NCBI RefSeq assembly: GCF_000527135.1
Contig: NZ_AZUP01000001.1
Coordinates: 558,001-622,000 of the forward strand
DNA: 64,000 bases
Reading direction: 5' to 3'
DNA from: Methyloversatilis discipulorum
GTDB taxonomy: Bacteria > Pseudomonadota > Gammaproteobacteria > Burkholderiales > Rhodocyclaceae
A model generated the notes under the pieces. That model worked only from the letters and a program-made list of their open reading frames with translations, had not been told where the DNA came from and did no database searches. Each line of letters starts with the position of its first letter. Position 1 is the first letter of the stretch. Positions 1 to 64,000 of the stretch are shown piece after piece. The position numbers and the translations under genes were made by a program.

Positions 1-128
1 TGGCCGACATCCAGCGCCTGTCTCCGGCGGTGCTGGTCGATGACGTGCTGCTGCGCCGCGAAGACATCGCGCGCGATACGGTCGATGCCACGGTGCGCGT
101 GTCGATCCTGATGAAGGAGGCTCCATGA
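1..128 (+). CDS. C-terminal fragment of a secretion/pilus assembly protein (GspM/PilO-like)
   Basis: The reading frame starting at base 3 runs open from the window edge to the TGA at 126-128, giving about 41 residues of a protein whose start lies outside. It overlaps the next gene by an ATGA junction, so the two are translationally coupled. The family is inferred mainly from context: the next two genes encode a PilP/GspC-like small protein and a secretin, which normally follow PilM/N/O- or GspL/M-type inner-membrane proteins. The visible tail is hydrophilic and could be the end of a GspM/PilO-type periplasmic domain. No catalytic motif is visible in the fragment. Confidence 0.55.
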   Translation, partial: ADIQRLSPAVLVDDVLLRREDIARDTVDATVRVSILMKEAP

Positions 129-628
129 ACCGCAGCCTCGTCATTGCACTGATCGCGACGTTGGTCGCGGTGTGGTACGCCGCCGGCATCGAGGACGATG
201 CTGGCGACGCGGCTGGCCTGGTCGCGGAACCGCGCACCTCGCGCAGCACGGCCGGGACGACGGCCCGCACGGCGGCGGTGGAGCAGGGGAGTGCGATCGC
301 CGCGCTGCCGGTGCGGACCGCGGCCGAGGTCGGGCACGACCTGTTCGCCGCGCACAGCTTCCTGCCGCCGCCGCCGAAGGTGAGCGTGCAGGCCGGACCA
401 CCGCCGGCGCCGGTCGCGCCACCGCTGCCCTTCCGTTACCAGGGCCGGATGACCGAAGGCAACGCCACCGTCGTCTTCCTCGCCCAGGGTGAGCGCATGC
501 TGGTCGCGCGCCAGGGCGATCTGCTGAACAACCAGTACCGCGTCGAATCGGTGAGCGCCAACGCTGTCACCTTCATGTTCGAGCCGCTCAAGCAGCGGCA
601 GACCTTGTCCATCGGAAACGCCAAATGA
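125..628 (+). CDS. Small secretion-system protein, PilP/GspC-like periplasmic domain
   Basis: A 167-residue protein with one N-terminal hydrophobic segment (about residues 4-20) that would anchor it in the inner membrane. A variable Ala/Pro-rich linker follows (about 25-100, including a run of prolines near 76-80), then a conserved C-terminal domain (about 102-165) beginning PFRYQGR. Such a domain is typical of the small proteins encoded next to GspD/MshL-type secretins in Betaproteobacteria, where it probably links the inner-membrane platform to the secretin as GspC or PilP does. The start has AAGGAGG at 114-120, only four bases from the ATG. It overlaps both neighbours by ATGA, so the three genes form one transcription unit. 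The role is inferred from context and domain shape. Confidence 0.7.
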   Translation: MNRSLVIALIATLVAVWYAAGIEDDAGDAAGLVAEPRTSRSTAGTTARTAAVEQGSAIAALPVRTAAEVGHDLFAAHSFLPPPPKVSVQAGPPPAPVAPPLPFRYQGRMTEGNATVVFLAQGERMLVARQGDLLNNQYRVESVSANAVTFMFEPLKQRQTLSIGNAK

Positions 629-2946
629 CTGCATTCTTCCCGCCCCGCCTGCGCGCGGCTTTCCTGCTTTTCGCGGCGCTGCTTGCACTTGCCGGCTGCG
701 CCACCAACAAGGCGTTCGAGGACGGCAAACAGGCGCTGATGGCCGGCGACCAGGATCGCGCGCTCGGCCTGTTCGAACAGGCGGCGAAGCAGTCGCCGGA
801 CAACGCCGAAATCCGCGCCACGCTGTTCCGTCAGCGTGAAGTGGCTATCGCGCGCCAGCTGGCACAGGCGGAGGCCGCGCGCATCGCCGGCAACCGCGAA
901 GCCGCCGCTGCTGCACTCGACCGCGTGCTGGCGATGGATGCGCGCAACCCGCGCGCGATTTCGATGCGTGACCAGCTGCTGCGCGGCGTGCGTCACGACG
1001 CGATGGTGACCGAGGCGAACGCGATGTTCGTGCGCAAGGACGTGTCCGGTGCCGAGGCCCGCGTGCGCAACGTGCTGGGGCAGGACGGCTCGCACGCCGG
1101 TGCGCGCGAACTGCTGCGCCAGATCGAGGAGGCGCGGCCGAAACAGCAGACGCCGGCGGCACTGGGCGACATGTTCCAGAAGACGGTGACGCTGGAATTC
1201 CGCGACACCTCGATGCGCAACGTGTTCGAGGCGATCGCGCGCTCCACCGGCATCAACTTCGTGTTCGACAAGGATGTGCGCCCAGACATCAAGGTGACGC
1301 TGTTCGTGCGCAACACGACCGTGGCCGAGGTGATGCGCCTCATCCTGATCACCAACCAGCTCGAGCGCAGCGTGCTGTCGGAAAACACCGTACTCATCTA
1401 TCCGAACACCGCGGCCAAGGTGCGCGAGTACAAGGAGCTGATCACCCGCACCTTCTTCCTGGTCAACGCCGAAGCGAAGCAGGTGCAGAACCTGATCAAG
1501 ACGGTGATCAAGACCAAGGACATCTACATCGACGAGCGACTGAACGTAATCGTGATGAAGGACACCGTCGACGCGGTGCGCCTGGCCGAGCAGCTGGTTG
1601 AGTCGGTCGACGTTGCCGAGCCCGAGGTGATGCTGGAAGTCGAGGTGCTGGAAGTCAGCAGCAACAAGATGAAGGAGCTGGGCATCGATTTCCCGGACCA
1701 GATCGGCTACGGCATCCTGACGCCGAACATCAGCACTACGACGAGCAATCTTGGCGTCACGACCAATTCGACGACCTTGGGCGGTCAGTTGCTGCAAGGC
1801 AATATCAATCTGAAGGACACCAACGGGCTGGTCGTGCCCTATGTCAGCAATCCCGGTCTGATCCTGAATCTGAAGGCGACCGACGGCGCCGCCAACCTGC
1901 TCGCCAATCCGCGCATCCGCGTCAAGAACAAGGAAAAGGCCAAGGTGCATATCGGCGAGAAGCTGCCGGTGTTCACGACGACCTCGACCGCCAACGTCGG
2001 CGTGTCGGCGTCGGTCACCTACCTTGACGTCGGTCTGAAGCTCGACGTCGAGCCGTTGATCCACCCGGAGGACGACGTCGACATCAAGATGACGATGGAG
2101 GTGTCGAGCATCGTCAAGGAGGTAACCGGCCCGCAGAGTTCGCTCGCCTATCAGGTCGGCACGCGCTCGACCGCGACCGCGCTGCGGTTGAAGGACGGCG
2201 AGACGCAGATCCTCGCCGGCCTGATTTCGGACGAGGAGCGCACCAGCGCCTCGCGCCTGCCGGGCCTGGGTCACCTGCCGCTGATCGGCAAGCTGTTCTC
2301 CAGCGAGCGTGGCAGCAACAACAAGACGGAGATTGTCCTGCTGATCACGCCGCGAATCGTGCGCAACCTGAGCCGGCCGGCGCACATCTCGCCCGCCTTG
2401 CCCGCCGGCACCGAGGCGGCTGTCGGCGCCGCGTCGCTGTCGATCCGTCAGTCGGGCAAGGATCAGGGCATGCGTCTGTCGAGTTCGGGCGGCGGTGTCT
2501 CGCCGGCTGCCGGTGCGGTGCAGTTCGCGTCGCCGTCGCGGGCGGTTCAGCCGGAACCGGCGCCCGCGCCGGAGCCCGAGGAAGAGGCGGGTGGCGCTGA
2601 ACTGCGCATGCAGTCCTCGGGCGAAATGGCGCCGGGTGGCGAGGCGGGCGTCATCGTGTCGATGACGGCGGGCGCCGGCGTGCGCAACGCGACGGTAGAG
2701 ATTGCCTATGATCCGAACGTGCTGACGGCTCTCGGAACGGTGACGGCGCCCGGTCGGGCGGCGGTAACCCTGTCCGCCGCGGGCGCGGGGCAGGAGGCGC
2801 GGGCCGAACTGCGCTTCCGCGCCGCACCGAATGCGCCGGCCGGCGCCAGCAGCGTGCAGGTGGGCAACGTCGTGGCAATCGGTGCAGACGGCAATCCGCT
2901 GCAGATCAGCGCGCCGCCGCCGGTGGATATCGTGATCCGCCCGTAA
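625..2946 (+). CDS. Lipoprotein secretin (GspD-like) with TPR and cohesin-like domains
   Basis: A 773-residue outer-membrane secretin, the gated pore of a type II secretion or type IV pilus-like machine. It begins with a lipoprotein signal ending in LAGC (Cys25). A TPR-like helical region follows (about 30-170), then an STN/N0 domain (about 185-255), one secretin-N repeat (about 270-330) and the secretin channel domain (about 335-590), which includes the conserved stretch near LPGLGHLPLIG. After an Ala/Pro/Glu-rich linker a cohesin-like beta domain occupies about 640-745 (motif VEIAYDPNVL). It lies last in the cluster and overlaps the preceding gene by ATGA. The TPR plus cohesin arrangement differs from classic GspD or PilQ and resembles the secretins of pseudopilus-like systems in Betaproteobacteria. 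Secretin assignment is firm; the exported substrate is unknown. Confidence 0.9.
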   Translation: MTAFFPPRLRAAFLLFAALLALAGCATNKAFEDGKQALMAGDQDRALGLFEQAAKQSPDNAEIRATLFRQREVAIARQLAQAEAARIAGNREAAAAALDRVLAMDARNPRAISMRDQLLRGVRHDAMVTEANAMFVRKDVSGAEARVRNVLGQDGSHAGARELLRQIEEARPKQQTPAALGDMFQKTVTLEFRDTSMRNVFEAIARSTGINFVFDKDVRPDIKVTLFVRNTTVAEVMRLILITNQLERSVLSENTVLIYPNTAAKVREYKELITRTFFLVNAEAKQVQNLIKTVIKTKDIYIDERLNVIVMKDTVDAVRLAEQLVESVDVAEPEVMLEVEVLEVSSNKMKELGIDFPDQIGYGILTPNISTTTSNLGVTTNSTTLGGQLLQGNINLKDTNGLVVPYVSNPGLILNLKATDGAANLLANPRIRVKNKEKAKVHIGEKLPVFTTTSTANVGVSASVTYLDVGLKLDVEPLIHPEDDVDIKMTMEVSSIVKEVTGPQSSLAYQVGTRSTATALRLKDGETQILAGLISDEERTSASRLPGLGHLPLIGKLFSSERGSNNKTEIVLLITPRIVRNLSRPAHISPALPAGTEAAVGAASLSIRQSGKDQGMRLSSSGGGVSPAAGAVQFASPSRAVQPEPAPAPEPEEEAGGAELRMQSSGEMAPGGEAGVIVSMTAGAGVRNATVEIAYDPNVLTALGTVTAPGRAAVTLSAAGAGQEARAELRFRAAPNAPAGASSVQVGNVVAIGADGNPLQISAPPPVDIVIRP

Positions 2947-2989
2947 GCCAAACGCGTCGCAGATACTGCGGCGCGCGCACAAAAGAAAA

Positions 2990-3020
2990 GGGGAAGGCGG
3001 TTTGCCTTCCCCTTGTCCGT
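2990..3020. terminator. Bidirectional rho-independent terminator
   Basis: A perfect 9-bp inverted repeat (GGGGAAGGC / GCCTTCCCC) spans 2990-2998 and 3004-3012 with a 5-base loop. The side read by the minus strand is followed by a T-rich tract (TTTTCTTTTG on that strand), so it fits best as the terminator of the leftward HTH gene. It probably also stops transcription from the secretin gene. Confidence 0.8.
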
Positions 3021-3042
3021 TTCGCGCTCCGCGAAGGCTTTA

Positions 3043-3336
3043 TCAGCCAGCCTTGCGGTGCGCGCGGGCTTCCTTTTTCAGACGCTTGAACGTATCCGGA
3101 TCGGTTGCGCGCAGGTATTCGACGACTTCCACGTCTTCACGACGGATCTTGCTGATGTCGATCTGCTCGACGTGCACCAGACGCAGCAGCGCCTGAACCG
3201 GCTTCGGCATATTGCGGCCGCTTTCGTAGCGGGAGCCGCCGCTTTGCGTCACGCCGAGGCGCGACCAGAACTGCGATTGGTTCATGCCCAGCTTCTTGCG
3301 GATTTCACGTGCGTCGATGGTATCGGTTGCTTTCAT
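3043..3336 (-). CDS. XRE-like helix-turn-helix transcriptional regulator
   Basis: A 97-residue cytoplasmic DNA-binding protein. The N-terminal half has an HTH_3/XRE-type domain (about residues 8-60) with the helix-turn-helix region around MNQSQFWSRLGVTQSGGSRY. The C-terminal third is charged and has no recognised domain. The start at 3336 is chosen because AAGGA lies 8 bases upstream; an in-frame ATG further upstream would add nine residues but lacks a better ribosome site. The gene stands alone, transcribed away from lysC, and ends at a strong hairpin. An AT-rich palindrome with an ACT-AA-AGT core lies about 105 bases upstream and could be its own operator. The target genes are unknown; this short stand-alone type is common in Betaproteobacteria. 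Confidence 0.82.
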   Translation of the reverse strand: MKATDTIDAREIRKKLGMNQSQFWSRLGVTQSGGSRYESGRNMPKPVQALLRLVHVEQIDISKIRREDVEVVEYLRATDPDTFKRLKKEARAHRKAG

Positions 3337-3666
3337 GCTCGTTGTCCTTGATGAGTTGAACATCGAAACTTCGGTGCCGGGATCCTTGAAAATCCGGTGC
3401 CTGGCTGCCTGCCGCTTCGCATAGCTGCTTACTCCCGTGCCTATAACTAAAGTCATAGACAAAACCCAGTATAAATGATCACAACGTCCTGCACCAAACA
3501 GCTTTGCATATGTTTGCAAGTCGCTTGGTATTGTCGTGGACAGCGTTTTTCGCAAGACGTTTCGCGCAGACTTCGGGCGCCCTGAACCGGAAAAGCCAAG
3601 GCGCCATGTCACCGCGGGCGGATCAGTTACAATCGCGGGTTTTCGTACAACGTCCCGGAAGTTCAG
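3337..3666. promoter_or_regulatory. Divergent regulatory region between the HTH gene and lysC
   Basis: These 330 bases hold no gene. The left-middle part (about 3430-3540) is markedly AT-rich compared with the surroundings and contains the palindrome listed separately, probably part of the promoter of the leftward HTH gene. Closer to lysC a TACAAT at 3628-3633 is a plausible -10 element, 34 bases before the lysC start, though no good -35 lies at the right distance. GGAAG at 3657-3661 is the lysC ribosome site. Confidence 0.5.
3441..3458. promoter_or_regulatory. Candidate HTH-regulator operator (imperfect palindrome)
   Basis: CTATAACT-AA-AGTCATAG is a dyad with seven of eight positions symmetrical and an ACT/AGT core. 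It sits in an AT-rich island upstream of the HTH gene. XRE-type regulators often bind such short dyads in their own promoters, so autoregulation is inferred. Confidence 0.4.
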
Positions 3667-4905
3667 ATGGCTCTCATCGTCCAGAAATACGGCGGCACCT
3701 CGGTCGGCAAGCCCGACCGCATCAAGAGCGTTGCCCGCCGGGTCGCCGGCTACGTCGCCCGCGGCCACAAGATGGTCATCGTGGTGTCGGCCATGAGCGG
3801 CGAAACCAACCGCCTGCTGGGCCTTGCCAAGGAGATTTCGCCGACGCCCGATCCGCGCGAGCTCGACGTGATCGCCTCCACCGGCGAGCAGGTCACCATC
3901 GGCCTGCTGTCGATGGCCCTGAAGGATCTCGGCCTGAAGGCGCGCAGCTACACCGGCGGCCAGGTGCGCATCCTGACCGATGACGCGCACACCAAGGCAC
4001 GCATCCTGTCGATCGACGAACACAATATCCGCCGCGATCTCGATGAAGGTCACGTCGTCGTCGTCGCCGGTTTCCAGGGCGTGGACGAAAAGGGAAACAT
4101 CACCACCCTCGGTCGCGGTGGTTCCGACACGACCGGTGTCGCGCTGGCTGCCGCACTCGGTGCCGACGAGTGCCAGATCTATACCGACGTCGATGGTGTG
4201 TACACCACCGACCCGCGCATCGTGCCGGAAGCCCGTCGCCTCGACCGCATCACCTTCGAGGAGATGCTCGAGATGGCGAGCCTGGGTTCCAAGGTGCTGC
4301 AGATCCGCTCGGTGGAGTTCGCAGGCAAGTACAAGGTCAAGCTGCGCGTGCTGTCCAGTTTCGAGGACGAGGGTCACGAAGGCCCGGGCACGCTGATTAC
4401 TGTCGAGGAAGACGTCAATATGGAACAACCCATCATCTCCGGCATCGCCTTCAACCGCGACGAGGCCAAACTGACCGTGCTCGGCGTGCCGGACCGTCCG
4501 GGCATCGCCTATCAGATCCTAGGTCCGATCGCCGACGCCAACATCGACGTCGACATGATCATCCAGAACGTCGGCCACGACGGCTCGACCGATTTCTCGT
4601 TCACGGTGAATCGTGGCGAGTTCGCACGGGCGATGGAAATCCTCGAAAGCGTCCGTCAGCACATCGGCGCGCGCGAGATCAAGGGTGACAACAAGATCTG
4701 CAAGGTGTCGGCCGTCGGTGTCGGCATGCGTTCGCACCCGGGTGTGGCCAGCAAGATGTTCCGCACACTGGCGGAAGAGGGCATCAACATCCAGATGATT
4801 TCGACGTCCGAAATCAAGGTGTCGGTGGTGCTTGACGAGAAGTACCTCGAGCTCGCCGTGCGCGTTCTGCATCGCGCGTTCGAACTCGATCAGCCGGCGC
4901 AGTAA
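3667..4905 (+). CDS. lysC: Aspartate kinase
   Basis: A 412-residue enzyme that phosphorylates aspartate, the first step of the lysine, threonine, methionine and diaminopimelate pathway. The N-terminal amino-acid kinase domain (about 1-245) starts with the KYGGTS signature at residues 7-12. Two ACT regulatory domains follow (about 265-340 and 345-405), the arrangement of monofunctional aspartokinases inhibited by lysine and/or threonine. Length is normal. The ATG has GGAAG six bases upstream. It is a single-gene unit followed by two tRNA genes, as in many Betaproteobacteria. Within an alpha/beta-type aspartokinase an internal start giving a small regulatory subunit is possible (GTG/ATG codons near 4423) but cannot be shown here. 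hom and thrC of the same pathway lie further right in this window. Confidence 0.97.
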   Translation: MALIVQKYGGTSVGKPDRIKSVARRVAGYVARGHKMVIVVSAMSGETNRLLGLAKEISPTPDPRELDVIASTGEQVTIGLLSMALKDLGLKARSYTGGQVRILTDDAHTKARILSIDEHNIRRDLDEGHVVVVAGFQGVDEKGNITTLGRGGSDTTGVALAAALGADECQIYTDVDGVYTTDPRIVPEARRLDRITFEEMLEMASLGSKVLQIRSVEFAGKYKVKLRVLSSFEDEGHEGPGTLITVEEDVNMEQPIISGIAFNRDEAKLTVLGVPDRPGIAYQILGPIADANIDVDMIIQNVGHDGSTDFSFTVNRGEFARAMEILESVRQHIGAREIKGDNKICKVSAVGVGMRSHPGVASKMFRTLAEEGINIQMISTSEIKVSVVLDEKYLELAVRVLHRAFELDQPAQ

Positions 4906-4931
4906 TCAGCCGGAATAAATCGCGCGCGGGT

Positions 4932-4960
4932 TTGACCGGAGCGGGGCTTACCGGTATGAT
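4932..4960 (+). promoter_or_regulatory. Sigma-70 promoter of tRNA-Ser
   Basis: TTGACC at 4932-4937 and TATGAT at 4955-4960 are separated by exactly 17 bases, placing transcription start near 4967, just ahead of the mature tRNA at 4981. Confidence 0.75.
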
Positions 4961-4980
4961 TCGCGCGCTTTTGCAGTACC

Positions 4981-5074
4981 GGAGAGGTGGCCGAGAGGTC
5001 GAAGGCACTCCCCTGCTAAGGGAGCATACGGGCCAAAACCTGTATCGAGGGTTCGAATCCCTCCCTCTCCGCCA
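4981..5074 (+). tRNA. tRNA-Ser(GCT)
   Basis: The acceptor stem GGAGAGG (4981-4987) pairs with CCTCTCC (5064-5070), followed by discriminator G and an encoded CCA (5072-5074). The anticodon stem CTCCC/GGGAG encloses the loop with anticodon GCT at 5015-5017. A long variable arm and a GTTCGAATC T-loop are present, as expected for a class II serine tRNA reading AGC and AGU. Confidence 0.97.
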
Positions 5075-5098
5075 AACAACCATTGATTCTTTAAATGG

Positions 5099-5126
5099 TT
5101 GCAGTATTGAAAAGATGTGCTATAGT
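5099..5126 (+). promoter_or_regulatory. Sigma-70 promoter of tRNA-Arg
   Basis: TTGCAG (5099-5104) and TATAGT (5121-5126) are spaced 16 bases apart and end 16 bases before the tRNA. The tRNA may also be read from the tRNA-Ser promoter, since nothing resembling a terminator lies between the two genes. Confidence 0.6.
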
Positions 5127-5142
5127 TCTGCCTCTCTGCAGC

Positions 5143-5219
5143 GCGCCCGTAGCTCAGCTGGATAGAGTACTTGGCTACGAACCAAGGGGTCGGGCGTTCG
5201 AATCGCTCCGGGCGCGCCA
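5143..5219 (+). tRNA. tRNA-Arg(ACG)
   Basis: A 77-base cloverleaf: GCGCCCG (5143-5149) pairs with CGGGCGC (5209-5215), discriminator G, encoded CCA at 5217-5219. The anticodon stem CTTGG/CCAAG encloses anticodon ACG at 5177-5179; A34 would be converted to inosine to read CGU, CGC and CGA. Confidence 0.97.
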
Positions 5220-5244
5220 ATTTACCGCAGGGAAACAAAGAGAT

Positions 5245-5275
5245 AGGCCAGTCGATTGACTGGCCTTTTTCTTTT
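5245..5275 (+). terminator. Rho-independent terminator after the tRNA pair
   Basis: AGGCCAGTC (5245-5253), loop GATT, GACTGGCCT (5258-5266), then TTTTCTTTTG: a perfect 9-bp stem with a T-rich tail ending the tRNA-Ser/tRNA-Arg unit. Confidence 0.92.
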
Positions 5276-5438
5276 GTCCTTCCCTCTCTCGGGCTGCACT
5301 CTGCAGCTACCGGCTTCCGTCCTTCATTCCTCCACTTCACCGTACGCGTATGACGTGTGCGGCATCGACCGGTGTGTATCCATTCGTCACATTCCGTCGG
5401 TGTTCTTTCGTGCGGCGGCGCGGAATGACCTTGGTAAT

Positions 5439-5798
5439 ATGACAAAGTCGTTTCATGACTTCGTTCAGGGGGAGAAGCGGGTGGTCATAAGAAAAAAGAG
5501 TGCGGGGTTCGAGGAGGAGCGGGTCACGCCGGTGGCCTGGTTGAAGGCGAAGCTCGGTGTGCCCGAGCATGCGACGTATCTTGGTTTCGGCGTGCAGAAG
5601 GACGATGGGGCGCTTTTCCTCGCCGTCTGTGATCCCGCCGGTGCGCCTGCGGGCTGGGGCTGGACCCCCTCGGTCGAGCAGGCACGGAAGTTTGTCGGCT
5701 GGCGCGAAGCGGTCGACGCATCGGAGCGCTGCGCGGGCAGCGGCGTCGTGCTGTATTTCGACTATGGCGAGGAGATCTGGGTGTTTCCAGCGCGTTAG
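5439..5798 (+). CDS. Hypothetical protein, about 119 residues
   Basis: Not recognised. The predicted protein is soluble, with a basic N-terminal part (about residues 10-30) and a middle rich in Gly and Trp, ending in a segment with FDYGEEIWVF. It has no signal peptide, membrane segment or known motif that I can see. The ATG at 5439 has little ribosome-site complementarity. A GTG at 5481 in the same frame is preceded by AGGGGGAG about six bases away and may be the true start, giving 105 residues. The gene is single, flanked by terminators on both sides, and the region upstream is more AT-rich than average. Coding status is supported by the clean open frame and the terminator directly after the stop. 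Confidence 0.6.
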   Translation: MTKSFHDFVQGEKRVVIRKKSAGFEEERVTPVAWLKAKLGVPEHATYLGFGVQKDDGALFLAVCDPAGAPAGWGWTPSVEQARKFVGWREAVDASERCAGSGVVLYFDYGEEIWVFPAR

Positions 5799-5805
5799 TC
5801 GGAAC

Positions 5806-5842
5806 GATGAAGAAGGGGCGCCTCCGGCGCCCCTTCTTCATC
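5806..5842. terminator. Strong bidirectional terminator between convergent genes
   Basis: A perfect 17-bp inverted repeat (5806-5822 with 5826-5842, loop TCC) lies between the hypothetical gene and cydB. Its left arm contains GAAGAAGGGGCGCC. It overlaps the cydB stop codon by two bases, so it serves both convergent units and leaves no room for a cydX-type gene after cydB. Confidence 0.88.
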
Positions 5843-6836
5843 ATCCGTAGCGCAGTTCCGTCGCCTTGCCCCAGAACACACGGTGCGCAAAGAAGGTGTA
5901 GGCGAGAATGGTCGGCACAGTGATGGCGCAGCCGGCAAGGATGAGATTCAGTGCAGCAGTGGAGCTCGCTGCCTGCCAGATCGTGATGCGATCCATCACG
6001 ACGAAGGGGTAGAGGCTGTAGGCGAGGCCCAGCCCGCCCATCAGGAATACGCCCACGGTCAGGACGAAGGGCAGCCAGCACAGCGTGCCCAATGCGCGTT
6101 TGCCGTTCAGTGTCCACCACAGTGCGACGAAGCAGGCGAAGGTGGCAAACGGGATCGGCAGCAGGCCGATGAACTGCGGCAGACTGAACCAGCGTGCGCT
6201 CACCGTATCGCTGACCCAGGGCGTGGCAAGCGAAATGAGGCCCATCCCAACGACGACCGGTATCAGCGCAAGCCGTCCCCAGTGCGCTGCGCGCGACTGC
6301 AGTTCGCCTTCGGTCTTCAGCACCAGCCACGTCGCCCCCATCAGTACATAGGCGCAGGGCAGTGCGATGGCGATCGCCAGTGCGAACAGGTCGTAGGCAC
6401 CGCCGTCGGCAAAGCCGGTGATGAAGCGGCCCAGCATCCAGCCCTGAGCGACCGAGGTGACGGTCGAGCCGGCGAAGAAGATGAAATTCCACAAGGGCTT
6501 GTGCGTGTCCTGTGCCTTGACCCGGAAGTCGAAGGCCACGCCGCGCAGGATGAGGCCCAGCAGCATCAGCGCGATCGGCAGGTAGAGCGCGGTCATGACG
6601 ACGCCGTGCGCTTTCGGGAAGGCGATCAGCAGGATGCCGACGCCCAGCACCAGCCAGGTTTCGTTGGCGTCCCAGAAGGGACCGATGGACGCGATCATCA
6701 TGTCCTTCTGTCCGTCGTCGGCACGATGCAGAAGCATGCCGACGCCCAGATCGAAGCCATCGAGCACGACATAGAGGAACATTGCCAGGCCCATCAGGCC
6801 CATGAAGATCACCGGCAGGATTTCGGCCCAGCTCAT
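5841..6836 (-). CDS. cydB: Cytochrome bd-type (cyanide-insensitive) quinol oxidase subunit II
   Basis: A 331-residue integral membrane protein with about eight hydrophobic segments, the non-catalytic partner of CydA in the bd-type terminal oxidase that reduces oxygen with electrons from quinol. Conserved CydB features include the early GFDLGVGML stretch and the FWDANETWL motif. At 331 residues it is shorter than E. coli CydB and matches the CIO/CioB branch. It overlaps cydA by four bases (ATGA), so the two are translated as a pair. The operon is headed by a GbsR/MarR-type regulator gene. The stop codon is embedded in a terminator, so no CydX subunit follows. cioB would be an equally good name. 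Confidence 0.94.
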   Translation of the reverse strand: MSWAEILPVIFMGLMGLAMFLYVVLDGFDLGVGMLLHRADDGQKDMMIASIGPFWDANETWLVLGVGILLIAFPKAHGVVMTALYLPIALMLLGLILRGVAFDFRVKAQDTHKPLWNFIFFAGSTVTSVAQGWMLGRFITGFADGGAYDLFALAIAIALPCAYVLMGATWLVLKTEGELQSRAAHWGRLALIPVVVGMGLISLATPWVSDTVSARWFSLPQFIGLLPIPFATFACFVALWWTLNGKRALGTLCWLPFVLTVGVFLMGGLGLAYSLYPFVVMDRITIWQAASSTAALNLILAGCAITVPTILAYTFFAHRVFWGKATELRYG

Positions 6837-8218
6837 GCGCCACCTTCCTTCTTTGCGGGTTGGGTGCCGAGCAGCGTCGCCGCGCCGCCGGTGGGCGCAG
6901 GGTCGTAGCTGTCGGATGGTTTCTCGGCCATGTAGCGCAGCACACTTATATATGCGGCGATCAGCAGCACGTAGGTGATCAGGTAACCGGCCAGCGTGAT
7001 CGCGATGTGCGGCGCCGGCGTCGTCGAGGCGGCGTCGGCCGTCCGGATCAGGCCGTGCACGATCCAGGGTTGGCGACCGATCTCAGTCACGTACCAGCCG
7101 GCGACCGTGGCGATCCAGCCGGAAAAGGTCATCGCGGCGATGCTGACCATGAGCCATCGCGGCGCGTGTTCGGGCTGCCAGCCCTGGCGGCGCAGCAGCC
7201 ACCAGCCTGCCCAGCTCACCAGCAGCATCAGCGTGCCGATCGCGACCATGATGCGGAAGCCGAAGAACAGCGGCTTGACCGGCGGGTGCGCCTCGAACTC
7301 ATTGAGGCCCCTCAGTTCGCCGTCCCATTCATGGGTCAGGATGAGGGACGCCATCTTCGGAATGCCGATGGCCATGTCGTTGCGTCGCTCGGTCTCGTTG
7401 GGCAGCGCGAACAGCAGCAGCGGTGCGCCCTTCTCGGTCTCCCACACCCCTTCGATCGCGGCGATCTTCTGCGGTTGATGCTGCAGCGTGTTCAGGCCGT
7501 GCATGTCACCGACCAGGATCTGTACCGGAATCAGCACCGCCGCCAGCGTGATCGCGGCGCGCAGCGCCAGCGGCGTCGAGGCGTTGGCCTTGCCGCGCAA
7601 TACCTGCCATGCGGACACGCCGGCGACCAGGAAGGCCATCGTGAGAAAGGAGGCCAGCAGCATGTGCGCGAAGCGGTAGGGGAAGGACGGGTTGAAGATG
7701 ATTTCCATCCAGCTCGTGACATGGAATTCGCCGTTGATGATTTCGTAACCGACCGGCGTCTGCATCCAGGAATTGAGCACGAGGATCCAGAACGCGCTCA
7801 TCGTCGTGCCGAAGGCGACCAGGAAAGTTGCAAGCATGTGCACGCGCTCGCTTACCCGTCCATGTCCGAACAGCATGACGCCGAGGAAGGTCGCTTCGAG
7901 GAAGAAGGCGGTCAGCACTTCGAAGCCGAGCAGCGGTCCGGCGATGTTGCCGACTTTCTCCATGAAGCCCGGCCAGTTGGTGCCGAACTGGAAGCTCATC
8001 GTGATGCCGCTGACCACGCCGAGCGCGAAGGTGAGCGCGAAGACCTTGGTCCAGAAGCGGTAGGCGGTCAGCCAGGGCCGGTGGCTGGTCTTCAGCCAGC
8101 GCCAGCGCATGAACAGCAGCATCCAGCCGAGCGAGATCGAGATCGTCGGGAACAGGATGTGGAAGGTGATGTTGGCGGCGAACTGGATGCGCGCCAGCAG
8201 GACGGGGTCAAGATCCAT
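6833..8218 (-). CDS. cydA: Cytochrome bd-type (cyanide-insensitive) quinol oxidase subunit I
   Basis: A 461-residue membrane subunit that carries the haems and the quinol site of a bd oxidase. His20 in FAANITFHILF corresponds to the haem b595 ligand, and a second conserved His lies in the FAHML segment about 165 residues later. The loop holding the GLNEF quinol-site motif is short, which marks the CIO type rather than the long-Q-loop E. coli CydA. The conserved GRQPW motif is present near the C-terminus. It starts nine bases after the stop of the regulator gene and overlaps cydB by ATGA. The enzyme would support respiration at low oxygen or when haem-copper oxidases are inhibited; which condition induces it cannot be read from the sequence. 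Confidence 0.95.
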   Translation of the reverse strand: MDLDPVLLARIQFAANITFHILFPTISISLGWMLLFMRWRWLKTSHRPWLTAYRFWTKVFALTFALGVVSGITMSFQFGTNWPGFMEKVGNIAGPLLGFEVLTAFFLEATFLGVMLFGHGRVSERVHMLATFLVAFGTTMSAFWILVLNSWMQTPVGYEIINGEFHVTSWMEIIFNPSFPYRFAHMLLASFLTMAFLVAGVSAWQVLRGKANASTPLALRAAITLAAVLIPVQILVGDMHGLNTLQHQPQKIAAIEGVWETEKGAPLLLFALPNETERRNDMAIGIPKMASLILTHEWDGELRGLNEFEAHPPVKPLFFGFRIMVAIGTLMLLVSWAGWWLLRRQGWQPEHAPRWLMVSIAAMTFSGWIATVAGWYVTEIGRQPWIVHGLIRTADAASTTPAPHIAITLAGYLITYVLLIAAYISVLRYMAEKPSDSYDPAPTGGAATLLGTQPAKKEGGA

Positions 8219-8227
8219 CGGTGTGTC

Positions 8228-8773
8228 TCACTCCTTGCTGCCGGATTTGAGCTGGCCGGTCAGTTCCAGCAGTTTCTGGACTCTTGCGCCCATCCGCATC
8301 AGCTTGGCCAATGTCTGGGCGTCGAGTCTCTGTACGTCGTCGAACCAGTTGCTCATCAGTTCGATCAGGTCGTGCATGCCCTTCATGCGCTCCTGGGCGA
8401 CCCTGTCTTCCTCGCAGCTCGGTGTTTCGAGCAGCGCGCTGCGCAGCATCGACAGGGTCGGTTCCATCTCGCGCCGTCGGCGCTCCTCCGCCAACGTGCG
8501 GAAGATTTCCCAGGCGTCGCTCGGTGCCTCGAAATACTCGCGGCGGTCGCCCGCCACGTGCTTGAGCTTCACCAGCCGCCAGGACTGCAACTCCTTCAGC
8601 CCCATGCTGACGTTCGATCGCGAATAGGACAGCGTCTCGGCGATCTCGTCGGCGCACAGCGGCTTCGGCGACACGAAGATGAGCGCGTAGATCTGGCCAA
8701 CCGTGCGGTTGATGCCCCAGCGGCTGCCCATCTCGCCGAAGTGCGCAACGAAGCTATGTACCAGCGGTGTCAT
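8228..8773 (-). CDS. GbsR/MarR-family transcriptional regulator
   Basis: About 181 residues. The N-terminal region contains HFGEMGSRWGINRTVGQIYALIF, a hallmark of GbsR-type regulators, followed by a winged-helix domain (about 30-100) with SYSRSNVSMGLKEL as the recognition helix region. The C-terminal half is helical and probably dimerises. The ATG at 8773 is chosen because GbsR relatives begin near the TPLVHSF stretch; an in-frame TTG at 8791 would add six residues. The gene is first in an operon with cydA and cydB, so it most likely controls the oxidase and itself. A palindrome about 50-75 bases upstream is the obvious operator candidate. The signal it senses is unknown. Confidence 0.88.
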   Translation of the reverse strand: MTPLVHSFVAHFGEMGSRWGINRTVGQIYALIFVSPKPLCADEIAETLSYSRSNVSMGLKELQSWRLVKLKHVAGDRREYFEAPSDAWEIFRTLAEERRRREMEPTLSMLRSALLETPSCEEDRVAQERMKGMHDLIELMSNWFDDVQRLDAQTLAKLMRMGARVQKLLELTGQLKSGSKE

Positions 8774-8821
8774 GGTCTTCGGACTTTTCAAGTGCTATCT
8801 GAATGGTCGTTAATATAAATC

Positions 8822-8851
8822 AAATTTCAGAAAATACTGAAATTTCGGAAA
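8822..8851. promoter_or_regulatory. Palindromic operator candidate upstream of the regulator-cydAB operon
   Basis: AAATTTCAG (8822-8830) and CTGAAATTT (8837-8845) form a perfect 9-bp dyad with a 6-base centre. The half-site core recurs as two direct copies, TTTCAGAAA (8825-8833) and TTTCGGAAA (8843-8851), spaced 18 bases apart. The block is strongly AT-rich against the GC-rich background and sits in the promoter region of the GbsR-type gene, consistent with autoregulation. Confidence 0.6.
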
Positions 8852-9045
8852 GATCTGATCGTGACTCTGGCCACGGACCGGTCGTGCGTGAAGGCGGCTG
8901 GCGTCGATCCGTGATCGTGGGCAGTGTCGGCCTCCGCCCGCGCGCCGGCGTTGCGGTGCAGCACGCAGGCAGACGGGGCGCGCCGGTATTGGTACAATCT
9001 CAGGTTGTCCTTCCGTTTCCCTAGCCGCCTTTACCGGAGATACCC

Positions 9046-9471
9046 ATGGCCGCAGAACGTACCCTTTCGATCATCAAGCCCGACGCCGTTGCCAAGAACG
9101 TGATCGGCAAGATCTACCAGCGTTTCGAAGACGCCGGCCTGAAGATCGTCGCTTCCCGCATGACCCAGCTGTCGCGCGCCGAAGCCGAAGGCTTCTACGC
9201 CGTGCACCGCGAGCGTCCTTTCTTCAAGGATCTGGTCGATTTCATGATTTCCGGCCCGGTGATGATCCAGGTGCTGGAAGGCGAGGGCGCCATCCTGAAG
9301 AACCGCGACCTGATGGGCGCCACCGATCCGAAGAAGGCTGCGCCGGGCACCATCCGCGCCGATTTCGCCGACTCGATCGACGCCAACGCCGTGCACGGTT
9401 CGGATGCTCCGGAAACCGCCGCCGTCGAGATCGCCTACTTCTTCCCGGCGCTGAACGTTTACTCGCGCTGA
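9046..9471 (+). CDS. ndk: Nucleoside diphosphate kinase
   Basis: A 141-residue enzyme of the usual length that transfers the gamma-phosphate of NTPs to NDPs and so balances the nucleotide pools. The catalytic histidine is His117 within the NAVHGSDA signature, and the N-terminal [12 protein letters not shown] is conserved. The start is preceded by ACCGGAG. A TACAAT at 8993-8998 is a plausible -10 element. It heads the core run ndk-rlmN-pilW-rodZ-ispG-hisS, an order conserved in Betaproteobacteria. Confidence 0.98.
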
Positions 9472-9481
9472 GAGCACACGA

Positions 9482-10591
9482 GTGACCCGCACCAACCTGC
9501 TGCAATTCGACGCCGAGGGCTTCGCCGACTTCTTCACGAGTCTGGGCGAGAAGCCCTTCCGCGCGCGGCAGGTGATGCGGTGGATACACCGCAATGGCGA
9601 AGGCGATTTCGACGCGATGAGCGATGTCGCCAAGTCCTTGCGTGCCAAGCTGGCGGACATTGCCTGCGTCGAGGCCCCGGTGCCGGTGCGTGACAGCACC
9701 AGTACCGACGGCACGCGCAAATGGCTGATCGATGTCGGTGCCGGCAATGCGGTGGAAACCGTGTTCATTCCGGAAGAGCGTCGCGGCACGCTGTGCATTT
9801 CGACGCAGGCCGGTTGCGCGCTGGACTGCGCTTTCTGCTCGACCGGCAAGCAGGGTTTCAACCGCAATCTCGAAGTGTCGGAAATCATCGGCCAGCTCTG
9901 GCTCGCCAACCGTGCGCTTGGCGCCGTGCGTGGCGGCGAGAACGACGGTGAGCGCGTGATTTCCAACGTCGTCATGATGGGCATGGGCGAGCCGCTGGCC
10001 AATTTCGACGCCACGGTGGCCGCGCTCAAGCTGATGCTGGACGACAATGCCTACGGCCTGTCGCGCCGTCGTGTGACGGTGTCGACCTCGGGCATCGTGC
10101 CGGCGATGGATCGCCTGCGCGACGCCTGCCCGGTGGCGCTGGCAGTGTCGCTGCACGCACCGAACGATGCGCTGCGCGACGAGCTGGTGCCGATCAACAA
10201 GAAGTACCCGCTGCGCGAGCTGCTGGCCGCCTGCCTGCGTTATCTCGATCGCGCGCCGCGCGATTTCATCACCTTTGAGTACGTCATGCTCGACGGTGTG
10301 AACGACAGTGACGATCATGCGCGCCAGCTGGTGGATATCGCCCGCCAGGTGCCGTGCAAGTACAACCTGATACCGTTCAACCCGTTCCCGCAGGCGCCTT
10401 TCGGGCGTTCGTCGAAGGAGCGCATCCGCCGCTTTTCCGAAATCCTGATGGCCGAAGGCATCGTCACCACGACGCGCAAGACGCGCGGTGACGACGTCGA
10501 TGCCGCATGCGGCCAGCTCGCCGGCCAGGTGCTCGACCGCACCCGGCGCACCCGCAAGACCATTCCGATCCAGGAGGTTCCCGCACGGTGA
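9482..10591 (+). CDS. rlmN: 23S rRNA (A2503)/tRNA (A37) C2-methyltransferase, radical SAM
   Basis: A 369-residue radical SAM enzyme that methylates C2 of A2503 in 23S rRNA and A37 of some tRNAs. The iron-sulphur motif is C112-x3-C116-x2-C119. The C-terminal catalytic cysteine is Cys343 in the DVDAACGQL segment; Cys338-type mechanism residues of the family are thus present. It starts with GTG ten bases after ndk and its stop overlaps the pilW start (GTGA), consistent with coupled translation. Methylation at A2503 improves decoding fidelity in other bacteria. Confidence 0.97.
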
Positions 10592-11418
10592 AAAGATTGA
10601 TTGCAGGCGCGGCCGCCGCGCTGTCCGCGGTATGGCTGTTGGCCGGGTGCGCCGGTGGCCAGACGGCCCGGCCGGGCACCGCCGCACCGAACGCCCCGTC
10701 TACGCCGGCGTCCGACTACCGGCCGGTCGAGAACATCGTTACCGGCGCCGCCCGCACCCGCGCCAAATCGCACACCGAGCTCGGTCTGGCTTATCTGGAG
10801 GCGGGCAATGTCGCGGTGGCGCTGGACGAAGGCCGGCAGGCCTTGCGCGACGATTCGTCCTACGGCCCCGCCTACAATCTGATGGGTCTTGCCCACATGT
10901 ACCTGCAGGAGCGTCCGCAGGCGCGGGAGAACTTCGAAAAGGCATTGCGCCTGTCGCCCAGCGACCCGGACATCAACAACAATTTCGGCTGGTTCCTGTG
11001 CCAGAGCGGTGAGCACGCACGTGCGATGGAACTGTTCAATACGGCGATCAAGAACCCGCTTTATGCGCACCCGACCCGCCCCTACACGAATGCCGGTCTG
11101 TGTGCGATGGAGGCGGGCGATCTGGCCGGGGCCGAGGTGAATTTCCTGCGTGCGATCAACGCCGATCCGGACAACCTGCAGGCGCTCTACAACCTCGCGG
11201 CCCTGTTCTATCGCCGGGCGAACTTCTACGAGGCGCGCAAGTATCTGAGCGACTTCCACGCCAAGACCGACCCGGTGGCGGAAAGTCTCTGGCTGGCCGT
11301 GCGTATCGAACGCAAGCTCGGTGACAAGGCGTCGGAATCGGGGTTTGCCGGTCAGTTGCGCCGCCGCTTTGCCGGTACGCCGCAGCACCAGGCGCTGATG
11401 CAGGGGAACTACGACTGA
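10588..11418 (+). CDS. pilW: Type IV pilus biogenesis lipoprotein PilW/PilF
   Basis: A 276-residue outer-membrane lipoprotein pilotin that helps assemble the PilQ secretin. The signal peptide ends in LLAGC with Cys21 as the lipidated residue, and TPR repeats fill about residues 60-240. The GTG start at 10588 has AGGAGG ten bases upstream inside the rlmN end, and the preceding TGA overlaps it. The position between rlmN and rodZ matches the classic rlmN-pilF-rodZ-ispG order. It would serve the type IV pilus and possibly the secretin at the left edge of this window. Confidence 0.93.
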
Positions 11419-12287
11419 TGACGGTCGATAACGCAGTGCAGGAGTCATCTTTGCAGCAGTCGGTCGGGGCGCAGCTCCGGCGCGCGCGCGAATCGCGTGG
11501 CATGACCGTCGAAGGGGTGGGCGCCGCGATCAAGCTGGCTGCGCGCCAGGTCGAGGCCATCGAAGCCGACGCCTACGCGGAGCTGATGAATCCGACCTAC
11601 GCCCGTGGCTTCATCCGCAACTACGCGGCCCTGATCGGCCTCGATCCGAAAGCGTTGCTGGTGCAGCTCGACCAGCAGCAGGTCCGGGCGACGCCGCTGC
11701 TGGTCGAACAGGCCGATGTCGGTGTCGCGATGCCGGTGCAGTCTTCGCGCCGCAAGTGGTTGCTGCCGCTGTTCGCACTCAGCGTGCCGGTCGTCGTGGC
11801 GATCGCGCTCTATCTGTGGTCCGAGTTCTGGACCGCGCCGCCCGGTGAGTCAGTGCAGGTGGAGCAGGAAGCGGTGATGCCGCCGGTGGACGCCGTGGCC
11901 GAGCCCGAGAACGAGACCGAGCCGGCGACCCCGAGCGCGGATGCGCAGGCGGCCGATGCGGTCGCGACCGAGGCGACGCTCGCGGCAGCCTTGCCCGAGG
12001 CTTCCCCGCCGCCGCCGGCCGAAACCGCCAGTGCGCCGCCGGTGGCGGGGCAGCGGCAGCTTGCATTCACCTTCACGGCCGACTCCTGGGTCGAGATCCG
12101 CGACGCGCAGGATCGGATTGTCCTGTCCGAACTCAATCGCGCCGGCAGTTCGCGCAGTGTCGGTGTGGTGTTCCCGGTATCGCTGGTGATCGGCAATGCG
12201 AAATCGGTCCGTCTGAGCGTCGACGGCACGCCGCACGATCTGGCGCCGGCGACCAAGGTCGATGTCGCCCGTCTGAGGCTCGAATGA
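11418..12287 (+). CDS. rodZ: Cell-shape protein RodZ
   Basis: A 289-residue bitopic membrane protein that links MreB to the cell-wall elongation machinery. The cytoplasmic N-terminus has a RodZ-type HTH domain (about 12-80), then a single membrane helix (about 114-134, after RRKWLLPL), an Ala/Pro/Glu-rich periplasmic linker (about 140-210) and a C-terminal DUF4115 beta domain (about 215-288). The start overlaps the pilW stop by one base, and the end overlaps ispG by four. Confidence 0.93.
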
Positions 12288-13540
12288 TGAGTGAACTGTC
12301 CTCTGCCATTTCCCGTCGTGCGACGCGCACCGTGCGCGTCGGCGGCGTCGTGATCGGATCGGCTGCACCGGTGGTGGTGCAGTCGATGACCAACACCGAT
12401 ACCGAAGATCACATCTCGACCGCGATCCAGGTCGCTCAACTGGCGCGCGCTGGCTCGGAGATCGTGCGCATCACCGTGAACACGATGGAAGCCGCGGCCG
12501 CGGTGCCCAAGGTGCGCGAGCAGCTGCTGAAGATGAACGTCGACGTGCCGCTGGTCGGCGACTTTCATTTCAACGGCCACAAGCTGCTGCGCGAACACCC
12601 GGTCTGCGCCGAGGTGCTCGACAAGCTGCGCATCAACCCTGGCAATGTCGGCAAGGGCAGCAAGCGCGACGAGCAGTACGCCGCACTGATCGACGTCGCC
12701 TGCCGCTACGACAAGCCGGTGCGCATCGGCGTGAACTGGGGCAGCCTGGACCAGGCGCTGCTCGCCCGCGTGATGGATGAAAACGCGCGTCGGCCGCAGC
12801 CCAAGGATGCGGTCGAAGTGATGCGCGAAGCCATGGTTACCTCGGCACTGGAAAGTGCGGCGCAGGCGGTTGAGTGGGGGCTGTCGCCGGAGAAGATCAT
12901 CCTGTCCTGCAAGGTGAGCGGTGTGCAGGACCTGATCGCCATCTATTCCGAACTGGCCAAGCGCTGCGACTACCCGCTGCACCTGGGCCTGACCGAAGCG
13001 GGCATGGGTTCCAAGGGCATCGTCGCGTCGACCGCGGCGATGTCGGTGCTGCTGCAGCAGGGCATCGGCGACACCATTCGGGTGTCGCTGACGCCGGAGC
13101 CGAACGGCGACCGCACGAAGGAAGTGATCGTTGCCCAGGAAATGCTGCAGACCATGGGGTTGCGTGCGTTCACGCCCATGGTTGCCGCCTGTCCCGGCTG
13201 CGGTCGCACGACCTCGACCTTCTTCCAGGAACTGGCCGCCGACATCCAGACCTATGTACGCGACAAGATGCCGGAGTGGAAGACGCATTACGACGGCGTC
13301 GAACGCATGACGCTGGCCGTCATGGGCTGTGTCGTGAACGGGCCGGGCGAGAGCAAGCACGCCAACATCGGCATTTCGCTGCCGGGCACCGGCGAAACGC
13401 CGGTCGCGCCGGTGTTCGAGGACGGCGAGAAGACCGTCACGCTGAAGGGCGACAACATCGCGGCGGAGTTCCGCGGCATCGTCGATGCCTACGTAGCCCG
13501 CACCTACACCAAGAAGATCGCCGGCAGCACCGGCGCCTGA
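12284..13540 (+). CDS. ispG: 4-hydroxy-3-methylbut-2-enyl diphosphate synthase (flavodoxin/ferredoxin)
   Basis: A 418-residue [4Fe-4S] enzyme of the MEP isoprenoid pathway that converts MEcPP to HMBPP. Cysteines of the cluster are visible in CPGCGRT and in CVVNGPGE near the C-terminus. The N-terminal TIM barrel starts near residue 20 ([11 protein letters not shown]). The length is typical of the proteobacterial two-domain form. Two adjacent ATG codons (12284 and 12287) are possible starts; the first overlaps the rodZ stop as ATGA. Confidence 0.97.
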
Positions 13541-13550
13541 ACGAAGAACA

Positions 13551-14849
13551 ATGAGCAAACTGCAAGCCGTTCGCGGCATGAACGACATCCTGCCGGACGA
13601 GGCGGAACGCTGGGAAGCATTCGAAATCATCGTGCGCGACTGGCTGCGCGGCTACGGCTACCGGCCGATCCGCATGCCGCTGCTCGAGCACACGCCGCTG
13701 TTCAAGCGCGCCATCGGTGAAGTGACCGACATCGTCGAGAAGGAAATGTATTCCTTCGAGGACGCGCTCAATGGCGAGAACCTGACGCTGCGCCCCGAGG
13801 GCACGGCCTCCTGCGTGCGCGCGGTGACCGAGCACAACCTGCTGTACGACAGCCCGCGCAAGCTCTGGTACATGGGTCCGATGTTCCGCCACGAGCGTCC
13901 GCAGAAGGGCCGCTACCGGCAGTTCCATCAGGTCGGTGTGGAAGCGCTGGGCTATGCCGGGCCGGACATCGACGCCGAACTGATCATCATGTGCCAGCGC
14001 CTGTGGGACGACCTGGACCTGATGGGCATCAAGCTCGAAATCAACTCGCTCGGTTCGCCGGAAGAACGACTGAAGCACCGCGCCGAACTGATCGCCTATT
14101 TCGAGGCACATCAGGCGCAGCTCGACGAGGACGCGAAGCGCCGGCTGCACAGCAATCCGCTGCGCATCCTCGATACCAAGAACCCGGCCATGCAGGCGCT
14201 GGTCGAAGCGGCGCCCAAGTTGTCCGACTACCTGGGTGAGGAATCGCTGGCACATTTCACCGCGATACAGGACACGCTGCGCGCGGCCAACATCCCGTTC
14301 CGCATCAACCCGCGCCTAGTTCGCGGGCTGGATTACTACAACCTCACCGTGTTCGAGTGGGTGACCGATCAGCTCGGCGCCCAGGGCACGGTGTGTGCCG
14401 GCGGTCGCTACGACGGCCTGATCGCCCAGCTCGGCGGCAAGCCGGCGCCGGCCGCCGGTTTCGCCATGGGCATCGAGCGCCTGATGGCGCTGTGGGACGC
14501 GACGCAGGCCGACGCGCTGGTCGATCGGGTCGAGGTCTACATCGCGCACTCCGGCGCCGGCACCCAGGCGGCCGCCTTTACGCTGGCCGAGCGTCTGCGT
14601 GACGGCGGTTTCGCAACGCTGATGCACTGCGGCGGCGGCAGCTTCAAGTCGCAGATGAAGCGCGCTGATGCGTCCGGTGCCATGGTGGCACTCATCCTCG
14701 GCGAGGACGAGGTCGCTGCCGGCGAAGTGACCTTCAAGCCGCTGCGCGGTGGCGAGCAGATGCGCGTCAATCTCGACGACGTCGGCGAACATCTGGCTGC
14801 GATGCTGCTGGACGACTTCGTCAGCGACCGCGACGACACTTTCCAATAA
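13551..14849 (+). CDS. hisS: Histidyl-tRNA synthetase
   Basis: A 432-residue class II aminoacyl-tRNA synthetase. Motif 1 lies in the [11 protein letters not shown] region, motif 2 contains [17 protein letters not shown], and the histidine-specific motif LVRGLDYYN is present. Motif 3 carries the arginine in GFAMGIERL. The C-terminal anticodon-binding domain spans about 330-425. It follows ispG by ten bases in the conserved ispG-hisS pair. The related hisZ in this window lacks the synthetase role. Confidence 0.98.
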
Positions 14850-14890
14850 CGAACTTTCAATAACCGGATTACCGGGCAGGAGCCGACACC

Positions 14891-15565
14891 ATGGCAGCAC
14901 TCGATCTGGAAGAACAGGAACAGCTCTCCGCCATCAAGGCGTGGTGGAACCAGTGGGGCAATGCGATCACCTGGGTGGTGATCGCCATTTCGGCTGCCAT
15001 CATCGGCCAGCAGGCCTGGAGCTGGTACAACCGTGACCAGTCGGTCAAGGCGAGTGCCGTGTTCGACACGCTGCAGGAGGCGGCACTGGCAGGCGACCTG
15101 AAGAAGACGCGCGAAGCGGCTGGAGAACTGACCGAACACTACGCCAGCAGCCCGTATGCGTCGCTGGGCGCACTGCTGTCGGCCAAGGTGCATGTCGAGA
15201 ACAGCGATACCAAGACGGCCCGCGCGCAGCTCGAATGGGTGAAGGACAAGGCGCCGGAGGACGTGCTGCGCGATCTGGCCCGCCTGCGCCTGGCCTACGT
15301 CTTGATCGAGGAGCAGGCGTTCGACGACGCCGCGAAGCTGCTCGACGGCAAGGCCGAGGCCTCGCTGGAGGCCCGCTTCCTCGAAGCACGTGGCGACCTG
15401 CACCTGATGCGCGACCAGCGTGACGAGGCGCGTGCCGCCTATCAGTCCGCGCTGACCAAGCTGGACGACATGATCAAGGCCGAAGGCGCGGCCGCTTCGC
15501 TGGCCCAGCAGGGCTACCGCAGCGTGATCGAAATCAAGCTGGACGCCGTGGGAGGCAAGCAGTGA
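14891..15565 (+). CDS. yfgM: YfgM-family membrane-anchored TPR protein
   Basis: A 224-residue inner-membrane protein with an N-terminal cytoplasmic stretch, one membrane helix (about 23-42, ending near SWYNRDQ) and a periplasmic TPR-like domain. In E. coli YfgM is an ancillary subunit of the Sec translocon working with PpiD in outer-membrane protein folding. It sits between hisS and bamB, as in most beta- and gammaproteobacteria, and overlaps bamB by four bases (GTGA). The start has CAGGAGCC upstream. Confidence 0.92.
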   Translation: MAALDLEEQEQLSAIKAWWNQWGNAITWVVIAISAAIIGQQAWSWYNRDQSVKASAVFDTLQEAALAGDLKKTREAAGELTEHYASSPYASLGALLSAKVHVENSDTKTARAQLEWVKDKAPEDVLRDLARLRLAYVLIEEQAFDDAAKLLDGKAEASLEARFLEARGDLHLMRDQRDEARAAYQSALTKLDDMIKAEGAAASLAQQGYRSVIEIKLDAVGGKQ

Positions 15566-16704
15566 AACGTGCTTCGGCCCTGCTGCTCGTCGCGGCGCTG
15601 AGCGGATGTTCGTCGCTGTCGCTGGACAGTCTGAATCCGTTCAGCGGCCCGTCCAAACCCAAGGTTCCGCCGCTGGGCGTGATCCAGCCGACGGCGCAGC
15701 TGGCCGAGGTATGGCGCTTCGGCGCCGGCAAGTCGGAAAATTTCGTGTTCGAACCGGCGGTGATCGGCGGGACGGTCTATGTCGCCTCGCGCGAAGGTTC
15801 GATCGCGCGCATCGACGACGGCCGGCAGATCTGGAAGATCGACGCCGGCAAGAATCTGTCGGGCGGCGTCGGCGCCAATGAGCGCATGCTGGTGGTCGGT
15901 ACCGAAAAGGGCGAAGTGCTCGCCTTTTCCGCCGACGGCAAGCCGATGTGGCAGGGCAGCGTCACGTCGGAAGTGCTCAGCGCGCCCGAAGTGTCGGACG
16001 ACATGGTGTTCGTGCGCAGCGCCGACAGCCGCATCCAGGCTTTTGCGGCCGCCGACGGTGCCCGCAAGTGGAACTACCAGCGCGCCAATCCGGCGCTGAC
16101 GCTACGCACCCACGCCGGACTGATCACGACGCCGTCGCTGGTGCTGGCCGGATTCCCCGGCGGCAAGCTGGTGGCGATCAATCGCACCAACGGTTCCGCA
16201 GTGTGGGAATCGAACGTCGCGCTGCCCAAGGGCTCGACTGAGCTGGAGCGCATCGCCGACGTGACCAGCCCGCCGGTGATCGCCGGCCGTGAAGTGTGTG
16301 CTGCCGCCTTCCAGGGACGCGTCGCCTGCTTCGAGCTGAGCAGCGGAACCACCGTCTGGACGCGCGACATTTCGAGCAGCGCCGGCATCGACATCGATGC
16401 ACAGAATCTCTACATCAGCGATGACAAGGGTGCCGTGCATGCGCTGGATCGCGCCACCGGCGCCAGCCTGTGGAAGCAGGACAAGCTGGCCGGCCGTTTC
16501 CCCGGCAAGCCGCTGGCACTTGAGGGATTTGTTGCGGTCAGCGATGTCGAAGGTATCGTGCACCTGCTGCAGCGCGAGAACGGCGCTTTTGCCGCCCGCC
16601 TGAATGGTGACGGCAGTGCCATCAACGCGGCGATGCAGCCTTACGGACGCGCATTCATCGCCCAGAGCCGCGCCGGCAGCGTGCGCGCGCTGTCGGCACG
16701 CTGA
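15562..16704 (+). CDS. bamB: Outer-membrane protein assembly factor BamB
   Basis: A 380-residue lipoprotein of the BAM complex, which inserts beta-barrels into the outer membrane. The signal peptide ends in LSGC (Cys16). The rest is an eight-bladed beta-propeller of PQQ-like repeats, visible as recurring W/V-ID-x(3-5)-G segments from about residue 55 to 378. It begins with GTG overlapping the yfgM stop and precedes der, the conserved arrangement. Confidence 0.95.
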   Translation: MKRASALLLVAALSGCSSLSLDSLNPFSGPSKPKVPPLGVIQPTAQLAEVWRFGAGKSENFVFEPAVIGGTVYVASREGSIARIDDGRQIWKIDAGKNLSGGVGANERMLVVGTEKGEVLAFSADGKPMWQGSVTSEVLSAPEVSDDMVFVRSADSRIQAFAAADGARKWNYQRANPALTLRTHAGLITTPSLVLAGFPGGKLVAINRTNGSAVWESNVALPKGSTELERIADVTSPPVIAGREVCAAAFQGRVACFELSSGTTVWTRDISSSAGIDIDAQNLYISDDKGAVHALDRATGASLWKQDKLAGRFPGKPLALEGFVAVSDVEGIVHLLQRENGAFAARLNGDGSAINAAMQPYGRAFIAQSRAGSVRALSAR

Positions 16705-16713
16705 GGAATTGAT

Positions 16714-18042
16714 TTGAAACCCGTACTGGTACTGGTCGGTCGCCCCAATGTGGGCAAGTCGACACTGTTCAACCGCCTCACCAAGACGCGCGATGCGCTG
16801 GTCGCCGATTTTCCCGGGCTGACCCGTGATCGCCACTATGGCAACGGCCGCATGGGCGACCGCCCCTTTCTGGTGGTCGACACCGGCGGCTTCGAGCCGA
16901 CCGCGCGCGACGGCATCATGGTCGAGATGGCGCAGCAGGCCGAGCAGGCGATCGCCGAAGCCGATGTGCTGGTGTTCATCGTCGATGGCCGCGCCGGTCT
17001 GACCGCGCACGACCGCGAAATCGCGGCCCGGCTGCGCCGCGTCGGCAAGCCGCTGGTGCTGGCGGTGAACAAGGCCGAGGGCATGCGGCGCGAAATCGTC
17101 GCGGCCGAGTTCCATGAACTCGGACTGGGCGACATCCACGTCATTTCGTCGGCCCATGGCGAGGGCGTGCGCAATCTGGTCGATCACTGCCTCGAACCTT
17201 TCCCGCAGGATCCGCAGGACGAAGACGATGTCCGCGGCCCGAAGATTGCCGTGGCCGGTCGTCCGAATGTCGGCAAGTCGACGTTGATCAACGCGCTGCT
17301 CGGTGAGGAGCGTGTGATCGCCTTCGACCAGGCCGGCACCACGCGCGACGCGATCAGCATTCCGTTCCAGCGTGGCGGCAAGGAGTACACGCTGATCGAC
17401 ACCGCCGGGCTGCGGCGCAAAGGCCGGGTATTCGAGTCGATCGAGAAGTTCTCGGTGATCAAGACAGTGCAGGCGATCGAGCAGTCCAACGTCTGCGTAC
17501 TGGTGCTCGACGCGACCCAGGAAGTGTCTGATCAAGACGCCCACATCGGCGGTTTCATCGTCGAGAGCGGCCGTGCGCTGGTGCTGGTGGTCAACAAGTG
17601 GGACGCGGTTGACAGCTACCGCCGCGAAATCTTCAAGCGCGAGATTGCGCGCAAGCTGGGTTTCCTCGGCTTCGCCCGCCAGCTCTACATTTCGGCGCTG
17701 GAGGGGCAGGGCGTCAGCGGCATTTTCGGCGCCGTGGACGCCGCCTACGCAGCGGCGATGATCAAGCTGCCGACGCCGCGTCTGACACGGGCGTTGCAGG
17801 CAGCGGTCGAAAAGCAGGCGCCGCCCAAGCACGGCCTTTTCCGTCCGAAGATGCGTTACGCGCACCAGGGTGGAATGAATCCGCCGGTCATCGTGATTCA
17901 CGGCAGCGCGCTGGAGCACATTGCCGACAGTTACCGGCGTTTTCTCGAACGCAGTTTCCTCGAAACCTTCAAGCTTCAGGGCACGCCCTTGCGGGTTCAG
18001 TTCCGCACCGCGCACAACCCTTTTGCCGCACGGGAAAAATGA
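16714..18042 (+). CDS. der: Ribosome-biogenesis GTPase Der
   Basis: A 442-residue protein with two tandem Era-like GTPase domains. The first P-loop GRPNVGKS is at 9-16 and the second at 182-189. The G3 motifs DTGGF and DTAGL, the NKxE/NKWD G4 motifs and a C-terminal KH-like domain (about 355-440) are all present. It acts in late 50S subunit assembly. The start is a TTG at 16714 with AGGA seven bases before it; no ATG lies nearby in frame. Confidence 0.97.
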
Positions 18043-18142
18043 TCGGCCGCTCCGGGATCAAATCGGCTGACGCCGCGTCCAAGGCTGCGGTGCATCAAAA
18101 AATCCAGTACAGTTGAATTTCAAATATACAAGAGGTGTTCCC

Positions 18143-18382
18143 ATGAGCAACAAAGGGCAAATGCTACAAGACCCCTTCCTCAACACCCTGCGCCGTGAGC
18201 ACGTTCCGGTCGCGATTTACCTGGTCAATGGCATCAAGCTGCAGGGCCAGATCGAGTCTTTCGATCAGTACGTCGTGCTGCTGAAGAACACGGTCACCCA
18301 GATGGTTTACAAGCACGCGATTTCCACCGTCGTGCCGGCCCGTCCGGTCAATATCCAGCACGACCAGGGCGAGGGCAGTTGA
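18143..18382 (+). CDS. hfq: RNA chaperone Hfq
   Basis: A 79-residue Sm-like protein that forms a hexameric ring pairing small RNAs with mRNAs. The conserved N-terminal [14 protein letters not shown], the Sm1 core and the proximal-face YKHAIST motif are intact. The C-terminal tail is short, as usual in Betaproteobacteria. The start at 18143 is set by the universally conserved N-terminus and by AGAGGTG upstream; an in-frame ATG 30 bases earlier would add an unlikely decapeptide. A TACAGT at 18108-18113 could be a -10 element. It is followed by hflX at 36 bases. Confidence 0.97.
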
Positions 18383-18418
18383 TTCCGTTCCAGATCTCTT
18401 CCATGAAAGCCTGCGCGG

Positions 18419-19684
18419 ATGTTTGATCGTCCGTCAGGTGGGGAGCGTGCGGTCATCGTCCAGCTCGACCTTGGCGCGAGGGACTACGAAGACCGTCTCG
18501 ACGAATTCACGCTGCTGGTGCGCAGTGCCGGTGCCGAGCCGGTCGCTCGCGTCGGTGGGCGCCGGCAGTCGCCGGACCCGGCCACCTTCGCCGGCAAGGG
18601 CAAGGTCGCGGAAATCCTCGATCTGGCCAACGCCAACGAGGCCGACATCGTCCTGTTCAACCACGAACTGTCGCCGGGCCAGCAGCGCAATCTAGAGCGC
18701 GCGTTGTCGCGTCGTGTGATCGACCGCAATGCGCTCATTCTCGACATCTTCGCGCTGCGTGCGCGCAGCCACGAGGGCAAGCTGCAGGTCGAACTCGCTC
18801 AGCTCGAACACCTGGCGACTCGCCTCGTGCGCGGCTGGACTCACCTGGAACGGCAGAAGGGCGGCATCGGCCTGCGCGGTCCGGGCGAAACCCAGCTCGA
18901 AACCGACCGCCGTCTGCTCGGGCAACGCGTCAAGGCGCTGAAAGAAAAGCTCGAGCGCGTCGAGCGTCAGCGTGGCGTGCGGCGCAAGTCGCGCGAGCGC
19001 CGGGAAACGCCGGTCGTCGCCCTGGTCGGTTATACCAACGCCGGCAAGTCAACGCTGTTCAATGCGCTGACCAAAGCTGGCACCTACGCCGCGGACCAGT
19101 TGTTCGCGACGCTGGACACGACATCGCGCCAGCTTTACCTCGGCGACTTCGGCCAGGTGGTGCTGTCAGATACCGTGGGTTTCATCCGCGATCTGCCGCA
19201 CACGCTGGTCGCCGCCTTCCATGCAACGCTCGAAGAGACCGCGGGCGCCGATCTGCTGTTGCACGTGATCGATGCGTCGGCCCCTGATCGTGACGCGCAG
19301 ATCGCAGCGGTGGACAAGGTGCTGGCGGAAATCGGTGCCGATGCGGTGCCGCAGATACGTGTGCTGAACAAGGTCGATCTGGTGCCCGCTTTGGCGCCCG
19401 GGGCCGATTCCGGGGCCTGTGATACCATTCAAACGGCGCGTGTAAGCGCTCGTACGGGCGCAGGGCTCGCCGATCTGAGGGCGGCAGTCACACAGCGCCT
19501 GATTGACGAACGAATAGCTGCCGCCAACCGGAAATCGCCGAACGACGATCCGCGTGGGCTGAATCTGGAACCCTCTCCGAGGTCTGCACTCCCAGTCATC
19601 TCACCGTCGGCGGGTGATGAAGCTTCGTCAGCCGACGGAGCGAACGCTTCACCCGACTCATCCATCCTTACTTATCCAGTCTGA
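18419..19684 (+). CDS. hflX: GTPase HflX
   Basis: A 421-residue ribosome-associated GTPase that splits or rescues stalled 70S ribosomes, for instance after heat stress. The N-terminal nucleotide-binding domain (about 1-120), a coiled-coil linker (about 135-195) and the GTPase domain are present: P-loop GYTNAGKS at 204-211, switch motif DTVGF, and NKVDL. After about residue 365 the C-terminal domain seen in E. coli HflX is absent. A low-complexity Ser/Ala/Pro/Asp-rich tail of about 55 residues takes its place; that stretch also contains an 8-bp inverted repeat (19604-19611 / 19631-19638). The gene sits in the conserved hfq-hflX-hflK-hflC order. Confidence 0.94.
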   Translation: MFDRPSGGERAVIVQLDLGARDYEDRLDEFTLLVRSAGAEPVARVGGRRQSPDPATFAGKGKVAEILDLANANEADIVLFNHELSPGQQRNLERALSRRVIDRNALILDIFALRARSHEGKLQVELAQLEHLATRLVRGWTHLERQKGGIGLRGPGETQLETDRRLLGQRVKALKEKLERVERQRGVRRKSRERRETPVVALVGYTNAGKSTLFNALTKAGTYAADQLFATLDTTSRQLYLGDFGQVVLSDTVGFIRDLPHTLVAAFHATLEETAGADLLLHVIDASAPDRDAQIAAVDKVLAEIGADAVPQIRVLNKVDLVPALAPGADSGACDTIQTARVSARTGAGLADLRAAVTQRLIDERIAAANRKSPNDDPRGLNLEPSPRSALPVISPSAGDEASSADGANASPDSSILTYPV

Positions 19685-19704
19685 ACGTGCTCAATGCGAT
19701 CTTG

Positions 19705-20916
19705 ATGTCGCTCAATGACCCCCGCTGGGGCAATCAGGGCGGCAACGGCAACAAGGGCGGCAACCAGGGACCGCCCGATCTGGAAGATCTCTGGCGTGAC
19801 TTCAATCGTCGACTGTCCGGCATGTTCGGCGGCAAGTCCTCGGGCGATGGAGGCAACGAGGCGCGTCCGCCGGTCGGCCCACGTCAGTTCGGTGGTGGCA
19901 TCGGCATCATTCTCGGCCTGGTGCTCATCGTCTGGCTGGCCAGCGGTCTCTATATCGTGGATGCCAGCCAGCGCGGCGTCGTGCTGCGCTTCGGCAAGCT
20001 GCACGAAACGACCGAGCCGGGCCTGCAGTGGCGCCTGCCGTTTCCGATCGATTCGCACGAGCTGGTCAATCTGACCGGCGTGCGCACGGTCGAAATCGGC
20101 TACCGCGGCAGTGAGCGCAACAAGGTGCTGAACGAAGCGCTGATGCTCACCGACGACGAGAACATCATCAACATCCAGTTCGCGGTGCAGTACATCCTGA
20201 AGGATCCGGTCGCCTACCTGTTCCAGAACCGCCTGCCGGAAGACACGGTGGTGCACGCGGCCGAGACCGCAATGCGCGAGATCGTCGGCAAGAGCAAGAT
20301 GGACTTCGTGCTGTACGAAGGGCGCGAACAGATCGCCGTCGATGCGCAGCGCATCATGCAGCAGATCCTCGACCGCTATCAGACCGGCATCCAGATCAGC
20401 AAGCTGACGCTGCAGAACGCCCAGCCGCCGGAGCAGGTTCAGGCCGCGTTCGACGACGCGGTGAAGGCGGGTCAGGATCTTGAACGGCAGAAGAACGAGG
20501 GTCAGGCCTACGCAAACGATGTCATTCCGAAGGCGCGCGGTACCGCCTCGCGTCTGATGGAAGAAGCCAACGGTTACAAGCAGCGCATCATCGCGACCGC
20601 GGAAGGTGACGCCAGCCGCTTCAAGCAGGTGCTCTCAGAATACGTGAAGGCACCCGAAGTGACGCGCCAGCGCATGTACATCGACACCATGCAGCAGATC
20701 ATGACCAATACGAGCAAGCTGATGATCGACGCCAAGGGCAGCGGCAACCTGCTGTACCTGCCGCTGGACAAGCTGATGCAGCAGTCGGGTGTGTCGACTG
20801 ATGGCGTTGCCCGTCCGGCTGAGCCGATGACGCTGCCGCCGCTGATGAGCGACCAGACGGCAAATGATGCGCGCAACCGTGAAGCGCTGCGCTCGCGTGA
20901 GCGGGGAGAGCGTTGA
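19705..20916 (+). CDS. hflK: FtsH protease modulator HflK
   Basis: A 403-residue inner-membrane SPFH/band-7 protein that forms a cage with HflC around FtsH and tunes its proteolysis. A Gly/Asn-rich cytoplasmic N-terminus is followed by one membrane helix (about 66-88) and the SPFH domain (about 90-290), then a helical region and a short variable tail. The ATG at 19705 is preferred because the family begins MSLNDP; a GTG at 19687 would add six residues. The stop overlaps the hflC ATG by one base. Confidence 0.95.
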   Translation: MSLNDPRWGNQGGNGNKGGNQGPPDLEDLWRDFNRRLSGMFGGKSSGDGGNEARPPVGPRQFGGGIGIILGLVLIVWLASGLYIVDASQRGVVLRFGKLHETTEPGLQWRLPFPIDSHELVNLTGVRTVEIGYRGSERNKVLNEALMLTDDENIINIQFAVQYILKDPVAYLFQNRLPEDTVVHAAETAMREIVGKSKMDFVLYEGREQIAVDAQRIMQQILDRYQTGIQISKLTLQNAQPPEQVQAAFDDAVKAGQDLERQKNEGQAYANDVIPKARGTASRLMEEANGYKQRIIATAEGDASRFKQVLSEYVKAPEVTRQRMYIDTMQQIMTNTSKLMIDAKGSGNLLYLPLDKLMQQSGVSTDGVARPAEPMTLPPLMSDQTANDARNREALRSRERGER

Positions 20917-21797
20917 TGAAGGAAAAGCTTCCGCTGCTGCTGGGCAGCATCATCCTCGCCATCGTGCTCGCGTCCACCTCGCTGTTCACGGTGGATCAAC
21001 GTCAGTACGCGATCGTTTTCCAGCTTGGCGAAGTCCGTAACGTGATCGAACAGCCGGGCCTGCATTTCAAGTGGCCACTGGTGCAGAACGTACGCGTGTT
21101 CGACCGTCGCATCCTGACGCTGGACAGTGCCGACCCCGAGCGCTTCATCACGTCGGAAAAGAAGAACGTGCTGGTCGACCTGTTCGTGAAGTGGCGCATC
21201 ACTGATGTCAAGCAGTACTACATTTCGGTGGGCGGCAACGAACGGCTGGCGGAAACGCGCCTGCTGCAGACCGTGAATGCGGGCCTGCGCGAGGAATTCG
21301 GTCGCCGCACCGTGCACGAGGTCGTGTCCGGCGAGCGCGACAAGATCATGGAAGACATGCGCAGCAAGGCCAACGTCGATGCGGTGAAGATTGGCGTCGA
21401 GATCGTCGACGTGCGTCTCAAACGCGTCGACCTGCCGAGCGAAGTGTCGGAATCGGTCTACCGCCGGATGGAAGCGGAGCGCAAGCGCGTGGCCAACGAA
21501 CTGCGTTCGCGTGGTTCGGCCGAGGCCGAGAAGATTCGCGCCGATGCCGATCGCCAGCGCGAAATCATCGTTGCCGAAGCCTACCGCGAAGCGCAGAAGA
21601 TCAAGGGCGAGGGCGATGCCCAAGCGGCCGCGATCTACGGCAGTGCGTTTGGCTCCAATCCCGAGTTCTACGCTTTCTATCGCAGCATGGACGCTTATCA
21701 GAAAAGTTTCCGCAGCAAGAGCGACGTGCTTGTGATCGAGCCGAATTCGGATTTCTTCCGCTATCTGAAGAATGGTTCGAAGGCGCCCGGGAAGTAA
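20916..21797 (+). CDS. hflC: FtsH protease modulator HflC
   Basis: A 293-residue partner of HflK with an N-terminal signal anchor (about 5-24) and an SPFH domain (about 25-200), followed by a charged coiled-coil region rich in Glu, Lys and Ala. The conserved family end with FRSKSDVLVIEP and DFFRYLK is present. The start is the ATG at 20916, which shares a base with the hflK stop; GGGGAGAG lies upstream in hflK. Confidence 0.96.
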   Translation: MKEKLPLLLGSIILAIVLASTSLFTVDQRQYAIVFQLGEVRNVIEQPGLHFKWPLVQNVRVFDRRILTLDSADPERFITSEKKNVLVDLFVKWRITDVKQYYISVGGNERLAETRLLQTVNAGLREEFGRRTVHEVVSGERDKIMEDMRSKANVDAVKIGVEIVDVRLKRVDLPSEVSESVYRRMEAERKRVANELRSRGSAEAEKIRADADRQREIIVAEAYREAQKIKGEGDAQAAAIYGSAFGSNPEFYAFYRSMDAYQKSFRSKSDVLVIEPNSDFFRYLKNGSKAPGK

Positions 21798-21871
21798 ACA
21801 CAGCGGGTGAAGCCGGTGGGCGTGCTGTATAGTCCACGGGTTGTTCCACAAGGGAACCGGATCGAAGGCGA

Positions 21872-21897
21872 CAGCCCGCATTGCGGGCTGTGCCTTT
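21872..21897 (+). terminator. Hairpin with T-tract after hflC (terminator or attenuator)
   Basis: CAGCCCGC (21872-21879), loop ATT, GCGGGCTG (21883-21890), then TGCCTTTTTT. It stands 75 bases after hflC and immediately before the DUF2065 gene, whose ATG is only seven bases beyond the T-tract. It therefore probably ends the hfq-hflC unit, and some readthrough into hisZ-purA is possible. Confidence 0.75.
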
Positions 21898-21904
21898 TTT
21901 GCTG

Positions 21905-22089
21905 ATGGAATCAATCCTGTTGATCGCTGTGGGGCTCATGCTCGTCATCGAGGGTGTGCTCCCCTTTGTCGCGCCCCGTCTGTGGCGCGACACCTTCCGA
22001 CGGGCGACCGAACTGGCAGACGGCCAGTTGCGCTTCGTTGGCCTGACTTCAATGATTATCGGTATCGCGCTGATCGCGCTGTTCAAGTG

Positions 22090-22090
<1 letters not shown>
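21905..22090 (+). CDS. DUF2065 (YjeT-type) small membrane protein
   Basis: A 61-residue protein with two hydrophobic helices (about 3-22 and 43-60) joined by a short charged loop. It matches the DUF2065/YjeT family in size and motif ([18 protein letters not shown]). Members sit between hflC and hisZ or purA in many Beta- and Gammaproteobacteria; function unknown. Its stop overlaps the hisZ start by one base, implying coupled translation. The start at 21905 is the ATG of the family N-terminus. Confidence 0.85.
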
Positions 22091-24569
<2,479 letters not shown>

Positions 24570-24590
24570 GGTTGACGGGCCTGATGAACC

Positions 24591-24622
24591 GCATGCCCCA
24601 GAAGGGGCGTGCGGATTTTTTG
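24591..24622 (+). terminator. purA terminator
   Basis: GCATGCCCC (24591-24599), loop AGAA, GGGGCGTGC (24604-24612), then GGATTTTTTG. One U-G pair apart, the 9-bp stem is perfect. It ends the purA unit 21 bases after the stop. Confidence 0.85.
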
Positions 24623-24640
24623 TTTTTGGCGGCAGCAGAA

Positions 24641-24671
24641 AACAAAAAAGCCGACATTTCTGTCGGCTTTT
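24641..24671 (-). terminator. tRNA-Leu terminator
   Basis: An 11-bp inverted repeat (AAAAGCCGACA at 24646-24656 with TGTCGGCTTTT at 24661-24671). Read on the minus strand the stem is followed by TTTTTTGTTTT. It lies just 3' of the leftward tRNA-Leu. Confidence 0.88.
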
Positions 24672-24684
24672 CTGCTGGCTTGTT

Positions 24685-24769
24685 TGGTGCCCAGGAGAGG
24701 ACTCGAACCTCCACACCTTGCGGCACTAGTACCTGAAACTAGCGCGTCTACCAATTTCGCCACCTGGGC
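24685..24769 (-). tRNA. tRNA-Leu(CAG)
   Basis: Read on the minus strand, acceptor GCCCAGG (from 24769) pairs with CCTGGGC, followed by discriminator A and encoded CCA (24687-24685). The anticodon stem CTAGT/ACTAG encloses anticodon CAG, at 24735-24733. The long variable arm marks a class II leucine tRNA reading CUG, a major leucine codon at this GC content. Confidence 0.96.
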
Positions 24770-24781
24770 AAGAGGCTGCGC

Positions 24782-24809
24782 ATTTTATACTAGGCATCTA
24801 CGTTGTCAA
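24782..24809 (-). promoter_or_regulatory. Promoter of tRNA-Leu
   Basis: On the minus strand TTGACA (24809-24804) precedes TAAAAT (24787-24782) with a 16-base spacer; the longer block reads TATAAAAT. The GC-rich discriminator GCGC after it is typical of stable-RNA promoters. It overlaps the start region of rightward rnr. Confidence 0.75.
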
Positions 24810-24826
24810 GAGAAAAAGAGAAAAAA

Positions 24827-27412
24827 GTGAAACTGAGCAAGATCCGCCGCGCGGATCCCTTCTTCGAGCGTGAAACCGCTCGCTACGAAAACCCCTTGCC
24901 GAGCCGCGAGTACATCGTTCAAGTGCTTGAGCAGGCAGCGGTTCCGATGAGTGCCGACGAACTGGTCCAGGCACTCGACATACTGCCGCACGAGCGCGAT
25001 TACTTCGTGCGTCGCTTGGGCGCGATGGAGCGCGAGGCGCAGCTGATGCGCAATCGTCGCGACGCCTACATCATCCCCGACAAGGCCGATCTGATCGCCG
25101 GTCGCGTGGAGGGGCATCCCGATGGTTTCGGCTTCGTCATCGTCGGCGACGACAAGACGCCGCCCGGGGCCAAGGCGGAGCGCAAGGACATCTTTCTGAG
25201 CGCGCAGGAAATGCGCAGCGTGCTGCACGGTGACCGCGTGCTGGTGCGCATCAGCGGCACCGACCGCCGCGGCCGGCCCGAGGGCAAGGTGGTCGAGGTG
25301 ACCGAGCGCGCGAACACGCGTCTGATCGCCCGCGTGGTCGAGGAGCACGGCGTGCAGTTCTGCATCGCCGAGAACCGTCGCATCCGCCAGCAGATCGTGC
25401 TGGCCGCTCCCGAGAAGGGCAAGCGCGCGCTGAAGGCGACGGCCGGTGCCGTGGTCGAGGTCGAACTGATCGAACAGCCAACGCGCTATACGCCGCCCAT
25501 CGGTCGCGTGGTCGAGGTGCTGGGCAACTACGGCGACTCGGGCATGGAGATCGAGATCGCGCTGCGCAAGCACGACATGCCGCACGAGTTCTCGGCCAAG
25601 GTGCTGGCGGCAACCAAGCGTCTGCCGGACGAAGTGCGCGAGAAGGATTGCGCTGGCCGCGTCGATCTGCGCGACCTGGAGCTGGTCACCATCGATGGTG
25701 AAACGGCGAAGGATTTCGACGACGCCGTCTACTGCGAGAAACAGGGCAGGGGGTTCCGCCTCGTCGTCGCGATTGCCGACGTGAGTCATTACGTGAAGCC
25801 CGGCACCGCGCTCGATGCCGAGGCCTTCGAGCGCGGCAATTCGGTCTACTTCCCGCGCCGGGTGATCCCGATGCTGCCGGAGAAGCTGTCCAACGGACTG
25901 TGCTCGCTCAATCCGCAGGTCGACCGCCTGTGCATGGTGTGCGACATGGACGTGTCTGCTGCGGGCGTGATCCAGCGTTACCGCTTCTACGCCGCGGTGA
26001 TGAATTCCAAGGCGCGCCTTACCTACACCGAGGTCGCCGCCGCGCTGTACGACAAGGACGCCGACGCGCGCAAGCGGCTCAAGCCGCTGCTGCCGCGCCT
26101 CGAAGCGCTGGACGCGGTGTTCCGCGTGTTCGGCAAGGCGCGGGCGAAGCGCGGCGCCATCGACTTCGAAACGGTCGAGACGCAGATGCTGTTCAACGAT
26201 GCCGGCAAGATCGAGCGCATCGTGCCGTACGCGCGCAACGACGCGCACCGGCTGATCGAGGAGTGCATGCTGGCGGCCAATGTCTGCGCCTCGCGCTTCC
26301 TCGAGGAGAGCGGGCAGGACACGCTGTACCGTGTGCACGAAGGTCCGAGCGAAGACCGCCTGCAGAAGCTGCGCGCCTTCCTCGGCGAATTCGGCTTCCA
26401 GCTTGGCGGCGGCGACAAGCCGCACGCGAAGGACTACGCTGCGCTGCTCGAACGCATCGGCGACCGCCCCGACCGCCAGCTGCTGCAGACGGTGATGCTG
26501 CGCTCGCTGCGCCAGGCCATCTACAGCCCCGACAACGTCGGTCACTTCGGCCTGGCCTACGAGGCGTACACTCATTTCACGTCGCCGATCCGCCGTTACC
26601 CCGACCTGCTCGTGCATCGTGCGATCAAGGCGGCGCTGGCGAAGAAGAAGTACGAGCCGGGCGACTGGTCCGACATCGGTCTGCACTGCTCGACCACCGA
26701 GCGACGCGCCGACGAGGCCAGCCGCGACGTGACGAACTGGCTCAAGTGCTACTTCATGCAGGACCGTGTCGGCGAGGAATTCGAGGGCAGCGTGTCGGCG
26801 GTCGTGCCTTTCGGCCTGTTCGTTGCGCTCGATGACGTGTTCATCGAAGGCCTGGTGCATATTTCCGACCTCGGCGCCGACTACTTCCATTACGACGAAG
26901 GCAAGCATCGCCTGGTTGGTGAACGCAGCGGCCGCATCTATCGTCTGGCCGATCGCGTGCGCATCCAGGTCGTGCGGGTCGATCTCGACAACACGCGCAT
27001 CGATTTCCGACTCGCTGGCGGTGCCGAGCGGGACTTCGGTCGTGTGCCGCAGCAGGCGAAGCTGATGCCCAAGCCGGGGCCGACCGGCGCGGCTTCGCGC
27101 CGGCGTGTCGAGAGCGACGCGTCTGCGCGGGAGGCGAAGCCGGTATCGCACGCAAAGGCAAAACCCGTTGCGCCGGACGTGACAGCGCCCGCGCCGCGTA
27201 CTGAACCGCCCGCCCGGGCGGCCAAGCCCAAAGGCAGCAAGGCTGCGGCACCGAAGCCGGCAGCGAAGAAGACGGCGAAGAGCGTAACGAAGAAGACGAC
27301 TGGAAAGAAGAGCGCAGTGAGCAAAGCCCCGGCGAAGAAGCCGTCCGCCGCCAAGAAGAGCGGCTCCCGCACACCGAAGTCGGCAGTGCCGAAGCGGAGG
27401 GTGCGCGAATGA
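24827..27412 (+). CDS. rnr: Ribonuclease R
   Basis: A 3'-5' exoribonuclease of about 861 residues that degrades structured RNA. In order: an N-terminal winged-helix region (about 20-80), cold-shock domains (about 85-245), the RNB catalytic domain (about 265-600, with the acidic cluster in DFDDAVYC), an S1 domain (about 645-730), and a long Lys/Ala/Pro-rich tail (about 770-861) that resembles basic tails used for ribosome or RNA contact. The GTG at 24827 follows a purine-rich stretch and is preferred; a TTG at 24803 would add eight residues but has no ribosome site. A TATACT at 24786-24791 is a plausible -10. The end overlaps rlmB by ATGA. Confidence 0.94.
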   Translation: MKLSKIRRADPFFERETARYENPLPSREYIVQVLEQAAVPMSADELVQALDILPHERDYFVRRLGAMEREAQLMRNRRDAYIIPDKADLIAGRVEGHPDGFGFVIVGDDKTPPGAKAERKDIFLSAQEMRSVLHGDRVLVRISGTDRRGRPEGKVVEVTERANTRLIARVVEEHGVQFCIAENRRIRQQIVLAAPEKGKRALKATAGAVVEVELIEQPTRYTPPIGRVVEVLGNYGDSGMEIEIALRKHDMPHEFSAKVLAATKRLPDEVREKDCAGRVDLRDLELVTIDGETAKDFDDAVYCEKQGRGFRLVVAIADVSHYVKPGTALDAEAFERGNSVYFPRRVIPMLPEKLSNGLCSLNPQVDRLCMVCDMDVSAAGVIQRYRFYAAVMNSKARLTYTEVAAALYDKDADARKRLKPLLPRLEALDAVFRVFGKARAKRGAIDFETVETQMLFNDAGKIERIVPYARNDAHRLIEECMLAANVCASRFLEESGQDTLYRVHEGPSEDRLQKLRAFLGEFGFQLGGGDKPHAKDYAALLERIGDRPDRQLLQTVMLRSLRQAIYSPDNVGHFGLAYEAYTHFTSPIRRYPDLLVHRAIKAALAKKKYEPGDWSDIGLHCSTTERRADEASRDVTNWLKCYFMQDRVGEEFEGSVSAVVPFGLFVALDDVFIEGLVHISDLGADYFHYDEGKHRLVGERSGRIYRLADRVRIQVVRVDLDNTRIDFRLAGGAERDFGRVPQQAKLMPKPGPTGAASRRRVESDASAREAKPVSHAKAKPVAPDVTAPAPRTEPPARAAKPKGSKAAAPKPAAKKTAKSVTKKTTGKKSAVSKAPAKKPSAAKKSGSRTPKSAVPKRRVRE

Positions 27413-28158
27413 GCGATACCCGCTACATCTTCGGTTTCCACGCGGTCACCGCGAAGATCCGCCACGCCCCGGATGCGGTGAAGGAGCTGTTCGTTTCCAC
27501 TGCACGCCAGGACGGTCGCATGCGCGACCTGATTCGCGCTGCCGAGGCGTCCGGCGTCAAGTGGGTGCAGATGGAGCCGGCGCGCCTTGACGGGCTCGCC
27601 GGCGGCGCCGCGCGTCACCAGGGCGTCGTGGCGCGCGTGCTGGCGCAGATTCCCTATCGCTCGCTCGACGACGTGCTGGACACGCTGTCCGAGCCGCCGC
27701 TGCTGCTGGTGCTCGACGGCATCCAGGATCCGCACAACCTCGGCGCCTGCCTGCGCGTGGCGGATGCGGCCGGTGCGCACGCCGTGGTCGCACCGCGCGA
27801 CCGCGCGGTCGGCCTGAACGCAACGGCGATCAAGGTGGCCAGTGGCGCGGCCGACACCGTACCGTACGTGACGGTGACCAATCTGGCGCGCAGTCTGCGC
27901 GAGATGAAGGAACGCGACATTCTGACCATCGGCGCGGCCGGTGAGGCCGACAAGTCGATGTACGCGGTCGACCAGTCGGGCGCGGTGGCCTGGGTGCTCG
28001 GTGCGGAGGGCGACGGCATGCGCCGGCTTACCCGCGAAACGGTGGATGTGCTGGCGTCGATCCCGATGCACGGCACGGTCGAAAGCCTGAATGTGTCGGT
28101 GGCCAGCGGCGTGTGCCTGTTCGAGGCGCGGCGCCAGCGCACGGCAAAGGGCGGCTGA
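27409..28158 (+). CDS. rlmB: 23S rRNA (guanosine-2251-2'-O)-methyltransferase
   Basis: A 249-residue SPOUT methyltransferase that modifies G2251 in the 23S rRNA P-loop. An N-terminal substrate-binding domain (about 5-75) precedes the SpoU domain (about 95-240), which carries the motifs [24 protein letters not shown] and the C-terminal SLNVSVA. It overlaps rnr by four bases, the conserved rnr-rlmB pair. Confidence 0.96.
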
Positions 28159-28166
28159 CGGCCGGC

Positions 28167-28196
28167 TTGTAAGAATCACGACCCGCGCGCTATACT
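28167..28196 (+). promoter_or_regulatory. Promoter of the rpsF-priB-rpsR-rplI operon
   Basis: TTGTAA (28167-28172) and TATACT (28191-28196) with an 18-base spacer, followed by a GC-rich discriminator. Transcription would start near 28203, leaving a leader of about 90 bases before rpsF. Confidence 0.7.
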
Positions 28197-28204
28197 CGCG
28201 GGCT

Positions 28205-28291
28205 TACCTTGCCTCACCGGATTCGCATGCCGGGAGGTGTAACCGCCGGACAGGCTCGTATCTGCCCGGCACTGAACCGCAAGGAGATTAC
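28205..28291 (+). promoter_or_regulatory. rpsF mRNA leader, possible S6:S18 autoregulatory element
   Basis: CACC (28215-28218) can pair with GGTG (28236-28239), continuing as GG (28219-28220) with CC (28230-28231) and leaving a 3'-side bulge of GGGA. A CCG-rich segment AACCGCCGG follows. S6:S18-binding leaders upstream of rpsF are known in many bacteria and combine a stem with a conserved CCG bulge. The match here is suggestive only. The ribosome site is AAGGAG at 28281-28286. Confidence 0.35.
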
Positions 28292-28678
28292 ATGCGACAT
28301 TACGAAGTGGTTTTCATCGTCCATCCGGACCAGAGCGAGCAAGTGCCCGCCATGGTCGAGCGCTACCGTACGCTGGTCACCGGCCGTAACGGCAGCATCC
28401 ACCGCCTGGAAGACTGGGGTCGCCGTCAGCTGGCCTACCCGATCCAGAAGGTGCACAAGGCTCACTACGTGCTGATGAACATCGAGTGCGACGGCGAAAC
28501 GCTGGCGGAACTCGAGCACGCCTTCAAGTTCAACGACGCCGTTCTCCGCCACCTCACCATCAAGATGCGCAAGGCTGTCGTTACGCCGTCGCCGATGATG
28601 AAGGAAGAGAAGTCGCGTTCGCTGCTGGCACCGGCTGCTGAAGCCGCTGCCCCGGCTGCGGAACAGCCGGCGGCTTGA
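28292..28678 (+). CDS. rpsF: 30S ribosomal protein S6
   Basis: A 128-residue S6 protein that binds 16S rRNA together with S18 in the platform of the small subunit. The N-terminal [17 protein letters not shown] is conserved. The C-terminal 30 residues are an Ala/Pro/Glu-rich extension, longer than minimal S6 but common in Proteobacteria. The ATG has AAGGAG six bases upstream. Its stop overlaps the start of priB. Confidence 0.97.
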
Positions 28679-29010
28679 CCGAAGGGCAGGGTGCGGTCGG
28701 CCCGGCGGCAAACAGCTTCACCTTGTCCGCCACGCTGATCGAACGCGACGCACTGAGACAGACCCCGGCCGGCGTGCCGATCCTGCGTGGATGCCTTGAG
28801 CACTTCTCGCAGCAGATCGAAAACGGTGCGCAACGCGAAGTACGGTTTGAAACCGATTTCGTGCTGCTGGGAGACCTGGCAAGGATGCTCGCTCAAGCCC
28901 CGCTCGGAACGTCGTTGATCGCAGAAGGATTCATGGCAGCCCGCAGTGCGAAAAGCAGACAGGGCGTCATGCACATAACTCGTATCGAATTCGTGACCTC
29001 GGGCAACTGA
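28675..29010 (+). CDS. priB: Primosomal replication protein N
   Basis: A 111-residue single-stranded DNA-binding OB-fold protein that helps PriA restart stalled replication forks. The start appears to be TTG at 28675, overlapping the rpsF stop as TTGA; no in-frame ATG exists before the conserved [12 protein letters not shown] region, and another TTG lies at 28723. The OB fold runs to the end (MHITRIEFV). The position between rpsF and rpsR is the standard location in Beta- and Gammaproteobacteria. Confidence 0.9.
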
Positions 29011-29042
29011 GCCCGGCGTCGCAACAGTGGAAGGAAACCACC

Positions 29043-29315
29043 ATGGCTTTCAGACCGAAGAACGGCAAGAAGAAGGACGATCGCGGCTCGCGCAGCATGT
29101 TCAAGCGCCGCAAGTTCTGCCGCTTCAGCGCAGAGAAGATCGAAGAGATCGACTACAAGGACGTTGAAATCCTGAAGGACTTCATCTCCGAAAACGGCAA
29201 GATCATGCCGGCACGCCTGACCGGCACCCGTGCCGGCTACCAGCGTCAGCTGTCGACCGCCATCAAGCGCGCACGCTTCCTGGCGCTGATGCCTTACACC
29301 GACCTGCACCAGTAA
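29043..29315 (+). CDS. rpsR: 30S ribosomal protein S18
   Basis: A 90-residue basic protein binding 16S rRNA as a heterodimer with S6. The conserved [20 protein letters not shown] and [11 protein letters not shown] segments are present. A ribosome site (GGAAGGAAA) lies at the normal distance. It is co-transcribed with rpsF, priB and rplI. Confidence 0.97.
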
Positions 29316-29330
29316 TCGAGGGAGACGACC

Positions 29331-29780
29331 ATGCAAGTAATCCTGATGGACAAGGTCGCCAAGCTCGGCGATCTGGGCGATGTGGTGAAGGTGCGTGACG
29401 GTTACGCCCGCAACTTCCTGATCCCGACCGGCCGCGCCAAGCGCGTGACGCCGGAAAATCTGGCGGCTTTCGAAGCTCGCCGTGCCGAACTGGAAAAGGC
29501 CGCTGCCGAACGTCTGGCCGCTGCCAAGGCCGTCGCCGAGAAGCTGGAAGGCTTCATGGTGCAGATCACCCGCAAGGCCGGTGTCGATGGCCGCCTGTTC
29601 GGTTCCGTGTCGACGGCCGACATCGCTGAAGCGCTGGCCGCTCAGAACTTCGCGGTGGACAAGTCGATGGTGCGCATGCCGGACGGCCCGCTGAAGGCCG
29701 TTGGCGACGCCCAGTTCGAGATCGCGCTGCACTCGGACGTGATCGCCACCGTGACGGTGTCGGTGCTCGGCGAGCATTGA
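29331..29780 (+). CDS. rplI: 50S ribosomal protein L9
   Basis: A 149-residue protein with the N-terminal rRNA-binding domain ([13 protein letters not shown] to about 50, including GYARNFLIP), a long connecting helix and a C-terminal domain. It has the usual length and closes the operon at the terminator at 29805-29831. Confidence 0.97.
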
Positions 29781-29804
29781 TCGTCGGCCTTCGGGCTGCG
29801 TCGG

Positions 29805-29831
29805 AAAGGCCACCTGCGGGTGGCCTTTTTC
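29805..29831 (+). terminator. Terminator of the ribosomal-protein operon
   Basis: AAAGGCCACC (29805-29814), loop TGCG, GGTGGCCTTT (29819-29828), then more Ts. A perfect 10-bp stem 24 bases after the rplI stop. Confidence 0.92.
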
Positions 29832-29856
29832 GTTGACGTCCGTCCTGACGAGCGTT

Positions 29857-29888
29857 TCATCCACAGCGAAGCCCACAGCTTTTCCACA
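29857..29888 (+). promoter_or_regulatory. Two DnaA-box-like 9-mers upstream of dnaB
   Basis: TCATCCACA (29857-29865) and TTTTCCACA (29880-29888) each differ from the TTATCCACA DnaA box at one position and face the same way, 23 bases apart. A partial GCCCACA (29871-29877) lies between them. They sit just upstream of the dnaB promoter, so DnaA control of helicase expression is possible. No AT-rich unwinding region is seen, so this does not look like an origin. Confidence 0.45.
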
Positions 29889-29898
29889 GCTTGTGCAG

Positions 29899-29927
29899 TT
29901 GTCGTGCAGACGCTGCGCGGCTAGATT
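29899..29927 (+). promoter_or_regulatory. Candidate dnaB promoter
   Basis: TTGTCG (29899-29904) and TAGATT (29922-29927) with a 17-base spacer, leading to a start about 35 bases before the dnaB ATG. Confidence 0.55.
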
Positions 29928-29969
29928 GCGGGATTGCCCCGGCAAGTTCTCCAGAATGAAAAAGACATC

Positions 29970-31385
29970 ATGAGCAGCGTGCGCAACGCACCCGGTCCGG
30001 ACGCCCAAGCCGCCCAGGCCGCGCAGGACAGACAGGTGGCGGCGCTGAAGCTGCCGCCTCATTCGATCGAGGCCGAGCAATCGCTGATCGGCGGCCTGCT
30101 GCTGGACAACAGCACTTGGGACCGCGTAGGCGACCAGGTCAGCGAATCCGATTTCTATCGCGACGACCATCGCCGCATCTTCCGCCACATCGCCAAGCTG
30201 ATCGAGCAGGGCAAGCCGGCCGACGTCGTGACCGTCTATGAATCGATCGAGAAGGGCGACGAGGCGCAGCAGACCGGCGGCCTTGCCTATCTGGGCGAGA
30301 TCGCCAACAACACGCCGTCAGCGGCGAACATACGACGCTATGCTGAAATCGTCCGCGAGCGCGCCATCCTGCGCAAGCTGGTCAGCGTCGGCGACGAGAT
30401 CGCAGCCAATGCGCTGACGCCGCGCGGACGCGATGCAAAGACGCTGCTCGACGAAGCCGAGTCGAAGATTTTCGAGATCGCCGAAGCGGGCGCTTCGGCC
30501 AGTACCGGATTCGTCGCCATCCAGCCCATCCTGGTGCAGGTGGTCAATCGCATCCAGGAGCTGTACGACCGCGACGATCCGTCGGAAGTCACCGGCGTGC
30601 CGACCGGCTACGTCGATCTGGACGACAAGACGGCTGGCCTGCAGCCCGGAGACATGATCATCGTGGCCGGCCGTCCGGCGATGGGCAAGACCACGTTCGC
30701 GCTCAATATCTGCGAACACGTCGCGGTCGAGCTCGGCTTGCCGGTCGCCATCTTCTCGCTCGAAATGCCGGGTACCCAGTTGGCCATGCGTTTCGTGTCC
30801 TCCGTTGCCAAGATCGATCAGGGGCGCCTGCGCACCGGCCGCCTGACCGACGACGACTGGGGCCGGCTGACCATGGCGCTGGGCAAGCTGCACGAGGCGC
30901 CGATCCATATCGACGAGACCGGCGGCATCAACCCGACCGACCTGCGCGCACGCGCACGCCGGCTGTATCGTCAGTGCGGCAAGCTCGGTCTGATCGTCAT
31001 CGACTACCTGCAGCTGATGTCCGGCACCCGCGACGGCGAGAACCGGACCGCAGAGATTTCGGAAATCTCGCGCGCGATCAAGTCGCTGGCGAAAGAGCTG
31101 CACGTGCCCATCATCGCGCTGTCGCAGCTGAACCGCGCGCTGGAGCAGCGTCCGAACAAGCGGCCGGTGATGAGTGACCTGCGCGAATCCGGCGCCATCG
31201 AACAGGACGCCGACATCATCATGTTCATCTATCGGGACGAGGTATACAACCCGGACACCCAGGACAAAGGGCTCGCCGAAATCATCATCGGCAAGCATCG
31301 TAACGGTCCGACCGGCACCGTGGTGCTCGGCTTCCAGGGCGAGCACACGAAGTTCGTCAACGCCGCACGGCCCGGTTCCTACTGA
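29970..31385 (+). CDS. dnaB: Replicative DNA helicase DnaB
   Basis: A 471-residue hexameric 5'-3' helicase of the replication fork. The N-terminal domain (about 25-125) begins at LPPHSIEAEQSLIGG. The RecA-like domain follows with Walker A GRPAMGKT at 234-241, Walker B LIVIDYLQLM and the later SQLNRALEQR and DADIIMFIYRDE motifs. The ATG at 29970 is preferred over an in-frame start 36 bases upstream because it matches the usual family N-terminus. No intein is present. Confidence 0.97.
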   Translation: MSSVRNAPGPDAQAAQAAQDRQVAALKLPPHSIEAEQSLIGGLLLDNSTWDRVGDQVSESDFYRDDHRRIFRHIAKLIEQGKPADVVTVYESIEKGDEAQQTGGLAYLGEIANNTPSAANIRRYAEIVRERAILRKLVSVGDEIAANALTPRGRDAKTLLDEAESKIFEIAEAGASASTGFVAIQPILVQVVNRIQELYDRDDPSEVTGVPTGYVDLDDKTAGLQPGDMIIVAGRPAMGKTTFALNICEHVAVELGLPVAIFSLEMPGTQLAMRFVSSVAKIDQGRLRTGRLTDDDWGRLTMALGKLHEAPIHIDETGGINPTDLRARARRLYRQCGKLGLIVIDYLQLMSGTRDGENRTAEISEISRAIKSLAKELHVPIIALSQLNRALEQRPNKRPVMSDLRESGAIEQDADIIMFIYRDEVYNPDTQDKGLAEIIIGKHRNGPTGTVVLGFQGEHTKFVNAARPGSY

Positions 31386-31393
31386 GGCAGCGC

Positions 31394-32488
31394 GTGACGG
31401 TCTGGCTGCGTCGCCTCGCCATCGTCATCGCCGTTCTGGCGGTGGTCGGTGTCGCCGCCTTCCAGTTCGCGTTGCACATGTTGCGCAGCCAGGTCGAGGC
31501 GGCGCTGGGGCCGCGCGGTGAGGTGGCAAGCATCGAGGTCGGGTTGGACGCGGTCGTGCTGCATGCAGTGCGCATCCGTGCGCAGCGTGACGGCGACGCG
31601 CCGTGGCCGGCTGAGGACGAACTGCGCGCGCAGCGTGTCGAGGTGGTGCCGCAACTGCGCGACCTGCTGTCGGCGCGCGTACGCATCGCGCGCATTACCG
31701 TCGAGGGCGCCTATCTGTCCATGCTGCGTACCCGCCAAGGTGGCTTGCGCGTGCTGCCCGCCCTGCTCGAAACGGGCTCGGCTGCCGACACGGATGGCAG
31801 CATGCCGCCGGTGCACGTCGCGCGAGTCGAACTGCGCGACGGCACGCTCGACTTCTTCGACGCCAGCGTGCGGCGCACGCCGCACCGGCTGGCGCTGACA
31901 GCGCTCAACGCGGACATCGGCCCGATCGACCTGCCGGCGCTCGACAGCACGACCACGCTGGTCATCGACGGGACCGTCAAGGGGCCACGACAGGACGGTC
32001 GGCTGGCGCTGAATGGCGAGGTCGTGCTGGCCACGCGCGACGCGAAGCTCGAGTTCTCGCTGCGCGGCGTCGATCTGGTCGCTTTCCAGCCCTATCTGAT
32101 CCAGGCCGCGGAAACCGGCGTCAAGCGCGGCACGATGGATCTGGACATCCGTCCAGTCGTTGCCGACAAGCACCTGACGGCGCCGGGCACGCTCACGCTG
32201 ACCGGCCTCGAACTGGCTTCCGGCAACACCTTCATGGGCATGCCGCGGGCGGCGGTGGTCGGGCTGATGAAGGACAGGAACGAGCGCATCAGCGTCGATT
32301 TCACGCTCGAAGGGCGCATCGACGATCCGAAATTCTCGCTGAACGAAGGCTTCGCGACGCGCGTCACCAGCGCCATGGCCGATTCGCTCGGCGTCAGTCT
32401 TGGCGGCCTGGTGCGCGGCGTCGGCAACGCCGGCAGTTCGGTGGTAAAGGGTGTGGGGGAGGCCGTCGGCAAGCTGTTCGGCGACTGA
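31394..32488 (+). CDS. AsmA/DUF748-like envelope protein
   Basis: A 364-residue protein with an N-terminal signal anchor (about 7-30) and a long beta-rich periplasmic region. Segments such as VHVARVELRDGTLDFFDASV and PGTLTLTGLEL resemble DUF748 and AsmA-like proteins, which are linked to outer-membrane lipid or protein homeostasis. The C-terminal 70 residues contain a Gly/Ser-rich stretch ending KLFGD, again typical of DUF748. The GTG start is nine bases after dnaB, so it may be read from the dnaB promoter. The specific function is not known. Confidence 0.72.
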   Translation: MTVWLRRLAIVIAVLAVVGVAAFQFALHMLRSQVEAALGPRGEVASIEVGLDAVVLHAVRIRAQRDGDAPWPAEDELRAQRVEVVPQLRDLLSARVRIARITVEGAYLSMLRTRQGGLRVLPALLETGSAADTDGSMPPVHVARVELRDGTLDFFDASVRRTPHRLALTALNADIGPIDLPALDSTTTLVIDGTVKGPRQDGRLALNGEVVLATRDAKLEFSLRGVDLVAFQPYLIQAAETGVKRGTMDLDIRPVVADKHLTAPGTLTLTGLELASGNTFMGMPRAAVVGLMKDRNERISVDFTLEGRIDDPKFSLNEGFATRVTSAMADSLGVSLGGLVRGVGNAGSSVVKGVGEAVGKLFGD

Positions 32489-32519
32489 TGTCCGATCCGC
32501 CGCACTCGCCGGGCGTGGG

Positions 32520-32981
32520 TCAACCCGCCTGTGTCCGCGCCTGTTCGGCGCCCTTGAGCTGTGCGCTCAGGCGCTGCAGTTCGGCCCGCATGCGCGCCAT
32601 CGCGTCCGGCGGCAGGCCGGACTGACGGGCGACTTCCGCGTGTACTTCCTCGGCTCGTTCCCGCAGCGCGTGGCCGGCCTCGGTCAGTCGTATCTCGAGT
32701 GCCCGTTCGTCCGTGCGGTTGCGCGCCCGGGTGAGATAGCCGTTCGCTTCAAGCCGCTTGAGCAGCGGTGTCAGCGTCGGCGAATCGAGATCCAGCCGCT
32801 CGGCCAGCGCCTTCAGCGTCAGCGCGTCTTCCTGCCACAGCACCAGCATCACCAGATACTGCGGATAGGTCAGCCCGAGCGCCTTCAGACCCGGCGTGTA
32901 ACAGCGCGTGATCGCGTGGGCGGCGGCGTACAGGGCGAAACACAGCTGCTGGTCCAGCAGCATCGGGTCGATGAAGGTCAT
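32520..32981 (-). CDS. ohrR: OhrR-type organic-hydroperoxide-sensing MarR regulator
   Basis: A 153-residue winged-helix protein. The N-terminal LLDQQLCFALYAA places Cys14 at the reactive position of OhrR (Cys15 in Bacillus subtilis). Tyr28 in CYTP and the Tyr residues in LTYPQY match the tyrosines that bond with the oxidised cysteine. The wing and recognition helix (LDSPTLTPLLKRLE) are clearly OhrR-like. No C-terminal cysteine exists, so it is the one-Cys class, although a second Cys sits at 27. GGAGG precedes the ATG at 32981. No ohr gene is adjacent; it follows phoH and prxQ genes on the same strand and may regulate that cluster. Confidence 0.85.
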   Translation of the reverse strand: MTFIDPMLLDQQLCFALYAAAHAITRCYTPGLKALGLTYPQYLVMLVLWQEDALTLKALAERLDLDSPTLTPLLKRLEANGYLTRARNRTDERALEIRLTEAGHALRERAEEVHAEVARQSGLPPDAMARMRAELQRLSAQLKGAEQARTQAG

Positions 32982-33001
32982 GGCGATGTCCTCCGTAGGT
33001 G

Positions 33002-34456
33002 TCAGAGTACTTCGGCAGCGTGGTCGGCCAGACGCGAACGTTCGCCGCGCTGCAAGGTGACGTGACCGCTGTGCGGCCAGCCCTTGAAGCGGTCGACGAC
33101 ATAGGTCAGGCCGGAACTGCCTTCGGTCAGGTAAGGGGTGTCGATCTGCGCGATGTTGCCCAGGCACACGACCTTGGTGCCAGGGCCGGCGCGCGTGATC
33201 AGCGTCTTCATCTGCTTGGGCGTCAGGTTCTGCGCTTCGTCGATGATGAGGAACTTGTTCAGGAAGGTGCGCCCCCGCATGAAGTTCAGCGACTTCACCT
33301 TGATGCGGCTGCGGATCAGATCCATCGTCGCGGCGCGCCCCCATTCGCCTGAGCCATTCGGATCGTCCGTCTTGTTCAGCACGTCCAGATTGTCTTCGAG
33401 TGCGCCCATCCACGGCGTCATCTTCTCTTCCTCGGTACCGGGCAGGAAGCCGATGTCCTCGCCGACGGGCACGGTCACCCGGGTCATGATGATTTCGCTG
33501 TAAAGCTTGGTTTCAAGAACCTGGGTGAGGCCCGCCGCCAGCGTCAGCAGCGTCTTGCCGGTGCCGGCCTGACCGAGCAGCGTGATGAAGTCGACCTCGG
33601 GGTTCATCAGCAGGTTCAGTGCGAAATTCTGTTCGCGGTTGCGCGCCAGGATGCCCCAGACCGAATTCTTGTGATGGCTGTAGTCAACCAGTGTTTCCAG
33701 CACCGCCGTCTTGCCGGCGCGCTCGCGCACCAGCGCGTGGAAGGGCTTGTCCTGCTTGGCGCCAGCTTCCTTGTAGACGAATTCGTTGATCAGCAGGTCC
33801 GGGCACAGCGGACCCTTGACCCGGTACATCGTGCGGCCGTTTTCCTTCCACGACTCGAGGTTGCCGCCGTGCTCGTCCCAGAACTTCTCCGGCAGCTCGC
33901 GCGTGCCGGTGTAGAGCATGTCGGTGTCTTCGAGCACCTTGTCGTTGAAGTAATCCTGCGCATGCAGCCCGAGCGCGCGGGCCTTGATGCGCATATTGAT
34001 GTCCTTCGACACCAGGATGACCTGACGACCCGGGTGACGCTCGGACAGGTGCATCACCACCGCGATGATCTGGTTGTCCGCCTTGGCGGTCGGCAGTGCG
34101 GTCGGCAGTACGCCGTTGATCGCTTCGGTCTGCAGCAGCAGATGACCGCTGGCGAGGTCGCTTGATGCCGCGGCCAGCGGGATGCCCTCGGCGATCTTGT
34201 CTTCGGCACCGCTGACGATCTCGTCGAGCAGGCGGCTCACCTGGCGCGCGTTGCGCGCCACTTCGGTCATGCCCTTCTTGTTGTTGTCCAGTTCTTCGAG
34301 CGTCATGATGGGCACGAAGATGTCGTGTTCCTCGAAGCGGAACAGCGACGTCGGGTCGTGCATCAGCACATTGGTGTCGAGAACGAAGAGCTTGGTGGCC
34401 GGGAGCGACTTGCGGGAACGGCGGGCAGGGGCTGCTGCGGGGCGTCGGGTGGCCAT
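33002..34456 (-). CDS. PhoH-like ATPase with N-terminal PIN domain
   Basis: A 484-residue two-domain protein: a PIN-type nuclease domain (about 22-160, starting LFVLDTNVLMHDP with the acidic residues D and later E/D of the active site) and a PhoH NTPase domain (about 255-470) with Walker A GQAGTGKT and Walker B LIIDEAQNL. PIN-PhoH proteins (PhoH2 type) have been reported to unwind and cleave RNA. It starts with an ATG 48 bases after the peroxiredoxin gene and ends 20 bases before the ohrR-like gene, so the three are probably one unit. Confidence 0.93.
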   Translation of the reverse strand: MATRRPAAAPARRSRKSLPATKLFVLDTNVLMHDPTSLFRFEEHDIFVPIMTLEELDNNKKGMTEVARNARQVSRLLDEIVSGAEDKIAEGIPLAAASSDLASGHLLLQTEAINGVLPTALPTAKADNQIIAVVMHLSERHPGRQVILVSKDINMRIKARALGLHAQDYFNDKVLEDTDMLYTGTRELPEKFWDEHGGNLESWKENGRTMYRVKGPLCPDLLINEFVYKEAGAKQDKPFHALVRERAGKTAVLETLVDYSHHKNSVWGILARNREQNFALNLLMNPEVDFITLLGQAGTGKTLLTLAAGLTQVLETKLYSEIIMTRVTVPVGEDIGFLPGTEEEKMTPWMGALEDNLDVLNKTDDPNGSGEWGRAATMDLIRSRIKVKSLNFMRGRTFLNKFLIIDEAQNLTPKQMKTLITRAGPGTKVVCLGNIAQIDTPYLTEGSSGLTYVVDRFKGWPHSGHVTLQRGERSRLADHAAEVL

Positions 34457-34504
34457 GTGATCCTGTGGGCGTGAAGTCTCGGGTGGTGTCGTGGGTGCGG
34501 CGTT

Positions 34505-34957
34505 TCAGAGCGAGCGGATGAAGGCGAGCACCTCTTCCGCGTGGCCCGGCACCTTCACGCCGCGCCACTCTCGCAGGATAAGGTTGTCCGGACCGATGAC
34601 GAAAGTGCTGCGTTCCACACCGCGCACCTGTTTTCCGTACATGTTCTTCATCTTCATCACGCCGAACAGCGTGCATGCCGTCTCGTCCGGGTCGGACAGC
34701 AGTTCGAAAGGCAGCTCGAGCTTGGCCTTGAAGTTCTGGTGCGACTTGATGCTGTCGCGCGAAATGCCGACCACGTCGGCGCCGAGCGCCTTGAGATCGG
34801 CGTAGCGGTCGCGGAAGTCCGCACTTTCAGTGGTGCAGCCCGGTGTGCTGTCCTTCGGATAGAAGTAGATCACCAGCGGCTTGCCGGCGGCGGACAGCAG
34901 GAAGTCGGCGCCGGAGGTGGAGGGCAGGGTGAAGTCGTCAGCCCGGATTTCGCTCAT
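34505..34957 (-). CDS. bcp: Peroxiredoxin, PrxQ/BCP type
   Basis: A 150-residue thiol peroxidase that reduces hydrogen peroxide and organic hydroperoxides. The peroxidatic Cys41 sits in YPKDSTPGCTTE. The resolving Cys of E. coli BCP (five residues later) is replaced by Ala46, so the enzyme would work as a 1-Cys type or use another partner. Cys95 matches the third E. coli cysteine. It lies in a leftward run with a PhoH-like ATPase and an OhrR-type sensor, consistent with an oxidative-stress role. Confidence 0.94.
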   Translation of the reverse strand: MSEIRADDFTLPSTSGADFLLSAAGKPLVIYFYPKDSTPGCTTESADFRDRYADLKALGADVVGISRDSIKSHQNFKAKLELPFELLSDPDETACTLFGVMKMKNMYGKQVRGVERSTFVIGPDNLILREWRGVKVPGHAEEVLAFIRSL

Positions 34958-34993
34958 CGTGTATCGGTCTCCAGTGCTTGCAGAAAGATGGGG

Positions 34994-35377
34994 TCAGGAT
35001 GTCGCGTCGGGCAGCAGCAGCGCGGCGGCCACCGCTCGCCCTTCGGCTACCAGGATGTTGTAGGTGCGGGCGGCGGCGAGGGTGTCCATCACCTCGACGC
35101 CGATGCCGGCCTCGATCATCGGCCGCAGCAGAGAGGGGTGCGGGAAGCGCTGGGTCGGGCCGGTGCCGAGCAGCAGGATCTGCACCGGCAGCGCGGCGAG
35201 TTCGGTGAAGTCTTCCGGCTTCAGGCGGTCGAGGTCGTCGGCGCCCCAGTCTTCGCGCAATTGCTCCGGCGCGATCAGGATGGTGCGCGTGACCCGGCGT
35301 TCGCCGATCTGCAGATAGCCGTCGCCGAAGCCGGTGACCAGCGGAATGGTGGGGCGGGGAGTCTGGTGCAGCTTCAC
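34994..35377 (-). CDS. Mth938-like (DUF498) domain protein
   Basis: About 127 residues of the Mth938/DUF498 fold, a family also found in a mitochondrial complex I assembly factor. The core has VTGFGDGYLQIG and a middle segment ending ILLLGTG. The GTG at 35377 (KLHQ follows) is chosen because relatives begin there; its ribosome site is poor, and a longer start upstream (near 35471) cannot be excluded. It is first in the leftward run that continues with prxQ, phoH and ohrR. Its molecular role is unknown. Confidence 0.72.
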   Translation of the reverse strand: MKLHQTPRPTIPLVTGFGDGYLQIGERRVTRTILIAPEQLREDWGADDLDRLKPEDFTELAALPVQILLLGTGPTQRFPHPSLLRPMIEAGIGVEVMDTLAAARTYNILVAEGRAVAAALLLPDATS

Positions 35378-35542
35378 GTCGCGTGGGGAGAAGTCCGGGG
35401 TGGTTCGCAACTGTATCGTCGTGGCCGCCAGAACGGTTTTGCCCTGCTTTCGGCGGTCGCTTACAATCATACCTTTTTCGCCTGCCGGCAATGTTGCCAG
35501 GGCAGCGGCAAGTGCGCGCGCGCCGCCGCATAGGTAATCCAC

Positions 35543-36814
35543 ATGTCCCGCCATACGCCCAAAGAGTCCTCCGAGTCCGCCATCGTGCATCCGCCGGTCA
35601 CCAAGTCGTCCAAGCTCGCCAACGTCTGTTACGACATCCGCGGCCCCGTCCTCGCCCGGGCCCGCCAGATGGAGGAGGACGGCCACCGCATCATCAAGCT
35701 CAACATCGGCAACCTCGCGCCTTTCGGCTTCGATGCGCCGGAAGAGATCGTGCAGGACGTGATCCGCAATCTGCCCGACGCCGCCGGCTACACCGACTCG
35801 CGCGGCCTGTTCGCGCCGCGCAAGGCCATCATGCAGTACTGCCAGGAGAAGAAGATTCCCGGCGTCGGCGTGGACGACATCTTCATCGGCAACGGCGCGT
35901 CCGAACTGATCGTGATGGCGATGCAGGGCCTGCTCAACACCGGTGACGAGGTGCTGGTGCCGGCGCCCGACTATCCGCTGTGGACCGCCGCAGTGACGCT
36001 GGCCGGCGGTACCGCCCGCCATTACATCTGCGACGAGGGCGCCGACTGGATGCCCGACCTCAACGACATCCGCTCGAAGATCACGTCGAGCACGCGCGCC
36101 ATCGTCATCATCAATCCGAACAATCCGACCGGCGCGCTTTACTCCGACGATCTGCTGCGCGACCTGGTGCAGATCGCGCGCGAGCACAAGCTCATCGTGT
36201 TCGCCGACGAGATCTACGACAAGACGCTGTACGACGGCGCGACCCACACCTCGATCGCCTCGCTGGCCGACGATCTGCTGTTCGTCACCTTCAATGGCCT
36301 GTCGAAGAACTACCGCGCCTGCGGCTACCGCGCGGGCTGGATGGTGGTGTCCGGCGACAAGCGCCACGCGCGCGATTACATCGACGGCCTGAACATGCTG
36401 GCGTCGATGCGCCTGTGTTCGAACGTGCCGGGCCAGTTCGCGATCCAGACCGCGCTCGGCGGCTACCAGAGCATCAACGACCTGATCAAGCCGGGCGGCC
36501 GTCTGGCGCGCCAGCGCGACGTGGCGTGGGAACTGCTGACCGACATACCGGGCGTGAGCTGCGTCAAGCCGCGCGCTTCGCTCTACCTCTTTCCGAAGCT
36601 CGATCCGAAGATCTACCCGATCGAGGACGACCAGCGCTTCATTCTCGAACTGCTGGAAGAACAGCGCGTGCTGCTGGTGCAGGGTACGGGCTTCAACTGG
36701 CCGCGCCCGGACCACTTCCGCGTTGTCTTCCTGCCGCACGAGGACGATCTGCGCGACGCCATCGGCCGCATCGCACGCTTCCTCGACGGCTACCGCAAGC
36801 GCCATGGCACCTGA
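35543..36814 (+). CDS. alaA: PLP-dependent aminotransferase, AlaA-like (alanine transaminase)
   Basis: A 423-residue fold-type I aminotransferase. The N-terminal region KSSKLANVCYDIRGPVL and GNLAPFGFDAP closely resemble E. coli AlaA (YfbQ), which makes alanine from pyruvate and glutamate. The PLP-lysine lies in FNGLSKNYRACGYRAGW. It is followed by a GNAT gene that overlaps by 11 bases, then by hom. Specificity for alanine is inferred from family resemblance. Confidence 0.88.
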   Translation: MSRHTPKESSESAIVHPPVTKSSKLANVCYDIRGPVLARARQMEEDGHRIIKLNIGNLAPFGFDAPEEIVQDVIRNLPDAAGYTDSRGLFAPRKAIMQYCQEKKIPGVGVDDIFIGNGASELIVMAMQGLLNTGDEVLVPAPDYPLWTAAVTLAGGTARHYICDEGADWMPDLNDIRSKITSSTRAIVIINPNNPTGALYSDDLLRDLVQIAREHKLIVFADEIYDKTLYDGATHTSIASLADDLLFVTFNGLSKNYRACGYRAGWMVVSGDKRHARDYIDGLNMLASMRLCSNVPGQFAIQTALGGYQSINDLIKPGGRLARQRDVAWELLTDIPGVSCVKPRASLYLFPKLDPKIYPIEDDQRFILELLEEQRVLLVQGTGFNWPRPDHFRVVFLPHEDDLRDAIGRIARFLDGYRKRHGT

Positions 36815-37262
36815 GTCGCCGGCGCTGGACGTGGTGCGCGTGGCAGCCGCCCGCGCGGTTACGGAACCGGGCTGGCTCGCCCGGGCCGAAACCGTGCATC
36901 GTGCGCTGCGGCCGGATCTGCCGGCCGACTATGCCGGCACGATGCGGGGCATCGTGGCCGACGGTGGCGAGATCGCGGTCGCCGTCGCCGACGGTGAGGT
37001 CGTCGGTGTCACGGTCTTCCGCAGCTATCGCAACACGTCCTGCGGTGTGTTCTTCTACGTCGATGATCTGGTGACCGATCCGGCGGCGCGCTCGCGCGGG
37101 GTCGGCAAGCGGCTGCTCGACTGGCTGGCGGCCGAGGCGAAGTCGCGCGGCGCGACCCGGCTGCGGCTGGATTCCGGCACCCATCGCGTCGATGCGCACC
37201 GCTTCTACCATCGCGAAGGCATGCACATCGCCTGTTTTCATTTTTCGCGTGACCTGGCCTGA
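36804..37262 (+). CDS. GNAT-family acetyltransferase
   Basis: A 152-residue predicted N-acetyltransferase. The acetyl-CoA site motif RSRGVGKRLL is preceded by the beta strand VDDLVTDP, and a C-terminal strand carries FYHREGM. The substrate is unknown. Its ATG lies inside the end of alaA, implying coupling, and the unit continues 36 bases later with hom. Confidence 0.88.
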   Translation: MAPESPALDVVRVAAARAVTEPGWLARAETVHRALRPDLPADYAGTMRGIVADGGEIAVAVADGEVVGVTVFRSYRNTSCGVFFYVDDLVTDPAARSRGVGKRLLDWLAAEAKSRGATRLRLDSGTHRVDAHRFYHREGMHIACFHFSRDLA

Positions 37263-37298
37263 CCGGTCCGCGGCACCCATTACAAGACGAGGGACAGC

Positions 37299-38612
37299 AT
37301 GAAACCCATCAACGTAGGCCTGCTCGGCATCGGCACCGTCGGCGGCGGCACCTGGACGGTGCTCACCCGCAACCAGGAAGAAATCACCCGTCGTGCCGGT
37401 CGCCCGATCCAGATCACCGCCGTTGCCGACCGCGACGTCGAGCGCGCGAAGTCGATGACCGGTGGTGCCGCCCGCGTGACCGGCGACGCCTTCGAGGTGG
37501 TGCGTGACCCCAGCATCGACATCGTGGTCGAACTGATCGGCGGCTACACCGTGGCCAAGCAGCTGGTGCTGGAGGCGATCGCCAATGGCAAGCACGTGGT
37601 GACCGCCAACAAGGCACTGCTCGCCGTGCACGGCCAGGAAATCTTCGCCGCAGCGCAGGCCAAGGGCGTCATGGTGGCGTTCGAGGCGGCGGTGGCGGGC
37701 GGCATTCCCATCATCAAGGCGGTACGCGAAGGCCTGACCGCCAACCGCATCGACTGGATCGCCGGCATCATCAACGGCACCACCAATTACATCCTGTCGG
37801 AAATGCGCGACAAGGGCCTCACCTTTGCCGACGCGCTGGCCGACGCGCAACGTCTGGGCTACGCCGAAGCCGACCCGACCTTCGACATCGAAGGTGTGGA
37901 TGCCGCGCACAAGATCACGCTGCTGTCGGCGCTGGCCTTCGGCATCCCGGTGCAGTTCGAGCGCGCCCACATCGAGGGCATCACCAAACTGACCGCGGAA
38001 GACATCCGCTACGCCGAGGAGCTGGGCTACCGCATCAAGCTGCTGGGCATCACCAAACGCAAGGCCGACGGCTTCGAGCTGCGCGTGCATCCGACGCTGA
38101 TTCCGGCCAAGCGCCTGATCGCCAACGTCGAGGGCGTGATGAACGCGGTGGTGGTGAAGGGCGACGCGGTGGGCGCGACGCTGTACTACGGCCGCGGCGC
38201 CGGCGCCGAACCGACGGCCAGCGCGGTCATCGCCGATCTGGTCGATGTGACCCGCCTGCATACCGCCGACCCGGAACACCGCGTGCCGCACCTCGCCTTC
38301 CGCGCCGATCAGCTGTCCGATACCCCCATCCTGCCGATCAGCGAAGTCGAGAGCGCCTACTACCTGCGCTTGCGTGTGCAGGACAGGCCGGGCGTGCTGG
38401 CCGACATCACGCGCGTCCTCGCCGACCAGGGCATCAGCATCGACGCGATGATGCAGAAAGAACCGTCGGAAGGCGAACAGCAGGCCAACATCATCATGCT
38501 CACCCACGTCACGCGTGAAAAGCAGGTCGATGCGGCGATCGCCCGCATCGAGGCGCTGGACAGCACGGTGGGTGCGGTGACGCGCCTGCGTCTGGAAGAA
38601 CTGAACGGCTGA
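37299..38612 (+). CDS. hom: Homoserine dehydrogenase
   Basis: A 437-residue NAD(P)H-dependent enzyme reducing aspartate semialdehyde to homoserine. The N-terminal nucleotide-binding motif is GLLGIGTVGGG (about 7-17). The catalytic domain (about 130-320) includes the signature around AVAGGIPIIKAVREGL and GIINGTTNYIL. A C-terminal ACT domain (about 350-430) gives threonine feedback control. The start has GAGGGACAGC upstream. Normally thrC follows at once in Betaproteobacteria; here an oppositely oriented gene lies between. Confidence 0.97.
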   Translation: MKPINVGLLGIGTVGGGTWTVLTRNQEEITRRAGRPIQITAVADRDVERAKSMTGGAARVTGDAFEVVRDPSIDIVVELIGGYTVAKQLVLEAIANGKHVVTANKALLAVHGQEIFAAAQAKGVMVAFEAAVAGGIPIIKAVREGLTANRIDWIAGIINGTTNYILSEMRDKGLTFADALADAQRLGYAEADPTFDIEGVDAAHKITLLSALAFGIPVQFERAHIEGITKLTAEDIRYAEELGYRIKLLGITKRKADGFELRVHPTLIPAKRLIANVEGVMNAVVVKGDAVGATLYYGRGAGAEPTASAVIADLVDVTRLHTADPEHRVPHLAFRADQLSDTPILPISEVESAYYLRLRVQDRPGVLADITRVLADQGISIDAMMQKEPSEGEQQANIIMLTHVTREKQVDAAIARIEALDSTVGAVTRLRLEELNG

Positions 38613-38633
38613 GCGGGCAGGGCGGGCCGGCGT

Positions 38634-39821
38634 TCAGCCGGCCGGCGCCGGCTCGGCGCTCATCGCGTCGGCCAGTTCGATGCGGTGGTAGAGCGCCGCC
38701 ACCACGTCGGTGCGATCCAGCATGCCGACCAGACGATCGGCGCCATTGATCACCGGCACTGCCGGCTGACGACCGGAGGCCAGCGCCTCCGCCGCGTCGG
38801 CCACGCTGTCGTTCTGGCGCAGCACCAGTACGCCGTCGCGCACCTCGCGCATCATCTGTCCGACCACTTCCGCCTTGTCCGAATGCGTGTGCGGCGAACG
38901 CGCCAGCAGATGACGCACGGCCTCGCCCATCGAGCGGTTCGGCTCGGGCGACACCTCGCGCAGGAAGTCCTCCAGCGACAGCAGACCGATCACCCGCCGG
39001 CTGCGGTCGACCACCGGCAGCGTGTCGACGCGCAGCTTGCGCATCAGCAGCCAGGCATCCGCCAGCGGCGTTGCGAATTCGACAGCGGGCGCCGTCACCG
39101 CGCCATCGATCAGGTCGCCGCAGCGCATGCGATGCACGCGCTTGAAGGCATGCCGCAACGTACGCTCGTACAGATCGACCAGATCGTCCTCGCGGATGTC
39201 GAGGAAGCTGTCGATCTCGCTCAACGCCGCCTCCAGGTCGCGATGGGCGATGACGGGCGGCGCCTGATGCATCTGCTGCTGGGCGGCAGGCGGCGTGCCC
39301 TGGGGATAATGGCGGCCGGGGACGAGATTGTTTACCACCATCACCGCCACCATGATGGCGATCGTGTTCGCAGCGGTCGCCATCAAGGCGGGCTCGATGG
39401 CCGCCCCCTGCGCGGCGGCCATGGCCATGGTCAGCGCCATCGCGCCAGCGGGCGGATGAATGCAGCGCGCCCAGGCGGTGAGCCAGATCGACGCCGCCAG
39501 TGCGACCGCCATTACCCACGGTCCGGCCGGCAGCCACAGACCGCAGGCGTAGCCCAGCGGCGCGGACAGCAGCAGGCCGCCGATCACCGACCACGGTTGG
39601 GCCAGCGGGCTGTGCGGCAGCGCGAACAGGATGACCGAGGTCGCGCCCAGCGGCGCCAGGATGCGTTTTTCCTCGGTGCCGAGCGGCAGCACGAAGAGCA
39701 CGCCTTCGAACAGCAGCAGGCCGAAGAAGCCGGCGAGCGTGCTGCGCCAGCGTTCTGCGCGGGACAGCGGGGGGGCATCCGATACCAGGTGGCGCCGCAG
39801 CAGTTCGGTCAGGCCGGTCAT
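38634..39821 (-). CDS. HPP-family membrane protein with CBS domains
   Basis: A 395-residue protein. The N-terminal half has an HPP domain with several hydrophobic helices (about 25-185), including the RCIHPPAGAMAL motif that names the family. Two CBS domains follow in the cytoplasm (about 240-385), which commonly bind adenine nucleotides. HPP proteins are linked to nitrite or other small-ion transport in plants and cyanobacteria, so a transport role is possible. The ATG at 39821 is preferred over a longer frame that would extend into the region shared with the thrC promoter. It sits between hom and thrC on the opposite strand. Confidence 0.86.
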   Translation of the reverse strand: MTGLTELLRRHLVSDAPPLSRAERWRSTLAGFFGLLLFEGVLFVLPLGTEEKRILAPLGATSVILFALPHSPLAQPWSVIGGLLLSAPLGYACGLWLPAGPWVMAVALAASIWLTAWARCIHPPAGAMALTMAMAAAQGAAIEPALMATAANTIAIMVAVMVVNNLVPGRHYPQGTPPAAQQQMHQAPPVIAHRDLEAALSEIDSFLDIREDDLVDLYERTLRHAFKRVHRMRCGDLIDGAVTAPAVEFATPLADAWLLMRKLRVDTLPVVDRSRRVIGLLSLEDFLREVSPEPNRSMGEAVRHLLARSPHTHSDKAEVVGQMMREVRDGVLVLRQNDSVADAAEALASGRQPAVPVINGADRLVGMLDRTDVVAALYHRIELADAMSAEPAPAG

Positions 39822-40012
39822 CGATACGGTCCGGACAAAACCGCGCAGTGTACCTGCACGCCCCATTCTGGTGCGAACATGTATCCATAACTGCGGGCCC
39901 CTCTCCACCGGCTCCTCTCCCATGGGAACGCTGGCGCGGGGCAGCGGGTGCGCTGTGCTAGATTAATGCCCCTTGCGCGCGCTGAGCGCGCCGCTTCTCG
40001 ACCACGAATCCG

Positions 40013-41458
40013 ATGCACGACGCGATGTATTACGTATCCACCCGCGGCCAGGCGCCGCAGAAGCGCTTCACCGAAATCCTGCTGGGCGGCCTGATGGAAG
40101 ATGGCGGTCTCGCCATACCCGTGCAGTACCCGCGGTTCTCGGCGAGTGATCTCGAAGCGATGCGCGGCATGGATTACCGCCAGCTCGCCTTCGCCATCCT
40201 GTCGCGCTTCGCCGACGACATTCCGGCCGCCGACCTGAAGGCGCTGATCGACCGCACCTATACGCCGGAGGTGTATCGCAACACGGTGTCCGGGTCGGAC
40301 GCGTGCGACATCACGCCGCTGTACACGCTGGAGCCCGGACTGCACCTGCTCGAACTGTCCAACGGCCCGACGCTGGCGTTCAAGGACATGGCGATGCAGC
40401 TGCTCGGCAATCTGTTCGAGTACGCGCTGGAAAAGAGCGGCCAGCAGCTGAACATCTTCGGCGCAACTTCGGGCGACACTGGCTCCAGCGCGGAATACGC
40501 GATGCGCGGAAAGCACGGCGTGCGCGTGTTCATGCTGAGCCCGCACGGCAAGATGAGCCGTTTCCAGACGGCGCAGATGTTCAGCCTGCAGGATCCGAAC
40601 ATTTTCAACATCGCGGTACGCGGTGTGTTCGACGACTGCCAGGACATGGTCAAGGCGGTGTCGAACGATCTCGAGTTCAAGTCGAAGTACTGCATCGGCA
40701 CGGTGAACTCGATCAACTGGGCGCGCGTGTCGGCCCAGGTTGTGTACTACTTCAAGGGCTATTTCGCGGCGACCAAGCACAACGGCGCACAGGTGAGCTT
40801 CACCGTGCCGTCCGGCAACTTCGGCAATGTCTGCGCCGGCCACATCGCTCGCATGATGGGCCTGCCGATCCGTCACCTGGTGGTCGCGACCAACGAGAAC
40901 GACGTGCTGGACGAGTTCTTCCGCACCGGCGTCTATCGTCCGCGCGCCACCGCCGAAACGCTGCACACGACCAGCCCGTCGATGGATATTTCGAAGGCCA
41001 GCAATTTCGAGCGCTTTATCTACGACCTGGTCGGCCACGACGCTGCCCAGGTTCGTGCAATGTGGGGCGAGGTCGATCGCGGCCGTCCGTTCGATCTGTC
41101 GGCGTCGTCGCTGTTCGGCAAGGTGGCTTCCGAATACGGATTCCAGTCCGGTGCCAGCAATCATGCGCACCGCGTCGCCACGATGCGGCTGGCCGACGAA
41201 CGCTGGGGGCGCGCCATCGACACGCACACCGCCGACGGCCTCAAGGTCGCGCTGGAGCGGCGCGAGGCCGACGTGCCGATGATCGTGCTGGAAACCGCGC
41301 TGCCGGCGAAGTTCTCGGAAACCGTGGTCGAGGCGCTGGGTCGCGAACCGGTACGCCCGGCCGGCATGGAAGACCTTGAGTCGCTGCCGCAGCGTTTCGA
41401 GGTGATGGATGCCGACGTGGCGGCCATGAAGGATTACATCGCGCGCCACGCCGGCTGA
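40013..41458 (+). CDS. thrC: Threonine synthase
   Basis: A 481-residue PLP enzyme converting O-phosphohomoserine to threonine. The N-terminal YYVSTRG, the PLP-lysine segment TLAFKDMAMQ (Lys near 124), the GATSGDTGSSAEYAM phosphate loop and SPHGKMSRFQTAQM are typical of the long thrC branch. Two ATG codons (40013 and 40025) are possible; relatives start near the second. A TAGATT at 39959-39964 could be its -10 element. It completes the hom-thrC pathway although it is not in the same operon. Confidence 0.96.
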   Translation: MHDAMYYVSTRGQAPQKRFTEILLGGLMEDGGLAIPVQYPRFSASDLEAMRGMDYRQLAFAILSRFADDIPAADLKALIDRTYTPEVYRNTVSGSDACDITPLYTLEPGLHLLELSNGPTLAFKDMAMQLLGNLFEYALEKSGQQLNIFGATSGDTGSSAEYAMRGKHGVRVFMLSPHGKMSRFQTAQMFSLQDPNIFNIAVRGVFDDCQDMVKAVSNDLEFKSKYCIGTVNSINWARVSAQVVYYFKGYFAATKHNGAQVSFTVPSGNFGNVCAGHIARMMGLPIRHLVVATNENDVLDEFFRTGVYRPRATAETLHTTSPSMDISKASNFERFIYDLVGHDAAQVRAMWGEVDRGRPFDLSASSLFGKVASEYGFQSGASNHAHRVATMRLADERWGRAIDTHTADGLKVALERREADVPMIVLETALPAKFSETVVEALGREPVRPAGMEDLESLPQRFEVMDADVAAMKDYIARHAG

Positions 41459-41510
41459 GCGCGGGGGCGGTCGCCCCACGGATTCAAGACATTCGCCGGC
41501 CTGCCGTAGA

Positions 41511-41540
41511 CCCGTACATCGAACTGTGTATGTACGGGGA
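41511..41540 (+). promoter_or_regulatory. Hairpin overlapping the ribosome site of the HDOD gene
   Basis: CCCGTACAT (41511-41519) and ATGTACGGG (41530-41538) are perfect inverted repeats with a 10-base loop. The right arm ends in the GGGGA that serves as ribosome site for the ATG at 41547. As RNA the stem would hide part of that site; as DNA it could be a regulator dyad. Confidence 0.45.
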
Positions 41541-41546
41541 CAACTC

Positions 41547-42404
41547 ATGGGTGAGCCGGTGAACGCATCGCTTGAAGCACTGCAACGACTTTCGGCCGAA
41601 CTGGAATCGGGGGACATCGTGTTCCCGACCAGCATCGACGTTTCGCTGCGCATCCGCCAGGCGCTCGAAAACCCGGACATCAACATCAACGAAGTCGCGC
41701 GCCTGGTCGGCGCCGAGCCGGTGCTGAGCGCGAAGGCGCTGCGTCTGGCCAATTCGGTCGCCTACAACCGCAGCGGCAACGAAATCACCGACGTGCGCAC
41801 CGCGGTCAACCGGGTCGGCACGGAGCCGATCCGCATGCTCACGATGTCGCTCATCGTCCGCCAGATGGTCGATGCGAGGGCCGACGAGCGGCTGCGCGTC
41901 ATGACGCACGACCTGTGGCAGCACACCATCCACGTGTCGGCGCTCAGTTTCGTGATCGCGCGCCGACTGTCCCGACTGAACGCCGATGCGGCCATGTTCG
42001 CCGGCGTCGTGCATGAGATCGGCCAGTTCTATCTTCTGGCCCGCGCTTCCGCCTTCCCGGCGCTGCTGCAGCGCGAGGAGGAACTGAGCGGCCTGATGTT
42101 CAGCTTCAGCCGCAGCGTCGGCCGGGCAGTGCTCGAATCGCTGAAGGTACCGACGCAGATCATCGATGCGGTCGACGATCCGTCGATCACCGGCCCGGTC
42201 GTGCCGCCGCGTTCACTTGCCGATGTGCTTTTCCTGGCCGAGAGCATGGCGGCCTTCCCCAACCCCTTCTGCTGCGCGACGGCTGAGCACGACGCGGCGA
42301 TTGCCGAAACCGTCACCGCCGACATCGACAACGAAACGCTCGACGCGGTGGTGGCCGAGTCGCAGGAGGAAATCGACTCCGTCATCGCAACGCTGCAGGT
42401 GTGA
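41547..42404 (+). CDS. HDOD-domain signalling protein
   Basis: A 285-residue cytoplasmic protein. The HDOD domain spans about 15-215 with the region LWQHTIHVSALSFVIARR and the later FAGVVHEIGQ, the remnant of an HD phosphohydrolase motif; the catalytic HD pair of true phosphohydrolases is not intact. HDOD proteins act as scaffolds in c-di-GMP, stress and motility signalling. The ATG at 41547 is chosen because GGGGA is nine bases upstream; a GTG at 41526 would add seven residues. The next gene downstream has a c-di-GMP riboswitch, which fits a signalling role. Confidence 0.85.
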   Translation: MGEPVNASLEALQRLSAELESGDIVFPTSIDVSLRIRQALENPDININEVARLVGAEPVLSAKALRLANSVAYNRSGNEITDVRTAVNRVGTEPIRMLTMSLIVRQMVDARADERLRVMTHDLWQHTIHVSALSFVIARRLSRLNADAAMFAGVVHEIGQFYLLARASAFPALLQREEELSGLMFSFSRSVGRAVLESLKVPTQIIDAVDDPSITGPVVPPRSLADVLFLAESMAAFPNPFCCATAEHDAAIAETVTADIDNETLDAVVAESQEEIDSVIATLQV

Positions 42405-42429
42405 TTGCATTGACCGCCGGCCGAGGAGC

Positions 42430-42456
42430 TCAAGTCCGCGTCCGGCGGACCGTTAA
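42430..42456 (+). promoter_or_regulatory. Weak sigma-28-like promoter candidate ahead of the riboswitch
   Basis: TCAAGTCC (42430-42437), an 11-base spacer, then ACCGTTAA (42449-42456): 11 of 16 positions match the FliA consensus TAAAGTTT-N11-GCCGATAA. Transcription would start just before the riboswitch. The match could be chance; a similar one with no motility link occurs upstream of lysC (3448-3474). Confidence 0.3.
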
Positions 42457-42477
42457 TTTCGGTGAAATCTGATAACA

Positions 42478-42566
42478 GCTGAACCAGGGCAAACCCGTCG
42501 AAAGACGGCGACGCAAAGTTTCCGGTCTACAGGGTGACGACACCCCATGACAGCGGGGCCGCCGCT
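42478..42566 (+). promoter_or_regulatory. Cyclic di-GMP-I (GEMM) riboswitch
   Basis: The sequence carries the GEMM-I signature in order: CAGGGCAAACC (42485-42495), a CCGTC-GAAA-GACGG hairpin with the GAAA tetraloop, GACGCAAAG (42510-42518), CCGGTCTA, a variable GGGTG/CACCC hairpin, then ATGACAGCGGGGCCGCC. The G in CAGGG, the A of the GCAAAG stretch and the C in AGCGGGG correspond to the ligand contacts known from the Vibrio Vc2 aptamer. It lies on the plus strand in the 5' region of the DUF1631 gene, whose ATG is about 90 bases further on. No other gene lies in between, so that gene is the expected target. Ligand and response direction are inferred from family; the downstream hairpins are listed separately. 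Confidence 0.93.
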
Positions 42567-42577
42567 ATACTGCGCCA

Positions 42578-42647
42578 CAGGTTGCGCTCCGACCTGAACC
42601 TTGCCCGGGTTTCGGCCTTTTCAGGTCGCTTTGAGCGACCGCAAAGG
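42578..42647 (+). promoter_or_regulatory. Mutually exclusive hairpins after the riboswitch (expression platform)
   Basis: Three stems share bases. CAGGT (42578-42582) can pair with ACCTG (42592-42596). GACCTGAA (42591-42598) can instead pair with TTCAGGTC (42620-42627). GGTCGCT (42624-42630) can pair with AGCGACC (42634-42640) with a 3-base loop, right before the AAAGG ribosome site (42643-42647). No T-tract follows, so translation control is more likely than termination. Roles of the alternatives are inferred. Confidence 0.5.
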
Positions 42648-42653
42648 TAAACA

Positions 42654-45002
42654 ATGAGCGCCGCTTCACCGATGCCTCCCAATCTGCCGCCCGAACGCGG
42701 ACGCGTAATCAACGACTGCCGCGATTTCACGCTGCGTCGTCTGCGCGAATCGCTGCATGGCATGCTGACCAAGATCGAGGAAGATCTGGTCGCGCGTGCA
42801 GAAGCCGAGCTCGATCGCGACCAGCGCAACCTCTACATGTTCACCTGCGGCAAGGCCCGCGAGAACTGGGCCGGCATCGAGCAGGCCTTCATCGACAATC
42901 TGTCGCGCTATTTCGACGCCCGCGTACGCGGTGAGCCGCTGAAGGCGTCGGCTGCCGCCACGCCGAAATCGCTCGACGAGCTGAGTCTGGTCGAAGAGGA
43001 CGTGCTGACCCAGGATCTGGCGGTCAGCGAGATCACCCGCAAGCTCAAGGAACATTGCGACGAGGACCTGTACGCGGTCGAACAGCGCCTCGGCAGTCTG
43101 CTTGGCAAGCAGGATCCGACCGATGCCGACAACCCGATCGGCACCGAAGCCATCGCCAACGCGCTGCGCGCGGCGTCCGAGGAAGTGGACCCGGGCGTGC
43201 AGATGCGTCTGGTGCTGCTGCAATCACTCGAACAGCAGATTTCCAACGAACTGGCCCGTCTCTATCAGGAACTGAATACCCGCCTGGTGCGCCAGAACGT
43301 GCTGCCCGGACTGCGCCGCGGCTTCCGCCGCGCACCGATGGCCGGCGCGCGGCCGCGCGGCGCCGGGGCGGCACCGGGCGGCGAGCAGCCGGCGATGCCG
43401 CGGCCGGACTTCGGTACCGTGTCATCGGTACAGGGCTTCGGCAGTGCATCGATGACGCAGGGATTCGGCACGGCGTCGATGCATCAGGGCTTCGGCGATC
43501 CGTCGCTGTCCGGCGTTGGCGGCTTCGATGGCGAGGGCGACATCTACGCGATGCTGGCCCAGCTGGTGCAGGGGCAGATGGCGGCACAGGGCATTCCGAT
43601 GCCGGCTGCCGGTGGCAGCGGGCCGGCCGCCGGACTCACGCCCGCTTCGCCCTTCGTATTCGAGGCGCTGAGCGCGCTGCAGGCCGAGGCCGATCACCTG
43701 CCCATGACGCCGGGGCTCGGCATGCCGGTGCCCGTGAACGTGCTCCGGGACTTCCGCAGTTCGGATCTGGGGCGGCATCTCGGGCAGTTCGACGCGATCA
43801 CGGTCGACATCGTCGCGATGCTGTTCGACCTCATCTTCGACGACGCCAATATCGCCGATCCGATCAAGGCGCTGGTTGGACGGCTGCAGATCCCGCTGGT
43901 CAAGGTGGCCATGCTGGACCGCAGTTTCTTCTCCAGCAAGGCACACCCGGCCCGGCATCTGCTCGATCTGATTTCGCAGGCGATGCTGCGCTGGGGGCGC
44001 GATGTCGGCCACGATGACCCGCTCTACGTGAAGCTGGCGGAGATCGTCGATCGAATCCTGCGCGACTTCGAACGCGACATGAGCTTGTTCGAGGCCTGCA
44101 ACACCGACCTCGAAAGCTTCATCAATGCGCTCGAATCCGAGGAGACGCAGCGCGCCGAAACGGCCGCCCGTCTGGCCGAAGAGCGCGAACAGGAACGTCT
44201 GCGCCGCGACGATGCGCGTCGCGCCGCCGACGACGCTGTCGATGACCGTCTGCGCACGCCGCTTCCTGCGGTGGTGCAGAACCTGCTCGACGGCGTATGG
44301 CGCCGCCTGCTGCGCACGCTGGCAGAGCGCGGGGCCGATACTGAGGTCGATTACCGGCAGGCCCTGGTGACGGCCGACGAACTGATCTGGAGCGTGCAGC
44401 CGAAGAGCGATCCGGAAGAGCGGCGCAAGCTCGTGCAGGCGCTGCCCGGCCTGCTGCGCCGACTGAATCAGGGTTTCGACACGGCCGAGGCGCATCCGGC
44501 CGACAAGTTGCTGCTCCTCAACGGCCTGTTCGATCTGCACGCGCAGTGGATCAAGCCGGGTGTGTCGCCCGGCGCGCCGCCGCCGGTGAAGCAGTGGGTG
44601 CCGGGCGAGGGCTCGGCCAACGACGCGGTGCCGGCGCCCGAGGTGGTGACCGAGCACGTCGAGCAGGATGGTCTCGAGTACGAGGACATTTCGCTCAATC
44701 TGCCGGCACATCTCGATATCGCCGACGAGGGCCGGGTGGCCGAGCTGAAGCGTGGCGACTGGGTCGAGTTCAAGCAGCCCGACGGCAGTTTTTCGCGCAT
44801 GCGCCTGAACTGGGTCAGTCCGCAGCGTGGTATCTACCTGTTCACCAATCCCGGTTCGCCGCGGGCCACCTCAATCGCGCCCGACGCGCTGGCGCTGCAG
44901 CTGGCGCGGGGCGAAGCGCGTATCGTCGATGCCGCGCCAATGTTCGAACGTGCGGTCAGCCAGGCGCTGGCACAGCCGCGCGACGAGCTTGCCGCCGGCT
45001 GA
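42654..45002 (+). CDS. DUF1631 protein under c-di-GMP riboswitch control
   Basis: A 782-residue cytoplasmic protein of the DUF1631 family, which is widespread in Beta- and Gammaproteobacteria and of unknown function. The helical N-terminal part (about 10-215) is followed by a low-complexity linker with Gly/Phe repeats (about 240-300), a long helical central domain (about 345-640, with a charged coiled-coil near 495-530), and a C-terminal beta-rich segment (about 690-770, starting LKRGDWVEF) that looks PilZ-like but lacks the RxxxR and D/NxSxxG c-di-GMP motifs. AAAGG lies six bases before the ATG. It is the only gene after the GEMM riboswitch, so its level should respond to c-di-GMP. The predicted domain limits are approximate. 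Confidence 0.88.
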   Translation: MSAASPMPPNLPPERGRVINDCRDFTLRRLRESLHGMLTKIEEDLVARAEAELDRDQRNLYMFTCGKARENWAGIEQAFIDNLSRYFDARVRGEPLKASAAATPKSLDELSLVEEDVLTQDLAVSEITRKLKEHCDEDLYAVEQRLGSLLGKQDPTDADNPIGTEAIANALRAASEEVDPGVQMRLVLLQSLEQQISNELARLYQELNTRLVRQNVLPGLRRGFRRAPMAGARPRGAGAAPGGEQPAMPRPDFGTVSSVQGFGSASMTQGFGTASMHQGFGDPSLSGVGGFDGEGDIYAMLAQLVQGQMAAQGIPMPAAGGSGPAAGLTPASPFVFEALSALQAEADHLPMTPGLGMPVPVNVLRDFRSSDLGRHLGQFDAITVDIVAMLFDLIFDDANIADPIKALVGRLQIPLVKVAMLDRSFFSSKAHPARHLLDLISQAMLRWGRDVGHDDPLYVKLAEIVDRILRDFERDMSLFEACNTDLESFINALESEETQRAETAARLAEEREQERLRRDDARRAADDAVDDRLRTPLPAVVQNLLDGVWRRLLRTLAERGADTEVDYRQALVTADELIWSVQPKSDPEERRKLVQALPGLLRRLNQGFDTAEAHPADKLLLLNGLFDLHAQWIKPGVSPGAPPPVKQWVPGEGSANDAVPAPEVVTEHVEQDGLEYEDISLNLPAHLDIADEGRVAELKRGDWVEFKQPDGSFSRMRLNWVSPQRGIYLFTNPGSPRATSIAPDALALQLARGEARIVDAAPMFERAVSQALAQPRDELAAG
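43431..43511 (+). repeat. 27-base tandem repeats in the DUF1631 gene
   Basis: About three in-frame units of 27 bases encode QGFGSASMT, QGFGTASMH and QGFGDPSLS, preceded by a related degenerate copy (FGTVSSV). The block gives a flexible Gly/Phe/Ser linker between the two helical domains. Repeat number could vary between strains. Confidence 0.8.
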
Positions 45003-45025
45003 GTGTCCCGCGCGCGGCAGCGCAT

Positions 45026-45358
45026 TCAGCGCGCGTGCTGGCGATCGTGCTTCTGGTGGCGGATGTTGCGCTTGGCGCGGTCCTGCATGTTTTCCATGCG
45101 CAGCGCCTCCTTCCTGTTCAGCGAGCCGTCGGCCAGTGCCCGGTTTTCGGCGTGATCGATGTGCGCCTGCTGGTGTTCGAGCCGCGTTGCCTCGCGCTGG
45201 GTGAGCTTGCCACTTTCGACGCCGCCGTCGATGCGCTGTTCCTGTCGCGCCTGACGCGCATCGATGCGTTGCTCCATGCGCTCGGAGGGCGTCTGCGCCA
45301 GCGCGCCGCCGGCGACGAACAGGGTGGTGATGGCGAGCAGGCCGGGAATGAATTTCAT
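45026..45358 (-). CDS. Small exported charged protein
   Basis: A 110-residue protein with a signal peptide (cleavage after about residue 22, ...GGALA-QTPS). The mature part is rich in Arg, Gln, Glu and His and repeats a pattern like QRID-x-RQARQEQRID-x-G followed by SGKLTQREA and DGSLNRKEALRME, which suggests two helical hairpins. No cofactor motif is certain; the His-rich C-terminus (RHQKHDRQH) could bind metal. GGAG precedes the ATG at 45358. It diverges from the 45530 gene, which encodes another charged exported protein, so both may belong to the regulon of the sigma factor next door. I do not recognise its exact family. Confidence 0.75.
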   Translation of the reverse strand: MKFIPGLLAITTLFVAGGALAQTPSERMEQRIDARQARQEQRIDGGVESGKLTQREATRLEHQQAHIDHAENRALADGSLNRKEALRMENMQDRAKRNIRHQKHDRQHAR

Positions 45359-45529
45359 GGTGTTCTCCGCAGGTTCAGCGTCGGCGGGATGCGTCTGCTG
45401 TGACCGTGAGACGTGCCGCCCGGGCCGGCCCTTACGCGCCGGCGCTGTAAGCGGATGTAATGTGCGATCACGCGCGTAAGGAATGCCGCGCCGCGGCGTC
45501 AAACTGTTGTGTCCCTCCCTCTGCCTGCG

Positions 45530-45961
45530 ATGATGATTTTCCGTCTCACCCTGCTGTGTGGCCTGCTCTGGACAGGTGTCGCGCAGGCCGAAGTGCCGGC
45601 GGTGCCGGACCCGGGTGCCTGGAGTGCCTTGCCCGCCGACCGCAGGGAAGCGCAGGCGCACGAACTGCGGCAGAAGCTGAAGGCGGCCACGCCAGAGGAG
45701 CGGCGCGAGTTCCGCGCCCGGCTGCGCGAGCGACTGTCGTCGCTGCCGCCGGAACAGCGCCGGGAAATGAGCGAGCGGCTGCGCGAGGACTGGAAGTCGA
45801 TGAGCGCGACCGAGCGCGAGCGCCTGCGCGCCGAACGGCGCGCCTACATACAGTCGCTGTCGCCGGATGAGCGGCGCGCGCTGTTGCGCGAGCGTCGCGA
45901 AATGCTCGAACGGATGACGCCCGAAGAACGCCGGCGGCTCAAACGTGAACTTGAACGCTGA
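45530..45961 (+). CDS. Exported DUF3106-like repeat protein
   Basis: A 143-residue protein: a signal peptide (cleavage after about 21, ...GVAQA-EVP), then a highly charged helical region built of repeats of the form L/T-S/T-PEERR-x-L-x-x-R-L-R, about five copies. This pattern recalls DUF3106 and the LTxxQ/Spy-CnrX type periplasmic stress proteins. The start is ATG 45530 (a second ATG follows at once); an in-frame GTG 21 bases earlier is possible. It overlaps the sigma-factor start by 17 bases, so the two are coupled. A role in envelope or metal stress sensing is inferred from that linkage only. Confidence 0.72.
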   Translation: MMIFRLTLLCGLLWTGVAQAEVPAVPDPGAWSALPADRREAQAHELRQKLKAATPEERREFRARLRERLSSLPPEQRREMSERLREDWKSMSATERERLRAERRAYIQSLSPDERRALLRERREMLERMTPEERRRLKRELER

Positions 45962-46544
45962 GGGCGCGCTGTCCGGCTTCGGTGTGCTGCTGCCGACCGG
46001 CTGGCGCAGCGACGCGCTGTTGCTGCAGCAGGCGAGGGCGGGTGAGCGGGTGGCCAGTGACGAACTGGTGAAACGCCTGCTGCCGCCAGCCCATGCGCTG
46101 GCCTGGAAACTGACCGGCGACGCCGCCGAATCGGATGACGTCGTGCAGGAGGCGTTCTGCCGCCTGTGGCAGCACGCTGGCCGCTTCGAAGGAAGGGCGC
46201 AGCTGTCCACCTGGTTCCTGAGCATCGTGCGCAATCTGTGCATGGACCGCTTCAGGCGCAGCCGGCCGCGCGCCGACGAGGCGGAGCTCGAATTGCTGGC
46301 CGATCCACGGCCCACGCCGGAGGAGCACTGGCACGCGGCGGCGCGAAGCGGCGCATTACGCGCCGCCCTGGCAGGTTTGCCCGAGCGCCAGCGTGCGGCA
46401 CTGATGATGTGGGCCTGGCAGGAGTACGATGTGGCAGCGATCGCGCGCGAGCTCGGCATTGCCGACAATGCCGCGCATCAGCTGCTGTTCCGGGCGCGCA
46501 CGCGCCTGAAGGCCCTGCTGGCCGGGGAGACTGACGATGACTGA
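45945..46544 (+). CDS. ECF-like RNA polymerase sigma factor
   Basis: A 199-residue sigma-70-family protein. Region 2 (about 30-100) contains LLPPAHALAWKL, SDDVVQEAFCRLW and LSTWFLSIVRNLCMDRFRR. Region 4 (about 135-192) has LPERQRAALMMWAWQEY and the helix-turn-helix ARELGIADNAAHQLLFRARTRL. No region 1.1 or 3 is present, so it is of the extracytoplasmic-function type. It starts with a GTG inside the end of the DUF3106-like gene, and its stop overlaps the next gene, a small membrane protein that could be its anti-sigma factor. Target promoters cannot be read from here. Confidence 0.92.
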   Translation: MNLNAEGALSGFGVLLPTGWRSDALLLQQARAGERVASDELVKRLLPPAHALAWKLTGDAAESDDVVQEAFCRLWQHAGRFEGRAQLSTWFLSIVRNLCMDRFRRSRPRADEAELELLADPRPTPEEHWHAAARSGALRAALAGLPERQRAALMMWAWQEYDVAAIARELGIADNAAHQLLFRARTRLKALLAGETDDD

Positions 46545-46803
46545 ACGATTTTCCGATGATGCGCTGCGCAGCGCACTGCGTTCGCTGCCGCCACCGCCGG
46601 TGCATGCCGCACTGGCGGCGCGCGTGCGTGACGGCGCGCCGCGTCGCGCCGCGTTGCCGCGCCCACGCTGGGTGACCGGCGTTGCGCTCGCCGCGCTGGT
46701 GCTCGCCGTGGCGGCCGGCGTGTTCGAGTACCGTGCCTGGCAGGAGACCGAAGAGCTGGCGCAGCTCGACGAGCTGTCGATCACCACCATGCTGGTTCTT
46801 TGA
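46537..46803 (+). CDS. Small membrane protein, candidate anti-sigma factor (DUF3619-like)
   Basis: An 88-residue protein with a cytoplasmic N-terminus (about 1-47), one membrane helix (about 48-66) and a short periplasmic end. It overlaps the sigma gene by eight bases. Size, topology and position match the DUF3619-type proteins that accompany similar sigma factors in Betaproteobacteria, and would suit an anti-sigma anchor, but no zinc-binding HxxxCxxC motif is present. The call is by context. Confidence 0.68.
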   Translation: MTERFSDDALRSALRSLPPPPVHAALAARVRDGAPRRAALPRPRWVTGVALAALVLAVAAGVFEYRAWQETEELAQLDELSITTMLVL

Positions 46804-46872
46804 CGCAACGGGTTCTCACCGTCGGGCCGGCCTGCTACGCTGCGCCGCTGCCTTGCCGATGGAGTGCTTCAA

Positions 46873-47415
46873 ATGCTGATTGACCGCCAACGTTCCTCGC
46901 TGCTGCTGATCGACATGCAGGAGCGCCTGCTGCCGGCGATGGACGACGCCGACCGCCTGCTGGACAACGTCGTCTGGATGGTGAAGATCGCGCAGCGACT
47001 GTCGGTGCCGGTGCTGGTCAGCGAACAGTATCCGAAGGGCCTGGGGCCGACGGTGCAGGCCCTGCGCGATCTGATCCCGGCGGAATCCATCGTGCCCAAG
47101 ATGCACTTTTCATGCGTATCCGACGGTTGCCTGAAACCGCTGCTCGATCCTGCGCGCGAGCAGGTTGTCATCGTCGGCATCGAGTCGCACATCTGCGTTC
47201 TGCAGACCGCGATGGATCTTCAGACCTCAGGTCGCCAGGTGTTTGTCGTAGCCGACTGCGTCGCCTCGCGCGATCCGTCCAACCGCGGTCTTGCGCTGGA
47301 GCGTCTGCGCCAGCACGGCGTTGTCATCGTGTCGCGCGAAATGGTCGCCTTCGAATGGCTGGGCGCGGCAGGATCCGAAGAATTCCGCGAGATCAGCCGC
47401 ACCTATCTGCGCTGA
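46873..47415 (+). CDS. Isochorismatase-family hydrolase
   Basis: A 180-residue cysteine hydrolase resembling YcaC-type proteins. The expected catalytic triad is visible: Asp in LLIDMQERL, Lys in VPKMHFSC and Cys in IESHICVLQTA. The substrate is not known. GGAG eight bases before the ATG at 46873 decides the start; an in-frame GTG at 46864 is less good. The 3' end overlaps that of the convergent FMN oxidase gene by 23 bases. Confidence 0.92.
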   Translation: MLIDRQRSSLLLIDMQERLLPAMDDADRLLDNVVWMVKIAQRLSVPVLVSEQYPKGLGPTVQALRDLIPAESIVPKMHFSCVSDGCLKPLLDPAREQVVIVGIESHICVLQTAMDLQTSGRQVFVVADCVASRDPSNRGLALERLRQHGVVIVSREMVAFEWLGAAGSEEFREISRTYLR

Positions 47416-48439
47416 CGTCGGCCAGCGTGGCGCAGCCGCACAGCGCCATGCACATTTCCAGTTCGTCGCGCAGCAGCCGGATCACGTGCGCGACGCCGAG
47501 CGCGCCGCCGGCCGCCAGACCCCACAGATAGGGGCGACCGACCATGACCGCTCGCGCGCCGAGCGACAGCGCGCGCAGCGCGTCGGCACCGCTGTCGATG
47601 CCGCTGTCGAACAGCACCGGCACGCGGTCGCCAACCGCAGCGATCACCTCTGTCAGGCAGGACAGGGCCGGTGGCGCGCAGTCCAGCACACGCCCACCGT
47701 GGTTCGATACGACGACCCCGTCGCAACCGAGATCGACGGCGCGCGCGGCATCCGCCGCGTGCAGCACACCCTTGATCAGCAGCGGCACCGGCGTGCGCGC
47801 GCGCAGCCAGACGAGGTCGTCCCAACCGGGCGCGTCAGCCATCCAGCCGTCGAACACTTCGCTCTGTCCCGGCCGCAACTGGCGCTGGCCTGGCGGCTCG
47901 ATGTTGACCGCGCGCACGTCGGCCGGCAGCGGTGAGGCGGCGAGCTTGATCGGTGCGTCGACGGTGAACACCACGCAGCGATAGCCGGCGGCAAGCGCGC
48001 GATCGAGCAGACGCGCTGTGCGCTCGCGGTCGCTCTGCCAGTAGAGCTGGAACCACAAGGGCTTCTCGGCCGCACGGGCGATCTGTTCGAGCGGCTGGCT
48101 GGCCAGCGTGCTGACCACCATCTGCCCGTCCTGCGCGGCGGCTGCCATCGCACTCGCACACTCTCCGTCCGGATGTTGCAGGCGCTGGTAGGCGATCGGC
48201 GCCAGCAGCAGCGGGTGGCCCAGCGACTCACCGAAAAGTTCGATCCGCGTATGGCCGCCGCGCACGTCGACCAGAGGTCGCGGCCACAGCGGCATGGCAT
48301 CGAGCGCGGTACGGTTGGCGCGACCGCATACGGTGTCGCGGCCGCCGTCGAGGTAGTGCCAGATGTCCGGATGCAGCAGTTCGCGCGCCCGCTCACGATA
48401 GCCGGCGATCGACTGCTGCAGGTTCAGCGGCGTGTTCAG
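47393..48439 (-). CDS. FMN-dependent 2-hydroxy-acid oxidase/dehydrogenase (LldD-like)
   Basis: About 348 residues of a TIM-barrel FMN enzyme that oxidises L-lactate or another 2-hydroxy acid. The N-terminal IWHYLDGG, the FMN-binding stretch around LLLAPIAYQRLQHPDGE, the catalytic His in SNHGGR and the C-terminal phosphate-binding VLFDSGIDSGADALRALSLGA are present. No ATG, GTG or TTG lies upstream of the conserved N-terminus. The most likely start is the CTG at 48439, which overlaps the preceding TGA as CTGA, just where an ATGA junction would be expected; the coordinates rest on that choice. It is third in the receptor-piuC-oxidase run. Confidence 0.82.
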   Translation of the reverse strand: MNTPLNLQQSIAGYRERARELLHPDIWHYLDGGRDTVCGRANRTALDAMPLWPRPLVDVRGGHTRIELFGESLGHPLLLAPIAYQRLQHPDGECASAMAAAAQDGQMVVSTLASQPLEQIARAAEKPLWFQLYWQSDRERTARLLDRALAAGYRCVVFTVDAPIKLAASPLPADVRAVNIEPPGQRQLRPGQSEVFDGWMADAPGWDDLVWLRARTPVPLLIKGVLHAADAARAVDLGCDGVVVSNHGGRVLDCAPPALSCLTEVIAAVGDRVPVLFDSGIDSGADALRALSLGARAVMVGRPYLWGLAAGGALGVAHVIRLLRDELEMCMALCGCATLADVSADRCG

Positions 48440-49119
48440 GCCGAACCCCAGCGGCGCAGCAGGTTGTGATAGATGCCGGTCAGTTTGACCATGGACGTCG
48501 TCTCGCCCAGTTGCTGGCGCAGCGTCAGCAGTTCCATGTCGAGGTCGAACAGCAGGCGGCGCTGCTCGGCGTCGCGCACCATGCTCTGAATGAACATGAA
48601 GCAGGCGACGCGGGCGCCGCGCGTCACCGGTGTCACCTCGTGCACTGACGACGACGGGTAGAGCACCAGGCTGCCGGCCGGCAGCTTGACGCTGTGACGG
48701 CCAAAGGTGTCGTCGATCACCAGTTCGCCGCCGTCGTACTCGTCCGGATCGGCAAGGAAGAGCGTGGCCGACAGGTCGGCACGCACATAGCCGCTGCCGT
48801 CCGGCATCGCGCGCATCGCGTTGTCGATGTGCTGGCCGTAGCGATTGCTGCCGTCGGCATAGCGGTTGAAGAAGGGCGGCAGGATCTTCGCCGGCAGTGC
48901 GGCGCTGAAGAACAGCGGCTCGCGGTTGAGCGCGGCCAGCACCCGCTGGCGCAGTTCCGGCAGCGTCGGCGCACCTTCCGGGACCTGCTGGTTGTTCTTC
49001 ACGACAGTCGCCTGCGATCCGGCGGTGAGGGCGCCGCTGGCCCACTCGGAACGATCGAGCAGGTCACGGAGGGCGGCGACTTCGTCGCCGGAAAGCAGGT
49101 CGTCTATCGTCAGCAGCAT
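48436..49119 (-). CDS. piuC: PiuC/YbiX-type Fe(II)/2-oxoglutarate dioxygenase
   Basis: A 227-residue dioxygenase. The metal ligands are the HxD pair in YGQHIDNAMR (about His96 and Asp98) and the distal His in SSVHEVTP; the Arg of GARVACF would bind 2-oxoglutarate. PiuC-type genes typically follow catecholate-siderophore receptors (fiu-ybiX in E. coli). Here it starts one base into the end of such a receptor gene and ends at the FMN oxidase. The natural substrate is unknown. Confidence 0.93.
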   Translation of the reverse strand: MLLTIDDLLSGDEVAALRDLLDRSEWASGALTAGSQATVVKNNQQVPEGAPTLPELRQRVLAALNREPLFFSAALPAKILPPFFNRYADGSNRYGQHIDNAMRAMPDGSGYVRADLSATLFLADPDEYDGGELVIDDTFGRHSVKLPAGSLVLYPSSSVHEVTPVTRGARVACFMFIQSMVRDAEQRRLLFDLDMELLTLRQQLGETTSMVKLTGIYHNLLRRWGSA

Positions 49120-51365
49120 CAGAATGAGTAGATCGCGGAGAGCACGGCCGCGCGGCTCGCACCCGGAATGCTCTGGCCGCTGGCAAGTTCGAAGATGTAC
49201 TTCTTGTCGAGCAGGTTATACACGTTCAGGCGCAGCTTGAGATCCTTGCTGACTTGATACAGCGCAACCGCGTCGAACACCCAGTAGTCATCGACCGTCG
49301 TCACCAGATCGCCGGTCAGGCTGCTGCGGATGATGGCGTTGCGCGTATCGATGTACTGCGCACCGCCGCCCACGCTGAGGGCTTCGGTCAGCTGGTAGGT
49401 CGCCCAGCCACTGAAGCTGTGGCGCGGCGTGTTGTCCAGCGTCTGACCTTCCTCGATCGGGTTGTTCGACTTGCGCACCTGACTGTCCTGGAAAGTGTAG
49501 CCGGCGAAAAGGTTCAGACGATTGGTCACGCGGCCGCTGGCCGACAGTTCGAAGCCCTGCACCTCCTGTACGCCCTGCAGCACCAGCGGCGGTTCACCAG
49601 GCAGGCCTGGCGTGCGGCCGTTGAATTTCTCGGTGCGGAACAGCGCGGTCTGGATCAGCAGCGCGTCGCCCAGCGCGTTCCACTTGGCACCCACCTCGTA
49701 ACTGCGCGTGCGTTCCGGCTTCAGATTGAAGGTTTCCGGAGTTACCGGCAGATTGTTGTTGCCACCCGCGAGCTGGACGATGTCAGCGCGGCCGCTCGGG
49801 TCGAAGGAACTGCCGTAGCCGGCATACAGGCTGAGCGTCGGAACCGGACGATAGATCAGGCCGAGATTGCCCGACACCTCCTTGTCGGTGCGCGACAGGT
49901 GTTGGCTGTACGCCGGCACCGTGCCGTCGTTCAGCGCGCGCACCGTCGTCTTGACGTGGTCCCAGCGCAGACCGGCATTGATGTCCCATTGCGGCGTCAG
50001 CGAGATGATGTCGCTCACGTAAAGCGCCGTCGTTTCCAGGTCGAGCTGGGCGCGGGTGCCGTTGTATGGAATCAGCGCTGCTGGACGCAGCTGCGGATCG
50101 AGCAGATTGGTTGCCGGTCCGTTGGCGTCAAGGCGGCGCTTGTTCTCGTTGTCCTCGCGTGACAGCTCGAGACCGGTCACCAGGTGATGCTTGACGCTGC
50201 CGGTGGCGAACTTGAAGGTCAGATCCGTCTGGTTGATCAGCAGGTCGGTCTTCTGGTCGCGCGGCTTCTGGTTGCCGACCACATTGGTCGCACCGGTGAT
50301 GGTCGTGATGTTGCCCGGCGAATAGCGCGGCGACGAGAAAATCGAGTCGTTGTGCGTATAGCCGTAGCGCAGCTGATTGCGGATGCTCACTTTGTCGTTG
50401 AAGTCGTGCTCGAAGCGGAAGCTCGCCTGATGCGCTTCGAGGTCCTGGTAGTCGGACGAGTGACCATAGAAATTCGAGTACCTCACCGGCGCCACGCCTC
50501 CGCCGAAGCCGGAATTGCGCAGGCTGAAATTGCGCGCGTTCGGCAGGCCCGAATCAGGTCGGTTGTCCTGCCTCGTGTATAGATAGCTCAGCGTGACGCG
50601 GGTCGGCGTGCCCAGACCGAAGGACAGCGAAGGCGCGATGCCGAAGCGCTTGTTTTCGACGTGATCGCGGCCCGGCTGGTCGTTCTGGTGCGACATCAGG
50701 TTGAGCCGGAAGGCCGCGCCGTTCAGGCCTTCGATCGGCTGATTGATGTCGGCGGTGATGCGATAAAGGCTGTCGGTGCCGATGCCGGCCTCGATCTCGC
50801 GCTTCTGCTTCAGTGACGGCAGCTTGGACACCTGGTTGATCGTGCCGCCGGTCGAGCCGCGGCCGGCGAAGGCCGAGGCGGGGCCCTTGGTCACTTCGAT
50901 GCGCTCAGTGTTGAACGGATCGCGGAAGAACACGCCGGCGTCGCGCACGCCGTCGACCAGAATGTCGTCGCGCGCCGAGAAGCCGCGGATCTTGAGCTGG
51001 TCGCCGGACGGCGGATTGCCCTCGCCGGCCTGGAAGCTGATGCCTGTCACGTTGCGCAGCGCGTCGCGCAGCGTCTTCGTGCCCTGTTCATCGAGCAGCT
51101 GCTCGGTCACGACCTGCACGGTCTGCGGGATGTCCTGGATGGCCTGCGGCCGCTTCGGCGAGCTGAGCACTTCTGCCTTGTAGGGCGCCGGTGCCTGGCC
51201 TTCCACCTGTACGGCAGGCAGCGTGACGACACCGCCTTCGTTCGCCTGCGCGCTCATGCCGAAGCTGCCTGCCATCAGAGCGGCGCCCAGAGGCAGCAGC
51301 GTACGGTCGATCCTGCGGGCGTAGGCTGTCGTGCGGACGCGCCGGGTACGAAGGTGTGCGGACAT
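49119..51365 (-). CDS. TonB-dependent siderophore receptor (Fiu/FhuE-like)
   Basis: A 748-residue outer-membrane receptor that would import ferric siderophore using TonB energy. A long signal peptide ends near ...SAQA-NEGG (about 41). A TonB-box-like stretch (TLPAVQVEG) follows, then the plug domain (about 65-185, with IQDIPQTVQVVTEQLLDEQG and RGFSARDDILVDGVRD) and a 22-stranded barrel ending in a terminal Phe. GGAG precedes the ATG at 51365. A Fur-box-like sequence lies 90-110 bases upstream. The catecholate specificity is suggested by the piuC partner rather than by a sequence motif. Confidence 0.93.
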   Translation of the reverse strand: MSAHLRTRRVRTTAYARRIDRTLLPLGAALMAGSFGMSAQANEGGVVTLPAVQVEGQAPAPYKAEVLSSPKRPQAIQDIPQTVQVVTEQLLDEQGTKTLRDALRNVTGISFQAGEGNPPSGDQLKIRGFSARDDILVDGVRDAGVFFRDPFNTERIEVTKGPASAFAGRGSTGGTINQVSKLPSLKQKREIEAGIGTDSLYRITADINQPIEGLNGAAFRLNLMSHQNDQPGRDHVENKRFGIAPSLSFGLGTPTRVTLSYLYTRQDNRPDSGLPNARNFSLRNSGFGGGVAPVRYSNFYGHSSDYQDLEAHQASFRFEHDFNDKVSIRNQLRYGYTHNDSIFSSPRYSPGNITTITGATNVVGNQKPRDQKTDLLINQTDLTFKFATGSVKHHLVTGLELSREDNENKRRLDANGPATNLLDPQLRPAALIPYNGTRAQLDLETTALYVSDIISLTPQWDINAGLRWDHVKTTVRALNDGTVPAYSQHLSRTDKEVSGNLGLIYRPVPTLSLYAGYGSSFDPSGRADIVQLAGGNNNLPVTPETFNLKPERTRSYEVGAKWNALGDALLIQTALFRTEKFNGRTPGLPGEPPLVLQGVQEVQGFELSASGRVTNRLNLFAGYTFQDSQVRKSNNPIEEGQTLDNTPRHSFSGWATYQLTEALSVGGGAQYIDTRNAIIRSSLTGDLVTTVDDYWVFDAVALYQVSKDLKLRLNVYNLLDKKYIFELASGQSIPGASRAAVLSAIYSF

Positions 51366-51454
51366 CGGGGTTTCTTCTCCGTGGTGACGTCATGGGGGCG
51401 GGAATCGCGACGCAGCCGGCGTCGCCCCGGAATCAATTCGCGCGCAATGTAAAC

Positions 51455-51475
51455 GAAATGCAAATGTTTCTCAAT
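51455..51475 (-). promoter_or_regulatory. Fur-box-like sequence
   Basis: GAAATGCAAATGTTTCTCA, with AAT following, resembles the ATGCAAATGATTCTCATT type of Fur box and is the most AT-rich stretch of this intergenic region. It lies about 90 bases upstream of the receptor ATG. Iron repression through Fur is inferred. Confidence 0.5.
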
Positions 51476-51638
51476 GTCGGTAAGGATTCGCTCTCGATAT
51501 GTATGCAGTGAGGACGGACGACGAAACGACGATGCGCGGGGCGGACCACCCCATGCACCGGAGGATTTCGAACTGGACGGGGAGCGATTGCGGCGCGCTG
51601 ATGCGCGCCGGTTCAGGCGGGGGAGGGACGGGCTCCGC

Positions 51639-51776
51639 TCAGAGGTAGAGCACGGCCGGGAAGACAGTGACAGCCAGTACGAACACCAGCCATTCGAGGT
51701 TGTTGCGGGCGAGGAAGCCGGTGAAGTGCAGGATGAGCACCGTGATTGCCACCACGTAGTACAGGATGAACCACAT
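51639..51776 (-). CDS. Small two-helix membrane protein (45 residues)
   Basis: An open frame of 46 codons beginning MWFILYYVVA and ending VFPAVLYL. It has two hydrophobic helices (about 3-20 and 29-45) separated by RNNLEW. GGAG lies ten bases before the ATG at 51776. It stands alone between the receptor and nadC, on the same strand as both. Function unknown; the clean helix-loop-helix pattern and ribosome site argue for a real gene. Confidence 0.6.
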   Translation of the reverse strand: MWFILYYVVAITVLILHFTGFLARNNLEWLVFVLAVTVFPAVLYL

Positions 51777-51825
51777 CAGACGGAATCTCCGCGGATAGGG
51801 GCTGGACGAGGCTGGCGCCGGACGC

Positions 51826-52674
51826 TCAGCGTTCGACGTGGCGAAGTGAGAGGTCGATGGCGCGGACGTTCTTGGTCAGGACGCCGATGGAGATGCGGTC
51901 GACGCCGGTTTCGGCGATGGCCCGCACGCGGTCGAGGTTCACGCCGCCGGACGCTTCGAGTTCGGCACGGCCGGCGTTGATGGCGACCGCTTCGCGCATT
52001 TGTTCGATGGACATGTTGTCGAGCAGCACCATGGTGGCGCCGGCGTCGAGCGCCTCGCCCAGCTGGGCCAGCGTTTCGACCTCGATCTGGATGAAGGCAT
52101 TCGACGGTGCGATGCCGCGTGCGCGCGCCAGCACCGGGCGGATGCCGCCGGCGGCCATGATGTGGTTTTCCTTGATCAGGATGCCGTCGTACAGGCCCAT
52201 GCGGTGGTTCAGGCCGCCGCCGACGGTGACCGCGTACTTCTGCGCCAGGCGCAGGCCGGGCAGGGTCTTGCGGGTGTCGACGATGCGTGCCGAGGTGCCG
52301 GCGATGGCGTCTACGAAGCGACGCGTAATGGTGGCCGTGGCCGACAGCAGCTGGACGAAGTTCAGCGCCGCACGCTCGGCGGTCAGCAGGGCGCGGGTTT
52401 CCGACAGGATTTCACACAGCTTCTGGTCCGGCTCGACCCACTCGCCTTCCGCCACGTGCCAGGCGACGGTCGCCTTCGGGTCGAGTGCGCGCAGGCAGGC
52501 CTCGAACCAGTCGCGGCCGCACAGCACCGCTTCTTCGCGCGCCGTCACCATGCCGGTGGCAGCACGCCCGGCCGGGATCAGCCGTGCTGTCAGGTCGCCG
52601 GTGCCGACATCTTCGGCCAGCGCCTGCGACACGTTGCGTTGTATTTCGATGGACAGCTGATCGTTTTCCCGCAT
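51826..52674 (-). CDS. nadC: Nicotinate-nucleotide pyrophosphorylase (carboxylating)
   Basis: A 282-residue quinolinate phosphoribosyltransferase in NAD synthesis. Conserved segments include EDVGTGDLTA near the N-terminus, VDTRKTLPGLRLAQKYAV, GGGLNHRMGLYDGILIKENH, and the C-terminal LEASGGVNLDRVRAIAETGVD. The ATG at 52674 is preferred to an upstream in-frame start. A TAGAAT on the minus strand just upstream (near 52705) is a plausible -10. nadA and nadB are not in this window. Confidence 0.96.
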   Translation of the reverse strand: MRENDQLSIEIQRNVSQALAEDVGTGDLTARLIPAGRAATGMVTAREEAVLCGRDWFEACLRALDPKATVAWHVAEGEWVEPDQKLCEILSETRALLTAERAALNFVQLLSATATITRRFVDAIAGTSARIVDTRKTLPGLRLAQKYAVTVGGGLNHRMGLYDGILIKENHIMAAGGIRPVLARARGIAPSNAFIQIEVETLAQLGEALDAGATMVLLDNMSIEQMREAVAINAGRAELEASGGVNLDRVRAIAETGVDRISIGVLTKNVRAIDLSLRHVER

Positions 52675-52812
52675 GGCTCGTCTTCTGTATTTGTCGCGGC
52701 GCATTCTAGCATCGGCCTGCCCCGGCCCATGCGAGCCGCAAGGCTGGCACAGGCAATCCTGCCTTCCTCCCAAGTTCGTCACGAATCGGCGTCACGTGTG
52801 GACGCCGCCGCT

Positions 52813-52839
52813 TAAAGTTGCGCCGCCCGCTGCCGTAGC
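52813..52839 (+). promoter_or_regulatory. Sigma-28-like promoter candidate before the GGDEF-EAL gene
   Basis: TAAAGTTG (52813-52820), an 11-base spacer and GCCGTAGC (52832-52839) give a 7 of 8 match at -35 and 4 of 8 at -10 against the FliA consensus, with the right spacing. It is the best of three such matches ahead of c-di-GMP genes here but the -10 is weak. Confidence 0.35.
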
Positions 52840-52905
52840 TGGGGGATCTATACGAGAGCCGACTCGAACAGGCTCCGCTCGCATCGTCCTTTTGGGGAGA
52901 AGGAA

Positions 52906-52980
52906 ATGTTCATCCACGTGGACGCGCCGCTGGCGCGCGGCCCGGCATCGGCTCGTCGATGCGGGGCGCCGCTGCCATGA
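52906..52980 (+). CDS. Possible 24-residue leader peptide coupled to the GGDEF-EAL gene
   Basis: ATG at 52906 follows a very good ribosome site (GGGGAGAAGGA). The 25-codon frame begins MFIHVDAPLA and ends at TGA 52978-52980, overlapping the ATG of the next gene (52977) as ATGA. The downstream gene has only a weak ribosome site of its own, so its translation may depend on reading this frame. Two Arg codons and a Cys near the end have no clear attenuator meaning. It may be a leader, or an artefact of a true start elsewhere. Confidence 0.45.
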   Translation: MFIHVDAPLARGPASARRCGAPLP

Positions 52981-55130
52981 CGGGGCAATACCACCCGCTT
53001 CTGGTCGCGCTGTCACTGCTGGTGGCGGTGATGGCCGCCTGGTCAGCGCTCGATCTGTCGCAACGCATCCACAGCACCGACCGGCGCGCCGCGCGCATCT
53101 GGCTCTTTTCCGGTGCGCTGGTGCTCGGAACCGGCATCTGGTCGGTGAACTTCGTCGGCATGCTCGCCTACGCGCTGCCGATGCAGACCGGTTTCGACCT
53201 GATCATCACCGTGCAGTCCTGGCTGACGTCGGTCGGCATATCGCTGCTCGCACTGCTGGGCGCCAGTCGGCTGGCACCGGCGCAGCGGCTGCGCGCACCG
53301 CTGGCGCTGGTGGTCGGCGCCGGTGTCGTCATGGTGTTCCACCTTGCGTTGTCGGCGATGCGCATCGAACCCGCGGTCGGATACCGGCCGGGTCTGCTGG
53401 CGCTGGCCGTGCTGTTGGCCTGGGTACTGGCGGTGGCGACAGCCCGCGCGCTGCTGAGGATGCGTGCGCTCGATGGCCGCGCGCTCTATCTGTTCAAGGT
53501 GCTGGCGTCGATGGCGATGGGGCTCGTGTTGTGCGCAGTGCACTACATCTGCATGGCGGCCACCCGCTTCGAGGCGAACGCGGTCAGCCTGGCCAAGCAC
53601 GAGATCGATCCGACCTGGCTGGGGCTGACCATCGCCGTCGCGGCCATCGGCTTCACCTGGATAGGCAGCGTCGCCGCGCTGTTCGATGCCCGCATGGAAC
53701 ATCGCACGCGGCAGCTCGCGATGCGTCTGAAGGCGGCCAACAGCGAACTGATGCACGCGGCGCTGCACGACCCGCTGACCGATCTGCCGAACCGTGTCAA
53801 TTTCGACGCTGCGCTGGCCGAGGCGGCCGAGCGCGTGAGGGGGCGAGGGGCGCGACTGGCGGTGCTGTTCGTCGATCTCGATGGCTTCAAGCCGGTCAAC
53901 GACGTGCTCGGTCACCACGTCGGCGACGAGGTGCTCAAGTGTGTCGCACGCCGGCTGCGCAACGGTCTGCGTGAGGGCGACCTGGTGGCCCGCATCGGCG
54001 GTGACGAGTTCGTCATGCTGTCCGAGGGCGCGATCGATGCCGAAGGTGCCGGCCGGCTGGCGCAGCGGCTGGTCGATGCCGCCAGCCAGCCGATGCTGAT
54101 CGGCACCCATGAGATACAGGTGTCGGCGTCTGTCGGCGTCGCGCTGTTTCCCGACGACGGCGACGAGAATCGCGTGCTGGTCTGCGCCGACACCGCGATG
54201 TATGCCGCCAAGCACGCCGGCCGCAACACCTGGCGCCTGTACTGCGAGGACATGGATGGCGGTGGCGCCGACATCCTCGGCATGCAGCGCGCGATCCGCC
54301 GTGCGCTCGACAACGACGAGTTCGTGCTGCACTACCAGCCCAAGGTCAGTGCGGTCGATGGCGAGTTGCGTGGCGTCGAGGCGCTGATCCGCTGGCAGGA
54401 CCCGGAGCGCGGCATGGTGCCGCCGGTCGAATTCATCCCGGTGGCCGAGCGCTTCGGGCTGATCAACGCAATCGGCTTCTGGACGCTGCGCGAAGCCTGC
54501 GGCCAGATCCGCAGCTGGATGCACGCCGGCCGGCGCATACCGGTGGCGGTGAATCTGTCGCCGCAGCAGTTCCGGCAGCCGGACCTGGTCGAGCGCGTGC
54601 GCGCCTGCATCGACGAATTCGACATCGATCCTGGCCTGCTGGCGCTGGAAATCACCGAGTCGGTGGTGATGGAAAGTTCGACCAGCGTGCGTCGCGTGCT
54701 CGAAGAACTGAAGGCCATGGGCGTCACGCTGTCGATCGACGACTTCGGCACCGGCTATTCCTGCCTCGCCTATCTGTGCCGACTGCCGGCACGTCAGCTC
54801 AAGATAGACCGCACCTTCGTCATCGACATGGACCACGTCACCGAGGCGCGCCACGTGGTCGAGGCGGTCATCCGCCTTGCGCACTCGCTGCGCATGGAGG
54901 TGGTGGCCGAGGGCGTCGAGCGCTCGGAGCAGGTGATCGCGCTGCGCGCGCTCGGCTGCGACCTGATACAGGGCTATTACTTCTCACGGCCAGTGCCGGC
55001 GGGCGAGATCGAGGCGCTGCTGCAGAGCCGGCAGCTGGGCGAGCTGTCGAACCGGGCACGCAGCCTGGGCGAGGGCTTGCAGGCCGACGCGGCCAACACG
55101 CCGCAGCCGCTCGAACTGGCCGCCGGTTGA
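52977..55130 (+). CDS. Membrane GGDEF-EAL protein with degenerate MHYT sensor
   Basis: A 717-residue predicted diguanylate cyclase/c-di-GMP phosphodiesterase. The N-terminal region (about 1-230) has seven hydrophobic helices and resembles the MHYT sensor, but the first metal-binding motif reads VNF instead of MHY (IWSVNFVGML); only the later VHYICM keeps a His. The GGDEF site is intact at 341-345 with the RxxD inhibitory site Arg332-Asp335. The EAL motif at 468-470, ITESVVM, DDFGTGYS and KIDRTFV are all present, so both activities are possible. It follows a coupled mini-ORF at 52906-52980 and is followed by the convergent transporter gene. Confidence 0.93.
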   Translation: MTGQYHPLLVALSLLVAVMAAWSALDLSQRIHSTDRRAARIWLFSGALVLGTGIWSVNFVGMLAYALPMQTGFDLIITVQSWLTSVGISLLALLGASRLAPAQRLRAPLALVVGAGVVMVFHLALSAMRIEPAVGYRPGLLALAVLLAWVLAVATARALLRMRALDGRALYLFKVLASMAMGLVLCAVHYICMAATRFEANAVSLAKHEIDPTWLGLTIAVAAIGFTWIGSVAALFDARMEHRTRQLAMRLKAANSELMHAALHDPLTDLPNRVNFDAALAEAAERVRGRGARLAVLFVDLDGFKPVNDVLGHHVGDEVLKCVARRLRNGLREGDLVARIGGDEFVMLSEGAIDAEGAGRLAQRLVDAASQPMLIGTHEIQVSASVGVALFPDDGDENRVLVCADTAMYAAKHAGRNTWRLYCEDMDGGGADILGMQRAIRRALDNDEFVLHYQPKVSAVDGELRGVEALIRWQDPERGMVPPVEFIPVAERFGLINAIGFWTLREACGQIRSWMHAGRRIPVAVNLSPQQFRQPDLVERVRACIDEFDIDPGLLALEITESVVMESSTSVRRVLEELKAMGVTLSIDDFGTGYSCLAYLCRLPARQLKIDRTFVIDMDHVTEARHVVEAVIRLAHSLRMEVVAEGVERSEQVIALRALGCDLIQGYYFSRPVPAGEIEALLQSRQLGELSNRARSLGEGLQADAANTPQPLELAAG

Positions 55131-55133
55131 GCG

Positions 55134-56030
55134 TCAGCGCCGGTGGGCCAGCCAGGCACTGGCCAGTCCGCAGACGACGATGAGGCCGGCGCCGCCGACG
55201 GCGCTGGCGCCTGGCAGGTCGCCGAACACCAGCCAGCCCATCAGCGTCGCCCACACCAGTTGCACGTAAATGAGCGGGCTGAGCACCGACGCCGGCGCGA
55301 AAGCCATCGCGCGTATCAGCAGGAAGTGGCCGGCCATGCCGGACACGCCCAGCGACACCACCAGCAGCGCGTCGACCGGCCCCGGCAGTTCGCTGTGCGC
55401 GGCCGCCGGCAGCGCCAGCGAGGACAGCGTTGCGCCGACCACAGCCGTGTAATAGAGCGTGGTCAAAGGCCGCTCGGTCGGCGCCAGCTTGCGCGTCGCC
55501 AGCTGGTACAAGGCATACAGCAGCGAGCCGCCGAGCAGCATCAGTACCGGAAGCAGCGGCAGATGACCGTCCGGACGCGCGATCAGCAGCACACCGGAAA
55601 AGCCGAACAGCGCCAGCAGCCAGTTGGCGGCCGTCACCCGTTCGCCCAGCACCGGCCCGGCGAGCAGCGTCACGATCAGCGGCGTGACGAAGAACAGCGA
55701 GGTGCCTTCGGCCATCGGTATCGTCTTCAGCCCGCCCATGATCAGGAAGGACACGCCCGCCAGCAGTGCGGCGCGCAGCATCTGCAGCCGCCAGCGCGGC
55801 GTTGCCAGCAGGTCGCGGCGCATGCGCGGCCACAGCACCGCACCGAGCACGATGGCGGGCACCAGGTAGCGCGCCCACACCAGTACGCCGACCGGGTAGC
55901 GCTGCGACAGGTATTTGCCGGTGGTGTCCAGCACGGCGAAACAGAACAGAGCGGCCAGCATGAAGGCCACGCCGATCAGCGGATGCCTGCGGTCAGAGGT
56001 GGATATGGCCGACTTCCTGCAGATCGGCAC
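55134..56030 (-). CDS. EamA/DMT-family transporter
   Basis: A 298-residue inner-membrane protein of ten predicted helices forming two EamA repeats (about 17-145 and 165-295). The family exports amino acids, nucleotides or drugs; the substrate here is unknown. It begins with a GTG at 56030, which lies inside the 3' end of nnr, so the two genes overlap by 38 bases on the same strand. A start further in (the ATG in VAFML) would shorten the first helix. Confidence 0.88.
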   Translation of the reverse strand: MPICRKSAISTSDRRHPLIGVAFMLAALFCFAVLDTTGKYLSQRYPVGVLVWARYLVPAIVLGAVLWPRMRRDLLATPRWRLQMLRAALLAGVSFLIMGGLKTIPMAEGTSLFFVTPLIVTLLAGPVLGERVTAANWLLALFGFSGVLLIARPDGHLPLLPVLMLLGGSLLYALYQLATRKLAPTERPLTTLYYTAVVGATLSSLALPAAAHSELPGPVDALLVVSLGVSGMAGHFLLIRAMAFAPASVLSPLIYVQLVWATLMGWLVFGDLPGASAVGGAGLIVVCGLASAWLAHRR

Positions 56031-57534
56031 CGGCGATCAGTGCGTTGAAGGCGGCGCGGGCCGATTCGATCACCTCGCCGGCGGTCAGGCCGTTCGGACC
56101 CTTGCCAAGTGCGACCAGACGGTCGCCGGCCAGTCCGTGCAGGTGCACGCCGCCGATCAGCGCGAGGTCGGCCGGCCAGCCCTGGGCCAGCAGGCCGGCG
56201 ATCAGGCCGGTCAGTACGTCGCCCATGCCGGCCGACGCCATGCCCGGATTGCCCGTTGTGTTGATGAACCAGCGTCCGTCCGGCAGCGCCAGCACGCTGC
56301 CACAGCCCTTCAGCACGACCGAGGCGCGGAAGCGGCGCGCCATCTCGCGTGCCGCAGCGATGCGGTCGTGCTGCACCCTGGCGGTCGTGCTGCCGAGCAG
56401 ACGGGCGGCTTCCATCGGGTGCGGCGTCAGCAGTGTTGCGGCGCCCCGGTCGATCAGCGCCTTTTCGAGATCCGCGTGCTGCGACAGCAGGTTCAGCGCG
56501 TCGGCGTCGAGCACCAGCGTGGCCGGCGACTGCACCGCGTCGCGCATCAGGTCGAGTGCGGCCGGGCTCTGGCCGAGGCCGGGGCCGATCGCCACGCAGG
56601 TGGCGAGGTCGCCGGTCAGTACTTCCGCCGGTGTGCGGATCATCAGTTCCGGCTGTTCCGGGTCGAGCGGCAGTGCGGCGTGGTCGAGCATGCCGACATA
56701 GACGCGACCGGCGCCCACCTTCAGCGCGGCACGCCCGGCCAGCAGCGCGGCGCCGGCCATGCCGCGTGCGCCGCCAACCAGTACCGCGTTGCCGTGCGTG
56801 CCCTTGTGGCTGTTGCGCGCGCGTGGTCGCAGCAGGTGATCGAACAGGCCGCGGCCGACCTGCCAGCCCGAGGGCTGTACGACGGCAGCGCAGTCGAGCC
56901 CGAGGTCGTGCACCGACAGCTCGCCGCAGTGGTCGGGGCCGTCCAGCGTCAGCAGACCGGGCTTGAGCGCAATCATCGTGGCGGTGTGCGAGGCGCGGAC
57001 CGCGCGGCCGAGCACGGCGCCAGTGTCGGCATTCAGGCCGCTGGGCACGTCGATGGCGAGCACCGGGCAGTCCATGTCGTTGACCGCGTCTATCCAGGCT
57101 GCGTGTTCGCCCTCGATCGGGCGCGTCAGGCCGATACCGTACAGCGCATCGACGACGATGGAGAAGTCGCCGCGCGGCAGACGCGGCACGGTGACGCCGC
57201 CGGTGGCGCGCCACGACGCCCAGGCCGACACCGCGTCGCTCGCCTGCGGGTGCTCGTCGCCCTGGTAGGCGACGACCACGTCGAAGCCAGTCTGCCGCAG
57301 CTGGCGCGCCAGCACGAAGCCGTCGCCGCCGTTGTTGCCGGGACCGCACATGACCAGCACGCGACCGTGGCGCCCGCCGAGGATCTGCATCACCTTGGCC
57401 GCACCGGTGGCACCGGCGCGCTCCATCAGGCGCGGCGAACTGGCGGGCGCGTAGTGGCGCTCGATACGTCGCAGCGCGTCGGCGTTGTACAGCGCCGTCA
57501 GCGATGAGGTGTTGAGGGTTTTCGGGGTGGGCAT
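55993..57534 (-). CDS. nnr: Bifunctional NAD(P)H-hydrate epimerase / ADP-dependent dehydratase
   Basis: A 513-residue repair enzyme for hydrated NAD(P)H. The N-terminal epimerase domain (about 15-215) carries GPGNNGGDGF. The C-terminal ADP-dependent dehydratase (about 230-505, ribokinase-like) has the terminal GNPGMASAGMGD with the catalytic Asp, and the earlier VLDADALNLL. Length is normal for the fused form. A TAGAAT -10 lies on the minus strand just upstream (near 57595). Confidence 0.95.
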   Translation of the reverse strand: MPTPKTLNTSSLTALYNADALRRIERHYAPASSPRLMERAGATGAAKVMQILGGRHGRVLVMCGPGNNGGDGFVLARQLRQTGFDVVVAYQGDEHPQASDAVSAWASWRATGGVTVPRLPRGDFSIVVDALYGIGLTRPIEGEHAAWIDAVNDMDCPVLAIDVPSGLNADTGAVLGRAVRASHTATMIALKPGLLTLDGPDHCGELSVHDLGLDCAAVVQPSGWQVGRGLFDHLLRPRARNSHKGTHGNAVLVGGARGMAGAALLAGRAALKVGAGRVYVGMLDHAALPLDPEQPELMIRTPAEVLTGDLATCVAIGPGLGQSPAALDLMRDAVQSPATLVLDADALNLLSQHADLEKALIDRGAATLLTPHPMEAARLLGSTTARVQHDRIAAAREMARRFRASVVLKGCGSVLALPDGRWFINTTGNPGMASAGMGDVLTGLIAGLLAQGWPADLALIGGVHLHGLAGDRLVALGKGPNGLTAGEVIESARAAFNALIAGADLQEVGHIHL

Positions 57535-57834
57535 GCTCGGACCGGACTGTCGCCGGACCGACGGATCCGGCGCGCACAGGCGCGCATTCTATGCCCGGCG
57601 GCGCCATCGTGCCGAGGAATGCGGCATTTCACGCCAGCGGCTCGCCGTGCGCCCGGCGCGATCCGGCACAGTCGCCGCCAAGGTCGATCTGCTGCAGTGC
57701 GGCGACGATCGGGGCCGCCGCGCGTTCAAGTCGGCGCGCCGCCGCGCCGATATGAGCGAAGCAACGCGTCGGATCGATGTTCAAGCAGGGGTGGCCGCAG
57801 CGGGCCATATCCCGGAAAGAAGAGTCTGCAGATC
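57535..57834. promoter_or_regulatory. Divergent region between nnr and the second GGDEF-EAL gene
   Basis: These 300 bases contain no supported gene. The left end holds the nnr promoter (minus-strand TAGAAT near 57595). At 57726-57753 TCAAGTCG, 12 bases, then GCCGATAT is a partial sigma-28-type match with a good -10 (7 of 8) but a weak -35. No riboswitch or strong ribosome site is visible before the ATG at 57835. Confidence 0.4.
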
Positions 57835-60249
57835 ATGCGCACAACCGGAATCGCCTCGGCGAGCACCGCGAGCATCTCGTCGCGGCTGAACCGCTGGCTG
57901 GACGACGTCATCGGCACCGCCAATGCCGATGCGCATCTGGCCGCCCGCATCCGCGCGCAGCAACTGCGCTCGGTGCTCCGGTTCGCGCCGCTCACGCTGA
58001 CCGCCAATCTGTTCAATGCGCTGCTCATCGTGGTCGTGTTCTGGGACAGCGAACCGCCGTGGGTGCTGCTGCTGTGGCTCGCTGCTCTGACCGTCGCGAT
58101 GCGCTCGACGCTGCGCGCCTGGCGCCGCGACCAGGCCTCGCCGCCGGTGCGGGCGTCCGAACGCGCCATACGCCGCGCCGTGCTGCACGCCGGCGTGCTG
58201 GCACTGCTGTGGTCGGTGCCGTCGCTGCTGTTCTTCACCCGCGCCGAGGCCGACAGCGCGCTGCTGGTGACGCTGATTTCCGGCGGCATGATGTGCGCCG
58301 GCAGCTTCGTACTCGCCAACGTTCCCCGCGCAGCCGTGCTCTATGTGCTGCTGCTGTGCGCCTCCAGTTCGCTCGCCTTCGTCATCGACCACCCGGTACG
58401 CAACCTCGATCTCGTGGTGCTGATGAATTTCTATGCCGCGCTGGCGCTTGCCTGCGCCATCGCCAGCGCCCGCACCTTCGGCGCTCGACTGCTGGCCGAA
58501 GCCGAGGCGGAGCGGCAGAAGCAGCTGGTCGGCCTGCTGCTGCACGACTTCGAGGCGCATTCGAGCGACTGGTTGTGGGACACCGACCGCAACGGCTTCC
58601 TGCAGCACGTGTCGGCGCGGTTGGCCGAAACCTTCGGTCGCCCGCTCGACGAATTGCGCGCGCAGCCCTTCATCGAGCTGTTCGCCCAGGGTGGCCGCGA
58701 CATGAACGACACCGAGCGCGATGCGCTGAGCGCGCTGGCCGCGCATCTGATGCAGCCGGTGCCTTTCCGCGACGTGCAGGTCGCGCTGGTGGTCGGGGGC
58801 GAGCGACGCTGGTGGGCGCTCACCGCCAAACCGCTGTTCGACGAGGGCGGACATCACGCCGGCTGGCGTGGCGTGTGCTCCGACATCACCGACAGCCGTC
58901 GCGCCGCGCTCGAAATGTCGACGCTGGCCAATTTCGATTCGCTGACCGGGCTGGCCAACCGGCACCACTTCCGCAACCAGCTGGCGGCCATTCGTCCGGC
59001 CGGTTCGGAGGAGGCGCGGCCGTGCGCGCTGTACTTCTTCGATCTGGACGATTTCAAGAACGTGAACGATTCGCTCGGCCATGCCGCCGGCGACCGTGTG
59101 CTGCAACTGGTGTCGCAGCGCCTGCAGGAGCGCATCCGCGCCGGCGACGTGCTGTCGCGACTGGGCGGCGACGAATTCGCGCTGATCTGCTGGGGCTGCC
59201 GCACACCGGAGTGCGCAGCGGAACTGGCGCAGTGCCTGCTCGATACCTTCTCCTCGCCGGTCGTGATCGACGGCGTCAGCGTGCAGATCGGCAGCAGCAT
59301 CGGCATCGCGCTGGCGCCGCAGCACGGCGGCGATCCCGATGCCTTGCTGAAGAATGCCGACATGGCGCTGTACGCGGCCAAGGCCGCCGGACGCAACACC
59401 TGGCGCTTCTTCGAACAGGACATGGACGAGCGCGCACGCCGTCGCCTGAGCATGCACAGCGACCTGCTCGGCGCGCTGGAACGTGACGAATTCGAACTGC
59501 ACTACCAGCCGCAGATCCACATGCGCAGTGGTCGCGTCGCCGGATTCGAGGCGCTGATCCGCTGGCGCCATCCGCAGCGCGGTCTGGTGTCGCCGGGCGA
59601 ATTCATTCCGCTTGCGGAAGAAACCGGCCTCATCGTGCCGATCGGCCGCTGGGCGCTGGAGCAGGCCTGTCAGGCGGCCGTGCGCTGGCCGGACGACATG
59701 CATGTGGCGGTGAACGTGTCCGCCGTCCAGTTCGCGCGCGGCGCGGTGGTCGAGGTGGTGCAGGATGCGCTGACGCAGAGCGGCCTGGCACCGGACCGGC
59801 TGGAGATCGAGGTGACCGAGTCGCTGCTGATCCACGACAGCGCAGCGGCACGCGACACGCTGAGTGCGCTGCGTGTGCTGGGCATCGGCATCGCGCTCGA
59901 CGACTTCGGCACCGGCTATTCGTCGCTGGCCTATCTGCGCAGCTTCCCGATGACCAAGCTGAAGATAGACCGCTCCTTCGTCACCAGCCTGAACAGCGAG
60001 GAGGGTGGCGGCGCCATTGTGCGTGCCATCATCAACCTGGCCGACGCCTTGCGCCTGGATACCACCGCCGAGGGCGTCGAAACCGCGGCCGAGTGGGCTG
60101 CGCTGGCCGGCAAGGACTGCACCTATGCGCAGGGCTACCTGATGTCGCGCCCGCTGCCGGAAGCGCAGATCGCCGCTTTCATCGACGGCTGGCGCGGGCT
60201 GGACGCCATACAGGGCGAGCCGGACAGACCGCTGCGCGCAGTCGGCTGA
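57835..60249 (+). CDS. Membrane PAS-GGDEF-EAL protein
   Basis: An 804-residue predicted c-di-GMP enzyme. About six hydrophobic helices form the N-terminal part (about 45-215). A PAS-like sensor follows (about 235-355, LHDFEAHSSDWLWD to DITDSRRAA). Then come GGDEF at 444-448 with RxxD Arg435-Asp438, and EAL at 572-574 with VTESLLI, DDFGTGYS and KIDRSFV intact. Both cyclase and phosphodiesterase activity are thus possible. The start at 57835 is the first ATG before the helices; its ribosome site is weak. It has no clear operon partner. Confidence 0.93.
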   Translation: MRTTGIASASTASISSRLNRWLDDVIGTANADAHLAARIRAQQLRSVLRFAPLTLTANLFNALLIVVVFWDSEPPWVLLLWLAALTVAMRSTLRAWRRDQASPPVRASERAIRRAVLHAGVLALLWSVPSLLFFTRAEADSALLVTLISGGMMCAGSFVLANVPRAAVLYVLLLCASSSLAFVIDHPVRNLDLVVLMNFYAALALACAIASARTFGARLLAEAEAERQKQLVGLLLHDFEAHSSDWLWDTDRNGFLQHVSARLAETFGRPLDELRAQPFIELFAQGGRDMNDTERDALSALAAHLMQPVPFRDVQVALVVGGERRWWALTAKPLFDEGGHHAGWRGVCSDITDSRRAALEMSTLANFDSLTGLANRHHFRNQLAAIRPAGSEEARPCALYFFDLDDFKNVNDSLGHAAGDRVLQLVSQRLQERIRAGDVLSRLGGDEFALICWGCRTPECAAELAQCLLDTFSSPVVIDGVSVQIGSSIGIALAPQHGGDPDALLKNADMALYAAKAAGRNTWRFFEQDMDERARRRLSMHSDLLGALERDEFELHYQPQIHMRSGRVAGFEALIRWRHPQRGLVSPGEFIPLAEETGLIVPIGRWALEQACQAAVRWPDDMHVAVNVSAVQFARGAVVEVVQDALTQSGLAPDRLEIEVTESLLIHDSAAARDTLSALRVLGIGIALDDFGTGYSSLAYLRSFPMTKLKIDRSFVTSLNSEEGGGAIVRAIINLADALRLDTTAEGVETAAEWAALAGKDCTYAQGYLMSRPLPEAQIAAFIDGWRGLDAIQGEPDRPLRAVG

Positions 60250-60263
60250 ATGCGGCGGGCACT

Positions 60264-60848
60264 TCAGTCCAGCGGACGGATCAGTTCGCGGTGGCGGAAG
60301 CAGTCGACCAGATGGTCGTTCACCACGCCGACCGACTGCATCCACGCATAGACAATGGTGCTGCCGACGAAGCGGAAGCCCAGGCGCGCCAGTTCCTTCG
60401 ACAGCTGGTCGGACAGCGGCGTGCTGGCCGGACAGTCGCCGTGCCGTCGCCAGTGATTCACCATCGGCTGTCCGCCGACGGCGTCCCACAGCAGATCGCT
60501 CAGTGACCCGCCGCGTTCGTGCAGTGCCAGCAGGGCGCGTGCGTTGCCTATCGTGGCGTCGATCTTGAGCCGGTTGCGCACGATGCCGGCGTCGGCCATC
60601 AGCCGCGCCCGGTCATCATCGTCATAGCGGGCGATCTGCTGCGCATCGAAACCGGCGAAGGCGCGCCGGTAGCCGTCGCGCTTGCGCAGTATCGTGATCC
60701 ACGCCAGTCCGGCCTGCGCTCCTTCCAGGATCAGGCGCTCGAACAGTTCGCGCTCGTCGCGCACCGGTACGCCCCACTCGCTGTCGTGGTAGTCAACGTA
60801 GAGCGGGTCCTGCCCGCACCAGGTGCAACGAGCGGTCGCCGCGTTCAT
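60264..60848 (-). CDS. tag: DNA-3-methyladenine glycosylase I
   Basis: A 194-residue base-excision repair enzyme removing 3-methyladenine. The zinc ligands are Cys8-type in RCTWCG, His in DYHDSEWG, and His/Cys in NDHLVDCFRH. The catalytic region includes EGAQAGLAWITIL. Its ATG overlaps the stop of the PatZ-like gene, so the two are one unit. Confidence 0.95.
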   Translation of the reverse strand: MNAATARCTWCGQDPLYVDYHDSEWGVPVRDERELFERLILEGAQAGLAWITILRKRDGYRRAFAGFDAQQIARYDDDDRARLMADAGIVRNRLKIDATIGNARALLALHERGGSLSDLLWDAVGGQPMVNHWRRHGDCPASTPLSDQLSKELARLGFRFVGSTIVYAWMQSVGVVNDHLVDCFRHRELIRPLD

Positions 60849-63535
60849 GCCGGGCGCAGCAGCAGTTCGCCATTGACCAGCGAACTGTCTTCGGGATCGC
60901 GGTTGATATGGAAGCCCAGGCTCTGCACGAAACGCAGCATGCGTTCGTTGTTGGCGAGGAAGACGCCTTCCATCACCTTGAGGCCGCGCTCGCGCGCCGC
61001 TTCGATCAGCAGATTCATCATGATGCGGGCCAGACCCTGACGCTGCCAGGCGTCGGCGATCACGATGGCGAACTCGCAGGTTTCGCCGTCCGGATTCACC
61101 ACGTAGCGACAGACGCCGAGCTGTTCCTCGGTTTCGCCCTCGCTGACCGCGACCAGCGCCATTTCGCGGTCGTAGTCGATCTGCGTCAGCCGCGCCAGCA
61201 ATTGCGGCGGCAGTTCCTTGATCGTACTCATGAAGCGCAGGTAGCGCGTTTCCGCCGACAGCTCGCGCACGAACTTGGCTTCGCGGTCGGCATCTTCCGG
61301 CCGGATCGGGCGGATGATGGCGCGCGTGCCGTTGGGCAGGTTCACCACGTGCTCAAGCCGTGCCGGATACGGGTGGATGGCCATGTGCGAGTAGGGCGTG
61401 GCCGTCGGCTGCACGTCGGCGAGGATGATGCGGGCGTCCACCGCCACGCAGCCGCTCTCGTCGACCAGCAGCGGATTGATGTCCATCTCGCGTATCCACG
61501 GCAGCTCGCACACCATTTCCGACACGCGGATCAGCACCCGTTCGAGCGCCTCCATGTCGATCGGCGGCATGCCGCGGAACTCGCCCAGCATGGCCGACAC
61601 GCGGGTGCGCTGGATGGCGTCGCGCGCCAGTTCGACGTTGATCGGCGGCAGCGTCACCGCGCGGTCGCGCAGCACTTCGACGCGGGTTCCGCCGTGACCG
61701 AAACTGATTACCGGGCCGAACACGTCGTCGTGCACCACGCCGACGAACAGTTCGCGCGCGTTGCGCTTGGTCACCATCGGTTCGATCGACACGCCGCGCA
61801 GGCGGGCGTCCGGCTTGCGGCGGCCGACTTCGGCCATCAGTTCCTGCCAGCAGTCACGCACCGAGCGCAGGTTGTCGACGTGCAGGCGCACGCCGCCGAC
61901 GTCGCTCTTGTGCGTGATGTCGGGCGAATCGATTTTCATCGCCACCGGCAGGCCCATCTCCTCGGCGTACACCATCGCCTCGGTGGCGCTGCGCGCGACC
62001 ACGGTCTGCGCGATCGGTATCCGGAAGGCCGCCAGCAGCGCCTTCGATTCCATCTCGGTCAGCACGGTGCGGCGTTCCGACAGCGCGGTTTCGATCACCA
62101 GCCGGGCCGATTCCACCGACGGCGGATCGAGGTCCTGCGCCAGCGAGGCCGGCGCGTGGCGCAGCAGCTGCTGGTTGCGGTAGTAGGACGAAATGTGATG
62201 GAACAGTTCGACCGCCGGCTCGGGCGAGCGGAAGGTCGGAATGTGCGCCGCCTCGAACAGCGAGCGTGCGGCGCGCACCTGGTCGCAGCCCATCCAGCAG
62301 GTCATCAGCGGCTTGTTGGCGGTCTTGGCGATATCGATCACCGCCTCCGCCACCGCGGTCGGATGGGTCATCGCCTGCGGCGTCAGCAGTGTCAGCACGC
62401 CATCGACGCCGGGGTCGGCCAGCACCGCTTCCAGCGCCGCGCGGTAGCGCGCATCGTCGGCATCGCCGATCAGGTCGACCGGGTTGGCGTGCGACCAGGT
62501 CGGTGGCAGCGCGCGGTTCAGCGTCTCCAGGGTTTCCGGTGCCAGCTGGGCGAGCGGAATGCCGAGGTCGGCGGCGCGATCGGCGGCCATCACGCCCGGC
62601 CCGCCACCGTTGGTGACGACCGCCAGCCGCTTGCCCGCGGGCTTGAAGCCGGTAAACAGCGCATTGGCGGCGGAGAACATCTGGCCCAGCGTGGACAGGC
62701 GCACCACGCCGGCACGGCGCAGCGCCGCGTCGAACACGTCGTCAGCGCCCACCATGGCGCCGGTGTGCGAGGCAACCGCCCGGGTGCCGGCCGGATGACG
62801 GCCGACCTTGATCGCCAGCACCGGTTTCACCCGGGCGGCGGCGCGTACCGCGCTCATGAAGCGGCGCGCATCGCGGATGCCTTCGATGTACATGAAAATG
62901 CTTTCCGTCTTCGGGTCGGCAATCATGTAGTCGAGGATTTCACCGAAATCGAGATCGATCGAGGCGCCCAGCGACACCACGGTCGAAAAACCGACGCCAT
63001 TCGATTGCGCCCAGTCGAGCAATGCGGTGCAGACGGCGCCTGATTGCGAGATGAGACCGATGCTGCCCGCCTTGCCGGGCGAGCGCGCGAACGTGGCGTT
63101 CAGACCTATCGGCGGGCGCATCAGGCCCAGACAGTTGGGGCCGATGATGCGCACGCCATTGCGTTTGGCGGCGGAGCGGGTGCGGCGCACCAGTTCGGCA
63201 CCGGCCGGACCGGTCTCGGCGAAGCCGGCGCTGATCACGATGGCCGCCTTGATGCCGGCGCGACCGCATTCGTCGATCAGGCCGGGTACCGTGCGTGCCG
63301 GCGTGCAGATGATGACCAGGTCGGGCCGCTTGCGCAGATCGTCGATGCGCGCCACGCAGGGCACGCCGAATACCGCCTTGTGTTTCGGATTGATGGCGTG
63401 CAGCTCGCCGCTGAACTGCGCGTCCAGCATGTTGCGGACGATGACCGCGCCGATCGAGTCGGGCCGCTCGCTGGCGCCGATGATGGCCACCGACTGCGGC
63501 TCGAACATGGATTTGAGGTAGTGCTCGTACTGCAT
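60845..63535 (-). CDS. NDP-forming acyl-CoA synthetase fused to GNAT acetyltransferase (PatZ-like)
   Basis: An 896-residue protein. In order: CoA-binding domain (about 8-130), succinyl-CoA-ligase-like domains (about 140-460) with SHTGA at 256-260 holding His257, an ATP-grasp domain (about 485-690), and a C-terminal GNAT domain (about 735-890) with QRQGLARIM. PatZ-type enzymes acetylate proteins such as acetyl-CoA synthetase. In the inactive-synthetase PatZ of E. coli this His is replaced, whereas here it is kept, so acyl-CoA synthetase activity may remain. GGGAG lies six bases before the ATG at 63535; an ATG at 63538 is also possible. Confidence 0.92.
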   Translation of the reverse strand: MQYEHYLKSMFEPQSVAIIGASERPDSIGAVIVRNMLDAQFSGELHAINPKHKAVFGVPCVARIDDLRKRPDLVIICTPARTVPGLIDECGRAGIKAAIVISAGFAETGPAGAELVRRTRSAAKRNGVRIIGPNCLGLMRPPIGLNATFARSPGKAGSIGLISQSGAVCTALLDWAQSNGVGFSTVVSLGASIDLDFGEILDYMIADPKTESIFMYIEGIRDARRFMSAVRAAARVKPVLAIKVGRHPAGTRAVASHTGAMVGADDVFDAALRRAGVVRLSTLGQMFSAANALFTGFKPAGKRLAVVTNGGGPGVMAADRAADLGIPLAQLAPETLETLNRALPPTWSHANPVDLIGDADDARYRAALEAVLADPGVDGVLTLLTPQAMTHPTAVAEAVIDIAKTANKPLMTCWMGCDQVRAARSLFEAAHIPTFRSPEPAVELFHHISSYYRNQQLLRHAPASLAQDLDPPSVESARLVIETALSERRTVLTEMESKALLAAFRIPIAQTVVARSATEAMVYAEEMGLPVAMKIDSPDITHKSDVGGVRLHVDNLRSVRDCWQELMAEVGRRKPDARLRGVSIEPMVTKRNARELFVGVVHDDVFGPVISFGHGGTRVEVLRDRAVTLPPINVELARDAIQRTRVSAMLGEFRGMPPIDMEALERVLIRVSEMVCELPWIREMDINPLLVDESGCVAVDARIILADVQPTATPYSHMAIHPYPARLEHVVNLPNGTRAIIRPIRPEDADREAKFVRELSAETRYLRFMSTIKELPPQLLARLTQIDYDREMALVAVSEGETEEQLGVCRYVVNPDGETCEFAIVIADAWQRQGLARIMMNLLIEAARERGLKVMEGVFLANNERMLRFVQSLGFHINRDPEDSSLVNGELLLRPA

Positions 63536-63720
63536 CATGAACTCCCGTGTCTGGGAAGGCTTTCAGGCAGTGTGGGGTGTCCGCCCTGCGCGCTTCCGTG
63601 AGCAGTGCGCCCGTGCACGTTGGACCCCAGTATATTGCATTGCAACATAAATGCCGCTTGTGGAAATCCACACTTCGCGGCGAGTGTGGTGCGCAGCCTA
63701 CATCCTTGCGTCGGCTGCCG
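63536..63720. promoter_or_regulatory. Intergenic region before the PatZ-like gene with two palindromes
   Basis: This stretch is AT-richer than the genes beside it. TTGCA-T-TGCAA (63635-63645) and TGTGGA-AA-TCCACA (63659-63672) are perfect dyads. On the minus strand TATACT (63636-63631) is a good -10 for the leftward PatZ-like gene, and the TTGCA dyad would overlap it. Both may bind regulators. Confidence 0.5.
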
Positions 63721-64000
63721 TCAGTGTGTCGGGTCGGGCAGCGTGAAGTAGAAGCAGGCGCCCTTGTCCGGTGCGCCTTCGGCCCAGATGCGGCCGCCGT
63801 GGCGGTTGACGATGCGCTGCACGGTGGCCAGGCCGATGCCGGTGCCGCTGCGGTCCGACTGATCGTGCAGACGATTGAAAGGCTTGAACAGCTGCGCTGC
63901 GTGCGCCATGTCGAAGCCGATGCCGTTGTCGCGGATGTGGAACACCACTTCGCGGTTGCGCAGGCGGGCATCGAACTCGATCTCGGCCGTCTCGCGGCCG
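63721..64000 (-). CDS. Sensor histidine kinase, C-terminal ATPase fragment
   Basis: The frame is open to the window edge (93 residues shown). It contains the ATP-lid region of a HATPase_c domain: DNGIGFD (G1 box), [23 protein letters not shown] (F and G2 boxes), and the final [19 protein letters not shown]. The N box and the phosphorylated His lie outside. The [11 protein letters not shown] with FKPFNRLH resembles phytochrome- or PAS-linked bacterial kinases. Its partner regulator is not visible. Confidence 0.85.

Follow-up and report, generated by a model that had tools for sequence, protein, structure and literature searches.

The window analysed here, a stretch of 64,000 nucleotides of Methyloversatilis discipulorum DNA, carries on its forward strand a DUF1631 gene (42654..45002) whose product is 782 amino acids long and, before it, a c-di-GMP-I (GEMM-I) riboswitch aptamer (42478..42566). 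The aptamer ends 87 nt before the DUF1631 ATG (42654) and lies on the same strand, forming part of the 5' leader of the gene; the segment from 42567 to 42653 (+) is the expression platform. The upstream neighbour, which lies outside the switch, is an HDOD-domain gene on the same strand (41526..42404; Pfam HDOD, 109 bits), and two GGDEF-EAL genes are found further downstream (open frames 52839-55130 and 57508-60249). An initial annotation had cited these two genes as nearby and as strengthening a signalling theme. The genes are real, but they lie about 8-15 kb past the end of the DUF1631 gene, so 'nearby' is generous and the support they lend is weak.

The same annotation had read a GEMM-I aptamer at this place, with its elements in order on the coding strand before a DUF1631 target. 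A cmscan search of the whole window with the Rfam covariance models upholds identity, element order, strand and target: 42478-42566 (+) matches c-di-GMP-I (RF01051) end to end, over model positions 1-87 of 87, scoring 64.0 bits where the curated gathering threshold is 35 (E 3.3e-10 for the search of the full window), and it is the sole c-di-GMP-I match in the window. Two consensus pairs are non-standard, and the GAAA tetraloop is present. By alignment, the contact bases G42488, A42515 and C42562 correspond to G20, A47 and C92 of the Vc2 aptamer, and their equivalents are invariant among 30 aligned aptamers drawn from the 142 matches of the genome survey described below. The 3',3'-cGAMP-selective variant of GEMM-I is marked by an A in place of Vc2 G20; the window aptamer has G, not A, at 42488, which rules against that variant. 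The roles of the three bases in Vc2 are taken from the accessible part of PMC4744006, while the mapping onto the window is our own; the G20 position is described as a factor in selectivity and not as a hard filter in the accessible part of PMC9262584. As a member of this family, the window aptamer would be expected to bind c-di-GMP. At 42404-42455 a Pyrobac-1 match scored 22 bits, short of its cut-off of 40, and was dismissed as a local hairpin.

The DUF1631 protein matches PF07793 with 525 bits against a cut-off of 33.7, residues 14-772 of 782 covering model positions 5-738 of 741. It is 98% identical to its counterpart in a Methyloversatilis discipulorum MAG and 79-85% identical to those of M. 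thermotolerans and M. universalis. The gene is single in its own genome (4,306,529 bases, one contig), which holds two c-di-GMP-I matches. A Pfam search of the protein at E <=10 returned, beyond DUF1631 itself, just sub-threshold matches to TerB_N (E 0.034, or 0.011 for a piece), PNPase and OGG, and no PilZ domain. A profile search of solved structures gave just two matches, at E 0.27 and 1.4, which were taken as chance. In the literature searched, parts of which were accessible, no function was found for DUF1631, the mentions examined being single entries in gene lists, and PF07793 was not found mentioned as an identifier.

The pairing of the aptamer with DUF1631 is no local accident. Across 150 genomes, the window's own included, 74 have a c-di-GMP-I match at E <=0.001, giving 142 matches; the search used strict filters, by which weak matches are lost. 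Of these matches 139 exceed the Rfam cut-off, and none of the three below it is linked to DUF1631. DUF1631 is present in 80 of the 150 genomes, and in 33 of the 80 an aptamer lies 124-299 nt before the DUF1631 match on the same strand (linkage was counted over 108 DUF1631 rows, from which later pieces of split matches were left out by hand). In Methyloversatilis, an environmental methylotroph, all 13 genomes of the survey are linked, and 33 of the 142 c-di-GMP-I matches precede DUF1631.

The initial annotation had pointed to a survey of DUF1631 leaders for GEMM elements, and a search of named loci with a 30-aptamer model likewise showed the link to be conserved. Among the best 80 DUF1631 loci of at least 568 confirmed, 51 have an aptamer on the strand of the gene, 81-541 nt ahead of the DUF1631 match. 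Three of the 29 aptamer-free loci have less than 120 nt of upstream contig, so 51 of 77 testable loci among these best 80 are linked and 26 are not. When 24 of the 51 linked loci were retested with Rfam, all 24 passed, 23 as c-di-GMP-I and one as c-di-GMP-I-GGC; the last (L115 4641-4738, in the DUF1631 leader of Candidatus Desulfobacillus denitrificans) scores with RF03167 and not with c-di-GMP-I. The aptamer was absent from 17 loci (14 distinct genes) chosen from the genome survey as unlinked DUF1631.

Linked families include Sterolibacteriaceae, Rhodocyclaceae, Zoogloeaceae, Sulfuricellaceae, Hydrogenophilaceae and Thiobacillaceae, and the linked proteins diverge down to about 30% identity with the window protein. 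On a FastTree tree of 79 proteins (52 linked rows with the window included, L158 and L167 left out, and L112 unlabelled at a contig end), the linked label changes 13 times against a shuffled mean of 21.9, and none of 500 shuffles was as low. A clade of nine rows labelled Gammaproteobacteria has no aptamer; two rows so labelled elsewhere on the tree, L129 and L142, have one. At one linked locus (G064:C1:3592457-3595869, L068) two adjoining DUF1631 matches lie behind a single aptamer. In a Thiobacillaceae MAG a Guanidine-I riboswitch (L150 742-851, -) was seen close to the DUF1631 gene.

The neighbours of DUF1631 are far less constant, as judged by tblastn of the window's neighbours against the best 80 of at least 568 loci at E 1e-8. 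A threonine synthase neighbour is confined to the seven Methyloversatilis loci among the 80. An HDOD homologue is directly upstream on the same strand in 11 of the 80, namely those seven Methyloversatilis loci and L110, L120, L121 and L122; in eight unlinked loci of this set a homologue is found elsewhere, and 40 of the 51 aptamer-linked loci have none in the sequence stretch examined. The neighbours therefore change between loci, and the aptamer tracks DUF1631 and not synteny. The adjacent HDOD gene had also been offered in the initial annotation as support for a signalling theme, and that support is weak, real though the gene is.

These counts bear on the proposal that the aptamer belongs to the signalling of an HDOD/c-di-GMP operon in which DUF1631 is a passenger. 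The proposal draws on the HDOD gene lying directly upstream within the genus, on two aptamers elsewhere that precede HDOD-response-regulator genes and on a second HDOD gene of the genome that shares the promoter pattern discussed below. It is nevertheless disfavoured, and extremely unlikely in our estimation, given the 11 loci of 80 and the 40 linked loci noted above and a terminator-like hairpin between the two genes. This hairpin, followed by CGTTAATTTC (42434..42450, +), is weak, one being found against a shuffle mean of 0.6, and it may end the HDOD transcript. It lies after the HDOD gene and shares bases with the sigma-28-like promoter from which the next transcript would start.

Other c-di-GMP-I aptamers precede genes of several kinds. 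The second aptamer of the genome (G000:C1:2910993-2911080; L083 2990-3085) lies before an open frame (L083 3157-5160) for a secreted-looking protein of 667 amino acids with the metalloprotease motif HELGHNMGLMHD, and the site upstream of it scores 12 of 16 for sigma-28. The targets of ten further aptamers, when scanned, are HDOD-response-regulator proteins (L019, L026), a response-regulator-PilZ protein (L028), subtilases (L005, L012, L020), a metallopeptidase (L008) and three proteins without a match. In one genome two c-di-GMP-I aptamers (G015:C18:88577-88664, -, and 89017-89104, +) are separated by about 350 nt, one on each strand, and are divergently oriented.

The best promoter candidate in the window leader lies upstream of the aptamer and not downstream of 42566, and a promoter scan of that leader found no sigma-70 promoter. 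The E. coli consensus for sigma-28 is TAAAGTTT-N11-GCCGATAA. The sigma-28 (FliA) promoter candidate (42430..42456, +) consists of a -35 box, TCAAGTCC (42430-42437), an 11-nt spacer and a -10 box, ACCGTTAA (42449-42456); it agrees with the E. coli consensus, scored as TAAAGTTT-N11-GCCG(A/T)TAA, at 12 of 16 positions and lies beyond three mismatches of it. In an alignment of the 13 leaders of the genus (the first ATG, at 87 nt, being used for L033, L052 and L053), the boxes T(A/C)AAGT and CGTTA stand at sigma-28 spacing just upstream of the aptamer. With spacers of 10-12 nt, all 13 score 12-15 of 16 and ten reach 13; the bases of the site vary among these leaders, yet the site is kept in all of them.

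Outside the genus, sites scoring at least 13 are found in 11 of 43 named leaders and seven of 20 survey leaders, two sets that overlap. Two of these leaders (L127, L148) match at all 16 positions with a 12-nt spacer, and L136 and L135 also have near-perfect sites; the other 32 of the 43 named leaders score under 13. Among the controls the same threshold was reached by three of 38 unlinked aptamers, by no more than 0.3% of shuffles and by none of the 26 unlinked DUF1631 genes, while at the looser threshold of 12 eight of the 38 unlinked aptamers also have sigma-28-like sites. These counts cover 50 of the 51 linked named leaders (L113 was too short) and 38 of 109 unlinked aptamers. Fisher tests of the leaders outside the genus against unlinked aptamers gave p values of 0.04 and 0.02, relatedness being ignored. 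Within the 400 nt before the DUF1631 match, a score of at least 13 is reached in 14 of 51 linked loci against one of 26 unlinked loci.

The company that this promoter pattern keeps is flagellar in part. The pattern TMAAGTYY-N12-CCGTTA occurs once in the window and in none of 100 shuffles. In the 4.3-Mb genome it occurs at four places, before flagellin, motA, an HDOD gene and the DUF1631 leader, and its reversed control at none; the HDOD gene that shares the pattern with flagellin and motA has it at G000:C1:4004759-4004784. The pattern was set after the genus leaders had been viewed, so the window site is recovered by construction, whereas flagellin and motA are not, and just the companion genes count as evidence. 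Across the 13 genus genomes there are 47 places against four for the reversed pattern; six of the 47 are DUF1631 leaders, in six of the 13 genomes, and in 12 of 13 genomes the pattern stands 92-96 nt before a flagellin match, among the matches listed.

When the E. coli consensus was applied to the window's own genome with up to three mismatches, 29 places were found against nine for the control, the window site being missed. Of the 24 genes behind these loose sites, 20 were scanned with Pfam. Seven of these 20 serve flagella or chemotaxis (flagellin, motA, two MCPs, a YcgR-like PilZ gene, fliN and fliE), two carry GGDEF, one carries HDOD and ten look unrelated to motility or c-di-GMP signalling. 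Among the matches listed, 75 of the 80 genomes with DUF1631 contain Flagellin_N, as do 52 of the 70 genomes that lack DUF1631 (p 0.001); outside the genus the counts are 62 of 67 and 52 of 70 (p 0.006), both p values being uncorrected for relatedness. On the same matches 31 of the 33 linked genomes have flagellin. The two without it, G100 and G111, have leaders in which no sigma-28 site reaches 12.

The promoter results have to be weighed against a plainer account, in which an ordinary c-di-GMP-I riboswitch acts on DUF1631 outside the flagellar regulon, the sigma-28-like site arose by chance or plays a small part, and DUF1631 has a different c-di-GMP output, for instance pili, surface proteins or matrix. 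Such an account would explain why most leaders outside the genus are missing a strong sigma-28 site, how G100 and G111 can be linked without flagellin (among the matches listed), why eight of 38 unlinked aptamers also score at least 12, and the presence of secreted proteases among the other sampled aptamer targets. It fits poorly with the retention of the site in 13 of 13 genus leaders despite their varying bases, with the near-perfect sites in L127, L136, L148 and L135, and with flagellin and motA among the genome-wide companions of the pattern. We regard this account as a serious though unlikely alternative.

Control of DUF1631 is probably translational and not terminator-based, as judged from the leader sequences. 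A terminator scan found no intrinsic terminator in the window leader, and a strict scan for a terminator hairpin followed by a T run found none in the 51 named linked leaders (0.2% of shuffles). A hairpin (42615..42648, +) that can pair GCCUUU with AAAGGU would cover the Shine-Dalgarno sequence AAAGG (42643-42647), and the genus leaders can form this pairing. Across 11 distinct genus leaders the outer helix is paired in 89% of cells and the whole hairpin in 83%, against 24-48% when slid; covariation in the hairpin does not go beyond shuffles, 161 of 500 being as high. In the genus leaders RNAalifold also pairs the 3' strand of the aptamer (42553-42559) with the first DUF1631 codons (42658-42664), which is a possible alternative fold.

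No switch was computed in the window leader, the exposure of the Shine-Dalgarno sequence being 0.21 when free and 0.14 with the aptamer forced. This, and the dissimilarity by eye of the post-aptamer leaders outside the genus, would be expected if the aptamer were a c-di-GMP sponge or a stable RNA, as proposed for Bdellovibrio merRNA, and not a cis switch. A sponge would have no need of the same-strand pairing with DUF1631, which is found at 81-541 nt across many families, and a role of this kind appears very unlikely.

The most likely reading of the sigma-28-like site and its flagellar companions is that DUF1631 belongs to the late-flagellar genes and is tuned by c-di-GMP, with an output in motility or surface transition; we hold this reading with moderate confidence. 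From sequence, the placement of DUF1631 among late flagellar genes has good support in the genus and extends to part of the other lineages, and the sigma-28-like promoter lends weight to the earlier idea that the family may be a c-di-GMP output. In the mechanism proposed, sigma-28 (FliA) RNA polymerase would start the transcript just upstream of the aptamer, at a predicted 42462-42465 derived from the spacing that is usual between a -10 box and the start. A start of this kind would time the DUF1631 transcript to flagellar completion, the FliA-driven message being made while flagella are being completed. The aptamer, as the first structured element of this RNA, would then bind c-di-GMP, and the ligand-bound form would alter ribosome initiation on the message by way of the leader hairpin that can cover the Shine-Dalgarno sequence. 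Given both promoter timing and c-di-GMP control, the DUF1631 protein would serve as an output of c-di-GMP in motility or the surface transition.

A wider proposition, on which we are evenly divided, is that the DUF1631 proteins of Betaproteobacteria form a late-flagellar class of c-di-GMP output that has gone unrecognised, expressed from sigma-28 promoters only and dosed by the riboswitch. Part of that proposition is that the pairing may be old, having been kept while DUF1631 proteins fell to about 30% identity and their neighbours changed. If it is true, the cell would combine 'flagellum finished' AND 'c-di-GMP level' on one RNA. This would be a clean case of serial sensing, the motile state being read through the choice of promoter and the second messenger through the riboswitch. 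The recurrent pairing and the apparent flagellar control of the gene together point to a still uncharacterised protein that takes part in the decision to swim or settle. A conserved c-di-GMP switch together with a flagellar promoter would give the DUF1631 family its first testable role and would indicate which pathway, which condition and which partners to examine.

Among known systems, Cd1 of Clostridioides difficile, like the window RNA a c-di-GMP-I switch, sits upstream of flagellar genes. Cd1 acts on transcription, according to the accessible part of PMC9262584; no terminator was found in the window leader, nor in the 51 named leaders under the strict scan. In Vibrio cholerae, Vc1 (gbpA) is contained in the initial 111 nt of its 5' UTR (PMC4744006), and PMC9262584 presents Vc2 as an OFF switch acting on translation, both sources being accessible in part. 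With Vc1 and Vc2 the window RNA has the aptamer family and the contact bases in common, and it differs from them in its target family, DUF1631, and in its flagellar promoter candidate. The gene for the flagellar brake YcgR is a member of the flagellar regulon. According to published abstracts YcgR acts as a c-di-GMP output, as is proposed here for DUF1631. YcgR binds c-di-GMP as a protein, whereas DUF1631, without a PilZ match, would be dosed at the level of its RNA; a PilZNR-PilZ gene of the window's own genome also lies behind a loose sigma-28-like site, with three mismatches.

The merRNA of Bdellovibrio bacteriovorus is, in the accessible part of PMC3627812, a c-di-GMP riboswitch RNA in a motile-phase programme dominated by FliA, whose motif there is TTAAG-N16-CCGATA. 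In that part of the source the table row for merRNA carries no FliA 'yes', and merRNA precedes no conserved open frame, whereas the window RNA precedes one gene family. The literature searched, which was accessible in part, yielded no report of a link between the aptamer and DUF1631. A literature search for GEMM or c-di-GMP riboswitches in Betaproteobacteria found none, and the papers that pair Methyloversatilis with riboswitches concern other subjects only, as far as their abstracts go. As an aptamer the window RNA adds a member to a known class; what is new is its conserved DUF1631 target, together with the flagellar promoter candidate.
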